A program made the translations under genes and the position numbers. DNA of 64,000 nucleotides from Clostridium thermobutyricum (GTDB lineage: Bacteria; Bacillota; Clostridia; Ch29): the NCBI GenBank assembly GCA_016842005.1, contig JAENYD010000004.1:1-64000 (forward strand), given 5' to 3'. Numbering within the stretch: position 1 is the stretch's first letter; each line of letters begins with the position of its first letter. Below the pieces are notes generated by a model, which did not search any database, was not told the DNA's origin, and saw nothing but the letters and a program-made list of their open reading frames with translations. Positions 1-64,000 of the stretch are shown in pieces.

Positions 1-83
1 TTTGAATTCTTTTATCCTAGCCCGCCTGTTCGCACTGTTCAGTTTTAAAGGTGCAAGTTTTATACCGCTTATTTTCAAGCGGC
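1..83 (-). promoter_or_regulatory. Probable rRNA operon leader (boxA-like), gene outside window
   Basis: Read on the minus strand, the stretch after the second promoter starts with a hairpin (CCGCTT/AAGCGG, 65-82) and then contains CTTTAAAACTGAACA, which resembles the boxA-containing leader preceding 16S rRNA genes in Bacillota. In Bacillus subtilis an rRNA operon directly follows lysS, which fits. No rRNA sequence itself is inside the window, so the identity is inferred from the leader and position. Confidence 0.6.
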
Positions 84-89
84 TTTATT

Positions 90-118
90 ATATTAACACA
101 TATCAAAATTGCTGTCAA
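90..118 (-). promoter_or_regulatory. Strong sigma-A promoter P2 (rRNA type)
   Basis: On the minus strand TTGACA (113-118) and TAATAT (90-95) are separated by exactly 17 bp. It lies downstream of lysS, points out of the window and is the second of two tandem promoters, the arrangement usual for rRNA operons. Confidence 0.85.
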
Positions 119-174
119 GAACTTATGAGGTAATTTTTCATCATATATCAATTGTCGACAAAAGCGACTTTTAT

Positions 175-203
175 ATACTAGCACAAACAAAATTTTATGT
201 CAA
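175..203 (-). promoter_or_regulatory. Strong sigma-A promoter P1 (rRNA type)
   Basis: On the minus strand TTGACA (198-203) and TAGTAT (175-180) are separated by exactly 17 bp. It lies 85 bp upstream of P2 with the same orientation and geometry. Confidence 0.85.
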
Positions 204-246
204 CATGAATGCGTTATGTAATTTTTCCCTCCACAGTACTGTACTG

Positions 247-1731
247 TCAATCCCTTGGCTTCATTGTAGGAAACAAGATTACATCCCGTATTGAATAGGC
301 ATCGGTGAAGAACATAACAAGCCTGTCTATGCCAATACCCAATCCTCCTGTGGGGGGAAGCCCCACTTCCAGGGCATTGACATAATCCTCATCCATCATA
401 TGTGCTTCTTCATCTCCGGCTTCACGCTGCTTTAACTGTTCTTCGAACCTTTTTTTCTGATCCAAAGGGTCATTAAGTTCGGAAAAAGCATTAGCTATTT
501 CCCGGGCATATATGAACCCTTCGAACCTCCTGGTATAATCGGGGTTATCAGGTATTCTCTTTGCCAGCGGCGATACTTCCACAGGATAGTCCATAATGAA
601 AGTGGGCTGTATCAGATGCTCCTCCACCCTTTCCTCAAATACCGCATTAACAATTTCCCCTTTTGACATTGTCTTTTCAACATCAATATCCAGTCCCCTG
701 GCCGCTTCATACGTCTCCTGCTGTGTTTTTAAACTTGCGAAATCAATGCCTGTATGTTTGCCTATGGCCTCCAGCATTGTCATGCGGGTCCATGGTGGGG
801 TAAGGTCTATCTCGGTTCCCTGATATACTATTCTATTAGTCCCCAGGACTTTTTGTGCAGTATAGGAGAGAAGGTCCTCTGTCAGTTCCATCATATCCTT
901 GTAATCAGCATATGCCTCATATAGTTCTATAGAAGTAAACTCGGGATTATGCTTTATGGACATTCCCTCGTTTCTGAAAATCCTCCCTATTTCATAAACC
1001 TTCTCAAGCCCCCCCACTATAAGTCTTTTCAGGTGAAGCTCGGTTGCTATGCGGAGATACATGTCTATATCAAGGGTGTTATGATGAGTTATAAACGGCC
1101 GGGCATTTGCTCCGCCGGCTATAGTGTGCAGTATAGGGGTTTCCACCTCTATATAATCCCTGCTATCAAGAAACTCTCTTATAGCTTTAATAGTATTGCT
1201 TCTTATAATGAAGTTCCTTTTCACATCAGGATTCACAATTAAATCTACATATCTCTGTCTGTATCTGAGGTCAGGGTCCTTCAACCCGTGCCACTTTTCG
1301 GGCAATATCTGAAGAGATTTCGACAACAATACTATTTCGGACGCCTTTACGGATATTTCCCCTTTGCGGGTTTTAAAAACCTCCCCCTTGACCCCCACTA
1401 TATCACCTATATCATAGGAAGTGAATTCATCATATTTATCCCTTCCTATCTCATCTTCCCTTACATATATCTGAATTCTCCCGTACCGGTCCTGAACATC
1501 GGCAAAACTCGCTTTGCCGTGTCCCCGCATCGTCATTATACGACCCGCAATGCTAACACCTGTTCCTTTATATTCTTCATATTTATCCTTTATAATCTGG
1601 CAGGTATGAGTCCTGTCATATTTCTCTATAACAAACGGATCGGATTTATTTTCCTTAAGGGCTTTTAATTTTTTTCTCCTGAGCTTTAAAATTTCATTTA
1701 GGTTCTGCTCTTCTCTTTGGTTGCCACCCAT
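247..1731 (-). CDS. lysS: Lysyl-tRNA synthetase, class II
   Basis: Charges tRNA-Lys with lysine in the cytoplasm. The 494-residue protein has an N-terminal OB-fold anticodon-binding domain (about residues 55-160) and a class II catalytic core with motif 2 ([14 protein letters not shown]) and motif 3 ([12 protein letters not shown]) near the C terminus. Length is normal for the bacterial class II enzyme. It starts with ATG after a GGGGG ribosome site and lies 14 bp downstream of greA, so the two are probably co-transcribed. Tandem rRNA-type promoters follow it, as in the lysS-rrn arrangement of Bacillus subtilis. Confidence 0.98.
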
Positions 1732-1745
1732 TGGTAAACCCCCTG

Positions 1746-2222
1746 TTATTTAGATATATCAAGTATCTCGTACTTTATTGAACCGTCGGGAACCTGGACT
1801 TCCACCAATTCTCCTATTTTATGCCCCAGGAGGGCTTTGCCTACAGGAGATTCCACGGATATTTTCATTTTTCCAGGGTCCGCTTCAGCCGAACTCACTA
1901 TAGTGTAGTCCATAGTTTCATCCACTTCCAGGTCTTTGACCCTGACTTTGGAACCAATACTGACCGTTTCCACAGAAATATCATCTTCGTCAATTACCTT
2001 GGCGTTTTTCAGCATGTTCTCCAGTTCAAATATCTTGCCTTCCACAAAGGCCTGTTCATTTTTAGCCTCATCATATTCTGAATTCTCAGTTATGTCGCCA
2101 AATGCTATTGCCTGTTTAATTTTTTCAGCAATTTCTCTTCTTTTTTTTGTTTTAAGGTATCCTAACTCTTCTTCCAGTTTTTCTAAACCGGCAACTGTTA
2201 AAACTATTTGCTTTTGAGCCAC
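1746..2222 (-). CDS. greA: Transcription elongation factor GreA
   Basis: Binds the RNA polymerase secondary channel and stimulates cleavage of backtracked RNA. The 158-residue protein has the N-terminal antiparallel coiled coil (about 1-75, with the acidic tip region [15 protein letters not shown]) and the C-terminal FKBP-like domain (about 80-158, [14 protein letters not shown]). It begins with GTG seven bases after a GGGGAG ribosome site. It heads a short operon with lysS, and the gap to the next gene upstream (190 bp) can hold its own promoter. Confidence 0.97.
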
Positions 2223-2340
2223 TACATTTCTCCCCTTTAACTTTATATAATTTTACAGTTCTTTATCTTAGATAATATATGTTATGGCTCCGATTTTATT
2301 CGAAATAAATTATGGAAAACCCTTCTTAAAGATATAATAT

Positions 2341-2363
2341 GCACTGCAGAGAAACTCCAGTGC
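2341..2363. repeat. Small hairpin between the acyl-ACP-reductase operon and greA
   Basis: GCACTG and CAGTGC flank a short loop with a further possible AG/CT pair. It lies just after the stop of the minus-strand operon. There is no run of T after it on either strand, so a terminator role is doubtful. Confidence 0.4.
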
Positions 2364-2412
2364 ATTCATGGTAATTATAATTTAACAATTCTGAGATGTC
2401 AAGATAATACTT

Positions 2413-3486
2413 TTATACTGCATTATCAACAATTTTCTCTTTAACCGAAAGAATATCCCTGTATTCCAGTGCCCTGTCAAAACTCCTGAAGGCGGCCAGC
2501 TTAAAGCCGTGTTTTCTGCCGAGTTCCAGCATCTCCACTACCTTATCCGTCTCAAGGCTATCACCCAGGGAATAGTTCTCATATCTACCTTCCAGGGCGA
2601 GTATTATTGTCTCAGCCATACAGGCATAACACACCCTAGGCGGCAGACCAAAATTAAAGTTGAAATTAACGTCCCCCGGAACTTCCACCAGCCCTCCTTC
2701 TATTACAACAACATCCTTCCTTTCTTTCGCTACTCTGGCCGAGACATCCCTCGGCCGTGCGACATCACATACTACCGCTCCCTCCTTCAGGAATTCCGGT
2801 TGAATAACAACATCAGCCGAACTGCTGACAGCAATCACAACGTCAGCCCTTTTCAGTGTTTTTTGCAGCCGGTCAGAAATATGTACCGAAAGCCCGGTCT
2901 CCATCAGGATGTCTTTTGCCAGTTCTTCAAGCTTCCGCACGTTTCTTGATACCAAAGACAGATATTTGACTTCCCGGGCCAAAATCTTTGAACAGACTCT
3001 CCCTATGGCTCCGTTGGCTCCAACTATAACTATTTCGCTTCTGCTTAAATCCTTTCCTATGACCTTGCATACCTTCTTCACGGCTTCCAGCGCTATGGCC
3101 ACTGTATATGTATTACCAGTGGTCACCGGGGTTTTTAGCTGCCTGGCGATTGAAATGCCTTTGTCCCCTATCACCGATGTAAAAGCGCCCAGGCCAATCA
3201 CTTGAGCCCCCATCCCTTCCGCAATTTGACATGCTTTAACTATTTTCCTTTCCACTGTATCCAGCGGCAAACTCAATAATTGGTCCGGTAACAGCGGGAC
3301 GCCTACAAAATAACCCTTTGCTTCCGCGAAGGATGAAGTAATCCCTGTTATCTCGGATACCTTCACAGGCGGCAGTTTTTCGATTACTTTTCTCATCACC
3401 TTATTGGGTATTCTTTTTGCTATAGGATACTTTCTCATAACATCCTGCATGCTTAAAGGATGGATTACAAACCCGAATTCACCCAT
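2413..3486 (-). CDS. Acyl-ACP reductase-like / COG5322 dehydrogenase
   Basis: The 357-residue protein resembles cyanobacterial long-chain acyl-ACP reductase and the wider 'predicted amino acid dehydrogenase' group (COG5322). Family marks seen: GLGAFTSVIGDKG (98-110), TTGNTYT (122-128), a Rossmann loop GANGAIG (156-162) and CYACMAET (286-293). C289 aligns with the catalytic cysteine that forms the acyl-thioester in acyl-ACP reductase. It is the last gene of a three-gene minus-strand operon, three bases after the stop of its neighbour. A fatty-aldehyde or aldehyde-forming role is inferred from family and the retained cysteine, and the true substrate is unknown. Automatic annotation often calls such proteins shikimate/quinate dehydrogenases, which the cysteine argues against. 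Confidence 0.75.
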   Translation of the reverse strand: MGEFGFVIHPLSMQDVMRKYPIAKRIPNKVMRKVIEKLPPVKVSEITGITSSFAEAKGYFVGVPLLPDQLLSLPLDTVERKIVKACQIAEGMGAQVIGLGAFTSVIGDKGISIARQLKTPVTTGNTYTVAIALEAVKKVCKVIGKDLSRSEIVIVGANGAIGRVCSKILAREVKYLSLVSRNVRKLEELAKDILMETGLSVHISDRLQKTLKRADVVIAVSSSADVVIQPEFLKEGAVVCDVARPRDVSARVAKERKDVVVIEGGLVEVPGDVNFNFNFGLPPRVCYACMAETIILALEGRYENYSLGDSLETDKVVEMLELGRKHGFKLAAFRSFDRALEYRDILSVKEKIVDNAV

Positions 3487-3489
3487 ATT

Positions 3490-4422
3490 TCACATGCTCC
3501 TTTCTGCAACTGCTTTGCTTGGATTTAAATATTCTATCCTCGGTTCAAAACCGATTTTTTGCAGGTATTCGTCATATTCCTCTGCAGACAGTGCTTCCCT
3601 TCCTTTACCTGCAAGGGCTACTATAATGCCTTCCATTACATTTGTGCCAAAGGACCTGCCCTGGTATCCGGGCGTGGTGGTAATCAAAACGGACACTCCG
3701 GCATTCTTCAGCCTGTTAATATCCTTTGCCGTTACAGTATTGGTTATAATAATTTTGTTTTCCATAACCTCCGGCATGTATCTATTAATATATAAAAAAT
3801 CTCCGGCTATTATGTCAGTTTCATAGAAAAATTTGTAATATCTATTGTTGGTGGTCTCCTGGGCTTTTCCGGTAGGGTAAAGTATTTCAAAGGGCAGCTT
3901 GCAGGCTATGGGAGCAATTACCCGGGCCACATTATACAGCGTCTTCAGAGAATTAATCTTCCTGGGTATCCCCAGTGCAAATATCAGGTCTCCACAAACA
4001 ACATCACCGCCTGCCTGTTCCAGGGCTTGCGCCATGCCGAACCGGTCCATGGCAGAGACCACCAGTACTCTTTTCCCCTTCAAATCAATGATATTGTTCT
4101 CCTGAATGTATCTTATAACCTTTCTCTCCAGGGTGTTCTTCAGCCCCGAACCGTCAACGATAGGCGAAATTCGGGCTGCCTCTTTGAGGGGCAGGGCATC
4201 TTTAATAGTGTATCTTTTATCTCCGCCGTATATATATAGGTCTATACCTCCCATGCCAAACGCATCCACTTCCCCGTCATATTTTTTGATCAGCTCCACA
4301 GCCTTATTTATATTCCCGTCGGTACCCTTCCTTTCTATAATGAACTTTTCTCCCAGTATCTCGGTCTCTACCCTGTGGTCCCTGGCTGAAGAACCTATGC
4401 TAACGCTGAGTACAGTTTTCAT
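3490..4422 (-). CDS. Conserved protein, quinate 5-dehydrogenase-like annotation family
   Basis: The 310-residue protein of unknown function is soluble, with no signal peptide. A segment near residues 115-150 (GKRVLVVSAMDRFGMAQALEQ) looks like a beta-alpha-beta unit, but a classical GxGxxG loop is not evident. Related clostridial proteins are, from memory, named quinate 5-dehydrogenase, apparently by association and without biochemical support I know of. It sits between the helix-turn-helix regulator and the acyl-ACP-reductase homologue with very short gaps, so the three probably act together. Confidence 0.6.
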   Translation of the reverse strand: MKTVLSVSIGSSARDHRVETEILGEKFIIERKGTDGNINKAVELIKKYDGEVDAFGMGGIDLYIYGGDKRYTIKDALPLKEAARISPIVDGSGLKNTLERKVIRYIQENNIIDLKGKRVLVVSAMDRFGMAQALEQAGGDVVCGDLIFALGIPRKINSLKTLYNVARVIAPIACKLPFEILYPTGKAQETTNNRYYKFFYETDIIAGDFLYINRYMPEVMENKIIITNTVTAKDINRLKNAGVSVLITTTPGYQGRSFGTNVMEGIIVALAGKGREALSAEEYDEYLQKIGFEPRIEYLNPSKAVAERSM

Positions 4423-4436
4423 GTTTATCCCTCCAT

Positions 4437-4961
4437 TTAAAATAATATGGCATCAAGTATTTCCCTGACTTCTTCCGGTGGTATATATACATCTCTGGTT
4501 ATGGGAGACGTACCTATATCTTTTAGAATAGTGCAACAATCCACAAGGGTTTTTATCAGCTTCCCCCTCTTATCAGAGGCAAAGACTATCAGGATGTCAT
4601 GCTGACGGGTCCTGGCGATCAGCTCGCAAATATCATTGGTAAGTTCAATACCGCTTCTGTCTTTCACAAAAGCCAGCCTCTCCTGCTCGGTCATTACCAG
4701 GCGAAAATCAACTCCGTATTGGTCCAGCAGTCTGTTGATCTCGTCTTTGTTTTCAACAGGAAAGGCTACAAAGGCTACCCTTTCTCCTTTTCTCACTTCT
4801 CCCAGGCTTTCCAGCCGGGATATAAAACTCCTGTCTGTGCCCATTTCTCTTGCTGTATCCGCCTGAGACATGCCTCCATCTCTCATCTCAAGGATTCTGT
4901 CAATTGTCTGGTGAATTTTATGCTTACTGATAGTTTTGTTGCCTATCCTGATAAGGCCCAT
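4437..4961 (-). CDS. Helix-turn-helix transcriptional regulator
   Basis: The 174-residue protein has an N-terminal helix-turn-helix (about residues 16-52, GMSQADTAREMGTDRSFISRL) and a C-terminal domain of about 110 residues with no motif I recognise. It is the first gene of a three-gene operon and has a consensus promoter with an operator-like palindrome over the predicted start of transcription. Autoregulation, and control of the two downstream genes, is therefore likely. A good ribosome site (GGAG) precedes the ATG. Confidence 0.8.
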   Translation of the reverse strand: MGLIRIGNKTISKHKIHQTIDRILEMRDGGMSQADTAREMGTDRSFISRLESLGEVRKGERVAFVAFPVENKDEINRLLDQYGVDFRLVMTEQERLAFVKDRSGIELTNDICELIARTRQHDILIVFASDKRGKLIKTLVDCCTILKDIGTSPITRDVYIPPEEVREILDAILF

Positions 4962-5036
4962 AATAAACCCACTCCTGCAATAGTCGTATTAGTATATGAC
5001 ACAACTGGCTTTTTTATCCAAGAAACCTGTTTTATG

Positions 5037-5052
5037 TGCACATTGTTGTGCA
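5037..5052 (-). promoter_or_regulatory. Operator-like palindrome at the HTH operon
   Basis: TGCACA-TTGT-TGTGCA is a perfect 6+4+6 inverted repeat starting 5 bp downstream of the -10 box, so it covers the predicted start site. A third half-site TGTGCA lies at 5089-5094, directly upstream of the -35 box. The first gene encodes a helix-turn-helix protein, the obvious candidate ligand. Confidence 0.6.
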
Positions 5053-5057
5053 ATTTA

Positions 5058-5086
5058 ATTTTAAACCAAATTAGTATTTATTTCAA
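5058..5086 (-). promoter_or_regulatory. Sigma-A promoter of HTH / acyl-ACP-reductase operon
   Basis: On the minus strand TTGAAA (5081-5086) and TAAAAT (5058-5063) are spaced 17 bp apart. The start of transcription would fall near 5050, inside the palindrome at 5037-5052 and about 90 bp before the regulator's ATG. Confidence 0.75.
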
Positions 5087-5140
5087 TATGTGCATTTTTT
5101 GTCTTTAATCCCCGCATTATGTCATATTTCATCCTCTTAT

Positions 5141-5172
5141 AAAATTAAAAAGAACATCTATGACAGATGCTC
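5141..5172 (-). terminator. Intrinsic terminator after dusB
   Basis: Minus-strand stem GAGCATCT/AGATGTTC (5152-5172) with loop GTCAT, followed by TTTTTAATTTT. The stem overlaps the dusB stop codon, so it ends the birA-coaX-dusB unit tightly. Confidence 0.85.
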
Positions 5173-6135
5173 TTGATTTTCACGGTCAAAACTCTGCAGC
5201 AACTGCAGCAGCTCATCTATACTGGAGACCCTGTTGACCTGATTCCTCAACCGGCCGGCGTTTTTCAGGCCTTTTATGTACCAGCATATATGCTTCCTCA
5301 TTTCCTTAACAGCGGTTTCTTCTCCTTTATAGCTGACCATAAGCCGTGTGTGTTCTTCAATCATTCTTATCCTCTCGGATATATCCGGCATATCAGGCAA
5401 CTGCCCTGTCTCCATATAACGCAGGGTATGTGAAAAAATCCAGGGGTTTCCCCTGGCGCCTCTCCCAATCATTACAGCGTCACACCCGGTTCTTTCAATC
5501 ATGTTCACCGCATCAACCGGGCTAAATATATCTCCGTTTCCGATGACAGGTATGTCCATGCTTTTTTTTAACTCTTCTACTATGCTCCAGTCTGCCTTGC
5601 CGCTATAAAATTCTTCTCTTGTTCTGCCGTGAATCGCAATTGCTGCAACGCCATTTTCCCGGGCAATATGTGCAATTTCAAGAGCATTTAAATTGTTTTG
5701 GTCCCAGCCTTTTCTGATTTTTACTGTCAGAGGGACATTGATTGCTCCTGATACTTTTCTTATTATTTCCCCCACCAGGGTAGGCTTCAGCATCAGAGCC
5801 GCCCCTTCGCCATTCCTTACAATCTTGGGAGTCGGACAACCCATATTTATATCTATGATCTCAACTCCATCCAGACACAGCTTGTATGCTGTCTCTGCCA
5901 TCAAACCGGGATCCGATCCAAAAATCTGTACCGCCACCGGCTTCTCTTCAGCTTCTATTGTGAGAAGACGCCGGGTTTTGCCATTCTGATGATACAGACC
6001 TTTGGCACTGACCATTTCAGTATATACAAGACCACAACCATGCTTCTTACATATAAGACGAAAAGCGGTATCGGTAATCCCCGCCATAGGGGCCAGAAAT
6101 ACGTTGTTATCCAGCTCCACATCCCCTATTTTCAA
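5158..6135 (-). CDS. dusB: tRNA-dihydrouridine synthase B
   Basis: FMN-dependent reduction of uridine to dihydrouridine in tRNA D-loops. The 325-residue protein is a TIM barrel with VFLAPMAGITD at the N terminus, the NMGCPTPK segment with catalytic C100, and the FMN-phosphate region GNGD...MIGRGARGNPW. The start codon is TTG (MKIGDVEL), with AAAGGA about 10 bases upstream. It lies 15 bp after coaX, and dusB sits near coaX and lysS in Bacillus subtilis as well. Confidence 0.96.
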   Translation of the reverse strand: MKIGDVELDNNVFLAPMAGITDTAFRLICKKHGCGLVYTEMVSAKGLYHQNGKTRRLLTIEAEEKPVAVQIFGSDPGLMAETAYKLCLDGVEIIDINMGCPTPKIVRNGEGAALMLKPTLVGEIIRKVSGAINVPLTVKIRKGWDQNNLNALEIAHIARENGVAAIAIHGRTREEFYSGKADWSIVEELKKSMDIPVIGNGDIFSPVDAVNMIERTGCDAVMIGRGARGNPWIFSHTLRYMETGQLPDMPDISERIRMIEEHTRLMVSYKGEETAVKEMRKHICWYIKGLKNAGRLRNQVNRVSSIDELLQLLQSFDRENQEHLS

Positions 6136-6150
6136 CCTCTGACCATCCTT

Positions 6151-6921
6151 TCATTCACGGTTTCTTTCATAAATAATCCTCAGGCCTTCCAATGTAAGCA
6201 ATCCGTCAACCACATCAATAGTTTCGGATTCAGAAGCTATCAGCCGGGCGAAACCTCCTGTAGCGATGACCTTGGCCTTTTCCCAGTTAAGTTCTTTCTT
6301 TGCATTCCTGACTATATGGTCGACAAGTCCCACATATCCGTATATAATACCCGCTTTCATGCTGTCCACCGTATTTTTACATATAAACTGGCCCGGTTTT
6401 ACAAGCTCTACCCTGGGCAATTTTGAAGCCTTTTCAAACAAGGCCTCGCTGGATATTCTGATGCCTGGAGATATAATCCCGCCTAAATATTCACATTTCT
6501 CGTTCACAGCACAAAAAGTGGTGGCTGTTCCAAAATCCACTATAATAACAGGGCCTCCGTATTTCTCACAGGCGGCCACTGCATTAACTATCCTGTCCGC
6601 ACCTACTTCCTTGGGGTTATCATATTTTATATTTATCCCTGTCTTAATGCCAGGACCCACTATCAGGGGATTAACCTTGCAGTATTTGTTTATCGCCCGC
6701 TGTAAAGAATACATTAAAGGAGGCACCACCGAAGATATTACCACTGCCTCCATACTCTCCATCCTCAATCCTTCGTGTTCCAGTAGATGTTTGAGCAGTA
6801 TCCCATATTCATCGGCTGTCTTGTTCCGGTCTGTTGATATCCTCCAGTATGTGACCAGTTGATTTTCCTTATAAACCCCTAAAACAATATTGGTGTTCCC
6901 CACATCAAATACCAGAATCAT
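6151..6921 (-). CDS. coaX: Type III pantothenate kinase
   Basis: Catalyses the first step of coenzyme A synthesis, ATP-dependent phosphorylation of pantothenate. The start is placed at the ATG giving [11 protein letters not shown], with AGGTGA six bases upstream, rather than an in-frame ATG seven codons earlier; the shorter start matches family members. Seen: phosphate-binding [23 protein letters not shown] and GGIISPGI. Length is 256 residues, normal. CoA supply is relevant to the large CoA-ester block next to it, but coaX belongs to the conserved backbone. Confidence 0.95.
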
Positions 6922-6989
6922 CTTCTTCACCTGCTTATCCATATATTTTTCGAACTGATTCTAACATCAAAATAATTGTATTGCAATAA

Positions 6990-7970
6990 TTACAGATATA
7001 CATTCCCGGACCTGACACTGACATCCCCGGAAATGGCTTCTACAACGTTCTCAGATGTTTGGACCAGCAGTACTCCATCTTCCCTTATATCCAGGGCTTT
7101 GCCCTTATATGTTTCATTCATCTGCGTAATCATTATCTCCTTTCCCAACAGTACGGAATATCTCCTGCAGTCTTCCAGTACTGCCTTGAAGCCCTTTTGG
7201 GCAAAATCGCAGTATACTTTCTCGAAATTATTCAGCAATGATGCCACCAGTATTTTTCTTGATACTTTGTCTCCCTGCTCCACTCTGATAGAAGTCGCCT
7301 TGCCCCTGAGGCCTTCTGGCATATCCTCCAGACATGTATTAACATTTATCCCCATTGACAGGATGATATAATTAATCCTGTCAGGCTCTGCACTCATTTC
7401 GGTCAATATCCCGCAGACCTTCTTGCCGTTTACAACTATATCATTGGGCCATTTTACCCCTGCTTTCAGGGATGTAACCTCCTCAATAGCCCTTGCTGCC
7501 GCCACGGCGGCCGCCTGGGTAATCGGATACGCTTTATCCGGCCTTATATTGGGTTTCAGTATTAATGACATCCATATTCCCGTGCGGGGCGGAGATATCC
7601 AGGGTCTTCCCATTCTCCCCCTGCCCCTCTCCTGCTTTTCTGCAATAACCGCTGTACCCTCTTTTTCGGCCGGGGCAATCTCCTTTGCAATGTCAATGGT
7701 AGAACTCACAACATCCATATATATTATTTTCTTGCCCATAAAATCGGTCTTAAGCAAAGGAAGTACCTCTTCCTGGGACAAAATATCCGGTGATTTCATT
7801 AGCTTATACCCTTTATTGGGCACCGAGGCAATCTCATACCCTTCTTCTTTCAGTACCTTTATATGTTTCCACACAGCAGTTCTGCTTGTGCCCATTTCTT
7901 GGCTCAAAGCCTGACCGGATATAAACCTCTCTCTATTATTCATCAGATGTCTCAAAATTTTTTCCTTCAT
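6990..7970 (-). CDS. birA: Bifunctional biotin ligase / biotin operon repressor
   Basis: Attaches biotin to carrier proteins, and probably represses biotin genes through its N-terminal winged helix (residues 1-60, SGQALSQEMGTSRTAVWKHI). The biotinyl-AMP loop GRGRMGRPW and KWPND are present. The start is placed at MKEKILRH (ATG at 7970), which has AAGGAG ten bases upstream. A longer in-frame reading adds a hydrophobic segment not found in the family. Length is 326 residues. The biotinylated subunit of the decarboxylase pump is encoded about 1.6 kb away and is a likely substrate. Confidence 0.95.
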   Translation of the reverse strand: MKEKILRHLMNNRERFISGQALSQEMGTSRTAVWKHIKVLKEEGYEIASVPNKGYKLMKSPDILSQEEVLPLLKTDFMGKKIIYMDVVSSTIDIAKEIAPAEKEGTAVIAEKQERGRGRMGRPWISPPRTGIWMSLILKPNIRPDKAYPITQAAAVAAARAIEEVTSLKAGVKWPNDIVVNGKKVCGILTEMSAEPDRINYIILSMGINVNTCLEDMPEGLRGKATSIRVEQGDKVSRKILVASLLNNFEKVYCDFAQKGFKAVLEDCRRYSVLLGKEIMITQMNETYKGKALDIREDGVLLVQTSENVVEAISGDVSVRSGNVYL

Positions 7971-8132
7971 AAACGGATAGCTCCTTCCAGGCAGAATGAA
8001 ACTTCTATCAGTAAGGGTTTTCTTCATCCCCGTCAGGGGACACATATAAATCAAAAATAAACCGCTTATCAGAAGAACAATTTGAAGAAAACTTAGCACT
8101 CATTCCATTTGGAAAAGCTAACGCTTTGTATA

Positions 8133-8177
8133 GGGCATCCATGCCCTGACAAACCTGTTCAAACATCCTGTTTGAAC
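8133..8177. repeat. Tandem small inverted repeats upstream of birA
   Basis: Two perfect inverted repeats 10 bp apart: 6-bp arms with a 2-bp centre, then 9-bp arms with a 3-bp centre. Both are perfect dyads at operator scale. They lie about 160-210 bp upstream of the birA start. They could be operators (BirA is itself a possible repressor) or RNA hairpins. Confidence 0.5.
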
Positions 8178-8288
8178 TACGCTTTTTCTACATTACATTC
8201 GCTGAGTTTTCTAATCAAATTCTTCAAATGAACGCTACCTTTATTCTTGATTTTCAACTAGAGGTGTTAGCATCCATTATACAGTGAC

Positions 8289-8315
8289 ATAGGCTAAAAA
8301 TCCTCTTTAGCCTAT
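8289..8315. repeat. 10-bp-stem hairpin after the decarboxylase operon
   Basis: ATAGGCTAAA and TTTAGCCTAT are perfect complements around a 7-base loop. It lies directly beyond the T-rich tail of the main terminator on the minus strand and may be a back-up hairpin. Confidence 0.55.
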
Positions 8316-8346
8316 TATAAAATAAAGGTGGCGCCAATGCACCACC
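8316..8346 (-). terminator. Intrinsic terminator of the mcm-mmd operon
   Basis: Minus-strand stem GGTGGTGC/GCGCCACC with loop ATTG (8327-8346), followed by TTTATTTTATAAT. It ends the eight-gene operon that starts with the mutase large subunit. Confidence 0.85.
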
Positions 8347-8357
8347 TATTTTTGGTC

Positions 8358-9554
8358 CTAACTGAATATTGAGAGCAGTACCCCTGCCGCTACCGCAGAA
8401 CCTATTACGCCCGATACGTTAGGTCCCATGGCATGCATAAGCAGGAAGTTGGACGGGTTCTCCTTCTGCCCTACCACCTGTGATACACGGGCAGCCATGG
8501 GCACTGCGGAAACCCCTGCAGAGCCTATGAGAGGATTTATCTTACCGCCGGACAGCTTGTTCATTATCTTGCCAAGTATCACGCCGGCAGCAGTTCCCAC
8601 ACCAAAGGCCAGTACACCCAGTACTATTATCTGGATGGTTTGTAGCTGGAGGAACCTTTCGGCAGATGCAGTGGCACCAACGCTTACTCCCAGAAATATG
8701 GTCACTATGTTTATAAGTTCATTGGCTGCTGTCTTGGACAGCCTTTCCACCACTCCACATTCCCGGAACAGGTTGCCCAGCATGAGCATGCCTACCAGCG
8801 CTGCCGCTGCCGGTAAAAGCAGCGACACTGCTATTGTGGTTATTATGGGGAACAGCACCTTCTCTGTTTTTGATACCGGTCTCAGCTGTTCCATCTTTAT
8901 CATACGCTCTTGTTTGGTGGTAAGCGCTTTCATTATGGGAGGCTGAATTATGGGTACCAGCGCCATATATGAGTAAGCTGCCACGGCTATGGGCCCCAGC
9001 AGATGGGGTGCCAGCCTGGATGTAAGATATATGGCGGTAGGGCCGTCAGCACCACCGATTATGCCGATGGATGATGCTTCAGGGCCGGTGAAGCCCAGCA
9101 GTATGGCACCTATGAAGGTGGTAAATATTCCAAACTGAGCGGCAGCGCCCAGCAATAAACTCTTCGGGTTTGCTATCAGGGGACCGAAATCGGTCATAGC
9201 CCCTACCCCCATGAATATTATGGGAGGAAATATTCCCAGATGGTCGCCCTGGAAGAAATACCACAGGAGCCCCCCGGGCTCGACACGAGCCTCCTCAGCC
9301 TTGGTCATTATAAGTTCCCCTGCCTGCTCTATCAGTTCTACAGGCTGATGGGTTATCTGATGCGCCATAAGGTTCGCCAGGGGCAGGTTTGCCAGGAGCA
9401 TACCAAATGCTATGGGCACCAGTAAAAGGGGCTCATACTGTTTAACTATAGCCAGGTACAGCAAGAAGCAGGCTATGGCCAGCATGAGTATGTGAGGTAG
9501 GTCCAGGGCAGCAAATCCCGTACTCTTTACAAAGTCAACCAGTACTTCTACCAT
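8358..9554 (-). CDS. mmdB: Sodium-pumping methylmalonyl-CoA decarboxylase, beta (membrane) subunit
   Basis: Integral membrane subunit of the OadB/GcdB/MmdB family, which removes CO2 from carboxybiotin and couples this to Na+ export. The 398-residue protein is strongly hydrophobic, with about ten membrane segments and the family motif [20 protein letters not shown], whose aspartate is essential in characterised members. It is the last gene of the operon, 26 bp after the biotin carrier. Assignment to methylmalonyl-CoA rather than oxaloacetate or glutaconyl-CoA rests on the mutase and epimerase genes in the same operon. Confidence 0.95.
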
Positions 9555-9580
9555 TTAAAAGTCTCCTTTCTTGGGATATT

Positions 9581-9976
9581 CTATTTCATGGATAAGAGTA
9601 CGTCACCTGCGTTAACTGATGCGCCTGTGGATACGTTTATGGATGCTATCACTCCGTCTGCCGGAGCCATTATTTCGTTTTCCATTTTCATGGCCTCCAG
9701 TACGAGAAGCACCTGACCGGATTTTACAGCGTCTCCTTCATTGACTTTCACCGACAGAACTGTTCCGGGCATCGGGGCAGTTACTGTATTGGCTCCCGCC
9801 GGGGCCGATGTTGCTGCAGGTTTTGGTGATGCCGCAGGCTTGGGTGCCGGAGCTGCAGGTTTTGGTGCTGCAGGGGCAGGAGTTGCTGCAGGAGCTGAAG
9901 GTGCACCGCCTGCTTTTATCTCTTCTACTTCCACTTGATAGCTGTTACCGTTCACAGTTATGTTGAATTTTCTCAT
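9581..9976 (-). CDS. mmdC: Biotin carboxyl carrier subunit of decarboxylase
   Basis: 131 residues in three parts: a short N-terminal segment (1-22), an Ala/Pro-rich flexible linker (about 23-62) and a biotinyl domain (63-131) with AMKMEN, in which K97 is the biotin attachment site. It carries the carboxyl group from the carboxyltransferase to the membrane subunit. Modification would be by the nearby BirA. Length and layout are typical of MmdC/GcdC-type subunits. Confidence 0.95.
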
Positions 9977-10016
9977 TCTGATGTTTTCCTCCTTAATCGA
10001 AATTTAATCGGTACAA

Positions 10017-10391
10017 TCAGTTTTGTAACATCCTGTTCATCTGGTCGGTCCTGCCTGCAAGACTCCATGCAGGAGCAGTTTCCGGCATGCGGACAATATT
10101 CCTGATAACCAGGTCAGAGGGCATAACTCCCATGCTGGAGGCAACCGCTGCAGCAATAACAGCAACAAGCTCGGTATCATCCTGTACGCTTTCCGCCGGA
10201 GCTACCTCTGTCTTTGCTGGTTCGGATTGTTTTGCGGATGTTGATTTAGCTGACCTGTAAAATATCTTTTCCATAACAGTCAGTATTACCATAAGGAATA
10301 TCAATGCCAGAAATACAACCAGCATACCCAGCAGGGTTATCTGTAAACCTTCCATAATATCTATAGAATCCCCAAATAACAATTGTATCAC
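10017..10391 (-). CDS. mmdD: Decarboxylase pump gamma/delta subunit (OadG family)
   Basis: Small 124-residue subunit with one N-terminal membrane helix (about residues 14-42, LLGMLVVFLALIFLMVIL) and a polar C-terminal tail, as in OadG/MmdD, which hold the soluble and membrane parts of the pump together. It starts 4 bp after the carboxyltransferase stop, so it is clearly in the same operon. The tail contains VAVIAAAVASSMG, a common mark of this family. Confidence 0.92.
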   Translation of the reverse strand: MIQLLFGDSIDIMEGLQITLLGMLVVFLALIFLMVILTVMEKIFYRSAKSTSAKQSEPAKTEVAPAESVQDDTELVAVIAAAVASSMGVMPSDLVIRNIVRMPETAPAWSLAGRTDQMNRMLQN

Positions 10392-10395
10392 CTCT

Positions 10396-11943
10396 TTATA
10401 CGGGTAGATTCCCGTGCTTTTTAGCAGGTCTGGTTTCCCGCTTACCGGCCAGCATATCGTATGCGCTTATCAGCCTTTGTCTTGTAGTGCTGGGCACTAT
10501 CACATCATCCACAAAGCCTCTGGATGCGGCCACATAGGGATTTGCAAATTTATCCTTGTAATCCTGTATTTTTTCCTGTCTGGTGGCTGCGGGGTCATCC
10601 GAATCCTGTATGTCCTTCCTGAATATGATGTTGGCTGCCCCTTCAGGACCCATTACGGCTATCTCGGCACTGGGCCATGCCAGTACCACATCGGCGCCCA
10701 GGTCTTTGCTGCACATTGCCAGGTATGCGCCGCCGTATGCTTTCCTGGTTACCAGGGTTACCTTGGGCACAGTTGTCTCTGAATATGCATAAAGCATCTT
10801 GGCCCCATGCCTTATTATACCGCCGTACTCCTGGTTGGTGCCCGGCAGGAACCCGGGAACGTCCACAAGGTTGAGTACCGGGATATTGAAGGCATCGCAG
10901 GTCCTTATGAATCTGGCTCCCTTGTCGGATGCGTTTATGTCAAGGCAGCCTGCAAGCACCTTGGGCTGATTGGCTATTATACCTATGGATCTACCATTCA
11001 ACCTTGCAAAACCGGTAATCATGTTCTGGGCATAGTATGGCTGTACTTCAAAGAATGCGCCGTTATCCACTATAAGGCTTATTACTTCTTTCATGTCATA
11101 GGGCTTGTTTGGGTTGTCCGGCACTATATCGTTCAGGGCTTCCTCCATACGGTTTACATCATCAGTACACTCGAATACCGGTGCCGATTCCATGTTATTT
11201 GACGGCAGGAAGCTGAGCAGTGTTTTAATATCCTCTATGCACTGCTTTTCATCCGCACTCATAAAATGCGCAACCCCGCTTATGCTGTTGTGGGTCATGG
11301 CTCCGCCCAGATCTTCAGCCGATACCTCTTCCCCTGTTACTGTCTTTATTACCTGGGGACCGGTTATGAACATCTGGCTGGTCTTATCCACCATGAATAT
11401 GAAATCGGTTAGAGCCGGCGAGTATACTGCACCGCCTGCACAGGGACCCATTATTACAGAAATCTGGGGGATAACACCGGATGCAATTGTATTCCTGTAG
11501 AATATCTGGCCATAACCGGACAGGGCGTCTACTCCTTCCTGTATACGGGCACCGCCTGAATCGTTAATACCTACAACCGGAGCCCCTACTTTCAATGCCA
11601 TATCAAGAACCTTGCATATCTTCTTTGCATGCATTTCTCCCAGGGAACCGCCCAGTACGGTAAAATCCTGGGCAAATACGTAAACAAGCCTTCCGTTTAC
11701 AGTACCATACCCGGTAACAACGCCTTCGCCAGGGGCCTCCTGTTGTTCCATGCCGAAAAGATTGCACCTGTGCTTTACGAAAGCATCAATCTCAACAAAA
11801 CTGCCTTTGTCCATGAGAAGGCCAATTCTTTCCCTGGCAGTCATTTTACCGCTTTGGTGCTGTTTATCTATCCTCTTTTGACCGCCGCCTTCCATAATTT
11901 TCTCTTTACGCTCTTGAAGGTCTTCTGTTCTGTTCAAAGCCAT
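10396..11943 (-). CDS. mmdA: Methylmalonyl-CoA decarboxylase, carboxyltransferase (alpha) subunit
   Basis: Transfers the carboxyl group of methylmalonyl-CoA to biotin, releasing propionyl-CoA. The 515-residue protein has the two crotonase-like carboxyltransferase domains (N-terminal about 20-260, C-terminal about 280-510), with [12 protein letters not shown] and the oxyanion-loop region [13 protein letters not shown], and a second GGAYLAM loop. It closely follows the propionyl-CoA carboxylase beta / MmdA family. No biotin carboxylase gene is nearby, which favours a decarboxylating pump over an ATP-dependent carboxylase. Confidence 0.95.
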
Positions 11944-11973
11944 TCCAATACCTCCACTACTTTTTTGTATTTG

Positions 11974-12375
11974 TTATCTTTCACTCAGTTCAACAAGTAC
12001 GCCGTAAGTACTCTTCGGATGCAGGAATGCAATTTTTGCTCCCCCGGCACCGTATCTGGGCTTCTCGTCTATCAATCTTACGCCTTTCCTTCTCATTTCG
12101 TCAAGGGCCTTTTCAATATCATCAACCCTGAATGCAATATGCTGTATACCCGCTCCTTTCTTCTCAATATATTTTGCTATGGGCCCTTCGGGGTCCGTGG
12201 ATTCCAGCAGTTCAATCTCTGTATCCCCTACAGGCAGGAATGCAACCTTTACCTTCTGGTCTTCAACCACTTCAACTCCTTCAAGGTTAAGTCCCAGCAC
12301 CTCGGTGTAAAACTTTAAAGCCTCGTCCAGATTGGCCACTGCTACACCGATGTGGTCAACTTTCTTAACCATCAA
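11974..12375 (-). CDS. mce: Methylmalonyl-CoA epimerase
   Basis: Interconverts (R)- and (S)-methylmalonyl-CoA, linking the mutase product to the decarboxylase. The 133-residue protein belongs to the vicinal oxygen chelate fold: metal-ligand positions appear as VDHIGVAV near the N terminus, EIELLE in the middle, GIQHIAFRV, and VLVELSE at the C terminus. Two ATG codons are adjacent at the start. It lies between the mutase GTPase and the carboxyltransferase in the operon, as expected for pathway order. Confidence 0.95.
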
Positions 12376-12424
12376 AATACCTCCTTTATATTTACTGATA
12401 TTTTTATCTGATAATTGACCGTCA

Positions 12425-13372
12425 CTAAAACTTCACCTGGTTGAAGTTTTTCTTTATAATATCCTCAACGGCCGTATATATATCAATATCCCTTGAAAGT
12501 ATCCTGTCAACAAGCCCTTCCAATTTTGCCTGTTTGTCTGTCCCCTGGAGGATCAACTCAAGCAATCGGGATTGTACAAGTTGAATAAGCTCTTCTCTGG
12601 TATTTCTGAACCGCCGGTTTCTTAATTCGCCGGATTTTTCCAAATACTCCCTGTGCTTAAACATGTTTTCCAGTAATTCAACAGTTCCGGTGTTATCCAG
12701 AGCTATTACCTTGGTGATAGGAGGACGCCAGTCTTTATGATCTCCAAAATCAAGCATCATCTCAAGCTCAATCTTAGTCCTGTCCGCCCCTTCCCTGTCA
12801 GCCTTATTTATGGCAAATACATCTCCTATTTCCATTATACCGGCCTTAATAGCCTGGATATCATCACCCAGTCCCGGTACCATTACCATTATAACGGTAT
12901 CTGCTGTCTTGACTATATCAACTTCCGACTGCCCTACGCCGACCGTTTCAATGAAGATATAGTCCTTCCCGAAAATATCCATTACCTTGACTGCTGTCTG
13001 GGTAGCTCTGGACAATCCTCCAAGATGCCCCCTGGTACCCATGCTTCTGATAAAAACTCCCGGGTCGGTATACAGGTCCTGCATTCTTATCCTGTCCCCC
13101 AGGATGGCACCTCCTGTAAAGGGACTGGTAGGATCTATCGCTATTATTCCTACGGTTTTGCCCTGGCCCCTTAAAAGCTTAACCAGTTTATCCGTAAGGG
13201 TACTTTTTCCGGCTCCAGGAGGCCCGGTAATGCCTACAACATAGGCATTACCGGTTCTATCATAAAGCTCCTTTATAATCCTGGTTGCTTCAGGGTCATT
13301 GTTTTCCGCAAGGGTCAGTAGTCTTGCAAGAGCCCTGACATCTCCGGTGACCAATCTTTCCTGCAGAGACAT
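12425..13372 (-). CDS. meaB: Methylmalonyl-CoA mutase-associated GTPase MeaB
   Basis: G3E-family GTPase that loads adenosylcobalamin into the mutase and protects it. Walker A is GPPGAGKST, followed by [20 protein letters not shown] and [14 protein letters not shown], with the NKAD base-recognition motif. The ATG at 13372 is preferred over an upstream in-frame TTG because GGGTGGTG lies just before it. Length is 315 residues. It follows the small mutase subunit by about 35 bp. Confidence 0.95.
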
Positions 13373-13407
13373 TATAGCACCACCCAATAATTAGTTACTT
13401 CCGAGAA

Positions 13408-13806
13408 CTATTTCCTTTTTATATTGTTCTTAATAAATTCTATTGCAGTGGTTGTTGGTGTTCCGGGGGTAAATATTGCAGATATGCCCGCCTGCTTCAA
13501 TCCGGGTATATCATCATCCGGAATTACTCCTCCGCCTACAACCAGCACATCATCCGCACCTTTCTCTTTAAGCAGGTTAACCACCCTGGGGAACAGGTGG
13601 TTGTGAGCACCGGACAAAATACTCATGGCAACTACATCAACATCTTCCTGAATAGCCGACTCCACTATCTGTTCGGGAGTTTGTCTCAGTCCTGTATATA
13701 TAACCTCCATTCCTGCATCCCTGAAGGCCCTTGCTATAACCTTGGCCCCCCTGTCGTGTCCATCCAGCCCGGGCTTGGCTACCAATACTCTAATTGGTCT
13801 ATCCAT
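13408..13806 (-). CDS. mcmB: Methylmalonyl-CoA mutase, cobalamin-binding small subunit
   Basis: The 132-residue protein is the free-standing B12-binding domain of the mutase. The histidine that coordinates cobalt from below is in DGHDRG (15-20, H17). Further marks are SILSGAH and VVGGGVIP, which shape the nucleotide-tail pocket. Separate large and small subunits are known in archaea and several Clostridia, whereas many bacteria have a fused chain. Confidence 0.96.
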
Positions 13807-13834
13807 TACAATTAAACCTCCTTTTTATATCCAA

Positions 13835-15514
13835 TTATAGTATAACCGATTGTTGATATTCACCAAATACTTCTCTCAGCACTCCGCAGATTTCACCGAG
13901 AGTAGCATAGGATTTAACAGCTTCAAGAATGAAAGGCATGAGATTATCATCGCCCTGGGCAGCTTTCCTAAGGGCCGCAAGATCGGCTTCAACCTTCTGG
14001 TTATCTCTTTCAGCCCTGAGCTGCTGCAGTTTTTGTTTCTGCATTTCGCCCACACTGGGGTCAACTTTTAACAGGCCTTTGGGAGGCTCTTCTTTAATCT
14101 CAAATTTGTTCATGCCAACAACAATACGCTTGCCGGCTTCAATTTCCATCTGGTAACTGTAAGCGCTGTCCTGAATCTCTTTCTGAATGAATCCCTTGTC
14201 AATTGCCTTGGGCGCTCCACCCAGTTCGTCAATTTTATTGATATACTCCATGGCTTCTTTTTCTATTCTGTTTGTCATGGCCTCTACATAGTAAGAACCG
14301 GCAAGGGGGTCAACAGTCTCAGCAACTCCGCTTTCATACGCGACTATCTGCTGTGTCCTGAGAGCAATCCTGACCGACTCTTCAGTTGGCAAAGCCAATG
14401 CCTCATCTCTGGAGTTGGTGTGCAGGGACTGAGTCCCGCCAAGAACTGCGGCAAGAGTCTGAATGGCAACCCTTACTATATTATTGTCAGGCTGCTGGGC
14501 AGTCAAAGTGGACCCACCTGTTTGTGTATGGAATCGCAGCATCATTGATTTGGGGTCAGTAGCCCCGAACCTTTCCTTCATTATCTTGGCCCAAATGCGT
14601 CGGGCAGCCCTGAACTTGGCCACTTCTTCCAGAAGGTCATTGTGCGCGTTAAAGAAGAATGACAGCCTTGGAGCGAAATCATCTACATTAAGTCCGGCTT
14701 TTATAGCAGCATCCACATAGGCTATACCATCAGCCAATGTGAAGGCTACTTCCTGGGATGCGGTTGAACCGGCCTCTCTTATGTGGTAACCGCTTATGCT
14801 TATTGTATTCCACTTGGGCACATATTTGGAACAGTATTCGAATATGTTGGTTATAAGTCTCATGGATTGCTCTGTGGGGAATATATAGGTCCCCCTTGCA
14901 ATATATTCTTTCAATATATCATTTTGTATGGTTCCTTTGAGCTGGTCAGCGGGAACTCCCTGTTTGGCCCCGACTGCTATATACATTGCAAGCAGAACAG
15001 ATGCCGGGGCATTGATGGTCATGGAAGTGCTCACCTTATCCAGAGGTATGCCGTCAAACAGTATCTCCATGTCTTTCAGTGAGTCGATAGCAACTCCGAC
15101 CTTTCCCACTTCACCTTCAGCCAGTGCATGATCTGAATCGTATCCTATCTGTGTCGGCAGGTCAAAAGCCACGCTTAAACCAGTCTGACCCTGCTCCAGC
15201 AAATACTTGTATCTCTTGTTGGATTCTTCGGCTGTAGCAAAGCCTGCATACTGCCTCATGGTCCAGAATCTTCCCCTGTACATGGTGGGCTGAACGCCCC
15301 GGGTGTAGGGATACTCGCCCGGGAAACCAATGTCCTCAAGATAATCAAGCTCTGCAATGTCGTCAGGGGTATACAGCCTTTTTACTTCTGCATTCGAACC
15401 GGTTACAAAGGTTTGTTTTCTCTCCGGTCTCTTTGCCAGAAGCTTATTGACTGATTTCTCCTGCCATTCCTCCTTCTTGCTTCTTATCAGTTCCAATTTT
15501 TCTTTGTCCGACAT
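13835..15514 (-). CDS. mcmA: Methylmalonyl-CoA mutase, catalytic large subunit
   Basis: Converts succinyl-CoA and (R)-methylmalonyl-CoA by radical rearrangement, using adenosylcobalamin bound by the separate small subunit. The 559-residue TIM-barrel chain has [23 protein letters not shown] near residues 65-90, the substrate-binding signature of acyl-CoA mutases, and [19 protein letters not shown]. The B12 domain is absent, as expected for the split form. The ATG has a strong AAGGAGG ribosome site. The gene opens an eight-gene operon, and its leader holds the third copy of the structured RNA motif described for the CoA-transferase and the transporter. Confidence 0.97.
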
Positions 15515-15620
15515 TCTCTTTCCTCCTTTTAGTCATTTAATAATATAATTAGCAATCAATAAAAAAGTGATGTAAAAACAACTTATGTAAAGTCAAACGT
15601 TGATAACCTTCCAACACACA

Positions 15621-15720
15621 AACATAGCGGCAATACATACTGCAATAACAGTATGTGTTGCCGCTATGTTAGCTACATTTGCAACAAAAGGCTGTTTTGC
15701 TGCCGTAGGTAACCAGGCAT
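15621..15720 (-). ncRNA. Candidate riboswitch leader C, before the mutase operon
   Basis: Minus-strand order: a short stem TGCC/GGCA (15716-15719 with 15701-15704) whose loop holds GTTACCTAC (15705-15713); a hairpin CAAAA-CAGCC-TTTTG (15685-15699); then GTAGCTAAC (15668-15676), which pairs with the loop at 8 of 9 positions; then a 22-bp hairpin with a 6-base loop (15621-15670) that shares AAC with the loop-pairing strand. The architecture matches leaders A and B. The tail after the long hairpin is only moderately T-rich. It lies between the DUF3870 gene and mcmA with no clear promoter, so it may act as an attenuator inside a longer transcript. Confidence 0.55.
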
Positions 15721-15727
15721 TCAGCGC

Positions 15728-16060
15728 CTAGGAATCCATACCGAAATCCCCGGCTAGAGCAGTATGATATTTTGTATGGCACATCTTAAGCGCCGATACA
15801 ATCGCTTTTTTTGCATGGCCGAAATAGCTTAGTCTTATTTCGTCAATTATTTCATCTAAGTTATTAATATTTTTACCGGTGATAAGATCCCTTACAAATC
15901 TCCTTGCCGTATCAGTTGCCAGCGTGCAATCGGTTTCCAGGATTTCACCGCTGTCCATCCGGATAACCAAACCTATTGCTATTACCGTATACAGTTCTGA
16001 AGCAGTGATACCCTGCGGAAGCCTTGCATACCCAGTGACAAATATTTGCCTGGAATCCAA
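15728..16060 (-). CDS. DUF3870 domain protein
   Basis: The 110-residue soluble protein has the family's N-terminal pattern (IFVTGYARLPQGITA) and a C-terminal part with YFGHAKKAIVSALK. Function is unknown to me. It starts with TTG after GAGGGGTGA. Its place between the CoA-transferase and the mutase operon, all on one strand, suggests a role linked to acyl-CoA or short-chain acid metabolism, but this is position only. Confidence 0.8.
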   Translation of the reverse strand: MDSRQIFVTGYARLPQGITASELYTVIAIGLVIRMDSGEILETDCTLATDTARRFVRDLITGKNINNLDEIIDEIRLSYFGHAKKAIVSALKMCHTKYHTALAGDFGMDS

Positions 16061-16225
16061 AATATCACCCCTCTATATATTCCCCAGGAATATTAAATGT
16101 ATATCCTGTATTTAATTCTAGATTAAAATCATTATTCCTTCCTGTTTCTTTGAATTCTCCGGTGAAATTTATGAATCTACAGGATTATACATTTTCTACG
16201 GGGAAATATACAGGTATCCGCTATT

Positions 16226-17725
16226 CTATTTTACTTTCATTGTACCGGTGTCAATAAATCTCTGATGCCAGGACAATGCTTCCCCGAGTATATGCGGGGT
16301 ATGCTTGATTGGCCCGCTGGATGCCCTTTCAAAATAATCCATAAGCATATCTTTATAGTCGGGATGGGCACAATTCTGGATTATTTTTCTGGCCCTTTCC
16401 TTCGGACTTGTTCCTCTCAGGTCAGCCAGCCCCTGCTCTGTTACTATTACCATTACATCGTGCTCTGTATGGTCATGATGGGATACCATTGGCACAATAC
16501 TGGAAATGTCTCCCCCTTTAGCTGTAGACACAGTGGTAAATATGGAAAGGTACGCATTTCTGGTAAAATCTCCTGAACCGCCTATGCCGTTCATCATGCG
16601 GCTTCCCATTACATGGGTGGAATTTACGTTTCCATATATATCAACTTCCAGTGCGGTGTTCATGGCGATTACACCCAGTCTCCTGGCAATGGCAGGATTA
16701 TTGCTTATCTCCTGGGGTCTCAATATCATTCTATTTCTGTACCGGCTTATATTGTTGTACAGCCTCACAAGACCTTCCTCGGAAGGGGTAATGGAGGTGC
16801 CCGATGCCATTAATACCTTGTCGGCATCTATAAGGTCAAACATAGAATCCTGTATTACCTCGGTATAACAGTACAGGTCTTCAAATCTGGATTCCACGAG
16901 ACCGCCCAGGACGGCATTGGCCACGCTTCCTACCCCCGACTGAAGGGGCAGAAGGTTTTCTGGCAACCTGCCCGCCTTCACTTCCGACTCAAGAAAATCA
17001 ATCAGGTATCCGGATATTTTTCTCGAATCTTCATCAATGGGGCCCAGCGGCCTTACATTGTCCTTTATATCTGTAACAACTATCGCAGCAATTTTATCAA
17101 CTCCACAGGGAATATAAGTGGTGCCTATCCTGTCGTCCGGCTTGAATATAGGTATTGGTTGTCTGTTAGGAGGATTCTGGGGTGCATATATATCATGTAT
17201 TCCTTCAAGTTCCAGCGGCTGAGACGTATTTACCTCAATTATGACTTTATCGGCCATCTCAACGAAAACCGGGGAATTGCCTACAGAAGTAGAAGGGATT
17301 ATATGACCGTCTTCGGTGATGGCCACTGCTTCGATCAACGCAAAGTCTATTTTTCCGAGATAACCGTACCTCACATACTGGGGCGTATGGCTGAGGTGCA
17401 TGTCAACATACTCCAGACTCCCGTCGTTTATACCGTTCCTGATGTCTTTGTTGGTTTGATAGGGCAGTCTTTTATTTATCACTCCCGCCCGGGTCAAAGC
17501 TCCGTCCAGTTCGTCTCCCACCGATGCTCCGGTAAAAAGATTGATCTTAATCTTTTCTCCTTTGCTGGCTCTCTCAGCCAGAGCCAGAGGAACAGCCTTC
17601 GGGTATCCTGACGGGGTAAAGCCGCTGGTGCCTATCGTCATGCCGTCTTTTATCATGGCAGCAGCCTCTCCCGCCTGGCATACCTTCTTCATGAGATGCT
17701 CGTTTCTTATGCGGTCCTTCAACAT
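16226..17725 (-). CDS. Acetyl-CoA hydrolase/transferase family CoA-transferase
   Basis: The 499-residue member of the Cat1 / succinyl-CoA:acetate CoA-transferase family, cytoplasmic. It shows MTIGTSGFTPSGYPK near the N terminus, GVGSVANAVLGGL in the middle and GIGGSGDFTRNAYLSIF towards the C terminus, all typical. With the mutase and decarboxylase operon beside it, propionyl-CoA:succinate CoA transfer is the most economical role: it would charge succinate and release propionate. Acetate is an alternative partner that sequence alone does not exclude. Its leader carries a promoter and candidate riboswitch A. A strong ribosome site (GGGGAGGAAG) precedes the ATG. Confidence 0.9.
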   Translation of the reverse strand: MLKDRIRNEHLMKKVCQAGEAAAMIKDGMTIGTSGFTPSGYPKAVPLALAERASKGEKIKINLFTGASVGDELDGALTRAGVINKRLPYQTNKDIRNGINDGSLEYVDMHLSHTPQYVRYGYLGKIDFALIEAVAITEDGHIIPSTSVGNSPVFVEMADKVIIEVNTSQPLELEGIHDIYAPQNPPNRQPIPIFKPDDRIGTTYIPCGVDKIAAIVVTDIKDNVRPLGPIDEDSRKISGYLIDFLESEVKAGRLPENLLPLQSGVGSVANAVLGGLVESRFEDLYCYTEVIQDSMFDLIDADKVLMASGTSITPSEEGLVRLYNNISRYRNRMILRPQEISNNPAIARRLGVIAMNTALEVDIYGNVNSTHVMGSRMMNGIGGSGDFTRNAYLSIFTTVSTAKGGDISSIVPMVSHHDHTEHDVMVIVTEQGLADLRGTSPKERARKIIQNCAHPDYKDMLMDYFERASSGPIKHTPHILGEALSWHQRFIDTGTMKVK

Positions 17726-17792
17726 AATCTTCCTCCCCTTTAATCGCTAAATTTAAATTAATACATATACCTTGTTAAACAAAAAGCACTTC

Positions 17793-17914
17793 AAAAAACA
17801 AAAGCACGACCGCATGCTTGATTATTATCAAGCACAAGCCGTGCTATACCTACTCGCAGACAAAAGTACCTTTTGCCAACATAGGTATATGGCAAAAAAG
17901 AACCTATTCAGCTT
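17793..17914 (-). ncRNA. Candidate riboswitch leader A with terminator, before the CoA-transferase
   Basis: Minus-strand order after the promoter: stem TTGCCA/TGGCAA with a loop containing TATACCTA; a short A/T hairpin around AAAAGGTACTTTT; then TAGGTATA, a perfect 8-base complement of the loop; then a terminator GCACGGC...GTCGTGC (17804-17844) with an internal perfect 8-bp hairpin and a T-rich tail TTTTGTTTTTT (17793-17803). The base of the terminator stem touches the loop-pairing strand, so pseudoknot and terminator compete. It matches leader B at most positions, with compensatory changes in stems. The class is not recognised. Confidence 0.75.
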
Positions 17915-17920
17915 GAGTTT

Positions 17921-17949
17921 ATTATACCACATCATTTTTACCTGTTCAA
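17921..17949 (-). promoter_or_regulatory. Sigma-A promoter for leader A and CoA-transferase
   Basis: On the minus strand TTGAAC (17944-17949) and TATAAT (17921-17926) are 17 bp apart. Transcription would start near 17914, at the beginning of the structured leader. Confidence 0.85.
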
Positions 17950-17983
17950 CAGAAAACCCGGCAAAATGTGATTTTTTTAACGC

Positions 17984-18391
17984 TTAATCGTTCTTCCTTT
18001 TGCCTTTGTCATTAACTCTGTCCATGAACTTGTCCAGATTTATTATGTACCTTTCATGACGTCCTTCACCTATCTTCTCTTCCTCGTCATAGGCCTCCAC
18101 CTTGAAGACAAGCCTTCTGCCATCTATCTCAATCAGTTCTCCCACAGCATAAACCTTCATTCCCATTGGTGTTGCCGCCAGGTGCTTGACATCCAGATGA
18201 GTTCCCACTGTGGCGTATCCTTTCGGCAGGTGAAGGTCAACGGCCGAAAGGGCGGCATTTTCCATTAACCCGATCATCACGGGTGTTGCAAATACTTCAA
18301 CCCCGCCGCTGCCGAAGTTCGCCGCAGTATCTTTGTATTTTACCGTTGTCTCTATCTTTGCCGTCAGCCCTTTTTGCAATTTGAAGTCCAT
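17984..18391 (-). CDS. FlK-like acyl-CoA thioesterase (hotdog fold)
   Basis: The protein of about 135 residues resembles fluoroacetyl-CoA-thioesterase-like hotdog proteins: FATPVMIGLMENAA supplies the threonine and glutamate, and GTHLDVKHLAATP the histidine, of the usual Thr/Glu/His set. It would hydrolyse a short acyl-CoA. The start at ATG 18391 is preferred; a GTG three codons upstream overlaps the ribosome site. It lies within the propionate block, so a housekeeping role in releasing stalled acyl-CoAs is plausible. Specificity for fluoroacetyl-CoA is not implied. Confidence 0.85.
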   Translation of the reverse strand: MDFKLQKGLTAKIETTVKYKDTAANFGSGGVEVFATPVMIGLMENAALSAVDLHLPKGYATVGTHLDVKHLAATPMGMKVYAVGELIEIDGRRLVFKVEAYDEEEKIGEGRHERYIINLDKFMDRVNDKGKRKND

Positions 18392-18862
18392 ACATATCAC
18401 CCCTGACTATCCAGTATGATTAATATAAAAAATACTTGGAGAAACCTGTTCTCCCGCCCCAGGACCACCCTTTCAGGCACTGATTCTGAAGCTATCTTAT
18501 TATATCAAAAAATACGATAAAGCGAAACTTCCTTCAGGGGGTTCTCTTTGCCGTATACCTGTGCTATTGCAATATTATGCTGCATAAAAATAATAATAAA
18601 ATATTTTAATACTTAAAACCGATTTCAATGCCGGCAAGATACCGACCGGAATCTTTCAGAGAACGGGTATAACCATTGCCGGTGCGGTTATCCTGTCCAT
18701 GGGCAACAATTGCCCGGGAAGCATATTTCTCCATGGAACTGTCCGGATTTGGCCCGTATATTGCACCGGTCCGAACGGGTCCGGCAAATGTTTTGATTTT
18801 AAACATGACCTTGTTTTTAAGAAAAATAATCGAATTGACTTGCATTCGTTATAAATTTGTCA
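18392..18862. other. Intergenic region upstream of thioesterase and DASS transporter
   Basis: About 470 bp without a convincing gene. On the minus strand a perfect hairpin GGAGAA/TTCTCC (18438-18454) is followed after a few bases by TTTTTT, a terminator-like element in the thioesterase leader, with a TATAAT box further upstream (about 18500). A small dyad GGGCAA-CAA-TTGCCC lies near 18700. An open frame of 79 codons on the minus strand (18606-18845) has no recognisable features. Confidence 0.5.
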
Positions 18863-18891
18863 TTGAATGTAGATATATAATATGATATAAT
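18863..18891 (+). promoter_or_regulatory. Sigma-A promoter for leader B and DASS transporter
   Basis: TTGAAT (18863-18868) and TATAAT (18886-18891) with 17-bp spacing. Transcription would begin near 18898, some 20 bp before the first stem of leader B. Confidence 0.85.
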
Positions 18892-18897
18892 CAATTC

Positions 18898-19021
18898 CAA
18901 TTATAATTGAAAATCTGTTTCGCCATATGCCTATGGCGACAAAAAGTTCTTTTGCCGCATAGTAGGTATAACACGGCTAGTATTTGGTTTCTATCAAATA
19001 GGGTCGTGTTTTTGTTTTTTT
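18898..19021 (+). ncRNA. Candidate riboswitch leader B with terminator, before the DASS transporter
   Basis: Plus-strand order: stem TCGCCA/TGGCGA with loop TATGCCTA; hairpin CAAAA-AGTTC-TTTTG; then TAGGTATA (about 18963-18970), complementary to the loop with one G-U pair; then a terminator AACACGGC...GTCGTGTT (18970-19010) with an inner TATTTG/CAAATA hairpin and a tail TTTGTTTTTTT (19011-19021). Compared with leader A, one pair in the first stem (T-A to C-G), one in the terminator (G-C to A-T) and two in the inner hairpin changed together. The loop and its pairing strand are conserved. The leader is followed by about 160 nt before the gene. Confidence 0.75.
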
Positions 19022-19179
19022 ACATAAATAACACTGACTATAATTCTTTTGGTTTTCAGGATAACGAAGGGAGGGAGATACAGGGACATAAAAATATACG
19101 GCACAGGTTAGTCAGGTTACCGCCGTCACAACTTAATATCTCTTTAACGGAAATAACTATTTAAAAAGGAGGAAACTCA

Positions 19180-20436
19180 ATGTCACCAGCAATTATTACT
19201 TTGTTGATTCTGCTAGGTGCAGCCATTTTGTTCTTCACCGAGGTTATTCCCCTGCCTGCTACAGCAATGGCAGTTCCCATTTGCCTGAGCCTGTTCAAAA
19301 TCCTCAAACCGACGGTTGCATTCTCTTACTGGTCAGACAAATGGGTCATGATATTCATGGCAATGTTCATGGTTGGTGAAGCCATGTTCCGGACCGGTTT
19401 CGCCAAGAAGGTCGGTGAAATTACCGTTAAAGCCGCCGGCACCAACGAAATCAGACTGATGACATTTGTTATGATTGCCGTTGGCGGTATGTCGGCTTTC
19501 CTGAGCAACACCGGTACAACAGTTGTATTCATTCCCATAGTCCTTGCCATGTGTATGAGCTCGGGGGTAAGTCCGAAGAAAATGTTAATGCCCATGGCAT
19601 TCGCCTCCTCCCTTGGAGGCACCATGACCGTTATAGGTACACCTCCCAACGGTATTGTAAACGGTGTGCTGAGCGGTACCCTGAATATGCCTGAATTCGG
19701 TTTCTTCGAATTTGCAAAAGTCGGCTTCTTCTTCTATGTCATTGGCATTGCATTTACTGCTTTGATAGGCCATAGGCTCCTTCCCAAGGGCGGGGCTGAT
19801 GACGATATCGACACTTCCAGCCTCAAGCAGATTCCTGACGAAGAAATCCGCTGGAACAAGATGCCTGCAGCAATCATCGTATTTGTATTCGTAGTGGCTT
19901 CAATGGCTACCGGCTTTATAGACCTTGAGACCGCTGCAATGCTTGGTGCGTTCCTCGTTATAGTAACCGGCTGTATTACTATGAAGGAAGCCTTCCAGTC
20001 GGTAAGCTGGACTACCATCTTCCTGTTCGCCGGTATGCTTCCCATGAGCAAGGCTATGCAGGATACAGGGGCCGCTGAAATGGTCGCAAAGGCAATAAGC
20101 GGAAACCTGGATTCTCCTGTTATGATACTGGGAGCAATGTTCCTCGTTACTGCCGTAGTAACAAACTTTATGTCAAACACAGCCACAACAGCCCTGTTCG
20201 CTCCCATCGGAGTGGCCGTTGCCCAGGGAGCAGGAATAAGCCCGGCACCGATCCTGATGGGTATTGCCATGGCAGCTTCCTGCTGCTTCATAACGCCTGT
20301 TGCAACACCTCCGAACACGATAGTACTTGGCCCTGCCGGATACAAGTTCAGGGATTACTTCTTGTCAGGCTGGCCCTTACAGGTACTGAGCTTCATAATC
20401 GCTATGGTTGTAATACCGATATTCTTCCCGTTCTAA
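19180..20436 (+). CDS. SLC13/DASS-family sodium-coupled anion (dicarboxylate) transporter
   Basis: The 418-residue membrane protein has about eleven segments. It contains the two SNT signatures of divalent-anion/Na+ symporters, SNTGTT (109-114) and SNTATT (332-337), each followed by a hydrophobic hairpin, plus GTPPNGIV and ATPPNTIV loops. In the family these motifs bind substrate carboxylates and Na+. With the succinate-to-propionate genes next to it, a C4-dicarboxylate is the likely cargo; sulfate or another anion is not excluded. It is the only plus-strand gene in the block. AAGGAGG precedes the ATG. Confidence 0.88.
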   Translation: MSPAIITLLILLGAAILFFTEVIPLPATAMAVPICLSLFKILKPTVAFSYWSDKWVMIFMAMFMVGEAMFRTGFAKKVGEITVKAAGTNEIRLMTFVMIAVGGMSAFLSNTGTTVVFIPIVLAMCMSSGVSPKKMLMPMAFASSLGGTMTVIGTPPNGIVNGVLSGTLNMPEFGFFEFAKVGFFFYVIGIAFTALIGHRLLPKGGADDDIDTSSLKQIPDEEIRWNKMPAAIIVFVFVVASMATGFIDLETAAMLGAFLVIVTGCITMKEAFQSVSWTTIFLFAGMLPMSKAMQDTGAAEMVAKAISGNLDSPVMILGAMFLVTAVVTNFMSNTATTALFAPIGVAVAQGAGISPAPILMGIAMAASCCFITPVATPPNTIVLGPAGYKFRDYFLSGWPLQVLSFIIAMVVIPIFFPF

Positions 20437-20549
20437 GAGTACAGAGAGCTGCTTTTAGGACGCTGTAAACACTTGGTGACGGTGGTAATCTTTCTAAATA
20501 TATTTTGGTAACCAGATAGCCTAATTGAATTCTCCAGGGATTAACATAT

Positions 20550-20592
20550 AAATCCCCTGTCATCGCGCTAAATCCGTGATGACAGGGGATTT
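20550..20592. terminator. Bidirectional terminator hairpin between DASS gene and ftsH
   Basis: A perfect 15-bp stem (20550-20564 with 20578-20592) with a 13-base loop lies between two converging genes. T-runs are short on both sides, so efficiency is uncertain. Confidence 0.7.
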
Positions 20593-20632
20593 ATCCTAAC
20601 CGGAACCTGTATTCAGCTTAAAACCTTGTCTT

Positions 20633-22432
20633 CTAAGCCTGAGAGAATGCCTCTTCAAATTCCTCTCCCGTCAGTTTCTCTTTCTCAAGCAGGACCCTGG
20701 CCACGTTGTGAAGCTTTTCAATATTCCTGGTCAAAAGCTCCTCCGCCTTCTTATAGGCGTTTTCTATAATGCATTTTATCTCCTTGTCTATCTGGGCCGC
20801 CACTTCTTCGCTGTAGTTCTTCGCCCTGCCCAGGTCCTTGCCGATAAACACCTCGTCATGACTGGTGCCGAAGGTCATGGGACCCAGTTTCTCGCTCATA
20901 CCGTATTCCGTGACCATTTTCCTTACCAGGCGGGTTGCCTTTTCCAGGTCGTTTTGAGCTCCGGTGCTTACGTCATTCAGCACCAGTTTTTCTGCCACCC
21001 GTCCTCCCAGCAGGTGTATCAGCTGCTCAAGCATCTCGGACCTGGACATATAGTATTTGTCTTCCTGGGGAAGTATCATGGTATACCCTCCCGCCCTGCC
21101 CCGGGGTATTATGGAAATCTGGTGAACCGGGTCGGCATTGGGAAGCAGCCTTGCCACTACTGCATGCCCTGCTTCATGGTAAGCGGTGAGTTTTTTGTCC
21201 TTCTCGGTCATAACCCTGCTTCTCTTCTCCGGACCGGCAATAACCCTTGTAACGCCCTCTTCCAGTTCATCCCTGCCTATCTTTTTCTTTCCCCTGCGGG
21301 CAGCAAGGAGTGCGGCCTCATTCATAAGATTCTCAAGGTCTGCGGGAGTAAACCCGGGGGTCCCCTTTGCCACCTCTTCCAGCTTCACATCATCATCCAG
21401 TGGTTTCCCCTTTGAGTGTATCCTGAGAACCGCTTCTCTTTCCTTAATATCCGGTATGCCCACCATAACCTGCCTGTCAAATCTGCCCGGTCTCAGCAGT
21501 GCAGGGTCCAATATGTCCGGCCTGTTGGTAGCTGCAATAATTATTATACCCTCGTTAACGCTGAACCCGTCCATTTCGACCAGTAACTGGTTAAGGGTCT
21601 GTTCCCGCTCGTCATGCCCGCCTCCAAGGCCTGCACCCCTGTGCCGGCCTACGGCATCTATTTCGTCAATAAAAACTATACAGGGCGAATTTTTCTTTGC
21701 CTGTTCAAACAGGTCCCTTACCCTGGATGCGCCTACCCCCACAAACATTTCAACAAAATCTGACCCGGAGATGCTGAAGAAAGGTACCCCTGCTTCTCCG
21801 GCCACAGCCTTGGCAAGATATGTCTTACCTGTACCGGGAGGCCCTACCAGCAATACCCCCTTGGGAATCCGGGCCCCCAGTTCTATAAATTTTCTGGGGT
21901 TCTTGAGGAATTCAACAATCTCCGAGAGTTCCTCCTTCTCCTCCTTGGCACCGGCGACATCATCGAAGGTGATTTTTCTGCCGTCGTCACTGTGCAGCTT
22001 TGCGCGGCTTTTACCAAAGGACATTACACGGTTTCCCCCGCCCTGGGACTGCTGCATGAAGAAAAACCACAATGCCACAAATAGCAGAAATATAAATAGC
22101 GTAGGCAACATCTGCGCCCACCAGGGTGTCTTGGGAGGTAATTTATTGTCAAACTGAAGTATCCCTTCATTTATCTGGGGCAGTATAAGCTGGTGAAAAG
22201 CATTTACATCCGGGACGGTAGCGGTAAATTCGGTGCCGTCCCTTGTCATTCCTGTAACTACCTTGTCTTCAATAACCATGCTTTTTATATTTTTGTTGTT
22301 CAGTTGAATAATAAGTTCTGAATACTCCAGCTTTTTAATCTCTTTGGTGTTAGTCCCAAACATCTGTACTATTGCAATTATTATTATAAACACCAGTATA
22401 TAAAAACTTGCTCCGCGGAAAAATTTCTTCAA
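20633..22432 (-). CDS. ftsH: ATP-dependent zinc metalloprotease FtsH
   Basis: Membrane-anchored AAA protease for quality control. Two N-terminal membrane helices (about 10-25 and 109-126) flank an extracytoplasmic domain. Then come the AAA module with Walker A GPPGTGKT (197-204), Walker [10 protein letters not shown], and the zinc site HEAGH (419-423). At 599 residues it is a little shorter than many homologues because the C-terminal tail is short. It is the last gene of the yabS-yabT-tilS-hpt-ftsH series, matching Bacillus subtilis order. Confidence 0.98.
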
Positions 22433-22460
22433 TCATAGCCCTCCTTTCCATAGCAATCAG

Positions 22461-22593
22461 ATAAACAGGATTCTTGGCTTCAGGCGGGCTTTAACCCCAT
22501 CTGAAGCTTGGAACCCGTTATCCAGGGGCGTAGCGTCGCTTACCTCCCGCCTAAGAGGACGGGAGTATTAGCGGCGGTAGCCATCGGATAAAA
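22461..22593 (-). repeat. Structured repeat element, copy 1 (full)
   Basis: 133 bp between ftsH and hpt, read on the minus strand. It shares its ends with copy 2 at 38850-38934: TTTTATCCGATGGCTACC...GCTAATACTCCCGTCC at one end and GAATCCTGTTTAT at the other. Inside are a CTCCCG/CGGGAG hairpin and, near the end, a 12-bp hairpin (GCTTCAGATGGG with CCCGCCTGAAGC, two non-standard pairs). The layout resembles the structured ends of IS200/IS605-type elements or their guide RNAs, but no transposase is present. Confidence 0.65.
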
Positions 22594-22629
22594 CCATAGA
22601 AGATATTTTAACACAATTATCGAAAAAAC

Positions 22630-23178
22630 TCAATCTATTGTACTATTATAGTCCTGGGATTTCAAAACGCAGATTTCCGGAAGATTTCTGTATTTTTCTG
22701 AAAAATCCAGGCCATATCCCACCACGAATTCATCCTCAATCACAAAGCCTACATAATCCACTTTAACATCTACCTTGCGTCTTTCCGGCTTGTCCAGCAG
22801 CGCACAAATCCTGATGCTTTTCGGGCCTCTGGATTTGAGGTTTTCATACAGATAATTCAGGGTCAGACCGCTGTCGATAATATCTTCCACTATCAGTACA
22901 TCCATTCCCTCGATGGTATTATCCAGGTCTTTTAATATTCTTACTACTCCTGATGTCTCGGTTGAGCTACCGTAGCTGGAAACGGCCATAAAATCCATCA
23001 CCAGGGGAAGTCTGATATTCTTTACGAGGTCCCCCATGAAAAGCACTGCGCCCTTTAATACTCCCACCACCAACAGGTCTTTATCCTTATAATCTTCGGT
23101 GATAATTTCCCCCAGTTCCCTGACTTTATCCCGTATCTGCTGTTCTGTTATTAATATTCTTTCTATATTTCCCTCCAA
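22630..23178 (-). CDS. hpt: Hypoxanthine phosphoribosyltransferase
   Basis: Salvages hypoxanthine and guanine with PRPP. The 182-residue type I phosphoribosyltransferase has the PRPP loop VLIVEDIIDSGLTL, GVLKGAVLFMGDL near the N terminus and VGYGLDFSEKYRNLPEI at the C terminus. It starts with TTG seven bases after GGAGG. It lies 17 bp after tilS, the usual neighbour in Bacillota. Confidence 0.97.
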   Translation of the reverse strand: MEGNIERILITEQQIRDKVRELGEIITEDYKDKDLLVVGVLKGAVLFMGDLVKNIRLPLVMDFMAVSSYGSSTETSGVVRILKDLDNTIEGMDVLIVEDIIDSGLTLNYLYENLKSRGPKSIRICALLDKPERRKVDVKVDYVGFVIEDEFVVGYGLDFSEKYRNLPEICVLKSQDYNSTID

Positions 23179-23195
23179 ATCTACTCCTCCCTGTA

Positions 23196-24596
23196 TTATT
23201 GTCTGTAGCCCAGTCTTAGTATATTGACGGTGCTGCCATCTATCTTATAATCTTCGTTAATTCTCAACCCTGTCACCCATACTATATCCCTGCTGTTTTG
23301 TATCAGGGGAACGGCATCCCTTTCTCTCCTGGGTATTTTTAAATCAATAAAAAAATCTTTTATTTTCCTGGTCCCTTTCATTCCAAGGGGTTTGAACCTG
23401 TCCCCCGCCTTTCTTCCTCTGAGATACAGGTATTCACCTGTCTTGTCAAAGTCAAGATATGCTGTGAACCGGTCCCGGCTACCCTTTTCTTTGCAATAAT
23501 CTTCCTGCGTCAGTATCGTCGCTTCCACTACAGAGCCCAGCTCATCAATAAAGGTTTCACCAGGTACTCTGAGCTCATATATTCTGTCAATACTCTGGGT
23601 TACATCCTCTCCGGAAGTAATGAAAAATTTCCCATAGCCTGTTTCTGCCCTTATCCCATGGGGCAGGTGGATACAGGCTCCTGTTTTCCCGGCCTTGACC
23701 AGGCAGATAATATCCTGTATATGTTTGAATGCTATATCTGTTTTATCCCCCTTTAGTTTTTCTACAGCCAGCCGCAAAACCCTTCTCAATAATGCATCAT
23801 GAAAGCCGTTTAATTTGTTCAGGTCCATGACCAGTCTATTCTTTCCGCCGGATAAGAGGGCTTCCCTGAAATTTTGGGATGCAATGCGGCTGAGAAAATC
23901 GTTTTCATCCCTTAACAAATAGGCAGTATCACAAACTACCCCGTCGATATTTTCATTGTACTCTTTTCTCAAATAGGGCAACAATTCCAGTCTGATCTTA
24001 TTTCTGGTATATACAGGTTCCATATTGCTCCTGTCTATCACAGGGTTCAGGTTATGTGCCCGGCAGTATTCCTCAATCAACCGGCGGGGCACTTCAATAA
24101 GGGGTCGTATTATATTGCCTCTGACCGGATGTATGCCTCCCAGGCCCTCCATCCCCGAACCCCTTATAAATCGCATTACCACTGTCTCTGCCTGGTCGTT
24201 ATGATTATGGGCTACTGCTATCCTGTTATAATTCATGTCTGCCATGACCCTGTTAAAGAATTCATATCTGGCTTTCCGGCCTGCCTGTTCCCAGGAGAGA
24301 TTTCCCCTTCTGGCCATTGTCGGCACATCACAAGATTCAATAATACAGGGTATCCTCCTGGCTTCGCTCACCCTTCTTACGTATTCAGCTTCTTTTTCAG
24401 CCTCTCCCGGGCGAAAATTATGGTTAAGGTGAACTGTTATAAGATTTATACCGTAACAGTCCTTAAAGCGATAAAGGAGGTGAAACAGCGCCATTGAATC
24501 CGGGCCTCCTGACAGCGCTACAACCACCCCGTCCCCTTTATCCAGCATTCTGTATTTATTTACGGTTTCATGAAAGATATCCTCAATTACCAACAC
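23196..24596 (-). CDS. tilS: tRNA(Ile)-lysidine synthetase
   Basis: Adds lysine to C34 of the CAU-anticodon tRNA-Ile, essential for reading AUA. The PP-loop SGGPDS lies near residue 30 of the chosen chain, followed by the N-type ATP pyrophosphatase domain and C-terminal tRNA-binding domains (RFKPLGMKGTRKIKDFFID). The start is placed at GTG 24596, shortly after the kinase stop, with GGGG eight bases before it; the longer frame overlaps the kinase gene. Length is about 466 residues, normal. Confidence 0.95.
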   Translation of the reverse strand: MLVIEDIFHETVNKYRMLDKGDGVVVALSGGPDSMALFHLLYRFKDCYGINLITVHLNHNFRPGEAEKEAEYVRRVSEARRIPCIIESCDVPTMARRGNLSWEQAGRKARYEFFNRVMADMNYNRIAVAHNHNDQAETVVMRFIRGSGMEGLGGIHPVRGNIIRPLIEVPRRLIEEYCRAHNLNPVIDRSNMEPVYTRNKIRLELLPYLRKEYNENIDGVVCDTAYLLRDENDFLSRIASQNFREALLSGGKNRLVMDLNKLNGFHDALLRRVLRLAVEKLKGDKTDIAFKHIQDIICLVKAGKTGACIHLPHGIRAETGYGKFFITSGEDVTQSIDRIYELRVPGETFIDELGSVVEATILTQEDYCKEKGSRDRFTAYLDFDKTGEYLYLRGRKAGDRFKPLGMKGTRKIKDFFIDLKIPRRERDAVPLIQNSRDIVWVTGLRINEDYKIDGSTVNILRLGYRQ

Positions 24597-24610
24597 ATCC
24601 ACTTCCCCGT

Positions 24611-25507
24611 TCACTGAGTCACCATGACCAGCGTAATGCAGAAAATCACCAGGGATGCTATAAAACACAGGTCAATGACATATCCCATCCTGTCTTTCCT
24701 TTGCTCTGCCCTTATTTCTGTCCTGTTTACCAGAGGATATAAATCCCTTGCGAAGACATCAAGGTTCTTATATTTTTGTCCCAGCCCCTTTATTATAACC
24801 TTTTTTAAATCTCTACTCAAACACGAGTTCTTTACTGTGTTCAACAATTTTTCGTAGTCCCTGTCCCCTCCTATGGATTCGCCAATCAAAAGCTGTATCA
24901 GCATCATGGATAAAGCGAATATCTGGTAACCCTCGTCGGCCACCCTTTCTCCCACGCCCCAGCTGGCCCTGTCAAAAAAGGGTGTGAAATGATTTATACT
25001 TTCTCCCTCTTTTACCGTCCCTCCGAAATCTATCAGATATATACTGAGGGTATCAAGATCAAATATTATATTATCCGGCTTCAGATCACAGTATAGTACC
25101 CCCTGCTCCCCAAGAGCGGAACAGATTTCGCACAGGATTACAATAACCTGCAGAACACTCTTCGGGTTCAGTCCGCCTGCGCTGTAAATCTTCTTCAGGT
25201 CCCTCCCCCTGTAATAGGACATTATAAAAAAATAATGGGGAATATGATTGATTATGCAGTCGTCTCTGTAATAAACTTCCGGTATATAATGCACTCCCTT
25301 AAGTTTCTTTATTATATTGAATTCACTGTGGATATTTATCATATCCCGGCTTATCTTCATCACGTATCTTGCTCCAGAAGGTATTTCATCCACCAAAAAT
25401 ATGCTGGCAGTCCCTCCTTCGCTTATAAAGCTGACTACACTGTATTCCCTGCCGTACCACTTTCCGGATATTACTGCTCCCTTGTCTATACTGACCTTTG
25501 ATCCCAT
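24611..25507 (-). CDS. Serine/threonine protein kinase, YabT/PrkD-like
   Basis: 298 residues with a Hanks-type kinase domain and a C-terminal membrane helix (FIASLVIFCITLVMV). Seen: a glycine-rich loop SEGGTAS, the lysine in YVMKIS, the catalytic loop YCDLKPDNIIF and the metal-binding DFGG. No extracellular sensor follows the helix. The position between the VWA gene and tilS equals that of yabT, a sporulation kinase of Bacillus subtilis. The start ATG has GGAGGG just before it. Confidence 0.9.
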   Translation of the reverse strand: MGSKVSIDKGAVISGKWYGREYSVVSFISEGGTASIFLVDEIPSGARYVMKISRDMINIHSEFNIIKKLKGVHYIPEVYYRDDCIINHIPHYFFIMSYYRGRDLKKIYSAGGLNPKSVLQVIVILCEICSALGEQGVLYCDLKPDNIIFDLDTLSIYLIDFGGTVKEGESINHFTPFFDRASWGVGERVADEGYQIFALSMMLIQLLIGESIGGDRDYEKLLNTVKNSCLSRDLKKVIIKGLGQKYKNLDVFARDLYPLVNRTEIRAEQRKDRMGYVIDLCFIASLVIFCITLVMVTQ

Positions 25508-25554
25508 AATAACCCTCCGTAAAGTATAAAAGCGGCTGTTGGCCGCTAAAACAT

Positions 25555-26274
25555 TCAATAAACATTCACCTGTGCCGGAGTATCCACGTACTCCTCATCA
25601 CCGAATATATCTACGGCTTTCATAATTCCGGCATATGTCGGTGTCCCTCCCCCGGCCTTAATGGTTCCCAGTCTGGATGACAGCAGTTCATAGTCAGCGG
25701 TAAATCCTGATATCAGATCGCAGTGCTGTCCCTTTCTCCCTGGAAATGCAAGTACCGCAATGCTGGACATACCTTTCCTGGACCTGAAAGATAAAAGCAG
25801 TTCCTCAATACTTGTTACAGCCGTATGGAGCTTGCTGGCCATGCTGCCGCTGCAGTCAAGTAATATCGCACATCTAAGATTGACCTCTTCTCCCACCTTC
25901 CTGATATAATCAATTATTTTCCCCCTTGATGCCGGCTCTATTTCTTCCAGAGAATGTCCTGCAATTTTTTTAAGCTGAACACTGACAGCTTTTTCAATAG
26001 TCATTTGCACCGACTGCCGGGTTACCATCTGCATTGAACTCCCCAACCCTGAAAGGGCTACAATATCACAAATACCCCCTCCTTCCCGTACTATTCCGTC
26101 CAGTTCAATGTACGGGTCTTCTTCCCTGCTTTCTTCCAGTATGCCTATGGCATTCACCACAATTCCTTTACTATGGGCAATTCTGGCAGCATCCACCGGA
26201 TTACCGCCTATATTGGACCTTCCATCGGTTACCACCACAATTTCCTTCAACTCCATAGGGATCGATTTATGCAT
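25555..26274 (-). CDS. VWA-domain protein, YabS-like
   Basis: About 239 residues with two von Willebrand A-like halves: the first opens with ELKEIVVVTDGRSNIGG, the second with AILLDCSGSMASK, a MIDAS motif (DxSxS). Such proteins bind partners through a divalent cation. It occupies the yabS position between spoIIE and the kinase. ATG 26274 is chosen because a longer frame would run into the promoter-like boxes at 26300-26327. The role is probably sporulation-linked, with no known mechanism. Confidence 0.85.
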   Translation of the reverse strand: MHKSIPMELKEIVVVTDGRSNIGGNPVDAARIAHSKGIVVNAIGILEESREEDPYIELDGIVREGGGICDIVALSGLGSSMQMVTRQSVQMTIEKAVSVQLKKIAGHSLEEIEPASRGKIIDYIRKVGEEVNLRCAILLDCSGSMASKLHTAVTSIEELLLSFRSRKGMSSIAVLAFPGRKGQHCDLISGFTADYELLSSRLGTIKAGGGTPTYAGIMKAVDIFGDEEYVDTPAQVNVY

Positions 26275-26299
26275 AACCACACACCACCAGATCAGTTTT

Positions 26300-26327
26300 C
26301 TTATAAGTATTACCACATACCTGTCAG
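26300..26327 (-). promoter_or_regulatory. Possible promoter of yabS-like operon
   Basis: On the minus strand CTGACA (26322-26327) and TATAAG (26300-26305) are spaced 16 bp, just after the spoIIE terminator and about 25 bp before the VWA start codon. A sporulation sigma factor may be used instead; boxes for one are not clear. Confidence 0.4.
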
Positions 26328-26337
26328 CCTATACCAT

Positions 26338-26368
26338 GTAAAAAACCTGCCCATATGAAGGCAGGTTT
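26338..26368 (-). terminator. Intrinsic terminator after spoIIE
   Basis: Stem AAACCTGCC/GGCAGGTTT with a short loop, followed on the minus strand by TTTTTT. The stem overlaps the spoIIE stop codon. Confidence 0.85.
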
Positions 26369-28725
26369 CACTTGTTGTCCCAAATCCTGGCCACCATCAC
26401 AGTCATATCGTCCCGGGCCTCACCATCATAGCATTCAAGGGCCCTGTCAAATATGGCCCGGGCCACTTCCTGCGGGTTTTTTGAACTGGCATTTTTAAGG
26501 ACATCAACAATCCACAGGTTGGTATCCTCCCGCCCACAGGCATCAATAATACCGTCCGTCACCATGACAATAAAATCCCCGCTTCTGACTGAAAATCTTT
26601 TAACCTCAAAATCCAGCTGACTGACAATACCTACCGGTAACGAAGAAGAAGATACAATCCTTACTTCCTCCCCTCTTTTTATGAACGCCGGAGGCGCCCC
26701 TATCTTAATAAATTTTGTATCTCCCGAATAAAGGTCCACCAGTGACACATCCAAAGTGGAAAAGCTATCTTCCGGCGATTTAAGTATCAATATGGAGTTA
26801 ATGGTTTTCACGGCCAGGTCGTAATCAAATCCCGCCTCCAGCAGCTGCTCAAGAAGATTTATGGTAACCCCGCTTTCAAGGGCTGCCCTGGCCCCTGCCC
26901 CCATTCCGTCAGAAAGGGCCATCAGATATTTGCTGTCTTTCAGTTCCATGAACGTGTGGTTATCACCATTTACATTGTTCTTAGCCTTAGGGCTGGTGCA
27001 AACGCCTGTTAAAACTTGATATTTTTGTGATTCGATAAGTTTTATGGAGCAGACATCCTTTTGAATATCACACAGATAACTTGCTTTTTCATGCTTTCTG
27101 CCTGTAATACCCGAAATTATAGGTATTATTTTTTTTGAGCATTCCCTGCAACCATAACAGGGCTTTTTTTCGATATATATTTCCGGTCTGTTGTCGGGCC
27201 TCTCCACAACCATCACACGGGAAACAGCCACGCCTTTTCTGTCCAGTTCCACATAGATAGTCTCTTCCATATCTTCATTGAATTTCAAATCCATATTTAC
27301 TTCACCGGTCAGGTTTTCCACCACCCGGGATACGCCATACAGCTGGTCAGAAACCAATTGCCTGCACTCTTCCAGTTTCACCTGCCACTTACAGTTTATC
27401 TTGTGCATGTCATAGAGATAGTTTACTGTATCTATAAGGGCTTCAGGTTTTATACACTTCTTCCCAATCTCCTCCGGCAAATGGCCGGTTTCCAGCTTTA
27501 CATCCTCCTCAACACGGCTTATTAAATCAAACATGGCCTTATAGGTCACATAAAAATCTCTTCCCCAGCACCGTCTGTAAAAGCTGCAGTTTTTGCACAC
27601 CCTGCTGCATATATCCTCAAAAAGTTTATTTATATTGGCATTATCCGTAAAATCCGTTTTAAAGGACACATCATTGAATGTTGCGGATAACTGGCTAAAA
27701 ACTTTTGAAAGTTCTTTCAGACGCAGGGATGTAAGCTCTCTGCTGCGGATATTATAAGCTATCCTGTTTTTTGATTTTATATCTTCAACGCTTGTATAAT
27801 CCAACAGCTTTTTTAAGGCCTTTCCGGGAATTACTGCAAATATCATAGATGCAGCCAGCAGTTCTTCCATTGTGGCAATCATTCCACCGCCGCCAACTGC
27901 ATAAAAATTGGTTATTGCACTCCCTATCACAAATCCCAGAATGGTCCCCGGTTTGCCCAGTTCTTTAAAAGTGCCCGCCAGCAGGCCCGCAAAGGCATAA
28001 GCACCTATTACCGTTGGAACTGTACTGACAGTCAGCCCGCAAACCACTCCGAACACAACTCCTGCAGCACTGCCCGCCGCAGCCCCTCCGGCATATCCGA
28101 TTATCATTACCAGCACCATCAGCGCAACAACTTTTAACGACAGGCCCCACACCTCTGCGCTTCCCAATCCGCTGACAGCAATGGCAAAAGTTACTGAAAG
28201 ACATATGATTTCTTCTCTGGATAGCAGTTTTCTTTTGTCAAAATCCCTTAATAGCGGTGCTACATAATAAAAAATATATACCAGTACAGATGCCGAAAAG
28301 GCCTCAAAAATCGCCATGAATACATTATAAAGGGCATACACGCCGCCTATGGACAGCCATGCCCAGGATGTTCCCGACATTGTGACAAAGGTTATAAAAG
28401 ATACGGCATGCCTGCTGAGATTTTTCTTTCTTAGCATGACCCTTGTTATAAGCAACAGCAGAAGAATCATTGTCAGATACTTCAGGGGAAAGACCGTTTC
28501 CGAGACACTGATTATCCCTGCCAGTGCGCTCAAAGAGATGGGTAACAATACACTCCCGCCGGTAATGGACGAGGCCAGGAATGCGATACCGAAAGGCATT
28601 ACCCCTTCAAGTATAAAGGCTCTTGCAAGAAGAAAAGAGAACAGATTGAGGGTAATAAAACTTTTCAGATTTACATTCTCTCTTATAAAGCCGCCCATAG
28701 AAAAAGCCTGGCTTTTATTGGACAT
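26368..28725 (-). CDS. spoIIE: Stage II sporulation protein E (PP2C phosphatase)
   Basis: Membrane phosphatase that activates sigma-F in the forespore by dephosphorylating SpoIIAA. 785 residues: a hydrophobic N-terminal part (about 15-330, ten or so helices), a regulatory middle domain with several cysteines (VCKNCSFYRRCWG, PCYGCRECSKK), and a C-terminal PP2C domain with DGMGAGARAALES and VTDGIID. Start ATG 28725 lies eight bases after AGGTGG. The promoter has the unusual spacing known for this gene. Confidence 0.97.
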   Translation of the reverse strand: MSNKSQAFSMGGFIRENVNLKSFITLNLFSFLLARAFILEGVMPFGIAFLASSITGGSVLLPISLSALAGIISVSETVFPLKYLTMILLLLLITRVMLRKKNLSRHAVSFITFVTMSGTSWAWLSIGGVYALYNVFMAIFEAFSASVLVYIFYYVAPLLRDFDKRKLLSREEIICLSVTFAIAVSGLGSAEVWGLSLKVVALMVLVMIIGYAGGAAAGSAAGVVFGVVCGLTVSTVPTVIGAYAFAGLLAGTFKELGKPGTILGFVIGSAITNFYAVGGGGMIATMEELLAASMIFAVIPGKALKKLLDYTSVEDIKSKNRIAYNIRSRELTSLRLKELSKVFSQLSATFNDVSFKTDFTDNANINKLFEDICSRVCKNCSFYRRCWGRDFYVTYKAMFDLISRVEEDVKLETGHLPEEIGKKCIKPEALIDTVNYLYDMHKINCKWQVKLEECRQLVSDQLYGVSRVVENLTGEVNMDLKFNEDMEETIYVELDRKGVAVSRVMVVERPDNRPEIYIEKKPCYGCRECSKKIIPIISGITGRKHEKASYLCDIQKDVCSIKLIESQKYQVLTGVCTSPKAKNNVNGDNHTFMELKDSKYLMALSDGMGAGARAALESGVTINLLEQLLEAGFDYDLAVKTINSILILKSPEDSFSTLDVSLVDLYSGDTKFIKIGAPPAFIKRGEEVRIVSSSSLPVGIVSQLDFEVKRFSVRSGDFIVMVTDGIIDACGREDTNLWIVDVLKNASSKNPQEVARAIFDRALECYDGEARDDMTVMVARIWDNK

Positions 28726-28758
28726 AAAAAACACCACCTGTCACTTTCTGGTTATTAC

Positions 28759-28791
28759 ATTATAACAAAGCATGTCCTTTTTTTTTGTCAT
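28759..28791 (-). promoter_or_regulatory. spoIIE promoter, 21-bp spacer (Spo0A-type)
   Basis: On the minus strand ATGACA (28786-28791) and TATAAT (28759-28764) are separated by 21 bp. The Bacillus subtilis spoIIE promoter is known for sigma-A boxes 21 bp apart that need Spo0A. Upstream, TGTCGCA (28817-28823) matches the 0A box TGTCGAA at six of seven bases, and a weaker TGTCATA lies further up. Confidence 0.75.
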
Positions 28792-28882
28792 ATTTAGGAG
28801 CGGGTTTATAAGAATATGCGACACCAGAAAACGGACATATGACAAATGATTTCATATTGGCGTACACTTCATCAGGAGCCGG

Positions 28883-28922
28883 TCAAAAAACAAAAAAAGA
28901 TACTCTCTGCGGGTATCTTTTT
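28883..28922 (-). terminator. Second terminator after tRNA cluster
   Basis: Minus-strand stem AAAAAGATAC/GTATCTTTTT followed by a T-rich stretch (TTTTTTTGTTTTTTG). It lies between the tRNA genes and the spoIIE promoter. Confidence 0.8.
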
Positions 28923-28960
28923 GACACGATTTGTACCTCATTTCATTCGTTTCTTTACAT

Positions 28961-28987
28961 AAAAAAGGAGGTACCTTAATACCTCCT
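28961..28987 (-). terminator. First terminator after tRNA cluster
   Basis: Minus-strand stem AGGAGGTA/TACCTCCT with a 6-base loop, followed by TTTTTT, directly after tRNA-Val. Confidence 0.88.
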
Positions 28988-28988
28988 G

Positions 28989-29064
28989 TGGTGGGCACAA
29001 CTGGGCTCGAACCAGTGACCCCCTGCTTGTAAGGCAGGTGCTCTCCCAACTGAGCTATGCGCCC
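28989..29064 (-). tRNA. tRNA-Val (anticodon UAC)
   Basis: The cloverleaf closes fully: acceptor GGGCGCA with TGTGCCC, anticodon loop CTTACAA, T arm GGTTCGAGCC, and encoded CCA. It is the last of four tRNA genes transcribed together. Confidence 0.97.
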
Positions 29065-29067
29065 GTG

Positions 29068-29142
29068 TGGTGACCCCTAGGGGAATCGAACCCCTGTTAC
29101 CGCCGTGAAAGGGCGGTGTCTTAACCGCTTGACCAAGGGGCC
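29068..29142 (-). tRNA. tRNA-Glu (anticodon UUC)
   Basis: Acceptor GGCCCCT with AGGGGTC, anticodon loop CTTTCAC, T arm GGTTCGATTCC, encoded CCA. It is separated from tRNA-Val by 3 bp. Confidence 0.97.
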
Positions 29143-29149
29143 ATATGAA

Positions 29150-29226
29150 TGGTAGCGGCGAACGGATTCGAACCGCTGACACTGCGGGTATGAACCGCAT
29201 GCTCTAGCCACCTGAGCTACGCCGCC
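29150..29226 (-). tRNA. tRNA-Met (elongator, anticodon CAU)
   Basis: Acceptor GGCGGCG closes, anticodon loop TTCATAC, T arm GGTTCGAATCC, encoded CCA. The G1 acceptor end and lack of initiator marks favour elongator Met. A CAU tRNA-Ile modified by TilS is a weaker alternative. Confidence 0.92.
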
Positions 29227-29229
29227 ATG

Positions 29230-29306
<77 letters not shown>

Positions 29307-29380
29307 TCATTGTTATCTTGTGACGACAAAGTATATTATATAATATGTTTTTAGACACGTCAAGACTTTTCCCATCCAAA

Positions 29381-30316
29381 TTAACCGGTAATTTCATCGT
29401 TTTGAATAAATTTATGGAAAATTACTCCCTCCAGATTGTCCCATTCGCTTGTCATTATGCTTTTCGCCTGCAAGAAATCCATTATTTCGTCCAGTATTAT
29501 CGCCCCGGCAACTATTATATCCGCTCTCCCCGGGTGAAGCCCGGGAACCTTTTTCCTTTCCTCCAGGGGCATTCTGGACAGTTCTTTAATCATTTTTTCT
29601 ATAGAATGCTTGTCAATAATATAACGGTGCACCAGATGACTTCTGTATTCAGCAAGCTTCTGGTCAATAGCCGCGAGAGAAGTGATGGTCCCGCCGATAC
29701 CAATCATATATAGACTGCTGTCGGCGGGATTATACCTGAGATGCGCCAGTTCATTCCTCACATATATTCTGACAGCTGCCACCTCTTTTTCAATTATGAT
29801 ATCGTTTTGCAGAAATCTTTCTGTCATTCTGACTGCACCAATATCCATGCTGGTTGCCAAGCGTATATGGCTGTTTTCTCCAAAGCTCAGTTCTGTGCTT
29901 CCGCCACCAATGTCAATTACAACAATTTCCTTGCCGGGCTTACCGCAGCCCAGAACAGCACCGTAAAATCCCAGCTTTGCCTCTTCTCTTCCATCAAGAA
30001 CATCAATATTTAACCCCTGACTTTTTATCTTATTTACAAAGTCCGGGCCATTTCCGGCATCCCTGACTGCGCTGGTTGCTATGACAGCAATATCTTCCGC
30101 CCCCATGGACCGGGCTTTTCCTTTTAATGCATTGACAGCCTTCAAAGTCCTGTCCATGGCGCTGTCAGAAAGGATACCTTCAGCGTCAACACCGGCTCCC
30201 AGTCTGGTCGTTTCCAGGCACTTCAGGAGGGGGTAGGGCAAACCATCATCTTTAACATTCACTACCAGCAGCCTTACCGAGTTAGTACCGATATCAATAG
30301 CAGCCTTAACCGTCAA
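29381..30316 (-). CDS. ppx: Exopolyphosphatase / pppGpp phosphohydrolase (Ppx/GppA)
   Basis: Hydrolyses polyphosphate or pppGpp. 311 residues of the ASKHA fold: phosphate-1 AAIDIGTNSVRLL at the N terminus, ATSAVRDAGN, phosphate-2 VVIDIGGGSTELS and adenosine region GIGGTITSLAAI. The start is TTG at 30316, seven bases after GAGGAGG; upstream in-frame ATGs lack a ribosome site. Short single-domain forms without the C-terminal HD part are common in Clostridia. It lies between yabR and the tRNA cluster. Confidence 0.92.
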   Translation of the reverse strand: MTVKAAIDIGTNSVRLLVVNVKDDGLPYPLLKCLETTRLGAGVDAEGILSDSAMDRTLKAVNALKGKARSMGAEDIAVIATSAVRDAGNGPDFVNKIKSQGLNIDVLDGREEAKLGFYGAVLGCGKPGKEIVVIDIGGGSTELSFGENSHIRLATSMDIGAVRMTERFLQNDIIIEKEVAAVRIYVRNELAHLRYNPADSSLYMIGIGGTITSLAAIDQKLAEYRSHLVHRYIIDKHSIEKMIKELSRMPLEERKKVPGLHPGRADIIVAGAIILDEIMDFLQAKSIMTSEWDNLEGVIFHKFIQNDEITG

Positions 30317-30379
30317 CCCATTTCCTCCTCTTTCAGGGAATAACATCAATAAACCGTACCCAGGAGGTACGGCGGTATA

Positions 30380-30784
30380 CTAAAATCTTCCGTTTCTGTT
30401 GAAAGCCATTTTCTTCTTCAAATCCTGTTGTCTTTCGTCACTGTCCTTTAAAAACTTGCTCAATCTGTCTTCAAACGATAAGCTGCCTCCCCTGCCTCTC
30501 TTCTCTGCTTCCCAGTCAATCTCCAGAGGCCGGGTACTTTTATTGAGCTTTGTCCCCGCCTGTCTTAACGACAGGCTCACTTTCCCCCTGTTATCAATAG
30601 AAATAATCTTTACTTTTATTTTATCGTTCTTTTTCAAATACTGCTTAATATCTTCCACATAATGCTCTGCAACTTCTGATACATGTATTAAGCCTATCTT
30701 CCCCTCAGGCAGCCGAACGAAGGCGCCAAAATCAGCAATATTGGTAACCACTCCTTCGACTATGTTACCTACTTGCAACGGCAT
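30380..30784 (-). CDS. yabR: S1 RNA-binding domain protein (YabR)
   Basis: 134 residues with one S1 OB-fold (residues 3-75: VGNIVEGVVTNIADFGAFVRLPEG...GLIHVSE, then RGKVSLSLRQAG) and a basic, poorly structured tail. It is a general RNA-binding protein of the YabR/GSP13 type. The place after divIC is conserved in Bacillota. Confidence 0.92.
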   Translation of the reverse strand: MPLQVGNIVEGVVTNIADFGAFVRLPEGKIGLIHVSEVAEHYVEDIKQYLKKNDKIKVKIISIDNRGKVSLSLRQAGTKLNKSTRPLEIDWEAEKRGRGGSLSFEDRLSKFLKDSDERQQDLKKKMAFNRNGRF

Positions 30785-30859
30785 AAATCTGTTATTCCTC
30801 CCCTTTAAATAAATGCTGCTGTGTAGCTGAGTTTATTATATATTAATGTGCCCTCAGTG

Positions 30860-31186
30860 TCAATTATCCATATTTTGCATCTTATAATTAACATCAATAA
30901 ACATTATTTCTCCCGGTTTAATCATACCCAGTTTTTCTCTCGCAAGCTTCTCTATATATTCCTCATCCTTGGTTCTTTCCAGTTCTGTTTTAATACTTTC
31001 ATTCTCCTCTTTCAGTTGCTCTATCCGGCTTTTAATATCCTCCTCTTTTCTGCTGGCTTCTTTAATGGCAATCTGCTGGGATACCAGAATGCAGACTATA
31101 TACAGTACAAAAATTGATGCAAGCAAATGCCTTAACTTAAATCTTTTTTTGCTTTTTCTTGATTTAATACTGTATACCTTTCCCAT
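30860..31186 (-). CDS. divIC: Septum formation initiator DivIC/FtsB
   Basis: 108 residues: a basic cytoplasmic start, one membrane helix (about 23-43, LLASIFVLYIVCILVSQQIA), a coiled coil (about 45-80, with KEEDIKSRIEQLKEENESIK) and the extracytoplasmic end EYIEKLAREKLGMIKPGEI, typical of FtsB/DivIC. Part of the divisome subcomplex with FtsL and DivIB. Confidence 0.92.
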   Translation of the reverse strand: MGKVYSIKSRKSKKRFKLRHLLASIFVLYIVCILVSQQIAIKEASRKEEDIKSRIEQLKEENESIKTELERTKDEEYIEKLAREKLGMIKPGEIMFIDVNYKMQNMDN

Positions 31187-31257
31187 ACATAGTCCCCCTG
31201 AACCATATTATGCATAATATAAAGATATTTCTATATATATTACCAAAATCCTTCATA

Positions 31258-31737
31258 TCATTTCTTGTTTTTTAATATAGTAAAATATTTTCCGGTATCC
31301 TTCAGTGCCCTGCAAAACATTGCATGCATCTTCTTTTTTATTATATTATACGGTCTCCATAAAACCCTGTATATGATTATAAAAGGCATCCCGACCATTT
31401 TCAATGCCGTATATGACATTCTCGTTATAGAGCGGAATAGGATGTGCATTAATCCTGTTACATGACTGCTAAGCACCCTAATATAAACGAGCATTCCCAG
31501 GGCAAATCCCGTTAGCTGGTAGGCCCTTAACAGGCCGCTGCTGCTTTTGTAAACAACTGCAAGAATTATCCCCGAACTGATTATCCAGAAAATAATATCG
31601 CCCATGTACGTGATTATTCTGCCAAACCCTGCTTTTCTTCTGATAAATCTGTATATATCAAAACACAAACCCAGTATTAAACCGCCGTAAACTGCAGCCA
31701 GCAGTAACAGTGCCTGGTCAACAACCGAGACTATCAT
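31258..31737 (-). CDS. yabQ: Spore cortex biosynthesis protein YabQ
   Basis: 159 residues, mostly membrane: about four helices in the first 115 residues (LLLLAAVYGGLILGLCFDIYR, IIFWIISSGIILAVVY and others), then a basic tail. The pattern GLILGLCFDIYRFIRR is typical of YabQ, a sporulation membrane protein needed for cortex. It follows yabP after a long palindrome. Confidence 0.88.
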   Translation of the reverse strand: MIVSVVDQALLLLAAVYGGLILGLCFDIYRFIRRKAGFGRIITYMGDIIFWIISSGIILAVVYKSSSGLLRAYQLTGFALGMLVYIRVLSSHVTGLMHILFRSITRMSYTALKMVGMPFIIIYRVLWRPYNIIKKKMHAMFCRALKDTGKYFTILKNKK

Positions 31738-31777
31738 ATAAATCTCCTCTCAATCAGTATTATCTGTGCTCCCTTCA

Positions 31778-31816
31778 ATTTAAATAAACCATCGTTAAAC
31801 GATGGTTTATTTAAAT
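31778..31816. repeat. 39-bp near-perfect palindrome at the yabP 3' end
   Basis: 19-bp arms around a single central A (position 31797), perfect throughout, overlapping the last codons of yabP. As RNA it would be a long A/U-ended hairpin. On the minus strand the tail is AAATTGAAG, so no strong T-run follows. It may attenuate or protect the mRNA between yabP and yabQ. Confidence 0.8.
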
Positions 31817-32079
31817 ATCCTGCTTAAAACCCCTTGTCCCCTCTCCTTTATATTTCTGTCTTCACTGTATGCGCAGCTGTTTATCTGCCCTCTTATCTGC
31901 AGATTGCCATCATCAATATTCAGTTTATTTATGTGTAATTCATTTCCTGTTACGGTTAATATGCCCAGCGAGGTTTCGAGGACAATTTTGCTCTCATCAA
32001 AACTATAGATATCCTTTACCCCGGAAGTAGATAAGAGGTCTCTTCCCTCCAGAATTATGCTATGCTTCTTGTCCTCCAT
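31807..32079 (-). CDS. yabP: Sporulation protein YabP
   Basis: 90 residues of the YabP/YqfC family: HSIILEGRDLLSTSGVKDIYSFDESKIVLETSLGILTV fits the family core. Needed for spore formation, acting in the mother cell. The start is placed at ATG 32079 with GGAGG six bases before it. It lies beside yabQ as in Bacillus subtilis. Confidence 0.92.
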   Translation of the reverse strand: MEDKKHSIILEGRDLLSTSGVKDIYSFDESKIVLETSLGILTVTGNELHINKLNIDDGNLQIRGQINSCAYSEDRNIKERGQGVLSRIFK

Positions 32080-32196
32080 ACAATACCTCCTCACCCATTT
32101 TGTTAATATTTATGAACAACAGCCGCAGTATATTACTCATTTATCGTCAATACAGAAACATTTTGAACACGACAGAAGGGTCTAAACCCTCTCAGA

Positions 32197-32236
32197 ATAA
32201 TAAAATAAAAGCTCCCGGAGTCTGAGCCCCGGAAGC
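32197..32236 (-). terminator. Intrinsic terminator after spoIID
   Basis: Minus-strand stem GCTTCCGGGG/CTCCGGGAGC (two wobble pairs, loop CTCAGA), followed by TTTTATTTTATTATT. Confidence 0.85.
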
Positions 32237-32266
32237 CCGGATGTGGAATGGCTGCAATAAAAACAG

Positions 32267-33250
32267 CTATTCCCAAATCTTTACTATGCGCACATTCTTG
32301 AAGTAATAATCCACAATCTCTTCTGCTTTTCTCCCCCTCTCGGCAAGGGTATAGGCTCCCCACTGGGACATACCCACACCGTGCCCGTATCCTTTCCCTT
32401 TTAAAATCACTTTATCCCCATGGACATCCACTGCTGTCAGCAGAGTAGATTTCATTCTGGTGCTCCCCACAGCTATCCTGAATTCAGGGGCTGAGACTTT
32501 TGTATTGCCAAAAATTAATTCTGTAGCCCGTCCTGACGGGCCTTTTCCGGATATTTTCACCGATGTGAAATCCCCGGCTTCTTTTCCCATATCCTGAAGG
32601 GCTTTGGCTATCTCCTGCTTTGTAAATTCAGCCGTCCAGTTTTGTTCGTCCTTCGGTGCCTTATCCGAATCCGGAGACGTGACCATTTTTACATATGGCG
32701 GCTCTTTCTCCCTGAATGCCAGCCCTTCCTTTGCAGAAGCGGTTTTCCCTCCGGCATTGGAATGAAACCAGGCCTTGATATATTGATTATTGTAGACTGC
32801 GACCTCTCCTCTTGTCTTATTCACCGCCCTTTTTACCCTCTCATTTACGGCCTCCTCATTCCATGCCTGAACCTCCTCGATATCTGTGGAAACATCTGCC
32901 CCACTGTATTTCGAACCACCTTTTTCGGTTATAAATTCCATGACAAATGTCCGGGCCAGGATCGCCTGCGCCGCCAGGGCTTCTTCCGGCCAGTCGTTTT
33001 TCATCTCACCGGCAACAACCCCTGCAACATACTGTTCAAAGGGCAGTTCCTTTATCTGACCTGTATCCTTGATATAGACCTTGAGAACTGGTTCTTTACC
33101 CTGCCCTCTGCTTATTGAACCCGGAATTTTCAGCCTTACCAGCTCGGGAGGCGTATCCTCCCCGGGTCTTTGCCTTACGCCAGCACAGGAACCGAGCAGT
33201 ACGGGTATTAATAATAACGTTAAGACTTTTATCAGCTTGCTTTTAAGCAT
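32267..33250 (-). CDS. spoIID: Stage II sporulation protein D (SpoIID/LytB), lipoprotein form
   Basis: Lytic transglycosylase-type protein for septal peptidoglycan thinning during engulfment. It begins with a signal peptide ending in a lipobox (VLLGSC, C22), so it is probably lipid-anchored. The SpoIID core follows: LPFEQYVAGVVAGEMKNDWPEEALAAQAILARTF, WFHSNAGGKTASA and GKGYGHGVGMSQWGAY. The ATG at 33250 is used; an upstream TTG lies inside the ribosome site. The gene is not at this place in Bacillus subtilis, and another SpoIID paralogue elsewhere is possible. Confidence 0.92.
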   Translation of the reverse strand: MLKSKLIKVLTLLLIPVLLGSCAGVRQRPGEDTPPELVRLKIPGSISRGQGKEPVLKVYIKDTGQIKELPFEQYVAGVVAGEMKNDWPEEALAAQAILARTFVMEFITEKGGSKYSGADVSTDIEEVQAWNEEAVNERVKRAVNKTRGEVAVYNNQYIKAWFHSNAGGKTASAKEGLAFREKEPPYVKMVTSPDSDKAPKDEQNWTAEFTKQEIAKALQDMGKEAGDFTSVKISGKGPSGRATELIFGNTKVSAPEFRIAVGSTRMKSTLLTAVDVHGDKVILKGKGYGHGVGMSQWGAYTLAERGRKAEEIVDYYFKNVRIVKIWE

Positions 33251-33429
33251 TTGTACATTCCCTCCCAATGTTAATCGTTATTTAAATCGGACAGACTATA
33301 TCAAAACGGCTCACTATAAATATTATTTGGATTATTAACCATTCTAATATGGAAATTTTTTACAAATCGAAATATTGACAACCCTTATGTTATAATAGGT
33401 CCATAAAGGTATGCAAAAGGTGGGAAGCC

Positions 33430-34224
33430 ATGAAAGAAATAATTAAACTGTCTCTGGTCTTTGTTGTTTCTTTTATTATGCTGCTCTCTCCCCCTGCAGA
33501 GGCTCTCAGCAGTGTATTGAAATCTGGCAGCAGCGGGTCTGACGTAACATTTATACAGCAGCTTCTCATAGAAAAAGAATATCTTCATCATGAGGCTACA
33601 GGCTATTACGGGCCCTTGACAACCAAAGCCGTTATGACCTTTCAGCAGGAACATAACTTGAAGGCTGACGGCATTGTAGGCCCCAAAACCTATAGCGCCC
33701 TGATACTTACCAGGGATACGGTTCCCCCCGCTAATGACAAGTCAATGGAAATCCCGTCCGAGGGCGAGTACCTGGACTGGTATCAGGAAGTACAGCATAT
33801 ATTCCCTGTTGGAACGATAGCCACTGTCACTGATGTAGATACAGGACTGAGCTTTAGGATAATGAGAACCTTCGGTCACAACCACGCAGACTGCGAAACC
33901 CTCTCTGTTGAAGATACTGCCGTTTTAAAGCATATATGGGGCGGATGGAGCTGGGAAAGGAGGGCAGTAATAGTTACTGTAGGTGACAGGCATATAGCAG
34001 CTTCTTCTGTTGCCATGCCCCATGCCGGTATGGATAACCATCCCGCATTAAAGCCCATATCAAGCAGAAGCGGCGGCTACGGAAAAGGACTGAACTATGA
34101 CCGGATCAAGGACAATGGTATGGACGGTCATATCTGTGTCCACTTCAGGAACAGTACCCTTCACAGTACTGATAAACCGGACCCGGAGCATCAAAAAATG
34201 GTAAAAAAAGCAGCAGGTCTTTAA
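33430..34224 (+). CDS. Exported peptidoglycan-binding protein
   Basis: 264 residues: a signal peptide (about 1-26), one PG_binding_1 domain (about 28-95, SGSSGSDVTFIQQLLIEKEYL...LTTKAVMTFQQEHNLKADGIVGPKTY) and a C-terminal domain (about 125-264) rich in His, Asp and Cys (FGHNHADCE, MPHAGMDNH, GHICVHF) of unknown activity. It is the only plus-strand gene among sporulation genes here. A TTGACA and a TATAAT lie upstream but only 10 bp apart, so they cannot be one normal promoter. Sporulation or wall function is likely. Confidence 0.85.
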   Translation: MKEIIKLSLVFVVSFIMLLSPPAEALSSVLKSGSSGSDVTFIQQLLIEKEYLHHEATGYYGPLTTKAVMTFQQEHNLKADGIVGPKTYSALILTRDTVPPANDKSMEIPSEGEYLDWYQEVQHIFPVGTIATVTDVDTGLSFRIMRTFGHNHADCETLSVEDTAVLKHIWGGWSWERRAVIVTVGDRHIAASSVAMPHAGMDNHPALKPISSRSGGYGKGLNYDRIKDNGMDGHICVHFRNSTLHSTDKPDPEHQKMVKKAAGL

Positions 34225-34240
34225 ACGGCCCTGCTGCTTT
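34207..34240. terminator. Terminator hairpin between convergent genes
   Basis: 11-bp stem AAAGCAGCAGG/CCTGCTGCTTT with a 12-base loop, placed between the end of the plus-strand peptidoglycan-binding gene and the end of the minus-strand S4 gene. Confidence 0.8.
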
Positions 34241-34245
34241 CCTGT

Positions 34246-34497
34246 TTATTCAATCTCTTCATACATATGCCGGGCCTGATCTTTACCGGTGCGTTCGGTT
34301 AGATCGCTTACCCGGACCTTGACTTTCCGGCTGCCAAAAACAATCTCTATAATGTCCCCCTGCTTTAAATCAGCACCTGCTTTTGCCGTTCTTCCATTGA
34401 CCAGTACTCTCCCGGCATCACAGGCCTCTTTTGCCACTGTTCTTCTTTTTATAAGTCTTGAGCATTTCAGATACTTATCCAGTCTCAACGGTGACAT
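34246..34497 (-). CDS. rqcP: S4-domain RNA-binding protein (RqcP/YabO type)
   Basis: 83 residues almost entirely an S4 domain: MSPLRLDKYLKCSRLIKRRTVAKEACDAG, then VLVNGRTAKAGADLKQGDIIEI. RqcP acts with RqcH in alanine tailing of stalled nascent chains on 50S subunits. It lies in the mazG-hup-rqcP-yabP series as in many Bacillota. Confidence 0.92.
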   Translation of the reverse strand: MSPLRLDKYLKCSRLIKRRTVAKEACDAGRVLVNGRTAKAGADLKQGDIIEIVFGSRKVKVRVSDLTERTGKDQARHMYEEIE

Positions 34498-34514
34498 TCC
34501 TCCTGTCCCGTTTA

Positions 34515-34542
34515 AGAAAAAATCAGGCCAAAGACCTGATTT
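34515..34542 (-). terminator. Intrinsic terminator after hup
   Basis: Minus-strand stem AAATCAGG/CCTGATTT with a 7-base loop, followed by TTTTTTC. It separates hup from rqcP. Confidence 0.82.
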
Positions 34543-34547
34543 TATTC

Positions 34548-34823
34548 TTACTTATTCAATGCATCCTTCAAAGCTTTACCTGCTTTGAAAACCGGAGCCT
34601 TGGAAGCAGGGATAACCATTTCTTCCTGTGTCCTGGGATTTCGACCTTTCCTTTCACTTCTCTCCCTGACTTCAAAAGTTCCGAAACCAACCAACTGCAC
34701 CTTTTCACCCTTCATCAGAGCATCGTTCACTGATTCCATAAAAGCATTTAACGCTTTTTCGGAATCCTTCTTTGTCATACCGCTTTTGTCAGCTATGCTT
34801 GCAATAAGTTCAGCTTTATTCAA
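34548..34823 (-). CDS. hup: DNA-binding protein HU
   Basis: 91-residue histone-like protein. The full HU pattern is present: MNKAELIASIADKSGMTKKD at the N terminus, GFGTFEVRERSERKGRNPRT with the DNA-minor-groove arm, and KAPVFKAGKALKDALN at the end. It is well separated from mazG by 90 bp and has its own terminator. Confidence 0.97.
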   Translation of the reverse strand: MNKAELIASIADKSGMTKKDSEKALNAFMESVNDALMKGEKVQLVGFGTFEVRERSERKGRNPRTQEEMVIPASKAPVFKAGKALKDALNK

Positions 34824-34912
34824 ACTGTCTCCCTCCCTTTTTTTGGTTTTCCATAATGCATATTCTACGAAATGGTTGGAATTCCTTCTTTTCAGTAGTA
34901 TTTTTTATCAAA

Positions 34913-36373
34913 TTAATTTAAATTATGTGTTTTTGCCTTCTGCCACAGGGATTCCATCTCATCTAATGTCATATTATCCATATTTTTCCCTGTTTTACGG
35001 GCATTATCTTCAATAAACTTAAATCTTTTGATAAATTTTTCTGTAGTGTCCTTCAAAGCCAGTTCGGGTTGTATCTTTTCAAACCTGGCCAGATTTACCA
35101 CTGCAAACAGTAAATCCCCTATCTCTTCTTTTATTCTGTTCATTTTCCCTGATTTATATACTTCTTCCAGTTCTGATACTTCTTCTTTTACCTTTTCCAT
35201 TACATCTTCAATATTATCCCAGTCAAATCCGGCCAGGGCAGCTTTTTGCTGAACCTTATAACTGCGCATGAGGGAAGGAAGGGCCTTAGGAATATCTTCC
35301 AGCATCCTGGTGTAACTGTCAATCCCTTTTTCCCTTCGCTTGCTGGCCTCCCAATTTTTCAGGGCCCCGTTGCAATCCCCGGCTTTGCGGTTTCCGAATA
35401 CATGAGGATGTCTGTTTATAAGCTTACTGCAGATACCGTCCACTACTTCCCGGAAGTTATAGTCCCCTTTCTCTTCAGCTATACTGCAGTGAAACACAAC
35501 CTGTAGCAGTAAATCTCCCAGTTCCTCTTTCATCATATGGCTGTCCTTCATTTCAATAGCCTCCAGGACCTCGTAGGTCTCTTCCAGAAGATAAGGCATC
35601 AGGGACTGGTGGTCCTGGGCCCTGTCCCACGGACAGCCCTTTTCTCCCCTTAGATGCCGCATTATTGCCACAAGGTCGCGCATATTGTACATGGCCTTTT
35701 CGCAAGACGGAATGTATATGGTTGTGAGATAATCGATGAAGGGCTGCCTGTCCAGCTGGTACAAGGGTATCTTCTTTATTATTTCTTCCCTGTCCACCCC
35801 TGCCGCCCTTATAATCCAAAGGGGATGTTCGTCATGGTAGTATTCCATGAGGGCCAGTTTAACTTCTCCGGCCACAAGTCTATCGTACACCTGGGTTATA
35901 ATGCAGTCCTTATCAGTTTCTATACCGGTATCCTTTAACTGCAGCCCGTCAATTACCTGTACTCCCTTAACAGGGTCTATACCCATTCTTCCATAGATGA
36001 TCTCCAGGAAACTGATACCCGGGATTATTTCTATCTCAATATCCTTTTCCCTGGCGTTCCTTATCAGTAAAGACACGCTGTCCTCGGCAACCATGGGACT
36101 TCCCGGCACTCCGTATACGATACTGTCATTATCCGCTGCTTCAACCAAAAAATCTGCGATATGCGAGTACACCTCTTCAAAGGTCTCATATTTCTCATAG
36201 AAATCATCAAAGGTTTTATATACAATGCCCTTTGCCTTAATATAATCAACAACAGGATGCTTTTCGGTTCTCAGAAAAAGCCTGTCCGTCTTTTCAAGAG
36301 CATGCATTGCACCAAGGGTAAGATGCTGCCAGTTTCCTGCCCCCAATCCTACTACCGTAATCCTGCCCCTCAT
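34913..36373 (-). CDS. yabN: MazG-family NTP pyrophosphohydrolase fused to tetrapyrrole-methylase domain (YabN)
   Basis: 486 residues in two parts. Residues 1-220 form a SAM-dependent tetrapyrrole (uroporphyrin) methylase-like domain (ITVVGLGAGNWQHLTLGA, YGVPGSPMVAEDSV). Residues 225-485 hold two MazG halves with GCPWDRAQDHQSLMPYLLEETYEVLEAI and VKEEVSELEEV, the acidic Mg-binding helices. MazG removes non-canonical or excess nucleoside triphosphates. The same fusion is standard in Bacillota. Confidence 0.95.
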   Translation of the reverse strand: MRGRITVVGLGAGNWQHLTLGAMHALEKTDRLFLRTEKHPVVDYIKAKGIVYKTFDDFYEKYETFEEVYSHIADFLVEAADNDSIVYGVPGSPMVAEDSVSLLIRNAREKDIEIEIIPGISFLEIIYGRMGIDPVKGVQVIDGLQLKDTGIETDKDCIITQVYDRLVAGEVKLALMEYYHDEHPLWIIRAAGVDREEIIKKIPLYQLDRQPFIDYLTTIYIPSCEKAMYNMRDLVAIMRHLRGEKGCPWDRAQDHQSLMPYLLEETYEVLEAIEMKDSHMMKEELGDLLLQVVFHCSIAEEKGDYNFREVVDGICSKLINRHPHVFGNRKAGDCNGALKNWEASKRREKGIDSYTRMLEDIPKALPSLMRSYKVQQKAALAGFDWDNIEDVMEKVKEEVSELEEVYKSGKMNRIKEEIGDLLFAVVNLARFEKIQPELALKDTTEKFIKRFKFIEDNARKTGKNMDNMTLDEMESLWQKAKTHNLN

Positions 36374-36385
36374 ATTTCTCCCTCC

Positions 36386-37987
36386 CTACTTCCTCAAAAG
36401 CCCAACCTTCTTGAGGATTCTGGAAATCCTTTTCCCCCCGGGTACCATTTCGAGTTCCTGAGAGGTTATCCCGCCTGAAAACAACAGCAGGCCCCCATAG
36501 ACCAGAGCCCCTGCCACAACTGCCGTCATGGTGGATACGGTATTACTGGAAGTTGCAATGACCGTCCAGTCATAAATAACTTTTACCCCGGCAGCCATTC
36601 CAGCAACCGCCACCGCAGGTTTAATAAGAAAATCCCCTATACCCAGCTTAATGCCAGTTTCTTTTTTCAAATACCGGTAATTCAATATTGCAGCTGCCAT
36701 ATATCCGACTACGGTGCCTGACGCTGCTCCTCTTATATTTATCCATGGAATGCCGGTCAGAATATAACTCACTATTAGCTTGAACACTGAACCGATTAAC
36801 AGATGCTTGACAGGTACTATAGGCTTTCCAATACCCTGTATTATACCCGTAGCTGTTTGGATTATAGCCAAAAAAATAAATCCAAAGGCCAGCACCTGCA
36901 AGACCTTCCATACTTCAGGCTCTTTGGGATAAAGCATATACATTATAGGCTTCGCCAGTACTGCAAGCCCTATTGAAGCCGGCAGGCCAATAAGTATACA
37001 TGCTTTCATGCCTGCCACCGCCTTTTTCGTCACCCCTTTTGCATCTCTCCTGGCTACAGATTCTGATACTGCAGGGACAAGACTGGCAGCCAGGGCTATG
37101 GTTATAACCTGTGGAAAATTAATCAGTGTAGCGGCCATTTGCGTCAGCTGACCATAAAGGCTGTTGGCTTCTTCTATGGAAAACCCTGCAAACTGCAATC
37201 TCCTTATGACTATGCTGAGGTCAATCAGATTCATAAAAGGCATAACAGAAGTTCCCAGTGTTATAGGTACGGCAATGGCAAAAAGTCTGTAGAGTATTTT
37301 ACCGACAGGTTCTTGATGGATCACCGGACTGTCTTTTAATTCATCCATAATCTTTTTCCTGCTCAACAAGTATATGATATAAATAATAATAAGCCCTGCT
37401 ATGGCTCCCGATGAAGCGCCGAAAGATGCTCCCGCAGCCGCATACTCCAAGCCTTTGGGTAAAAAAACAATCGCCAGTGCAAATCCGACAACCACTCTTC
37501 CCAATTGCTCGAATATCTGTGAAAGAGCAGTGGGTATCATGTTCTGCATCCCCTGAAAATACCCCCTGAATGCCGACATCAATGGTACGAAGAAAAGGGC
37601 GGGGGCTACTGCCAGCATGGAATAATACGCCTTGGGATTTGTCAATACAACATTGACAAGAAACCCCGCTCCGGAAAACAACGCAACCGAAGACACTATT
37701 CCTATGATGAACAGGGTTGCGAAAGAAATTCTAAAGACCCTGTGAGCTTCTTTTTTGTCCCCCAGGGCTATTCTTTCAGATACCAGCTTGGAAATGGCAA
37801 TAGGCAGCCCTGCGGTTGAAATAGCAATCAAAAAACCGTATATCGGATAAGCCATTCCATAATACCCCATCCCCTCGGATGTTATAATATTGGCCAGGGG
37901 TATTCTGTAGATGGCTCCCATCACTTTCACTATTACACCTGCCACACTCAGAATAAGTGTGCCTTTTAAGAGCGAATGCTTCTGCAT
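36386..37987 (-). CDS. MOP-superfamily flippase (SpoVB/MurJ-like, YabM position)
   Basis: 533-residue polytopic membrane protein of about 14 helices. It belongs to the multidrug/oligosaccharidyl-lipid/polysaccharide exporter superfamily. LIPID-linked precursor export (lipid II or spore wall precursor) is likely from relatives such as SpoVB and YabM. Marks: KGTLILSVAGVIVKVMGAIYRIPLANIIT at the start and repeated G-P-rich helices. It lies between spoVT and mazG, as yabM does, which hints at a sporulation-phase role. Confidence 0.88.
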   Translation of the reverse strand: MQKHSLLKGTLILSVAGVIVKVMGAIYRIPLANIITSEGMGYYGMAYPIYGFLIAISTAGLPIAISKLVSERIALGDKKEAHRVFRISFATLFIIGIVSSVALFSGAGFLVNVVLTNPKAYYSMLAVAPALFFVPLMSAFRGYFQGMQNMIPTALSQIFEQLGRVVVGFALAIVFLPKGLEYAAAGASFGASSGAIAGLIIIYIIYLLSRKKIMDELKDSPVIHQEPVGKILYRLFAIAVPITLGTSVMPFMNLIDLSIVIRRLQFAGFSIEEANSLYGQLTQMAATLINFPQVITIALAASLVPAVSESVARRDAKGVTKKAVAGMKACILIGLPASIGLAVLAKPIMYMLYPKEPEVWKVLQVLAFGFIFLAIIQTATGIIQGIGKPIVPVKHLLIGSVFKLIVSYILTGIPWINIRGAASGTVVGYMAAAILNYRYLKKETGIKLGIGDFLIKPAVAVAGMAAGVKVIYDWTVIATSSNTVSTMTAVVAGALVYGGLLLFSGGITSQELEMVPGGKRISRILKKVGLLRK

Positions 37988-38123
37988 CAGATATAAGCCT
38001 CCCGATAATACAGCATATACAATTAACAGATTATATTATATCAGATATGTTCTATTATTAAAATAAAAATGCTTCTCTCCGGCCCTCATAATGTTGCTTT
38101 ATGCCAGAAAGAAGAATACTATA

Positions 38124-38157
38124 ACAAACAAAAACAGCAGCTATCAGCTGCTGTTTT
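38124..38157 (-). terminator. Intrinsic terminator after spoVT
   Basis: Minus-strand 12-bp stem AAAACAGCAGCT/AGCTGCTGTTTT with a 3-base loop and a tail TTTTTGTTTG. Confidence 0.9.
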
Positions 38158-38167
38158 CAACGCCCTG

Positions 38168-38725
38168 CTACTGCTCCATTTGTTTTCCCAGGAATGAAGC
38201 GGCCGTATTGGCCAGCTTTGTTTCCAGATCTCCCATTTTCGCATTGGCTTCCTTGGATAGGAGTACAACAGCTCCAATCGGATCACCCAGAGAAATAACC
38301 GGTGCAATTACCTGAGCTGTATACTTCCCTTCCCCGTCTTCTTCATTAATAACGCTTATGAGCTTTGAACCATCCTGTTTGCTCAGATTGACAACTTTTT
38401 TCTCTTCCATGACTTTCTCCAGAGCGGGACTAACCTTTTTATCCACGTATTCCTTTTTTGAAGCTCCTGCAACAGAAATAATAGCATCTCTATCAGCTAT
38501 CAATGCAATATGTCCTACAGACTCATTCAGGGATTCTGCATATTCCTGGGCAAACTCGTTCAGCTCTCCGATGGGCGAATATTTTTTTAGTATTACTTCC
38601 CCTTCCCTGTCGGTAAAAATCTCAAGGGGATCCCCTTCTCTGATCCTTAAAGTTCGTCTGATCTCTTTGGGTATTACAACCCTCCCGAGATCGTCAATAC
38701 GCCTGACAATTCCGGTTGCCTTCAA
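38168..38725 (-). CDS. spoVT: Stage V sporulation protein T (AbrB-like regulator)
   Basis: 185 residues: an N-terminal swapped-hairpin AbrB DNA-binding domain (MKATGIVRRIDDLGRVVIPKEIRRTLRIREGDPLE pattern, residues 1-50) and a C-terminal GAF-like domain (about 55-180). In spores it tunes sigma-G-dependent genes. Order with mfd and the flippase is conserved. Confidence 0.97.
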   Translation of the reverse strand: MKATGIVRRIDDLGRVVIPKEIRRTLRIREGDPLEIFTDREGEVILKKYSPIGELNEFAQEYAESLNESVGHIALIADRDAIISVAGASKKEYVDKKVSPALEKVMEEKKVVNLSKQDGSKLISVINEEDGEGKYTAQVIAPVISLGDPIGAVVLLSKEANAKMGDLETKLANTAASFLGKQMEQ

Positions 38726-38849
38726 AGGTATATCCCTCCTTTTTCTGTATTTTGTTACAAATTATCCTGCAAATTTATTATTAGATACTTTATCGACTTT
38801 TATTCATGTAATGAAAATTTCATGCAGAAAAAGGATCCCCGGCACCCGT

Positions 38850-38934
38850 TTTTATCCGATGGCTACCGGCGCTAATACTCCCGTCCTGTAAGAGGTCAGG
38901 GGACACACCTGCTGAAGTCCGGAATCCTGTTTAT
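38850..38934 (+). repeat. Structured repeat element, copy 2 (shortened)
   Basis: 85 bp between spoVT and the prsA-like gene, in the opposite orientation to copy 1 (22461-22593). Both ends match copy 1 closely, while about 50 bp of the middle, including much of the internal hairpins, is missing or changed. The last bases overlap the stop codon of the upstream minus-strand gene. Confidence 0.65.
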
Positions 38935-39905
38935 AAATTCTTTTTGTATATCTCAACGTCTGCCTCTTCCCTGAGTTTATTCAAATGTTCATTGTATTTC
39001 ATCTCTCTTGCGTTATAAACCAGTCTGCTCCTTATGCTCTCCTTAACCTCTGAAAAAGGGGTTGGGTCGACAATCTTCTTATCAAAAACTTTGATAATAT
39101 GATATCCAAACTGAGTTTTTACAATATCGCTTACTTCTCCCACCTCAAGGGCAAAGGCTGCTTCTTCAAAAGGCTGTACCATCTGGCCGTACCCGAAATA
39201 TCCCAGGTCTCCCTTAGTAGACTTGGCATTGGGATCGACCGAATATTCCTCGGCGAGTTTCGAAAAATCTTCACCGTTTTCAATTTTCTCAAGAACCTCC
39301 TGTGCATCTTCTTCAGTATCCAGGAGAATATGACTGGCCTTTACCTGATCTTCCTTGAATTCTTTAATATTGTTATCATAATAGTTCTTTATATCTTCTT
39401 CCGATACGGTCACGTCTTCAACGATTTTTTCCTTATACCTGTAGATTATCAAATCCTTCTTAACCTGTTCCTTTAATTTTTCTTCCGACAGGTTCTGTGT
39501 ATTCAGGAACTCAAGGAACTTCTCCTCACCTTCAAAATATCCTTTTATGCTCTGGATTTCCTCTTCAATTTCTTCCCGGGACACCTCAATACCCTGCTCT
39601 GCTGCCTGTTCCAGAACAAGCCTGTCCAGTATCATTTTTTCTATTACCTGTTCCTTTACAACATCTATGAGCTTTTTGCCTTCAATGTCTTTGTCCCATA
39701 CGTCTTTGCCATACTGCTGCTCGTAACTGTTCCTATAGAGTTGAAGGTTCCGGGTGAACTCTTCCTTTACAATAACTTCCCCGTTAACCTTTGCAACAGC
39801 AGAATTCTTTTCAACTTCAGGGTTTTTCCTTACTATGCCGCAACCCGTAAAAATCAATGCAAGAATTATTACAAATATGAAATGAACATGTTTAACCCTG
39901 CTCAT
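38931..39905 (-). CDS. prsA: Peptidylprolyl isomerase lipoprotein (PrsA/SurA-like)
   Basis: 324 residues acting outside the membrane as a foldase. Signal peptide with lipobox FTGC (C22), then a SurA-like N-terminal chaperone domain (about 40-175, KVNGEVIVKEEFTRNLQLYR) and a parvulin rotamase domain (about 190-290, VKASHILLDTEEDAQEVL, LGYFGYGQMVQPFEEAAF, TQFGYHIIKV). It lies between mfd and spoVT. Confidence 0.94.
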   Translation of the reverse strand: MSRVKHVHFIFVIILALIFTGCGIVRKNPEVEKNSAVAKVNGEVIVKEEFTRNLQLYRNSYEQQYGKDVWDKDIEGKKLIDVVKEQVIEKMILDRLVLEQAAEQGIEVSREEIEEEIQSIKGYFEGEEKFLEFLNTQNLSEEKLKEQVKKDLIIYRYKEKIVEDVTVSEEDIKNYYDNNIKEFKEDQVKASHILLDTEEDAQEVLEKIENGEDFSKLAEEYSVDPNAKSTKGDLGYFGYGQMVQPFEEAAFALEVGEVSDIVKTQFGYHIIKVFDKKIVDPTPFSEVKESIRSRLVYNAREMKYNEHLNKLREEADVEIYKKNL

Positions 39906-39947
39906 ATGCAGATTCCATCCTTTCCTGTCTAAAATGACTTAAACTCA

Positions 39948-42900
39948 TTATATAGCAATTTGACCCTGCTGAAAATATATAATTTTTTCAAGTACCCCTT
40001 TGACAATCAAAAGCAGTCTGTACGGGTTTTCTGTCTTTACCGTGAAAATAAAAGATGGCGTTTCGGTAGCCTGAAATTTTATTTTTCCTGAGAATATGTT
40101 CAGGATGCCTGCAACAGCTTCCGGTGTTATTGAATTCTGGTCTTTAAATCTGGCTTTTATTTTATTGGCTTCCTGTTCAATACTTGTTATACCCGCTTTC
40201 TGGCATAGCGACCTGATATATGCCATAACCAGCAGATTTTTAACCGGAGGTAGTACACTGCCAAACCTGTCTTTTATTTCTTCTTCCACGTCGCTGAAGT
40301 CTTCAGGGCTTTCAATGGCAGCGATCCGTCTGTATATTTCCACCTTTTGTTTTTCATCCTGGATGTATTCTCCGGGAATAAAGGCATCTACCTTCAAATC
40401 AAGAAGGGGCTCTATTCTCTCTTCCACCTCTATGCCTTTTAATTCCTTGACAGTCTGGTCCAGAAGCTTGGAATACAGGTCATATCCTACCATCATCATA
40501 TGCCCGTGCTGTTCCCTGCCCAGTATGTTCCCCGTACCCCTGATCTCCAGGTCCTTTAACGCAATCTTGAATCCCGCACCGAATTCAGTGAATTCTTTAA
40601 TGGCTTTAAGTCTTTTTTCTGCTGCTTCTGTAAGAACTTTATCCTTCTTATAAGTAAAATAAGCGTATGCCAGTCTGTTGGACCGCCCTACCCGTCCTCG
40701 CAGCTGGTACATCTGTGACAGCCCCAGTTTATCAGCTTCGGTTACTATTATGGTGTTAACATTGGGAATGTCCAAACCGGTTTCTATTATGGTTGTGCAT
40801 ACCAGTACATCGTATTCCCGGTTTAAAAAATCTATCATCACATTTTCCAGGTCGTTCTCCTGCATCTGGCCATGGGCTACCCCTATTGAAGCTTCGGGAA
40901 CAATCCTTTTGAGGTCCCGGGCAAATTTCAGAATGGACTTGACCCTGTTATGCACAAAATAAACCTGCCCTTTTCTGCTAATTTCTCTTAAAACTGCATC
41001 TCTGATGAGACCTTCATTGTATTCCATAACATATGTTTCCACAGGTAATCTGTCCTCGGGAGGGTCCTGTATTATGCTCATATCTCTGATACCTGTTAAA
41101 GACATGTGCAAAGTCCGTGGTATGGGAGTGGCCGTCAGGGTCAAAACGTCTATGTTTTTTTTAAACTTTTTTATGGCTTCCTTGTGTGCCACCCCAAATC
41201 TCTGTTCCTCATCCACTATAAGCAATCCCAGGTTTTTATAACGTACATCCTCCTGCAACAACCTGTGAGTGCCAATGATTATATCTATATTCCCTTCCCT
41301 CAACAGCTTCAATATTTCCTGTTGCTGGTCTGGAGACCGAAATCTGCTGATCATTTCAATGTTCACCGGAAACTGTTCCATCCTTGTCATAAAAGTATTA
41401 TAATGCTGCTGTGCCAGAATAGTGGTAGGCACCAGCATGGCTACCTGTTTTCCGTCCATAACCGCTTTGAAGGCTGCTCTCATGGCAACTTCGGTTTTAC
41501 CATAACCTACGTCGCCGCACAGCAGTCTGTCCATTGGTCTGTCCTTTTGCATATCCCCCTTGACCTCTTCAATGCACCTGGCCTGATCCGGTGTCTCCTG
41601 AAAGGGAAATAAATCCTCAAACTGCCTCTGCCAGGGAGTATCTTTCCCAAAAGAATACCCCCTGGCAGACTGGCGGAAAGCGTACAGTTCCAGCAGTTCC
41701 CTGGCCATGTTTTCAATGGCCTTTTTAACGCCCGCCTTGGTTTTGGCCCATTCCCGGCCTCCCATCTTGCTCAACCGCAGATGCCTGCCTTCGGCTCCGA
41801 TATACTTCTGAATAAGATGGGACTGATAGGTGGGCAAGTATAGTATATCTCCACCCCTGTACTCTATCTTCAAATAATCCCTTTTAATGCCTTCCACTTT
41901 CAATTCACAAATACCTTTATACATTCCTATCCCCTGGGTTTCATGCACTACATAGTCTCCGGGACTCAGTTCGGAAAAAACCTGTATCCTGTCCCTGTCA
42001 TCCTTCTTCACCACCCTGGTCTTCTTCCTGGTGGTCCCGAATATATCCCCGTCAGAAAAAACAGCAAATTTTCCCTCCGGATATATGAAACCCTCTTTAA
42101 TAAAACCAATATCTATAATAACCTGCCCTCCCGGGATATCTCCAACCGAAGGGTCCGGATACATAAGTGGAAATACCCCGGTGTTCTTCAGTTCCTCTGC
42201 CAGCATATCCCCTCTTTCTCTGGTACTGACAAAAACCGCTGTCAAATAACCTTCTTTGGAAAGCCTATGCATCTCTTCCACAGCAAGTTCAACTTTCCTG
42301 TAGAAGGGGTGCATGGATTTCACAGAGAAATTGAAGGACTTCCCCGCCCCAAACCGCTGTCTGCCGGTGAGTATTTCAGTGAATGTAATCTTGGGTACTT
42401 CCCTCAACCCTTCAATTATCCCCTCCAGGGTAAATATCTTCTCCTTCTGCCTGTTCAGAGCCCTGCCCTTATCAATCATGTCGGTATAATGCACTATAAA
42501 TTCTCTATAGAAACTATCGGCATACTCTTTAACCCTTACGGGATTATCTATTACTATGACCGACGCTCCAGTCAGATAATCAATCAGAGACGTAGTCTCA
42601 CAACCGTACATCCAGTAATTGCTAATAATATCCGAATTATTTCCTGTTTCAAACAGCTCGATGATCTCTTCCATGTCTTCTCTCAGCGTTTTCTTATGCA
42701 GTCCTTTCTTCGTATCCACCATATCCTGCCTGATGTTGCGGAAAAACACGTCTTTTTCCCGTTCCTCCAGCAGCAATTCCCGGCAAGGCGAAATTGCAAC
42801 CTTTTCAATCCTCCCTACAGACCTCTGGGTTGAAATATCCATTATTCTGATGGATTCTATCTCGTCTCCGAAGAATTCCAGTCTGTAGGGTTTTGCCCCC

Positions 42901-43457
42901 ACAGGGTATATATCTACAATGCCCCCCCTGATACTGAATTGTCCCGGCCCCTCTATCATGTCTTCCCTTATATAACCGGCTCCTATCAGCTTTTTGGTCA
43001 GTTCTTGCATCCGGACCGCCTGTCCGGTTTCCAGTTGAAAAGAGTTTTCTACAAACCTTTGCCTGGGCATTACCGGGAAAAGCAGTGCCTCAACAGAAAG
43101 GACAATTATCCCCCCTTTACCCTGTACCATTCTGTCCATTATTTGAATGCGCTTTTGCTCGGCTTCGGCGCTATGAGCCAGAACATTATACAGTACCCCC
43201 TGATGGGCCGGAAAAAAATATACATCATCATAAAAATTCCTCAGTTCGTCATAAATCTCCCTGGCATTTGTACTGTTATAGGTTATGCATAATATGGTTT
43301 CACAGGCGGATTTCACTGCAGCAGTCCAGAATGCCCTTTTTGAACCTGATACGCCGCCTATATCTATGTTGTTATTCCTCCCTACAATATCCTCTATTAT
43401 TTCTTTAAAAGCAGGGGTATGTTTTATCCTGTTAACAGCATACTGCAGTTTCAACAC
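39948..43457 (-). CDS. mfd: Transcription-repair coupling factor Mfd
   Basis: Removes stalled RNA polymerase at DNA lesions and recruits UvrA. About 1169 residues: UvrB-like N-terminal domains, the RNA polymerase interaction domain (DRDRIQVFSELSPGDYVVHETQGIGMYKG), a RecG-like translocase with Walker A CGDVGYGKTEVAMRA, DEEQRFGV box and TATPIPRTLHMS, and a C-terminal TRCF domain. Start GTG 43457 is six bases after GGAG; the upstream TTG touches that site. It overlaps the small gene upstream by a few codons. Confidence 0.97.
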   Translation of the reverse strand: MLKLQYAVNRIKHTPAFKEIIEDIVGRNNNIDIGGVSGSKRAFWTAAVKSACETILCITYNSTNAREIYDELRNFYDDVYFFPAHQGVLYNVLAHSAEAEQKRIQIMDRMVQGKGGIIVLSVEALLFPVMPRQRFVENSFQLETGQAVRMQELTKKLIGAGYIREDMIEGPGQFSIRGGIVDIYPVGAKPYRLEFFGDEIESIRIMDISTQRSVGRIEKVAISPCRELLLEEREKDVFFRNIRQDMVDTKKGLHKKTLREDMEEIIELFETGNNSDIISNYWMYGCETTSLIDYLTGASVIVIDNPVRVKEYADSFYREFIVHYTDMIDKGRALNRQKEKIFTLEGIIEGLREVPKITFTEILTGRQRFGAGKSFNFSVKSMHPFYRKVELAVEEMHRLSKEGYLTAVFVSTRERGDMLAEELKNTGVFPLMYPDPSVGDIPGGQVIIDIGFIKEGFIYPEGKFAVFSDGDIFGTTRKKTRVVKKDDRDRIQVFSELSPGDYVVHETQGIGMYKGICELKVEGIKRDYLKIEYRGGDILYLPTYQSHLIQKYIGAEGRHLRLSKMGGREWAKTKAGVKKAIENMARELLELYAFRQSARGYSFGKDTPWQRQFEDLFPFQETPDQARCIEEVKGDMQKDRPMDRLLCGDVGYGKTEVAMRAAFKAVMDGKQVAMLVPTTILAQQHYNTFMTRMEQFPVNIEMISRFRSPDQQQEILKLLREGNIDIIIGTHRLLQEDVRYKNLGLLIVDEEQRFGVAHKEAIKKFKKNIDVLTLTATPIPRTLHMSLTGIRDMSIIQDPPEDRLPVETYVMEYNEGLIRDAVLREISRKGQVYFVHNRVKSILKFARDLKRIVPEASIGVAHGQMQENDLENVMIDFLNREYDVLVCTTIIETGLDIPNVNTIIVTEADKLGLSQMYQLRGRVGRSNRLAYAYFTYKKDKVLTEAAEKRLKAIKEFTEFGAGFKIALKDLEIRGTGNILGREQHGHMMMVGYDLYSKLLDQTVKELKGIEVEERIEPLLDLKVDAFIPGEYIQDEKQKVEIYRRIAAIESPEDFSDVEEEIKDRFGSVLPPVKNLLVMAYIRSLCQKAGITSIEQEANKIKARFKDQNSITPEAVAGILNIFSGKIKFQATETPSFIFTVKTENPYRLLLIVKGVLEKIIYFQQGQIAI

Positions 43458-43764
43458 TTTCAACTCCTTCTGGCAAAGGCAAACCGGTTAACTTAATCAA
43501 ATAAAAGGTCAATACCCCAAACAAAGCACGGCTGACCAAGCTCAATATTGATGCCGTATAAAAATATCTGTCCGGAAGCATATGAGAAAATATCAAATTA
43601 CCATCCATGCAGATACAGAAATACGTCCTGTAAAACTCTTCAATTAAAGGTATATGTATATCCGCTGTCCTGTCCTCTATACGGTCAAGAATAAAACTGT
43701 TAATTATATAGGAGAATAGAGAAACGACAATCTCTGCTGGCAATCCTTTCAGCATGGCTGTCAC
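43432..43764 (-). CDS. Small hypothetical protein between pth and mfd
   Basis: 110 residues, family not recognised. The frame overlaps the pth stop by four bases (ATGA) and runs into the start of mfd, the spacing expected of a real, translationally coupled gene. It has a moderately hydrophobic C-terminal stretch (about 70-92, TASILSLVSRALFGVLTFYLI) that could be one membrane helix, and ends in two cysteines. In Bacillus subtilis this slot holds fin, an anti-sigma factor with zinc-binding cysteines; those are not seen here. Confidence 0.55.
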   Translation of the reverse strand: MTAMLKGLPAEIVVSLFSYIINSFILDRIEDRTADIHIPLIEEFYRTYFCICMDGNLIFSHMLPDRYFYTASILSLVSRALFGVLTFYLIKLTGLPLPEGVESVETAVCC

Positions 43765-44330
43765 CCATTGAACAGACTCATTGCTTTTTCAATACCATCC
43801 TGGAGTATGGTTTCTATAGCGCCCACCGCCCTGTCAATGGCCCGGTTTATTATAGTTCTTTCCTCTTCAGGAAAACTGTCCAGGACGTACCGTGCCAATT
43901 CCTCCCCGTCTTCCGGTCTTCCTATGCCCAATCTTATCCTTGGGAAATTATCTGTCTCAAGATGATATATTATGGACTTCATGCCATTGTGAGTGCCTGC
44001 GCTACCTCCTCTTCGTATTCGCAGCTTCCCCAGGTCCAGGTCCACATCATCGTACACCACTATCAGCCTGCCTGTATCCAGCCGGTAATACTCCATTGCC
44101 TGCAACACACTTATACCGCTCAGGTTCATATATGTCAGAGGCTTAAGCAATGTTATCTGATGCCCGAAAATCTCTTTTTTGCCTGTCAGTCCTTCAAATT
44201 TTGGATTATTGAGGGCTATGGCATGCTTTCTGGCAAACAGGTCCAGTGTATCGTAGCCTACATTATGCCTTGTGTACATATATTTCCTGCCCGGATTTCC
44301 GAGCCCCACCATCAGAAACATCTCCATCAC
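43761..44330 (-). CDS. pth: Peptidyl-tRNA hydrolase
   Basis: Recycles peptidyl-tRNA released from ribosomes. 189 residues with MVGLGNPGRKYMYTRHNVGYDTLD (catalytic H22 in HNVG), LLKPLTYMNLSG, DDVDLDLGKLRIRRGGSAGTHNGMKS and RIRLGIGRP. Also called spoVC in Bacillus subtilis. It lies after panD and its terminator. Confidence 0.96.
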   Translation of the reverse strand: MMEMFLMVGLGNPGRKYMYTRHNVGYDTLDLFARKHAIALNNPKFEGLTGKKEIFGHQITLLKPLTYMNLSGISVLQAMEYYRLDTGRLIVVYDDVDLDLGKLRIRRGGSAGTHNGMKSIIYHLETDNFPRIRLGIGRPEDGEELARYVLDSFPEEERTIINRAIDRAVGAIETILQDGIEKAMSLFNG

Positions 44331-44369
44331 CTCTTTGATAATCTACCATTAATTTTACCATATTTCACT

Positions 44370-44407
44370 AAAATAAAACCACCGGTTAGCATTAAGCATT
44401 ACCGGTG
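44370..44407 (-). terminator. Intrinsic terminator after panC-panD
   Basis: Minus-strand stem CACCGGT/ACCGGTG with a 14-base loop, followed by GTTTTATTTT. Confidence 0.75.
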
Positions 44408-44461
44408 ATCCATACAAGCGTCTGCCATAGCCAGAGGCAACCGGAGTACCCTCTGCGCAAT

Positions 44462-44818
44462 TTACTTTATTTCAACAATCCTGTTTTTGTTATTGACAAA
44501 AACTATCCTGGGCGTGATTTCTCCGGCCTTTTCTCTCTCAACATGACAGTAAGATATTATTATTATGATGTCTTCTTTCTGGACCAGTCTGGCAGCGGCC
44601 CCGTTGAGACAGATAATTCCGCTGCCTCTTTCCCCTTTAATAGTATATGTTTCAAGACGGGCACCATTATTATTATTGACTATCTGGACCTTTTCCCCTT
44701 CGACTATATCTGCCGCTTCCATAAGCTCCTCGTCAATGGTAATACTGCCCATATAGTTTAAATCGGCATCCGTAACCACTGCTCTGTGTATCTTTGATTT
44801 CATAACTGTTATATACAT
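44462..44818 (-). CDS. panD: Aspartate 1-decarboxylase
   Basis: Makes beta-alanine for pantothenate. 118 residues; the self-cleavage site G24-S25 (YMGSITID) gives the pyruvoyl group, and the position matches the Escherichia coli enzyme only if the first ATG is used, which fixes the start. NGAAARLV and ISY-type C-terminal segments are present. It starts 3 bp after the panC stop, so the two form an operon. Confidence 0.96.
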
Positions 44819-44821
44819 AAA

Positions 44822-45667
44822 TCACACCTCCAGTTTGACATTGTCAATAAGCCTTGTATCACCTATTTTGACCGCCACAGCAATGAGGACACTGCCTTTA
44901 ACTTCCTGGATGCTCTTCAGCGTCCCCGCATCCACCAGTTCAACATAGTCTATCAATATCATGGGACTGGAGGACAGTTTCCGGACTATGCGTTCTTTCA
45001 CACGGGATGCATCCCTTTCCCCTGCCTCGATTAAACTCCTTGCCTCGAACAGTGACCGGGATATTGCCAGGGCAGCTTCCCTCTGCGCTCCGTTCAAATA
45101 AGTATTCCTGGAGCTCATTGCCAGGCCGTCCTTTTCTCTTACTATGGGCATTTCCACAATGTCTACGTTAAAGTCAAGGTCTTCCACCATTTTTTTCAAC
45201 ACCGCTACCTGCTGGGCGTCTTTCTGTCCGAAATACGCCTTGTTCGGGTCAACGATGTTAAACAGTTTTGCTACTACCGTCATGACTCCTCTAAAATGCC
45301 CGGGTCGGGACGCCCCGCACAGGGTATCCGTCAAGCCGGTCATATCCACATACGTGATACTGCCTTCTCCGTACATCTCCTTTACGTCCGGAAAGAATAT
45401 CAAATCCGCTCCTGCCTCTTGTGCCAACTTTGCATCCCTCTCCAGGTCTCTGGGGTATGTTTCATAGTCTTCTCCCTCGCCAAACTGCGTGGGATTCACA
45501 AAAATGCTTACCACTACTATGTCACTGTCTTCCCGGGCTTTTCTCATGAGAGACAGATGCCCTTCATGAAGGTACCCCATGGTAGGCACAAAACCTATCA
45601 CTTTTCCTTTTCTTCTTTCCGGTCTTAGTTTTTCCCTTAACTCTCTCTTTGTTCGCACTATTTCCAT
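44822..45667 (-). CDS. panC: Pantothenate synthetase
   Basis: ATP-dependent joining of pantoate and beta-alanine. 281 residues; MGYLHEGHLSLM holds the HxGH motif, followed by FVNPTQFGEGEDYETYPRD, FGQKDAQQV and VREKDGLAMSSRNTYL (KMSKS-like site). With panD it supplies pantothenate to the CoaX kinase encoded elsewhere in the window. panB is not in the window. Confidence 0.97.
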   Translation of the reverse strand: MEIVRTKRELREKLRPERRKGKVIGFVPTMGYLHEGHLSLMRKAREDSDIVVVSIFVNPTQFGEGEDYETYPRDLERDAKLAQEAGADLIFFPDVKEMYGEGSITYVDMTGLTDTLCGASRPGHFRGVMTVVAKLFNIVDPNKAYFGQKDAQQVAVLKKMVEDLDFNVDIVEMPIVREKDGLAMSSRNTYLNGAQREAALAISRSLFEARSLIEAGERDASRVKERIVRKLSSSPMILIDYVELVDAGTLKSIQEVKGSVLIAVAVKIGDTRLIDNVKLEV

Positions 45668-45702
45668 GTTATACGCTCCTCCTTTTTAGTCTTCCCTGAT
45701 AC

Positions 45703-45742
45703 AACAAAAAAAGCGTATCCTGCTCCAAAAAACAGAATACGC
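45703..45742 (-). terminator. Intrinsic terminator after glmU-prs
   Basis: Minus-strand stem GCGTATTCTG/CAGGATACGC with a 10-base loop and a tail TTTTTTTGTTG. Confidence 0.88.
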
Positions 45743-45856
45743 CCACAGACAAATGTGGCTTATTCCTGTCTCGGGCCATAAGGCTCAGAGCAGCATTTGT
45801 AATATATGTCACAACCGGGTATGGTTCCTGAAGGATACCATCCCCAAAAATATAGA

Positions 45857-46807
45857 TCAATCCTGGTCAAACAGCTTGCTTACCGAAAGGTCTTCATAAA
45901 TCCTGGTTATAGCCTCTGCAAAAATAGGGGCTACGGACAGGGATACTATTTTGTCAATGCGTTTATCCGGAGACAGGGGAATGGTATTGAGCACGACCAC
46001 TTCTTCTATCTCGGAATTTTTTATTCTCTCTATGGCCGGTCCTGACAGCACCGGGTGCGTACAGCAGGCATAAATCCTGCGGGCACCCATTTTCTTCAGG
46101 GCGGTTGCTCCTCCGGTCATGGTACCTGCCGTATCAAGGATATCGTCAATAATGATAACGTCTTTATCTTTTATATCCCCTATGACATTAACCACTTCGG
46201 ACACATTTGCCTTCGGTCTTCGCTTGTCAACAATTGCAATGGGCAAATTCATGATGTTTGCAAAGTTGCGGGCCCTTGCCACACTACCTACATCCGGTGA
46301 AACAACAACCGCTTCCTGAAGGTTTTTATCTTTGAAGTATTCCGCCAGTATGGGAGCTCCCAAAAGATGGTCCACCGGTATATTAAAATACCCCTGTATC
46401 TGCGCTGCATGAAGGTCCATGGAAAGCAGCCTGTCTGCTCCCGCAACTGATATCAGGTCGGCCACCAGTTTAGCGGTAATGGGGTCCCTGGCCTTGGTCT
46501 TCCTGTCCTGACGGGCATATCCGTAATAAGGTATTACCGCAGTTATTCTGCCTGCGGAAGCCCTTTTCAGGGCATCTATCATTATCAGCAGCTCCATCAA
46601 ATAGTTGTTTGCGGGAGTACAAGTCGGCTGAACTACATATACATCAGCACCCCTCACAGACTCACCTATATTGATGGCTATCTCCCCGTCACTAAACCGT
46701 CCTACCTCTGCTTTTCCCAGAGGAATCCCTATATTTTGACAGATCTCTTTAGCCAGTTGCGGGTGAGCATTTCCTGTAAACACCTTTATAGTTTTCCGCC
46801 CAGCCAT
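45857..46807 (-). CDS. prs: Ribose-phosphate pyrophosphokinase
   Basis: Makes PRPP from ribose 5-phosphate and ATP. 316 residues from ATG 46807, which has GGAGG eight bases before it. Marks: [15 protein letters not shown] at the start, [29 protein letters not shown] and the PRPP loop [14 protein letters not shown]. It pairs with glmU as in Bacillus subtilis. Confidence 0.97.
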
Positions 46808-46834
46808 ATTAAAGCCTCCTGTTACACTCATCTG

Positions 46835-48208
46835 TTATTCTGCAAACCCCTTTCTCCTGACCCAGTCTTTTATCTCTTTCTGCTTGCCCCTTTCAATGGC
46901 GAGGGAGTACTCCTCTATATCCTTTGTTATGGTAGACCCCGCCGCAACATAAGCACCTTTTTTGACTCTGACAGGCGCCACAAGGTTAACATTGCAGCCG
47001 ATAAAAGCATGGTCCTCAATAATAGTCCTGTGTTTCTCCCGGCCGTCATAATTAACAAATACAATACCACAGCCCAAGTTAACGTCTCTTCCCACATCCC
47101 CATCCCCAACATAAGATAAATGGGATGCCTTTGCACCATTTTCAATAACCGAATTCTTTATTTCCACAAAATTACCAACACGTACATGGTTTTTTATATC
47201 GCAGTTAGGCCGGATATGGGAATAGGGCCCTATACTGCAGCCGTTCCCAATATCACTGTCCCGGAGAACCGAAAACTGGATATGATTTTCATCACCGATA
47301 CGGCAGTTGACTATTCTCACCCCGGGACCGATGACATTATTCTCCCCTATTGAACAGTTTCCTTCAATGAAAGTCCCCGGTAAAATCCTCGTATCCATGC
47401 CTATTTGGACGTCAGTGCCTATGTACGTAGCATCAGGGTCATCTATAATTACACCTTCTTCCATCAGTCTTTCAAGTTTGAGGGTATTCATAGTCCTCTG
47501 CGCATCCGCCAGCTGCCGTTTATTATTCACCCCCATAATTTCCTCAGGGCGTGTACAGACATAACCCCCTATCATTATACCTCTATCTCTGAAAAATTCA
47601 ACAATATCCGTCAAATAATACTCACCCTGAATATTATCATTACCCAGCTGTTTGACACCCTCCCGGAGATAACGGGTCTTAAAACAGTACATCCCTGAAT
47701 TGATCTCGTTTATATCTCTCTGCTCTTCATCGGCATCCCTATGCTCTACTATACCGGCTATTTCGCCTTCCTTATTCCTTATAATCCTGCCATATCCCTC
47801 CGGGTCATCCACCAGGGCAGTCAATATGGTCATGCCATTATTCTCTTTTTTGTGTACATCCACTAAATCCGTCAGTGTTGACGCCGAAACCAGGGGCGTA
47901 TCGCCGTAAAGGACTATCACATCTTCCGTATCCTCCCTCACCAGGGGTAAGGCCTGCATAACGGCATGGCCGGTTCCCAGTTGTTTGTTCTGGTAGGCGA
48001 CTTCGACCTCCTTATCAAGAACCTCTTTCACCATTTCACCCTTATGCCCTACAACAACTATTATCTGGCCCGCACCTGCGGCTTTTACGGTGTCTACCAC
48101 ATGATTTATCATCTCTTTGCAGCACACCTTATGGAGTACTTTGGGAAGATGGGATTTCATCCTTGTTCCCTCGCCTGCTGCCAAAACTATTGCCGATAGT
48201 CTGCTCAT
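46835..48208 (-). CDS. glmU: Bifunctional UDP-GlcNAc pyrophosphorylase / glucosamine-1-phosphate acetyltransferase
   Basis: Makes UDP-GlcNAc for peptidoglycan. 457 residues: an N-terminal nucleotidyltransferase (LAAGEGTRMKSHLPKVLH, about 1-230) and a C-terminal left-handed beta-helix of hexapeptide repeats (about 255-450), with the acetyltransferase region around SHLSYVGDGDVG. It leads the glmU-prs unit. Confidence 0.97.
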   Translation of the reverse strand: MSRLSAIVLAAGEGTRMKSHLPKVLHKVCCKEMINHVVDTVKAAGAGQIIVVVGHKGEMVKEVLDKEVEVAYQNKQLGTGHAVMQALPLVREDTEDVIVLYGDTPLVSASTLTDLVDVHKKENNGMTILTALVDDPEGYGRIIRNKEGEIAGIVEHRDADEEQRDINEINSGMYCFKTRYLREGVKQLGNDNIQGEYYLTDIVEFFRDRGIMIGGYVCTRPEEIMGVNNKRQLADAQRTMNTLKLERLMEEGVIIDDPDATYIGTDVQIGMDTRILPGTFIEGNCSIGENNVIGPGVRIVNCRIGDENHIQFSVLRDSDIGNGCSIGPYSHIRPNCDIKNHVRVGNFVEIKNSVIENGAKASHLSYVGDGDVGRDVNLGCGIVFVNYDGREKHRTIIEDHAFIGCNVNLVAPVRVKKGAYVAAGSTITKDIEEYSLAIERGKQKEIKDWVRRKGFAE

Positions 48209-48370
48209 TCAAACACCACCCTGTAACCTTAAATCTTTATTCTATAGTCTTAACACTTCTACAAAAAAATAAAATTCCCTTTCAAAGCCGGAATAACTGG
48301 TGAACTGATTTCCGAAATAAAAAATATTTTAACAGTACCGTAATACAAAATTATTAAAGACATATTCCTT

Positions 48371-48393
48371 TATAATGACTATACAGGTATAAT
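48371..48393 (+). promoter_or_regulatory. Possible promoter region of activase operon
   Basis: Two TATAAT boxes (48371-48376 and 48388-48393) lie 55-80 bp before the first gene. Neither has a good -35 box at 17 bp, so the site is tentative or may need an activator. Confidence 0.35.
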
Positions 48394-48448
48394 ATAGGTG
48401 TGCCGGAGAATACATCTATAGTGAGTCATAGAAAGTGAAGGTGGTCTG

Positions 48449-49423
48449 ATGAAAATAGGGATACCCAGAACCCTTACCTATTATGCGTATTTCCCAATGT
48501 GGCAAAAGTTTTTCCAGGAACTTGGCTGTGAAATACTGGTATCTGAAAGAACAACCAAAGCTATACTGGATCAGGGAGTTTATTATACCGTAAACGATGC
48601 ATGCATACCTATCAAGATTTTTCACGGACACGTTTGCAGCCTTAAAGACAAAGTAGACTTTATATTCATACCGCGGCTCATTAATCTTACAGGGGCAAAA
48701 ACCGAGACTTACTGCCCTAAATTTCTGGGACTGGCTGATATGGTCCATGCTTCTATTGAAGGACTTCCGGCAATACTGGATTTTCATATAGATATGCGGG
48801 AGAAATTTAAGGACCGGTATAAAGAGTTCGCCCGAATAGGGCACATGCTTGAGACAAGCCCCATGAAGGTGACCAAAGCCTTCCATAAAGCCAGAAAACA
48901 TATGGCTGAATACAGGAAACTGATTTCCGGAAAGGCTGACCGTACCAGGGCGTTGTCCCTGATGTGTGAAAAAAACGATATACCCGTACCGTCTCCTGAT
49001 GCCCTTTCCCTGGCTGTGGTTGGTTATCCTTATTTGATATATGATAACCTTTTGAATGCCAATCTTATTGATAAACTTATAAAGATGGACATTCAAATTT
49101 TAACTCCCGAAATGGTACCTGTAAGGGAGCAAAAAAAACAATCCCGATATCTCCCCAAGGACCTTTTCTGGACTTTCAGCAACCAGGTTGTAAGAAGCGC
49201 ACTATACTATATGGATAACCAAAACATTGACGGCATTATTCATATTACCGCTTTCGGCTGCGGTCCCGATGCCATGGTTGACAAACTGGTGGAACTGGAG
49301 GCCAAACAGAGAAATATTCCCTTTATATGCGTGTCAGTGGATGAACATACCGGCGAAGGAGGAATACATACCAGATTGGAGGCGTTTGTTGACATGTTAG
49401 AATATCGGAGGGATATGATATGA
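48449..49423 (+). CDS. Acyl-CoA dehydratase activase-related protein (COG3580 type), gene 1
   Basis: 324 residues of the DUF2229/COG3580 group that accompanies 2-hydroxyacyl-CoA dehydratase activases. It starts MKIGIPRTLTYYAYFPMWQKFF and contains cysteines in conserved contexts: C52 (NDACIPIK), C63, C89, C271 (AFGCGPD). It ends with VDEHTGEGGIHTRLEAFVDML, shared by all three such proteins here. The cysteines could bind an iron-sulfur cluster, which is inference. It overlaps gene 2 by four bases (ATGA). The biochemical role of the group is not known to me. Confidence 0.85.
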   Translation: MKIGIPRTLTYYAYFPMWQKFFQELGCEILVSERTTKAILDQGVYYTVNDACIPIKIFHGHVCSLKDKVDFIFIPRLINLTGAKTETYCPKFLGLADMVHASIEGLPAILDFHIDMREKFKDRYKEFARIGHMLETSPMKVTKAFHKARKHMAEYRKLISGKADRTRALSLMCEKNDIPVPSPDALSLAVVGYPYLIYDNLLNANLIDKLIKMDIQILTPEMVPVREQKKQSRYLPKDLFWTFSNQVVRSALYYMDNQNIDGIIHITAFGCGPDAMVDKLVELEAKQRNIPFICVSVDEHTGEGGIHTRLEAFVDMLEYRRDMI

Positions 49424-50502
49424 AAGTAACCTTTCCACACATGGGTTATTCACACATTGCTTTTAAAATGCTTATCCAAAAACTGGGTCATGAAGTCGTA
49501 ATGCCTAAACGCCCCAGTGAAAACACCCTCAGCCTCGGGTCTCATTATGCACCGGAATTTGCATGCATCCCCTTTAAAATCCTTCTGGGCACATACCTCG
49601 AAGCCCTTGAAGAAGGAGCGGAAATGATAATAAGTTCCGGAGGCGTCGGTCCGTGCCGGGCTGGTTATTACGGCATACTTCATGAAAAAATCCTTAAAGA
49701 CCTGGGATACGACATTGATTTTCTCGTACTGGAACCTCCCCAGAAAAAAGCTATGAACTTTGTTAAAACTCTCAGAAAGCTTACTGCCGGTAATTCCATA
49801 CAGACCATATGGGAGGCAGTTTCCAGTACCTGGCTCAAACTTAAAGTGCTGGATCGTATAGAACGTCTCACGTATGAGATAAGGCCCTACGAAATCAATA
49901 AAGGCGATACCACCCGGGCTTTTGAAAAATGTCTTGATGTGATAGACAGGGCCTGGCTAAAAGAAGATATAACCAAAAGTCAAACCCGGTGCCTCGAAAT
50001 ATTAAGTGAAATCCCCGTGGACAAAACCAGAAATCCATTGAAAATAGGCATCATAGGTGAAATATATGTCGTCCTTGAACCGGCAGCCAACTTTGATATA
50101 CAAAACGTCCTGGGAGAAATGGGCATAATCGCCCGGCGATCCATTTACCTGGTGGAATGGACTAAAGATAATACTTTTTTTAAGGGGGAAGAACACATTA
50201 AAAAAGCGGCAAAAGAATATCTGCAGGTCCCCATAGGAGGACACGGCATCCTGAGCGTGGGAAATACAATACTCTATTCCCGGCAGGGTTATGACGGTAT
50301 CATCCAGCTGGCTCCTTTTTCCTGTATACCCGAGATAGTGGCAAAAGGTATCCTGACAAAAGTAAAAAAAGAACTGGACATACCTCTTCTGACCTTATTC
50401 ATTGACGAACAAACAGGAAAAACGGGCATAAAAACACGATTGGAAGCTTTTGTGGATCTGCTGTACAGCAAGCGACAGCTCAGACAGGGGGTTGTATTAT
50501 GA
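49420..50502 (+). CDS. Acyl-CoA dehydratase activase-related protein (COG3581 type), gene 2
   Basis: 360 residues, related to genes 1 and 4. The N terminus MKVTFPHMGYSHIAFKML aligns with that of gene 4. Conserved cysteines: C49 (PEFACIPFK), C79 (GGVGPCRAG) and one in FSCIPE near residue 300. The C terminus (LFIDEQTGKTGIKTRLEAFVDLL) matches the family end. It overlaps the activase gene by four bases, so products should be made together. Confidence 0.85.
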   Translation: MKVTFPHMGYSHIAFKMLIQKLGHEVVMPKRPSENTLSLGSHYAPEFACIPFKILLGTYLEALEEGAEMIISSGGVGPCRAGYYGILHEKILKDLGYDIDFLVLEPPQKKAMNFVKTLRKLTAGNSIQTIWEAVSSTWLKLKVLDRIERLTYEIRPYEINKGDTTRAFEKCLDVIDRAWLKEDITKSQTRCLEILSEIPVDKTRNPLKIGIIGEIYVVLEPAANFDIQNVLGEMGIIARRSIYLVEWTKDNTFFKGEEHIKKAAKEYLQVPIGGHGILSVGNTILYSRQGYDGIIQLAPFSCIPEIVAKGILTKVKKELDIPLLTLFIDEQTGKTGIKTRLEAFVDLLYSKRQLRQGVVL

Positions 50503-51452
50503 GAGGATATATGGGAATTGATGTGGGCTCTGTAAGCACCAAGATTGTAATCATTGATGATGATTTGAATATATTATCCAGCCTTTACACTGCCACCTCC
50601 GGCCAGCCTATTAAGGTCATACAGCAGGGTCTGAGAACCGTTCATTCGCAGACAGATGACAACCTTGAAATCTGCGGCGTTGCCACCACAGGCAGCGGCA
50701 GGGAGATAGCCGCCATAATTGTAGGGGCGGACATTGTTAAAAACGAAATAACCACCCATGCAATCGCCTCTTCCCACATGGTGCCCGGTACCCGTACCAT
50801 AATCGAAATAGGAGGCCAGGACTCAAAAATAATCATTATGAGGGATGGAATAGTAGTGGATTTCGCAATGAACACGGTATGCGCCGCGGGTACCGGATCT
50901 TTCCTGGACCACCAGGCACAACGTCTGAGAATTCCGATAGAAGAATTCGGAACCCTGGCCCTGAACAGTACCAACCCGGTGAGAATCGCAGGAAGGTGCT
51001 CTGTTTTCGCTGAATCCGATATGATACACAAGCAACAGCTGGGCCATTCAACCGAAAATATTGTAGCAGGCCTTTGCGAGGCATTGGTCAGGAATTTTCT
51101 TAACAATGTGGGCAAAGGTAAGGACATAAGACCTCCCATAATATTTCAGGGTGGTGTTGCCGCCAATGCAGGCATAAAGGCAGCCTTTGAAAAGGCCCTG
51201 AACGCAAAAATCCAGGTGCCTGAGTATTATAACGTAATGGGAGCAATAGGGGCAGCACTGCTGGCCAGGAATAACAGCCAGAAGACAGGCAAGACAAAAT
51301 TCAAAGGCTTTAATGTCAGCGAATTTGATTACCAGGCCAGCAGTTTCGAATGTAAAAACTGCCCCAACCTGTGTGAAATAATACAGATATATCAAAACGG
51401 CGAACTGGCGGCCCGTTGGGGCGGTAGATGCGGTAGATGGGATACCCTGTAA
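50499..51452 (+). CDS. CoA-substrate-specific enzyme activase (BcrAD/BadFG ATPase family)
   Basis: 317-residue ASKHA ATPase like the activator of 2-hydroxyglutaryl-CoA dehydratase. Seen: phosphate loop GIDVGSVSTK (6-15), TGSGREI, GGQDSKI (105-111), C128 (VCAAGTGSFLDHQ) and C167 (GRCSVFAESDMIH). In the characterised homodimer the two such cysteines of each chain hold one bridging [4Fe-4S] cluster. An extra C-terminal cysteine group (C285, C288, C292, C311) is unusual compared with the simple activator and suggests a second cluster or docking site. An intrinsic terminator follows. Confidence 0.92.
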   Translation: MRGYMGIDVGSVSTKIVIIDDDLNILSSLYTATSGQPIKVIQQGLRTVHSQTDDNLEICGVATTGSGREIAAIIVGADIVKNEITTHAIASSHMVPGTRTIIEIGGQDSKIIIMRDGIVVDFAMNTVCAAGTGSFLDHQAQRLRIPIEEFGTLALNSTNPVRIAGRCSVFAESDMIHKQQLGHSTENIVAGLCEALVRNFLNNVGKGKDIRPPIIFQGGVAANAGIKAAFEKALNAKIQVPEYYNVMGAIGAALLARNNSQKTGKTKFKGFNVSEFDYQASSFECKNCPNLCEIIQIYQNGELAARWGGRCGRWDTL

Positions 51453-51474
51453 CAGCAGGGTATATTTTTTTTTT
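51442..51474 (+). terminator. Terminator inside the activase operon, between genes 3 and 4
   Basis: Stem ATACCCTG/CAGGGTAT with loop TAACAG, then ten T (51465-51474). It overlaps the activase stop codon and should reduce expression of gene 4. Confidence 0.88.
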
Positions 51475-51533
51475 GCCCGGATACACTTAATAGTGTTTCT
51501 GCCATCATCGCCAGCGAGAAAGGATTGAAGTAT

Positions 51534-52592
51534 TTGAAGATAACGTTTCCTCATATGGGCCGGGTTTATATACCTTTAAGGAGCATTTTTGAAGAACTGG
51601 GAGCGGAAGTTATAATGCCCCCTGCCAACAACAACTGTATAAAGGAACTTGGTCTCAGGTATGCGCCTGAATATGCCTGTATACCTTTTAAGCTGATTCT
51701 TGGAAACATACTGTATTCACTGGAAAAGGGCGCCGATACAGTAATAATGCTTGGAGGTTCGGGCCCTTGCAGATTCGGATATTTCGGGTATATGCTGAAT
51801 CTGATACTTAAAGATATAGGATTCTCCTTCAACTTCATAAACCTGGAGCCTTCAAGCATTCTGTCTGTCCTCACGCAATTGAAGCATCTGCCGCAATTCA
51901 GTTACAGCAAACTGGCCTCAGGTATCCTGCTGGGATGGGAGAAACTGCGGGCCCTTGATGCACTGGAGAAGAACTTCTGGAACATGATTCCATATATTGC
52001 CTGCAAGAATAAGGCTAAAGATTTATATGACCAGGCCGTAAAATACATCGCAAGGTGCAGCAACATCACTGGGTTGAGGAAGATGTGCAGCGAATACCAA
52101 ACCCAATTAGGTTCCATGAAGGACATAAGAGAACTGCTGCCGAGGGTTTGCATGCTCGGGGATATTTACACTTTGAATGAACCCTATTCTAACTATTTCA
52201 TAGAAAAATATTTATCAGATAGGGGTATTCAGGTAACCCGCAGTATTTATACAAGCACCTGGGTGAAAAACAATTTTGTGCCCTGGAGCAGGCACAGAAT
52301 AAACATGGAAATGCTGAGATGTGTCAGGGGTTATATGAATAACCGCGTTGGCGGCAACGGCATGGAAACGATATATAATGCCCTTAAATATGCAGACATG
52401 GGCTATGACGGGATACTGCACATAATGCCCATTACCTGCATGCCGGAGATTGTAAGCCGCCAGGTGCTGGCAAAGATATCCCGGGAAAAAAAAATAAGTG
52501 TAATGCACATAACTGTAGACGAACACAACGACAGAACCCTTCTGGAAACACGACTGGAGGCGTTTGTGGAAATACTCAGTCAAAAAATTTAG
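51534..52592 (+). CDS. Acyl-CoA dehydratase activase-related protein (COG3581 type), gene 4
   Basis: 352 residues, a paralogue of gene 2. The start is placed at the second TTG (MKITFPHMG), nine bases after AAAGGA; this aligns exactly with gene 2, while an earlier TTG touches the ribosome site. From that start the cysteines are C49 (PEYACIPFK) and C79 (GGSGPCRFG), the same numbers as in gene 2, plus one in ITCMPE late in the chain. It ends ITVDEHNDRTLLETRLEAFVEIL. It lies beyond a strong terminator, so it is probably made in smaller amounts. Confidence 0.85.
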   Translation: MKITFPHMGRVYIPLRSIFEELGAEVIMPPANNNCIKELGLRYAPEYACIPFKLILGNILYSLEKGADTVIMLGGSGPCRFGYFGYMLNLILKDIGFSFNFINLEPSSILSVLTQLKHLPQFSYSKLASGILLGWEKLRALDALEKNFWNMIPYIACKNKAKDLYDQAVKYIARCSNITGLRKMCSEYQTQLGSMKDIRELLPRVCMLGDIYTLNEPYSNYFIEKYLSDRGIQVTRSIYTSTWVKNNFVPWSRHRINMEMLRCVRGYMNNRVGGNGMETIYNALKYADMGYDGILHIMPITCMPEIVSRQVLAKISREKKISVMHITVDEHNDRTLLETRLEAFVEILSQKI

Positions 52593-52618
52593 GGTCTGCA
52601 AGACCCTTTGGTTTTATT
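52591..52618 (+). terminator. Intrinsic terminator after activase operon
   Basis: Stem GGGTCT/AGACCC with a 3-base loop, followed by TTTGGTTTTATT. It overlaps the end of the convergent spoVG gene. Confidence 0.85.
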
Positions 52619-52886
52619 CGTCATTATCTTCTTCTAACACCTTTTCGTATTCCTGAAATATAGCCTGTTGAAGGACATCCCTGGTCTCAGAGTTTATGGG
52701 ATGGGCTATATCTTTGAACTCCCCGGCCGGTGTCTTACGACTGGGCATTGCTATAAACATACCATTCTGTCCATCTATGATCTTTATATCATGTACAACA
52801 AACTGATTATCAAAAGTGACAGAAACAACCGCTTTCATCTTGCCGTCCGCATTAACCTTTCTGATACGTACGTCAGTAATCTCCAC
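52614..52886 (-). CDS. spoVG: Septation/sporulation regulator SpoVG
   Basis: 90-residue nucleic-acid-binding regulator. [33 protein letters not shown] and [21 protein letters not shown] cover the family core. It has its own near-consensus sigma-H promoter. In Bacillus subtilis yabJ lies between purR and spoVG, and here it is missing. Confidence 0.97.
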
Positions 52887-52927
52887 TGTCTCACCACCTT
52901 CCGATAGAGCATACTCTAGTTAATTTA

Positions 52928-52956
52928 CTATTCGTCATAGATTGTATTTTTCCTGC
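52928..52956 (-). promoter_or_regulatory. Sigma-H promoter of spoVG
   Basis: On the minus strand GCAGGAAAA (52948-52956) and GACGAATAG (52928-52936) are 11 bp apart, matching the sigma-H consensus RnAGGAwww-N11-12-RnnGAATww at all but the last position. spoVG is a classical sigma-H gene. Confidence 0.85.
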
Positions 52957-52984
52957 AATAAGAGCGAAAATTTTCTGAAAAATA

Positions 52985-53806
52985 TTATCCCGTCAGTCTG
53001 CTATTGGGATAGATAACAGTATTTCTGTTCTTTTCATCCACTTCTTCCAGGTATAACAGAGGAATAAAATTGTCCACAAGTTTTTCCCGGGGATTGGTAG
53101 TAGTTATCAATACTCCTATTCCTTCTACCTTTGCCTCAAATTCTTTTACCAGGTTTATCAGTCCCCGGGCGGTGCCTCCCGCTTTCATAAAATCGTCGAT
53201 TATCAACACTCCGGCTCCTTTGCGTATGGCCCGTTTCGAAAGGGACATGGTTTGTATTCTCCCTGTGGATCCGGACAGGTAATTGATATTGACGGCTGAT
53301 CCTTCGGTAACCCGGTTGTCCCTTCTGGCTATTACCAGGGGGATGCCCATTGCCCTGGCAGTCATTAACGCTATCGGTATGCCCTTGGTCTCCAACGTTA
53401 AAACATAATGAATATCCTTCCGGTTAAAACAGCTGGCCAGTACTTTACCTGCCCTGTGAGCAATGGACGGGTCATATATAATATCTGCCATATAAAGAAA
53501 CCCTCCGGTAATTATACGCTCGGGCTCTGTGAGTTTTTCTACCAGCATATTCAAAAATTTTATATTCTCAGCGGCAGAAGTTATTCCTCTGTATCTGACC
53601 CCTCCTGCGGCCCCCGGTATTGTTTCTATTATCCCAAGATTTAGCTGTTCCATAACACGCCGCGCTATCACAATATCCTCACTGACCGTTGACTTCGCCG
53701 CTCCGAATAGTTCGGAAAAATAGTTCAGAGAAAAGATTTTATTAGGCTCGTCGCATATTATTTTAACAAAGGCAGCAATCCGTTCATTTCTCTTTAATCG
53801 TTTCAT
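52985..53806 (-). CDS. purR: Pur operon repressor PurR
   Basis: 273 residues: an N-terminal winged helix (about 1-70, RNERIAAFVKIICDEPNKIFSLNYFSELFGAAKSTVSEDI) and a C-terminal phosphoribosyltransferase fold with the PRPP-binding loop VLIIDDFMKAGGTARG. It represses purine genes when PRPP is low. Family length. It sits upstream of spoVG as in Bacillus subtilis. Confidence 0.96.
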   Translation of the reverse strand: MKRLKRNERIAAFVKIICDEPNKIFSLNYFSELFGAAKSTVSEDIVIARRVMEQLNLGIIETIPGAAGGVRYRGITSAAENIKFLNMLVEKLTEPERIITGGFLYMADIIYDPSIAHRAGKVLASCFNRKDIHYVLTLETKGIPIALMTARAMGIPLVIARRDNRVTEGSAVNINYLSGSTGRIQTMSLSKRAIRKGAGVLIIDDFMKAGGTARGLINLVKEFEAKVEGIGVLITTTNPREKLVDNFIPLLYLEEVDEKNRNTVIYPNSRLTG

Positions 53807-54071
53807 AAATTATTCCCCCATGCGAATATTCTTTTGTTATATTTTAATTTTATTCACATATTGATAAATGTTCAACTGTAATATGCTATTTCATATAAAT
53901 ATAATAAGCTGCTGTATTGTCAATCAGATGCCGACATATTGAACCTGCCGGACAATATTATGATATAATCTTTATTAATGCGGATGTATGTTTTAAATTA
54001 TTTATATTATGAAATACAAAATTTGTCTATAATAGTAATATAATAAATGTATTTTAAAAGGAGAGACTCTT

Positions 54072-55454
54072 ATGTTTTTAGACTTACCTCAAGACAGAAA
54101 ACCCCATATACATTTTGTGGGCATAGGCGGAATAAGTATGAGCGGCATTGCCCATATACTTCTGAAAAAAGGCTACAAAGTTACAGGCTCGGATACCTCC
54201 CTGTCCAAAATAACTGAAAGACTGGTGGCAGAGGGAGCACATGTATATAAAGGACACAGCAGAGACCATATAACATCCCCTGACCTGGTGGTATATACAT
54301 CGGCGGTCGGCGAAAATAATCCGGAACTGCTGTCAGCGAGGGAAAAAGGCATAAATACAGTAGACAGGGCTTTCCTGCTGGGAAAGCTCATGGAAGAGTT
54401 CAAATACTCAGTGGCAGTAGCCGGGGCCCATGGGAAAACTACCACAACTTCTATGATATCCCTGATATTATACAACGCCGGGCTTGATCCCACAATCCTG
54501 ATCGGCGGGGAATTGGACCAGGTGGGAGGTAATGTAAGAACGGGCAGCAGTCCTTATTTTATAACAGAAGCGTGCGAATACAAGGAAAACTTTCTGAAGT
54601 TTCACCCGTACATAGCTATAATACTCAATATTGATGCAGACCATCTTGATTATTATAAAAACATGGCGCATATAAAATCTGCCTTCACCCGCTTTGCCCG
54701 GCTTGTACCCGGGAATGGATGGGTCATTTTGTACAAGGGAGACCCCCGTCTCATGGAAATAAAGTCCCTGCTCGCATGCAATGTCATCACATATGGCACC
54801 GGAGGGGATGCAGACCTGAAAGCAGATAATCTGACCTTTGATGACAGGGGATATCCCGGTTTTGACCTTATATACCGGAATCACCATATGGGCAGGATAA
54901 ACCTGAAAATACCCGGTGAACACAACGTACTTAATGCCCTGGCAGCTTGTGCAGCAGCGATAATTTTTGATATTGACTTTGATGTAATAAAAAAGACTTT
55001 TGACGGATTTACCGGCACCCATCGCCGCTTTGAGATAAAGGGAAATTTCAGGGGTGCTACAATAATTGATGATTACGCCCATCATCCTGCAGAAATCCGG
55101 GCCACCTTGAAGGCGGCCGGCAAATATCCCCATAACAGGATTTGGTGCGTCTTCCAGCCTCATACCTATACGCGCACCAAGTTTCTTCTAAAAGATTTTT
55201 CCCATAGCTTTAATCAGGCAGATAAGATAATAGTAACCGACATATATGCTGCACGGGAAAAAAATACGGGAGATATTCATTCTACAGACCTGGTAAATGA
55301 AATAAACAGGAAAGGTAAAGATGCCGTGTATATACCGGCCTTTGAAGATATAGTGCTCTATCTGTCCCGCAATCTCCGTGAAGGTGACCTGGTACTGACC
55401 GTGGGGGCAGGTAATATATACAGGATAGGAGAGATGCTGGTTGAAGGCGATTAG
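54072..55454 (+). CDS. murC: UDP-N-acetylmuramate--L-alanine ligase
   Basis: Adds the first amino acid of the peptidoglycan stem. 460 residues: N-terminal Rossmann domain (HFVGIGGISMSGIAHILL), ATP loop GAHGKTTTTSM (118-128), DADHLDYYKN and the C-terminal ligase domain (DDYAHHPAEIRATLKAA, QPHTYTRTKFL). It is transcribed alone on the plus strand with AAGGAGAG before the ATG. Confidence 0.97.
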   Translation: MFLDLPQDRKPHIHFVGIGGISMSGIAHILLKKGYKVTGSDTSLSKITERLVAEGAHVYKGHSRDHITSPDLVVYTSAVGENNPELLSAREKGINTVDRAFLLGKLMEEFKYSVAVAGAHGKTTTTSMISLILYNAGLDPTILIGGELDQVGGNVRTGSSPYFITEACEYKENFLKFHPYIAIILNIDADHLDYYKNMAHIKSAFTRFARLVPGNGWVILYKGDPRLMEIKSLLACNVITYGTGGDADLKADNLTFDDRGYPGFDLIYRNHHMGRINLKIPGEHNVLNALAACAAAIIFDIDFDVIKKTFDGFTGTHRRFEIKGNFRGATIIDDYAHHPAEIRATLKAAGKYPHNRIWCVFQPHTYTRTKFLLKDFSHSFNQADKIIVTDIYAAREKNTGDIHSTDLVNEINRKGKDAVYIPAFEDIVLYLSRNLREGDLVLTVGAGNIYRIGEMLVEGD

Positions 55455-55467
55455 CCTTCTTTTTTTC
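55443..55467 (+). terminator. Intrinsic terminator after murC
   Basis: Stem GAAGGC/GCCTTC with loop GATTA (which holds the stop codon), followed by seven to eight T. Confidence 0.88.
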
Positions 55468-55480
55468 ATTAAGGCAGGTT

Positions 55481-57166
55481 CTATTCAATTATTCTTTCAC
55501 AGGCATGTATAACATCACTGCGGGTTACAATGCCCAGCAATTTTTCCGGATTACTATCTTCTACGACAAGCAGCCTCCCTATATCATAATGATTCAGTTT
55601 TCCCAAGGCCACGGGTACAGGGCAGTCCGGATTTACTGTTATCAATTCCCTTGTTATATATTCTGTAATCCTGCGTTCGGTATTGCCCTTTACCAAAGCC
55701 TCCCTTATATCATCAAAAGTAATTATTCCCTTCAGTCTACCCTCGTCATCAAGAACAGGAAATCCCAGAAAATTGGTCTCCCTCATCTTTTCCACCAGTT
55801 GCCCCACTGTGATATCCTCTTTTACTCCCACAGCCCCCTGGTGCATTATATCCTCCACAGTCAGAGCGTCTCCAAGAGATACCTGCCTTATGGCCTGAAT
55901 ATTCATTCCCTGTCTTTTCAGTTTTTCAGTAAACATGGAGTAGCCATATACTGTTTTGAGGAACAGCGGGCTTACCGCGCAGGCAAACATGAGGGGAATA
56001 CTCAGCTCAAGGTTCCCTGTAAATTCAGTGAACATAACTATGGAAGTTAAAGGTGCCATGGCGGTGGCGGAAAAAAATGCCCCTATACCTACTACCACAA
56101 AAACCGAGACCGGTATCCCGATGCCGGGGTCAAAGATATGCATCAGCCTTCCGAAGGCCCCTCCAAGCATGGCTCCCATGAAGAGGCTGGGGGCAAATAT
56201 GCCTCCCACCCCTCCTGACCCCAGGGTGAAGGATGTGGCCACCAGCTTTGCAATCATGAGTACCACAAACAAAGAAAGGCTGTAGCTCCCAAAAATTGCA
56301 TTTTGGGTATAAATGCCCCCGGTCCCCAGTACCTGCGGCACAAATATACCTATAATGCCTACCGTCAGTCCTCCCAGGGCCGGTTTTAAGCATACAGGTA
56401 TTTTGACCCTGTTTCTGAAGAAATCACCTATTCCGTACAGCGTTTTGATGTACAGTATTACAACAATACCTGTCAGTATGCCCAGCAGAGTAAAATGTAT
56501 GAGGGCAGAATATCCCAGGGTAATATGTGCAGCAGGAAATGAAAATATGGGGTCGGATCCCAGAAGCTGACGCCTTATCAATACTGAGGTGACTGCAGAA
56601 ATAAGGGCCGGAATAAAGAAAGTGGTCTTCAACCTCCCAAGCACCACCTCAATGGCAAACAGGACACCGGCCAGAGGCGCATTATACTCTGCCGCAATAC
56701 CCGCAGCAACTCCGCATGATACCATGGTAAGGAGATTGCCTTTTGTCAGTTTGACAGCCTGTCCAACCGCCGATGAAATTCCGGCAGACATCTGTACCAC
56801 AGGGCCCAGCCGGCCGGCCGAACCGCCGGTCCCCATGGTGATAATGGCTAACATGGTTTTCCCCAGTATAATGCTAGGGTCCATTTTACCGTTTTTGTAA
56901 GTTACGGCCTCCATAACCTCAGGGACCCCAAAACCCTTATTCTCCAGGGACCAGTACTTTGATACCATGCCTACTACAAGTCCTCCCAATACCGGCATAA
57001 CAATTATAAGCCCTCTGCCGTAATCCTTCATCCATGCTATACCTGTATTAAGGAAACGGGCTTCTACCCATTTCAATCCAAACAGAAATATAACTGCGGC
57101 CATTCCCGACAATATACCGATAATAACAGCCATCAATACAATGATTATCTTTTCAGACTTATTCAT
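55481..57166 (-). CDS. ClC-type chloride channel/transporter with CBS pair
   Basis: 561 residues from ATG 57166 (MNKSEK). The membrane part (about 1-425) has the ClC signatures ENKGFGVPEV, MGTGGSAGRLGP and LGSGGVGGIFAPSLF; the C-terminal 120 residues are two CBS domains (AVGVKEDITVGQLV..., LITVNPDCPVPV...). The second signature normally reads GREGP, where the glutamate gates and carries protons. Here codon CTG gives leucine (L120). The first signature also lacks the usual GSGIP serine. Transport mode is therefore uncertain. Confidence 0.92.
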   Translation of the reverse strand: MNKSEKIIIVLMAVIIGILSGMAAVIFLFGLKWVEARFLNTGIAWMKDYGRGLIIVMPVLGGLVVGMVSKYWSLENKGFGVPEVMEAVTYKNGKMDPSIILGKTMLAIITMGTGGSAGRLGPVVQMSAGISSAVGQAVKLTKGNLLTMVSCGVAAGIAAEYNAPLAGVLFAIEVVLGRLKTTFFIPALISAVTSVLIRRQLLGSDPIFSFPAAHITLGYSALIHFTLLGILTGIVVILYIKTLYGIGDFFRNRVKIPVCLKPALGGLTVGIIGIFVPQVLGTGGIYTQNAIFGSYSLSLFVVLMIAKLVATSFTLGSGGVGGIFAPSLFMGAMLGGAFGRLMHIFDPGIGIPVSVFVVVGIGAFFSATAMAPLTSIVMFTEFTGNLELSIPLMFACAVSPLFLKTVYGYSMFTEKLKRQGMNIQAIRQVSLGDALTVEDIMHQGAVGVKEDITVGQLVEKMRETNFLGFPVLDDEGRLKGIITFDDIREALVKGNTERRITEYITRELITVNPDCPVPVALGKLNHYDIGRLLVVEDSNPEKLLGIVTRSDVIHACERIIE

Positions 57167-57440
57167 ATTGCCTTCAGTCACGCAAAAGAGCCCCCTGACA
57201 ATCAAAAATGTTACAGCATTATTTTAACATATTTTTAATGCTTACAAAAATTTAACTTATTTTTAATCCGGGATATATGGCATAATAATGCCTGAGGTGT
57301 TAAATGCTTGAGCCGGAATTATGAAAAAAACAGGGAAAGTCCAGCATATCAATGTCGCGCGGGAAAAATATCAGCGTAAAACTTCCATGGACCGATGCCA
57401 TATCCACTAAAACCTTTCCTGGATAAAAAAAAGAAAACAG

Positions 57441-57469
57441 TTGACTAAATAATAGTAATGTGGTATTAT
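57441..57469 (+). promoter_or_regulatory. Sigma-A promoter of proC T-box leader
   Basis: TTGACT (57441-57446) and TATTAT (57464-57469) with 17-bp spacing, about 7 bp before the start of the T-box structure. Confidence 0.8.
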
Positions 57470-57475
57470 AAATAG

Positions 57476-57750
57476 AAATTACATTCGATAAAGGCAATGA
57501 AGAGGAATAGTAGGAAATACATGCATCTTCAGAGAGCTAAACCCTTGGCTGCGAGGTTTAACGATAGCTTATTTCCGAAACCCGCCTTTGAGCTGACGGT
57601 GATGAACCGGTCCGGACTTGTCCACCGATATTCGGACATATCAATGATGGTTGATACTAAGCAGGGTCATATAGAATGACCAAGTGAGGTGGTACCGCGG
57701 AAGGCAACCCTTTCGTCCTCTATAGGGATGAAAGGGTTTTATTATTTTTA
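57476..57750 (+). promoter_or_regulatory. T-box leader, proline-specific by inference
   Basis: The T-box sequence GAGGTGGTACCGCGG ends at 57700 and is followed by a terminator (AACCCTTTC with GAAAGGGTT, 57706-57738) and T-rich tail. Stem I can be folded: AAAGGC (57490-57495) pairs with GCCTTT (57584-57589) and GGAAATA (57513-57519) with TATTTCC (57570-57576). The internal loop strand between is GAAACCC, placing CCC (57581-57583) in the specifier position, a proline codon, in keeping with proC downstream. Uncharged tRNA-Pro would open expression. Confidence 0.9.
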
Positions 57751-57775
57751 ATTTTGTTTTGAGGAGGCAAGGCAA

Positions 57776-58642
57776 ATGATTTATAACAAGATTGGTTTTA
57801 TAGGAGCCGGGTCCGTTGTTCAGACCATGGTCAAGGGTCTTGTTGAAAATGATGTGGTCAAAAGTCATAAGATATGGGTAACAAACAGGAAAAACAGGGC
57901 TCATCTGCTGGACCTCTGGAAAAAATACAACGTCAACTGTACGGTTGACAAAAAAAAGGTGCTGGATAACACAGATACTATAATCCTGGGAGTAAAACCC
58001 CAGGATATGCAGGAAGTGCTTAAAGAGATTAAACCTATAATATCCGAAAAGCAGCTTTTGATTACGGTTGCGGCAGGTATAACCACTGATGCCATTGCAT
58101 CTGTTCTGAAAAAAAATATTGCCATTATCCGGGTTATGCCCAATACATCATGTGCAGTGGGCGCGTCAGCAACCGCAATAGCAAAAGGAAAACTGGCCAA
58201 CGACAGGCACCTGGCAACTGCGTCAAAACTCTTCGAATCCCTTGGAGAAGTTGCAGTTGTTGAGGAAAAAGACATGGATTTTATAACGGGGCTTTCCGGA
58301 AGCGGGCCTGCTTATTTCTACTACATGGTTGAACAAATGCAGAAAGCAGCTGCTTCTCACGGTCTCTCGAAGGAAACTGCAAGAAAGCTTATAGTCCAAA
58401 CCCTGTATGGTGCCGCCGTGATGCTTAAGGAAACCTCTGAGGAGCCGGCCGTTCTCAGAGAAAAAGTAACCTCCCCTGACGGGACTACCTATGCCGCATT
58501 AAAAATTTTCGAAAGAATGGGCTTTGAAAATACAATTACTAAAGCCATTAGCGGGGCAACAGTCCGTTGCACAGAATTAGGCCAGGAGTTCCTGGATGTA
58601 TATCAGCTATCTGAAATATCTGATAATAGAAAAAGCAGTTAG
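57776..58642 (+). CDS. proC: Pyrroline-5-carboxylate reductase
   Basis: Last step of proline synthesis. 288 residues: Rossmann loop KIGFIGAGSVV, VKPQDMQEVL, RVMPNTSCAVGA, GLSGSGPAYFYYMVEQMQKAA and the family's C-terminal signature, here REKVTSPDGTTYAAL (usually SPGGTT). Strong GAGGAGG ribosome site. Controlled by the T-box upstream and transcribed alone. Confidence 0.96.
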   Translation: MIYNKIGFIGAGSVVQTMVKGLVENDVVKSHKIWVTNRKNRAHLLDLWKKYNVNCTVDKKKVLDNTDTIILGVKPQDMQEVLKEIKPIISEKQLLITVAAGITTDAIASVLKKNIAIIRVMPNTSCAVGASATAIAKGKLANDRHLATASKLFESLGEVAVVEEKDMDFITGLSGSGPAYFYYMVEQMQKAAASHGLSKETARKLIVQTLYGAAVMLKETSEEPAVLREKVTSPDGTTYAALKIFERMGFENTITKAISGATVRCTELGQEFLDVYQLSEISDNRKSS

Positions 58643-58669
58643 TGAGTCATCAACAAATGAAGAACCCCC

Positions 58670-58689
58670 CTATCCTGTATACAGGATAG
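58670..58689. repeat. 20-bp perfect palindrome after proC
   Basis: CTATCCTGTA followed directly by its complement TACAGGATAG, 27 bp after the proC stop codon. No loop, so it looks like a protein-binding dyad more than an RNA hairpin, although in RNA it could form a weak stem before the terminator. Confidence 0.7.
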
Positions 58690-58695
58690 ACCTAT

Positions 58696-58741
58696 AAAAG
58701 GCAACAGGGGCAGGCCACATCCTGCTCCCGTTGCCTTTTTA
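58696..58741 (+). terminator. Intrinsic terminator after proC
   Basis: 18-bp stem with one mismatch (AAAAGGCAAC...GGGGCAGG with CCTGCTCC...GTTGCCTTTT), loop CCACAT and T-run to 58740. Confidence 0.9.
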
Positions 58742-58889
58742 AATGCCGCAACCGCAGGTATTTGAATAGTGCAAGATAGAAGAATCCCCCTCTCAACCGG
58801 TTATCCCAGCTCCCCTACGTAATTATTCGGTTCATATGCATCATACCTCAGCAAATCTTCTTACCAATCCATCATACTGTAATATTTAA

Positions 58890-58919
58890 TTAGACACCCG
58901 GTTAAATCAGCGGTATAAT
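58890..58919 (+). promoter_or_regulatory. Promoter of nitronate monooxygenase-like gene
   Basis: TTAGAC (58890-58895) and TATAAT (58914-58919) with 18-bp spacing, about 75 bp before the start codon. Confidence 0.65.
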
Positions 58920-58994
58920 GGTTATAACTGTATTCTATAATGGATACCATAGATTATTATAATGGCATTATATTAAATGTAAAGAGGTGCTTGA

Positions 58995-60068
58995 ATGAAT
59001 ATTCCCCAATTGAAAATCGGCAACCTGAAACCCCGGTACCCTATTATTCAAGGCGGAATGGGAGTCGGAATCTCCCTGTGGAAGTTAGCCTCTGCAGTTG
59101 CAAACAACGGAGGTATAGGTGTAATCTCAGCTGTAGAACCAGGTTTTAATTTTTCAGGATATTTATCGGACAAGAAAAAAACAAACAGGGAGGCCCTCTC
59201 ATATAACATCCGCAAGGCAAAAACACAAAGCCCCTCGGGTATTCTGGGGGTAAACATAATGGTGGCCCTCAATGACTTTGAAGAAATGGTGACGTCAGCA
59301 GTAAGAGAGAAAATTGACATAATATTCTCTGGTGCGGGCCTTCCTCTCAGGCTTCCGGAACTGGTTAAAGATTCCCTGACCAGGATTGTACCCATCATAT
59401 CATCGGCAAAGGCTGCCAATGTTATCTGCAAGCACTGGGACAGAAAATACAGCCGCATTCCTGACGCCCTTGTCGTTGAAGGACCCAAAGCGGGAGGTCA
59501 CCTGGGATTTACCCTGGAACAGCTAAAGAATATCAGGGATTTCTCCCTGGAAAAACTGGTCCAAGAAGTAGTAGCTGCCATAAAGCCCTACGAAGAAAAA
59601 TACATGTCAAAAATCCCGGTAATCGCTGCAGGAGGAATATTTTCCGGGAAGGATATCGGCCGGATGCTGTCATTAGGTGCATCAGGCGTACAAATGGCAA
59701 CCAGATTCGTGGCAACCTATGAATGTGATGCCGACCAGAACTTTAAAAACCAATATATAAGTGCAAAAGAAAAAGATGTAATGATAATCAAAAGTCCTGT
59801 AGGTATGCCGGGCAGGGCAATCCGCAATGCATATCTGGATGATATCGAAGCCGGTATAAAAAAGCCTTTTAAGTGTATCTCAAACTGCCTTAAAACATGT
59901 AATCCTGCAAAATCGCCCTACTGTATTGCCGATGCCCTTATTAACGCACAGAAGGGAAATCTCCTCAAAGGCTTTGCTTTTGCCGGAGAAAACGTTTATA
60001 AGGTAAATAAAATGTCTTCTGTAAAGGAAATATTTGAAGAAGTGCTAACCGACCTGAGAAAGTATTAA
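58995..60068 (+). CDS. Nitronate monooxygenase / FabK-like FMN oxidoreductase
   Basis: 357-residue FMN TIM barrel of the COG2070 group. Marks: YPIIQGGMGVGIS at the start, GVNIMVAL, the FMN/catalytic segment VEGPKAGGHLGF with histidine, IPVIAAGGIFSGKDIGRMLSLGASGVQMATRF. A cysteine-bearing C-terminal part (CISNCLKTCNPAKSPYCI) is seen in a clostridial subgroup. The family contains nitronate oxidases and enoyl-ACP reductase FabK. No fab genes are adjacent, so the substrate is open. AGAGGTG precedes ATG. Confidence 0.88.
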   Translation: MNIPQLKIGNLKPRYPIIQGGMGVGISLWKLASAVANNGGIGVISAVEPGFNFSGYLSDKKKTNREALSYNIRKAKTQSPSGILGVNIMVALNDFEEMVTSAVREKIDIIFSGAGLPLRLPELVKDSLTRIVPIISSAKAANVICKHWDRKYSRIPDALVVEGPKAGGHLGFTLEQLKNIRDFSLEKLVQEVVAAIKPYEEKYMSKIPVIAAGGIFSGKDIGRMLSLGASGVQMATRFVATYECDADQNFKNQYISAKEKDVMIIKSPVGMPGRAIRNAYLDDIEAGIKKPFKCISNCLKTCNPAKSPYCIADALINAQKGNLLKGFAFAGENVYKVNKMSSVKEIFEEVLTDLRKY

Positions 60069-60108
60069 AATAACAGGAAGCGGCTGTGCTGCTTCCTGTT
60101 ATTCTTTT
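60069..60108. terminator. Bidirectional terminator between convergent genes
   Basis: 13-bp stem AATAACAGGAAGC/GCTTCCTGTTATT with a 9-base loop; CTTTTCT follows on plus, TTTTAATAC on minus. It overlaps the last codons of the radical SAM gene. Confidence 0.85.
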
Positions 60109-61460
60109 CTCCAGTGTTTTGGAAAACCGTCATTAATACTGCTGTCCTCTTTAATAAATCTTCTCTTAACTCCCCATAGCATTTTGGAGGAAGCAGAAGA
60201 TACGTTATACAGCATGTTCACTTTTTTATCTTCAAAGTCATAATCATACCCTAGATAATCCCCTTTTAACGCCCCTTCCCGCCTCAAATCCTCCAGGTAC
60301 TGGCTCCCTGAAAGAGGAATAAGCCTGGATGTGGGATAAATGTAACCGAAAAAATCTTTCGGAAACATTGCTTTTGCCTTTGCCAGGAACTCCTGGTTAG
60401 CAGCAATATCCTCCACTGTTGCCTTATGGTCGAACATGATAAACCCCATCTGGACAAAAATCCGGAGGTCCGCCAGTATTTCCAGTGCCTTTACGTTATC
60501 CTCGACGGTTACATCTTTGCGATACCTGTCCAGCTGGGACTGAGAACCGGATTCCACCCCCAGATACACCCTTGCCAGTCCGGCATCTTTTAATGTCTTG
60601 AAAAGTTCTTTTTCAACATCATTGACTCTGCATTCAATACTATACTCTATTTGTAGACCCTTTTCCTCCAGAAGACGTGCAAATTCTCTTACCCGCGCCT
60701 TCCCCCGGTCACCGCTCCCTATAAAAATTGCATCATCAAAGGTAAATTTGTTAACCCGGTAGTTGCTTATCAGGAATTCTATCTCTTTGACAATATTTTG
60801 GGGGCTTCTGCACCTGTATTTAGGACCAATTGACGAAAAAAATCCATTAACACTGCAAAAGCTGCATCTTCCGTAACACCCTCTGCTACCCACTACAGAA
60901 ACAAAACTTTTGTACTTTAACATCTCGGGCAATATATCCCTTGCCGGAAAGGGTAAAATGTCTAGGTCTTCTACAGAACTCCGTGCCGGTGCTGTCACTA
61001 TCCTGTCCCCTTCCCTGTATGCTATCCCTTTAACTTCAGATGGATGGCCTTTTTCCCGGATGCATTCAATAAGATGAAAGAAAGTCTCTTCCCCTTCACC
61101 GATACACACAAAATCAATGGCATGATGATTATTCAAAAGCGCCTCATATTCAAAAGAGGGATATATGCCGCCTATGACTATACGGCTTTGAACGCCCCCG
61201 TCCCTTAATTGGTTTATAAGATGGAGCGCCTCCCGGGCACCCTCCTGGAAAAGTATGCTTATTCCTACAAGGGAAGGAGAAGTCTCTTTCAGATATGAGA
61301 CAACACGGTCTATATCCCAGCCTTTTGTGGGAAGGTCAAGTATCTCAACCTTCTTGCCCTTTGCCCTGGAATAGGAAGCTACATAGCCTAACCCGATATT
61401 TTCATGCATATTATCCAAAAAGCTGTACCTGGGATTTATTAACACTGCATCACAGCCCAT
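60099..61460 (-). CDS. B12-binding-domain radical SAM protein
   Basis: 453 residues: a cobalamin-binding-like N-terminal domain (about 1-140, VLINPRYSFLDNMHENIGLGYVASY, then IVIGGIYPSFEYE and CIGEGEETF), then a radical SAM domain with C195-x3-C199-x2-C202 (GCYGRCSFC) and an AdoMet pocket typical of the class. The DxHxxG histidine motif for base-off B12 is not obvious. Substrate unknown; relatives methylate or rearrange diverse compounds. Stands alone on the minus strand, converging with the flavoprotein gene. Confidence 0.88.
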   Translation of the reverse strand: MGCDAVLINPRYSFLDNMHENIGLGYVASYSRAKGKKVEILDLPTKGWDIDRVVSYLKETSPSLVGISILFQEGAREALHLINQLRDGGVQSRIVIGGIYPSFEYEALLNNHHAIDFVCIGEGEETFFHLIECIREKGHPSEVKGIAYREGDRIVTAPARSSVEDLDILPFPARDILPEMLKYKSFVSVVGSRGCYGRCSFCSVNGFFSSIGPKYRCRSPQNIVKEIEFLISNYRVNKFTFDDAIFIGSGDRGKARVREFARLLEEKGLQIEYSIECRVNDVEKELFKTLKDAGLARVYLGVESGSQSQLDRYRKDVTVEDNVKALEILADLRIFVQMGFIMFDHKATVEDIAANQEFLAKAKAMFPKDFFGYIYPTSRLIPLSGSQYLEDLRREGALKGDYLGYDYDFEDKKVNMLYNVSSASSKMLWGVKRRFIKEDSSINDGFPKHWRKE

Positions 61461-61613
61461 CCGCCCGCCTCCTTAGCATAATCATACCTGGTTCACAACA
61501 ATATTTCTACATTAGCCGCAAATACCCTTCTTTTTCTCTGGTTCTATTATTTGTTAAACTACTGACAGTGATAGCGGTCAATTCCATCGAACATCTTCAC
61601 TGACCCCTGGACA

Positions 61614-63635
61614 CTATATTCTCCCAATGGCTTCGCCGCCGGCAAGGAGGCTTAAGGCCTGCTTGGCCAGATGCCAGCCGGGAAGAGTGTTGACAATATC
61701 TTCTATATAATCCTGGTCGATGGACCCGTCTCCTTTCACCGGTATAAAAATCTTAACCTTGTCAATCTTGTTCAGATAGCATTTGCGACCGTACGAAAAT
61801 CTCCATTTAATCCTGTTTATTTCGGTTACTATATAGAATATGGTTGAATACTTCAAATCACTGCCAGGCTCAAAAATTATTACATTATCCTTCGCAGTAA
61901 ATACATATGGATGGTAAAAAGCAGTCAAGGGGGCTCCATCCGATGTTACAGTTATGGCATCCTTAAAGGTCAGGCTGCCGGGTACGTCAAAATAACCGGC
62001 AACACCGTTATTCTGCGCACTGGTGGATATAAGGGGAATACTCCCTATGTCAAGGCCCCCGTGTATATGGTAAGGCCCTTTATACGGATGCCCCAAAATA
62101 TCCTTTAAGGCTACCTCTTTAAAATTACTATGATAGGCAATCTTTCCATCGGCACTCTCCATATTTATGCTTTTTATATCTTCTACAGGCAGAAGTCCTG
62201 ACCATATCAGGAATGCCAGGAACTCCCTTAGCGTCTTCTCCAGTCCTTCTTTTATCTCTTCTACAGATAAGGGCTCTCTTTCTCTGAGATATGCCTCCGG
62301 CACCAGTTCCAGTGATTTATCCCGTCTGTCCACAGGACAAACCACATGGAATCCTTTTACCTCTTCTAAAGCAGTATCGGGATCCTTTATAAAATCCTTG
62401 ACCATTCGGGTTATCTGTTCAATATTGTTGTCCCTCTTTTCACAGGGCAGGCGCCGGCCTTTGACTTTCACATATCCGTCCGAAATGGCCCTGACCCACA
62501 AGACCTTCCGGTCTTCTGGATGGGGAACACCTTTTTTTATAATTATCCCCGCTGTATGTATTCCGACGGGATAAAACAGGTCCTGCGGAAGGGTTATAAC
62601 CGAGAGTAATGTATTGTGCCTTAGCAGACGTTTCCTGAACTGCCTGTCCTGTCCCTGTTTGACCAGCATAGAGTAGGGAACCACACTGAAAAGCAGCCCC
62701 CCGTCCTGCATCTGCTCAAGGGCATGTTCAATGAACCTGAATTCCTTTTCGTCCCTCTCTTTCAATGAAAAAGGAGGGTTCATCAAGACCTTGGTTACAA
62801 CTCTATTATTTCCGGCAGATTTGGATCTGTCCTCCTCTGTAAGAGATAAAAATCGTGCAGAGGAAAGACCGTTAACTTCTATACCCGTGAGACGCTGGGA
62901 AAAACAGTCATTATTTATTATATTGTCTCTGGCCGCTCGGTGGAAAATCATGTTTGCAACCGCCAGGGCAGCGACTTTTGACTGCTGTTCCACGCCGAAT
63001 ACCCTGTTATCCCTGAAATCAGCAAATTCCCTATCGCTGCTGCATAGTCGCACCTTATTCAGGGCTGAAACCAGAAAGCCCCCTGTCCCACAGGTGGGGT
63101 CGTATACCAGGTCATTGTGATTTATGTCAAGCACCTCACAGGCAAATTCGGCTATATGCCCTGGGGTCAATACAATCCCGATGTCTTTGGGACCGTTGCC
63201 ATACCGGAGAAACGTATCATACAGTTTCCCCAGAACATCGGTTCCCGCATCCATAACCGCCCATATCTTCAGTTCTTCCAACAGCTCGGCCGCTTTCACA
63301 AGGGCTTTGTAAAACTTATCCCGGGCTTCTTTCCTGTCCGGCAGCCGTATTTCAATGTATTTATACAGTTCATTTTTATTGCGTCCAGAGAATGCACATC
63401 TGACCCTGTTATTAATCTCACTCACAAATTCTTCAGCCTCTGGTGTCGCATCCAGTTTTGAATACTGCTGCGCCAGCAACAGTGAGGTAACCACCATAAT
63501 CCTGTCGTCTTTATTTACCGACGCTGAATGCAGTACTTCATTCAACTGTTCTGCGATTTCAGATATATGTTTTTCATCAAACCCCGTGATACTCTTATTA
63601 GCATCATTCCCACAGCACTGGTTCCCATTACTCAT
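61614..63635 (-). CDS. N6-adenine DNA methylase fused to a specificity-like domain
   Basis: 673 residues. An N-terminal helical part (1-130) is followed by an HsdM-type methylase with SAM motif DPTCGTGGFL (179-188) and catalytic NPPF (286-289). From about residue 515 the chain looks like an HsdS target-recognition domain (VALKDILGHPYKGPYHIHGGLD, PLISTSAQNNGVAGYFD). A methylase with one recognition domain is the design of BcgI-like and some type I systems. No restriction or second specificity gene lies in the 150 bp downstream before the next gene or in the 365 bp upstream to the window end, so it may be an orphan. Confidence 0.88.
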   Translation of the reverse strand: MSNGNQCCGNDANKSITGFDEKHISEIAEQLNEVLHSASVNKDDRIMVVTSLLLAQQYSKLDATPEAEEFVSEINNRVRCAFSGRNKNELYKYIEIRLPDRKEARDKFYKALVKAAELLEELKIWAVMDAGTDVLGKLYDTFLRYGNGPKDIGIVLTPGHIAEFACEVLDINHNDLVYDPTCGTGGFLVSALNKVRLCSSDREFADFRDNRVFGVEQQSKVAALAVANMIFHRAARDNIINNDCFSQRLTGIEVNGLSSARFLSLTEEDRSKSAGNNRVVTKVLMNPPFSLKERDEKEFRFIEHALEQMQDGGLLFSVVPYSMLVKQGQDRQFRKRLLRHNTLLSVITLPQDLFYPVGIHTAGIIIKKGVPHPEDRKVLWVRAISDGYVKVKGRRLPCEKRDNNIEQITRMVKDFIKDPDTALEEVKGFHVVCPVDRRDKSLELVPEAYLREREPLSVEEIKEGLEKTLREFLAFLIWSGLLPVEDIKSINMESADGKIAYHSNFKEVALKDILGHPYKGPYHIHGGLDIGSIPLISTSAQNNGVAGYFDVPGSLTFKDAITVTSDGAPLTAFYHPYVFTAKDNVIIFEPGSDLKYSTIFYIVTEINRIKWRFSYGRKCYLNKIDKVKIFIPVKGDGSIDQDYIEDIVNTLPGWHLAKQALSLLAGGEAIGRI

Positions 63636-63849
63636 CCTCTGACCTCCTCCGGCTGAAATTAATAATTGCTATTAAATATTCTTGGGATTGCACCTTTTTC
63701 CTTCCTTTTTTCCCCCGTAATATGCTCTTCCTGATTTCCCTCGCTACACAAAAAAGTTTGGGATATGATTATATAAATACTTATATTCAGTTTTCCCCTT
63801 TATAAACCGATAAATATAATAAGAATGATCACAAATGGGGGCTGGGGTT

Positions 63850-64000
63850 ATGAAGATACAATCATCATCTGTAAAGATGAAAAGCAATCATCATTATGAA
63901 CAAAAAACCGAAGAATATGAGAAGCTGCTCTACTGGAACCGAAACAGGCAGCTACAGTTCGGACGCAAAGGAGTAGAACTGACAATATCTGACGCAGCAC
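63850..64000 (+). CDS. Start of an unknown protein, cut by the window edge
   Basis: Fifty codons from an ATG preceded by GGGGCTGGGG are visible (begins MKIQSSSVKMKSNHHYEQKTE). The visible part is polar, has no signal peptide and no motif I can name. A TATAAT box (63815-63820) lies upstream. It is divergent from the methylase gene. Confidence 0.6.
   Translation, partial: MKIQSSSVKMKSNHHYEQKTEEYEKLLYWNRNRQLQFGRKGVELTISDAA

Follow-up and report, generated by a model that had tools for sequence, protein, structure and literature searches.

The analysis of a 64,000-nucleotide stretch of Clostridium thermobutyricum DNA (hereafter the window) and of other genomes of its phylum revealed a real and novel family of structured, terminator-linked leaders, all 17 copies of which lie upstream of a succinate-to-propionate gene, of a DASS-family carrier gene or of an Mrp antiporter gene. 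These leaders are almost certainly structured attenuators. On balance, they probably form a novel cis-regulatory RNA class, most likely a transcription-attenuating riboswitch, which governs the conversion of succinate to propionate and the Na+ economy that goes with it; the mechanism proposed below is drawn by analogy with known systems.

Leaders A and B and further copies of the family

In the window, leader A (17793-17914, minus strand) is located upstream of a gene coding for a succinate CoA-transferase (TIGR03458/ScpC; 16226-17725, minus strand), and leader B (18898-19021, plus strand) upstream of a gene coding for a DASS/CitMHS-family anion symporter (19180-20436, plus strand), which scores 189.8 bits with the dass model, against a curated cut-off of 198.6, and lies above the cut-off of the CitMHS model. 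A sequence-only reading of this DNA had described A and B as related leaders on opposite strands, each with a TTGAAy-17-TATAAT promoter and a final terminator, and this description holds. Indeed, (i) the two leaders have an 84-nt stretch in common, with 74% identity across the strands, (ii) leader A is preceded by TTGAAC-17 nt-TATAAT with a TG ahead of the second hexamer (17921-17949, minus strand; putative start site) and leader B by TTGAAT-17 nt-TATAAT (18863-18891, plus strand), and (iii) intrinsic terminators with U-tracts are present at 17793-17844 (minus strand) and 18971-19021 (plus strand). The folds of both leaders are more stable than those of all 200 shuffled sequences (z scores of -5.5 for A and -3.7 for B).

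Three covariance models were used: R1, a small model of four sequences; R2, of six sequences, all from the bacterial family of C. thermobutyricum; and R3, of 12 sequences. The conserved cores of leaders A (17838-17899, minus strand) and B (18916-18977, plus strand) match R3 with 70.6 bits (E 1.5e-17 per genome) and 77.9 bits (E 8.4e-20 per genome), respectively. Searches with R1 and R2 identified four copies in the C. thermobutyricum genome, namely A, B, C and F, and one copy in each of the relatives G002 and G003 (MAG records JABVCK010000005 and JAENYX010000074). Copy C (C31:162315-162376, plus strand, on contig 31) is located upstream of mrpE, a gene of the Mrp Na+/H+ antiporter. Copy F, found as a weak R1 match first and then with R2 and R3, has its core at 15660-15723 (minus strand), upstream of the gene for the large subunit of methylmalonyl-CoA mutase (13835-15514, minus strand), and ends in a strong hairpin that includes CGGC and has a weak U-tract (15615-15670, minus strand; approximate limits); it is probably the element that the sequence-only reading had named leader C.

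When R2 was run over 398 genomes of the phylum, the best matches outside the family (E 1.6e-9 to 1e-5) were found in G467, G633, G426 and G434, which belong to other classes, and all four are directly upstream of a succinate CoA-transferase gene. Since R2 had been trained without those classes and without any information on genes, these matches are nearly an independent test. Additional copies in G536, G777, G806 (two copies), G808 and G509 came from later searches with R2 and R3, which also raised the copy of G424 to an E-value of 2e-13. The final set comprises 17 copies from 13 genomes, seven families and at least four classes of one phylum, the only phylum sampled. The covariance-model search that the sequence-only reading had proposed thus found covarying homologues outside the window. 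An accidental resemblance, or a recent duplication that has no function, would fit the likeness of A, B and C within one genome, but is refuted by these homologues, which precede the same genes in at least four classes and covary, and we give it practically no credence.

A pattern scan of 85k genomes, tied to the CACGGC of the family of C. thermobutyricum, returned G002, G003 and two chance matches and suggested a family-specific element, a view overturned by the R2 matches in other classes. Comparison by blastn among 148 relatives was too insensitive, and a viral scan returned no copies. Weak matches (L044, L046-L053, L060-L067, L069, L070, L076, L082-L087, L092, L095-L097) were taken as chance after brief reading or scoring, being within coding regions, without terminator or partial. 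Two partial elements were also observed. In G424 (L081, about 1300-1400, minus strand), the first leader is followed, ahead of the CoA-transferase gene, by a second half-copy made up of a P1 3' strand, CCCGGC and a terminator, which may represent a tandem element or a decayed one. In G509 (contig 27, L097, 1501-1561), a partial look-alike with a long P1 and CGGC, without a U-tract terminator and with no gene directly 3', is a relic or a chance resemblance.

A covarying helix next to the terminator

From 5' to 3', the core is composed of GCC, 1-3 nt, the first strand of helix P1 (6-9 bp), a short internal loop, hairpin P2, the second strand of P1, RYNC and GGC; it is small, has few conserved unpaired bases, and its CGGC falls in the 5' arm of the intrinsic terminator. 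In leader A (all on the minus strand), these elements are the GCC of the putative helix P0 (17891-17893; its three pairs show no covariation), the 5' strand of P1, TATACCTAT (17881-17889), P2 (17857-17879), the 3' strand of P1, GTAGGTATA (17845-17853), and a GGC (17838-17840) that is both the 3' strand of P0 and part of the 5' arm of the terminator. RNAalifold yields a matching P0/P1/P2 fold.

P1 and P2 covary strongly. Both sides were altered at 7 of 17 P1 and P2 pairs among six sequences and at 14 of 21 pairs among 12 sequences; alignments A4, A5 and A7, having been fitted to the models, are biased in favour of the structure; A8 was not fitted in this way. In a MAFFT alignment of the 17 sequences made without structure, 93.4% of the cells are paired and 12 of 16 pairs are altered on both sides; none of 500 shuffles equalled the cells paired, the double changes or the covariation score, and structures slid along this alignment had at most four double-changed pairs, against 12. 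Column shuffles ignore relatedness, hence a tree-based null was also used, in which columns were simulated on a FastTree tree, each with its own number of changes. The 41 double-changed paired cells observed compare with 11.9 +/- 4.5 (maximum 31) in 1000 such simulations, none of which matched the observed value. A rough R-scape-like test restricted to the proposed pairs placed three P1 pairs below 0.05, and none of them survives testing of all column pairs, a test of low power with 17 sequences.

The sequence-only reading had noted that the loop of its first stem, TATRCCTA, is complementary to TAGGTATA, immediately 5' of the terminator, which would amount to a pseudoknot on that stem (TTTGCCA/TGGCAAA). 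The complementarity is correct, but the helix so formed, P1, is nested and encloses P2. Indeed, the stem and pseudoknot fold seemed right in copies A-D and fails across the 17 sequences, with 54.4% of cells paired versus 53.3% in shuffled alignments and a covariation score of 0.121 versus 0.124. An antiterminator hairpin between S3 and CGGC is possible in six sequences, without double changes, and was dropped.

P1 also bears on a leader-peptide attenuator, in which a mini-ORF framed by the conserved CCTATG...AGTAG of leaders A-E would be translated. There are 9-12 codons between the ATG and an in-frame stop in these five leaders, but no Shine-Dalgarno sequence precedes them, the start codon is ACG in copy F and absent from most copies outside the family, and the conserved positions are accounted for by the pairing of P1, which covaries. 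The mini-ORF was rejected for want of a ribosome-binding site and of a kept start codon, and this explanation is very improbable.

None of the 4227 models of Rfam 15, including those for the cobalamin, TPP, lysine, FMN and c-di-GMP riboswitches, describes the leaders. There was no credible match in 17700-19200 at E-values up to 10, and no leader match in 14 loci at E-values up to 1, copy F and the relatives being likewise without match. The earlier statement that no known riboswitch class is recognisable therefore stands, also with respect to the Na+ (DUF1646) and Li+ (nhaA) models.

Target genes and candidate ligands

Directly 3' of the 17 copies are genes for the CoA-transferase (10 intact and one decayed, in G808), methylmalonyl-CoA mutase (three), an MmdB-MmdA Na+ pump (one, in G806), the DASS carrier (one) and Mrp (one). 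The usual order of the operon, where the stretch is long enough, is CoA-transferase, mutase, B12-binding subunit, MeaB, epimerase and decarboxylase subunits. In the window, the B12-binding subunit, MeaB, the epimerase and subunits A, D, C and B of a Na+-pumping methylmalonyl-CoA decarboxylase are encoded at 8358-13806 (minus strand). Together these genes make up a pathway from succinate to propionate with a decarboxylase that pumps Na+; in other organisms, it can also run from propionate. A and B had been said to precede unrelated genes, which is misleading: the genes differ, but CoA-transferase, probable dicarboxylate carrier, mutase, Na+-pumping decarboxylase and Na+/H+ antiporter are functionally linked. 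A conserved RNA structure in the 5' leaders of functionally related genes, one of the marks of a riboswitch, is thus present. Two further observations concern these loci. In G808 (L091, 974-1409; L108, 9608-9962), the CoA-transferase gene has decayed into fragments behind an intact-looking leader and is followed by an intact-looking mutase operon, and a gene of the FlK type (fluoroacetyl-CoA thioesterase family), at 17984-18400 (minus strand) in the window, is repeatedly found near the CoA-transferase or mutase operon (L073, L074, L103, L108).

The coherence of this single pathway, from succinate to propionate with Na+ pumping, makes the likely ligands few. The most likely ligand is succinate itself or a different small molecule from the pathway, e.g. 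a CoA thioester. Succinate, which is the substrate used by the CoA-transferase and which the DASS carrier could plausibly transport, leads among the candidates and is our tentative prediction; Mrp would have its place in the Na+ circuit of the pathway. As a small dianion, on the other hand, succinate is an awkward ligand for RNA. According to a review, the citric acid cycle has no known riboswitch (PMC9971707), and our literature search found no mention of a succinate riboswitch. It is conceivable, if somewhat doubtful, that a natural riboswitch for this citric-acid-cycle intermediate activates an entire Na+-pumping fermentation of succinate, along with the carrier for the substrate and a Na+/H+ antiporter. 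The formation of propionate and its oxidation are important processes in anaerobic digesters and in guts, and an RNA that senses an acid of this kind would make a useful tool.

What the leaders sense could instead be free CoA or one of the CoA thioesters succinyl-, methylmalonyl- and propionyl-CoA. CoA thioesters are substrates of the CoA-transferase, the mutase and the decarboxylase, the adenosine moiety of CoA would be an easier ligand for RNA, and CoA is named among the cofactors still without a riboswitch (PMC9971707); CoA esters are, however, not handled by the DASS carrier or the Mrp antiporter, and this reading seems unlikely.

Alternatively, the leaders could be a further class of Na+ riboswitch that turns on Na+ export as Na+ rises. 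Three kinds of target point this way, i.e. the Mrp Na+/H+ antiporter, the Na+-pumping decarboxylase and the DASS carrier, which belongs to a Na+-coupled family. Moreover, the known Na+-I (DUF1646) riboswitches are likewise terminator-linked bacterial leaders, located before genes for Na+/H+ antiporters and Na+-pumping decarboxylases, among them oxaloacetate decarboxylase, and activate expression (PMC9337991). By contrast, most of the targets found here are the CoA-transferase or the mutase, which are not Na+-related, most copies being upstream of the CoA-transferase, and the DUF1646, nhaA-I and nhaA-II models gave no match. In G806, in addition, one copy is found at the CoA-transferase/mutase/MeaB/epimerase operon and another at the separate Na+-pump operon, which favours a pathway metabolite over Na+ alone. 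A Na+ sensor is accordingly considered quite improbable.

Comparison with known systems and putative switching

Several other known RNAs resemble the leaders in part. The Li+-I, Li+-II and Na+-II (nhaA-I, nhaA-II) riboswitches are compact as well and also precede genes for cation transporters (PMC9646797), but their Rfam models do not match the leaders and their gene set is different. A link to the cobalamin riboswitch lies in the mutase, which needs adenosylcobalamin; the leaders do not match its model, and the CoA-transferase, DASS carrier and Mrp antiporter are not B12-dependent. The orphan motifs of ncRNA surveys of 26 and 50 genomes are likewise small, terminator-linked leader candidates, and a keyword search of the main texts of these surveys found no motif reported before genes for succinate CoA-transferase, mutase or methylmalonyl-CoA decarboxylase (PMC8632094, PMC11109978).

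In mode of action, a comparison can be drawn with known ON switches. The fluoride (crcB) and ZTP (pfl) riboswitches are small aptamers in which the terminator and the final helix have a few nucleotides in common, and they switch expression on. The present leaders would work like them, but have no Rfam match to them and no supported pseudoknot. CGGC is invariant in the 17 copies, and GCC lies 1-3 nt 5' of P1 in all copies except E, which has none. In free folds, CGGC lies inside the terminator stem in 16 of 17 copies, the exception being G777, whose terminator is clipped by the U-tract rule, and GGC is common to P0 and the terminator in 16-17 of the 17. This conserved GCC, opposite the GGC in the terminator base, suggests that aptamer and terminator compete. 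The three P0 pairs hardly vary, so that covariation leaves their pairing unproven; further pairs (G-C, A-U, U-A or G-U) lengthen P0 in 10 of 16 copies, which is suggestive only.

A ligand would hold the core together and GCC would pair with GGC to form P0; the base of the terminator would then be taken, its zipping blocked and the genes transcribed. Without ligand, GGC would be taken by the terminator and transcription would stop. The terminator folds exceed the P0 folds in stability by 4-18 kcal/mol (G777, with its clipped terminator, being uninformative), and switching would therefore need ligand or kinetics. This ON polarity is probably correct, as the simplest reading and one that fits a catabolic pathway.

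The sensor is fairly likely to be the RNA itself, responding to a small molecule or ion, rather than a protein. In a protein-dependent attenuator, an RNA-binding protein, e.g. the DUF3870 protein, would sense the metabolite, bind the P1/P2 hairpin and prevent or favour the terminator. In the window, the stop codon of a DUF3870 gene (15728-16060, minus strand) abuts copy F, and such genes end within about 26 nt of the core, or overlap its first bases, in seven loci (window F, G467, the Mmd locus of G806, G777, G426, G536 and G633; the genes at the other leaders are L098 9051-9401, L099 8575-8883, L102 9095-9466, L105 10938-11264, L106 4645-5031 and L107 9147-9485). A protein site would also be in keeping with a hairpin in which few unpaired bases are conserved. 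However, no DUF3870 gene is present near the leader within the stretches read at the G003, G424, G434, G808, G509 and G806 CoA-transferase loci, a profile search of the PDB gave nothing convincing, and the predicted fold of DUF3870 (pLDDT 86), composed of three strands and three helices, lacks a good counterpart in the PDB and resembles no known RNA-binding fold. A protein-dependent mechanism is judged rather unlikely.

Other RNAs are also encoded in the window: a TwoAYGGAY RNA (an Rfam orphan; 46.2 bits) at 8072-8226 (minus strand), between the gene for the decarboxylase beta subunit and birA, as well as a pan motif RNA at 45762-45844 (minus strand) and a T-box leader at 57488-57723 (plus strand), both above the Rfam threshold.
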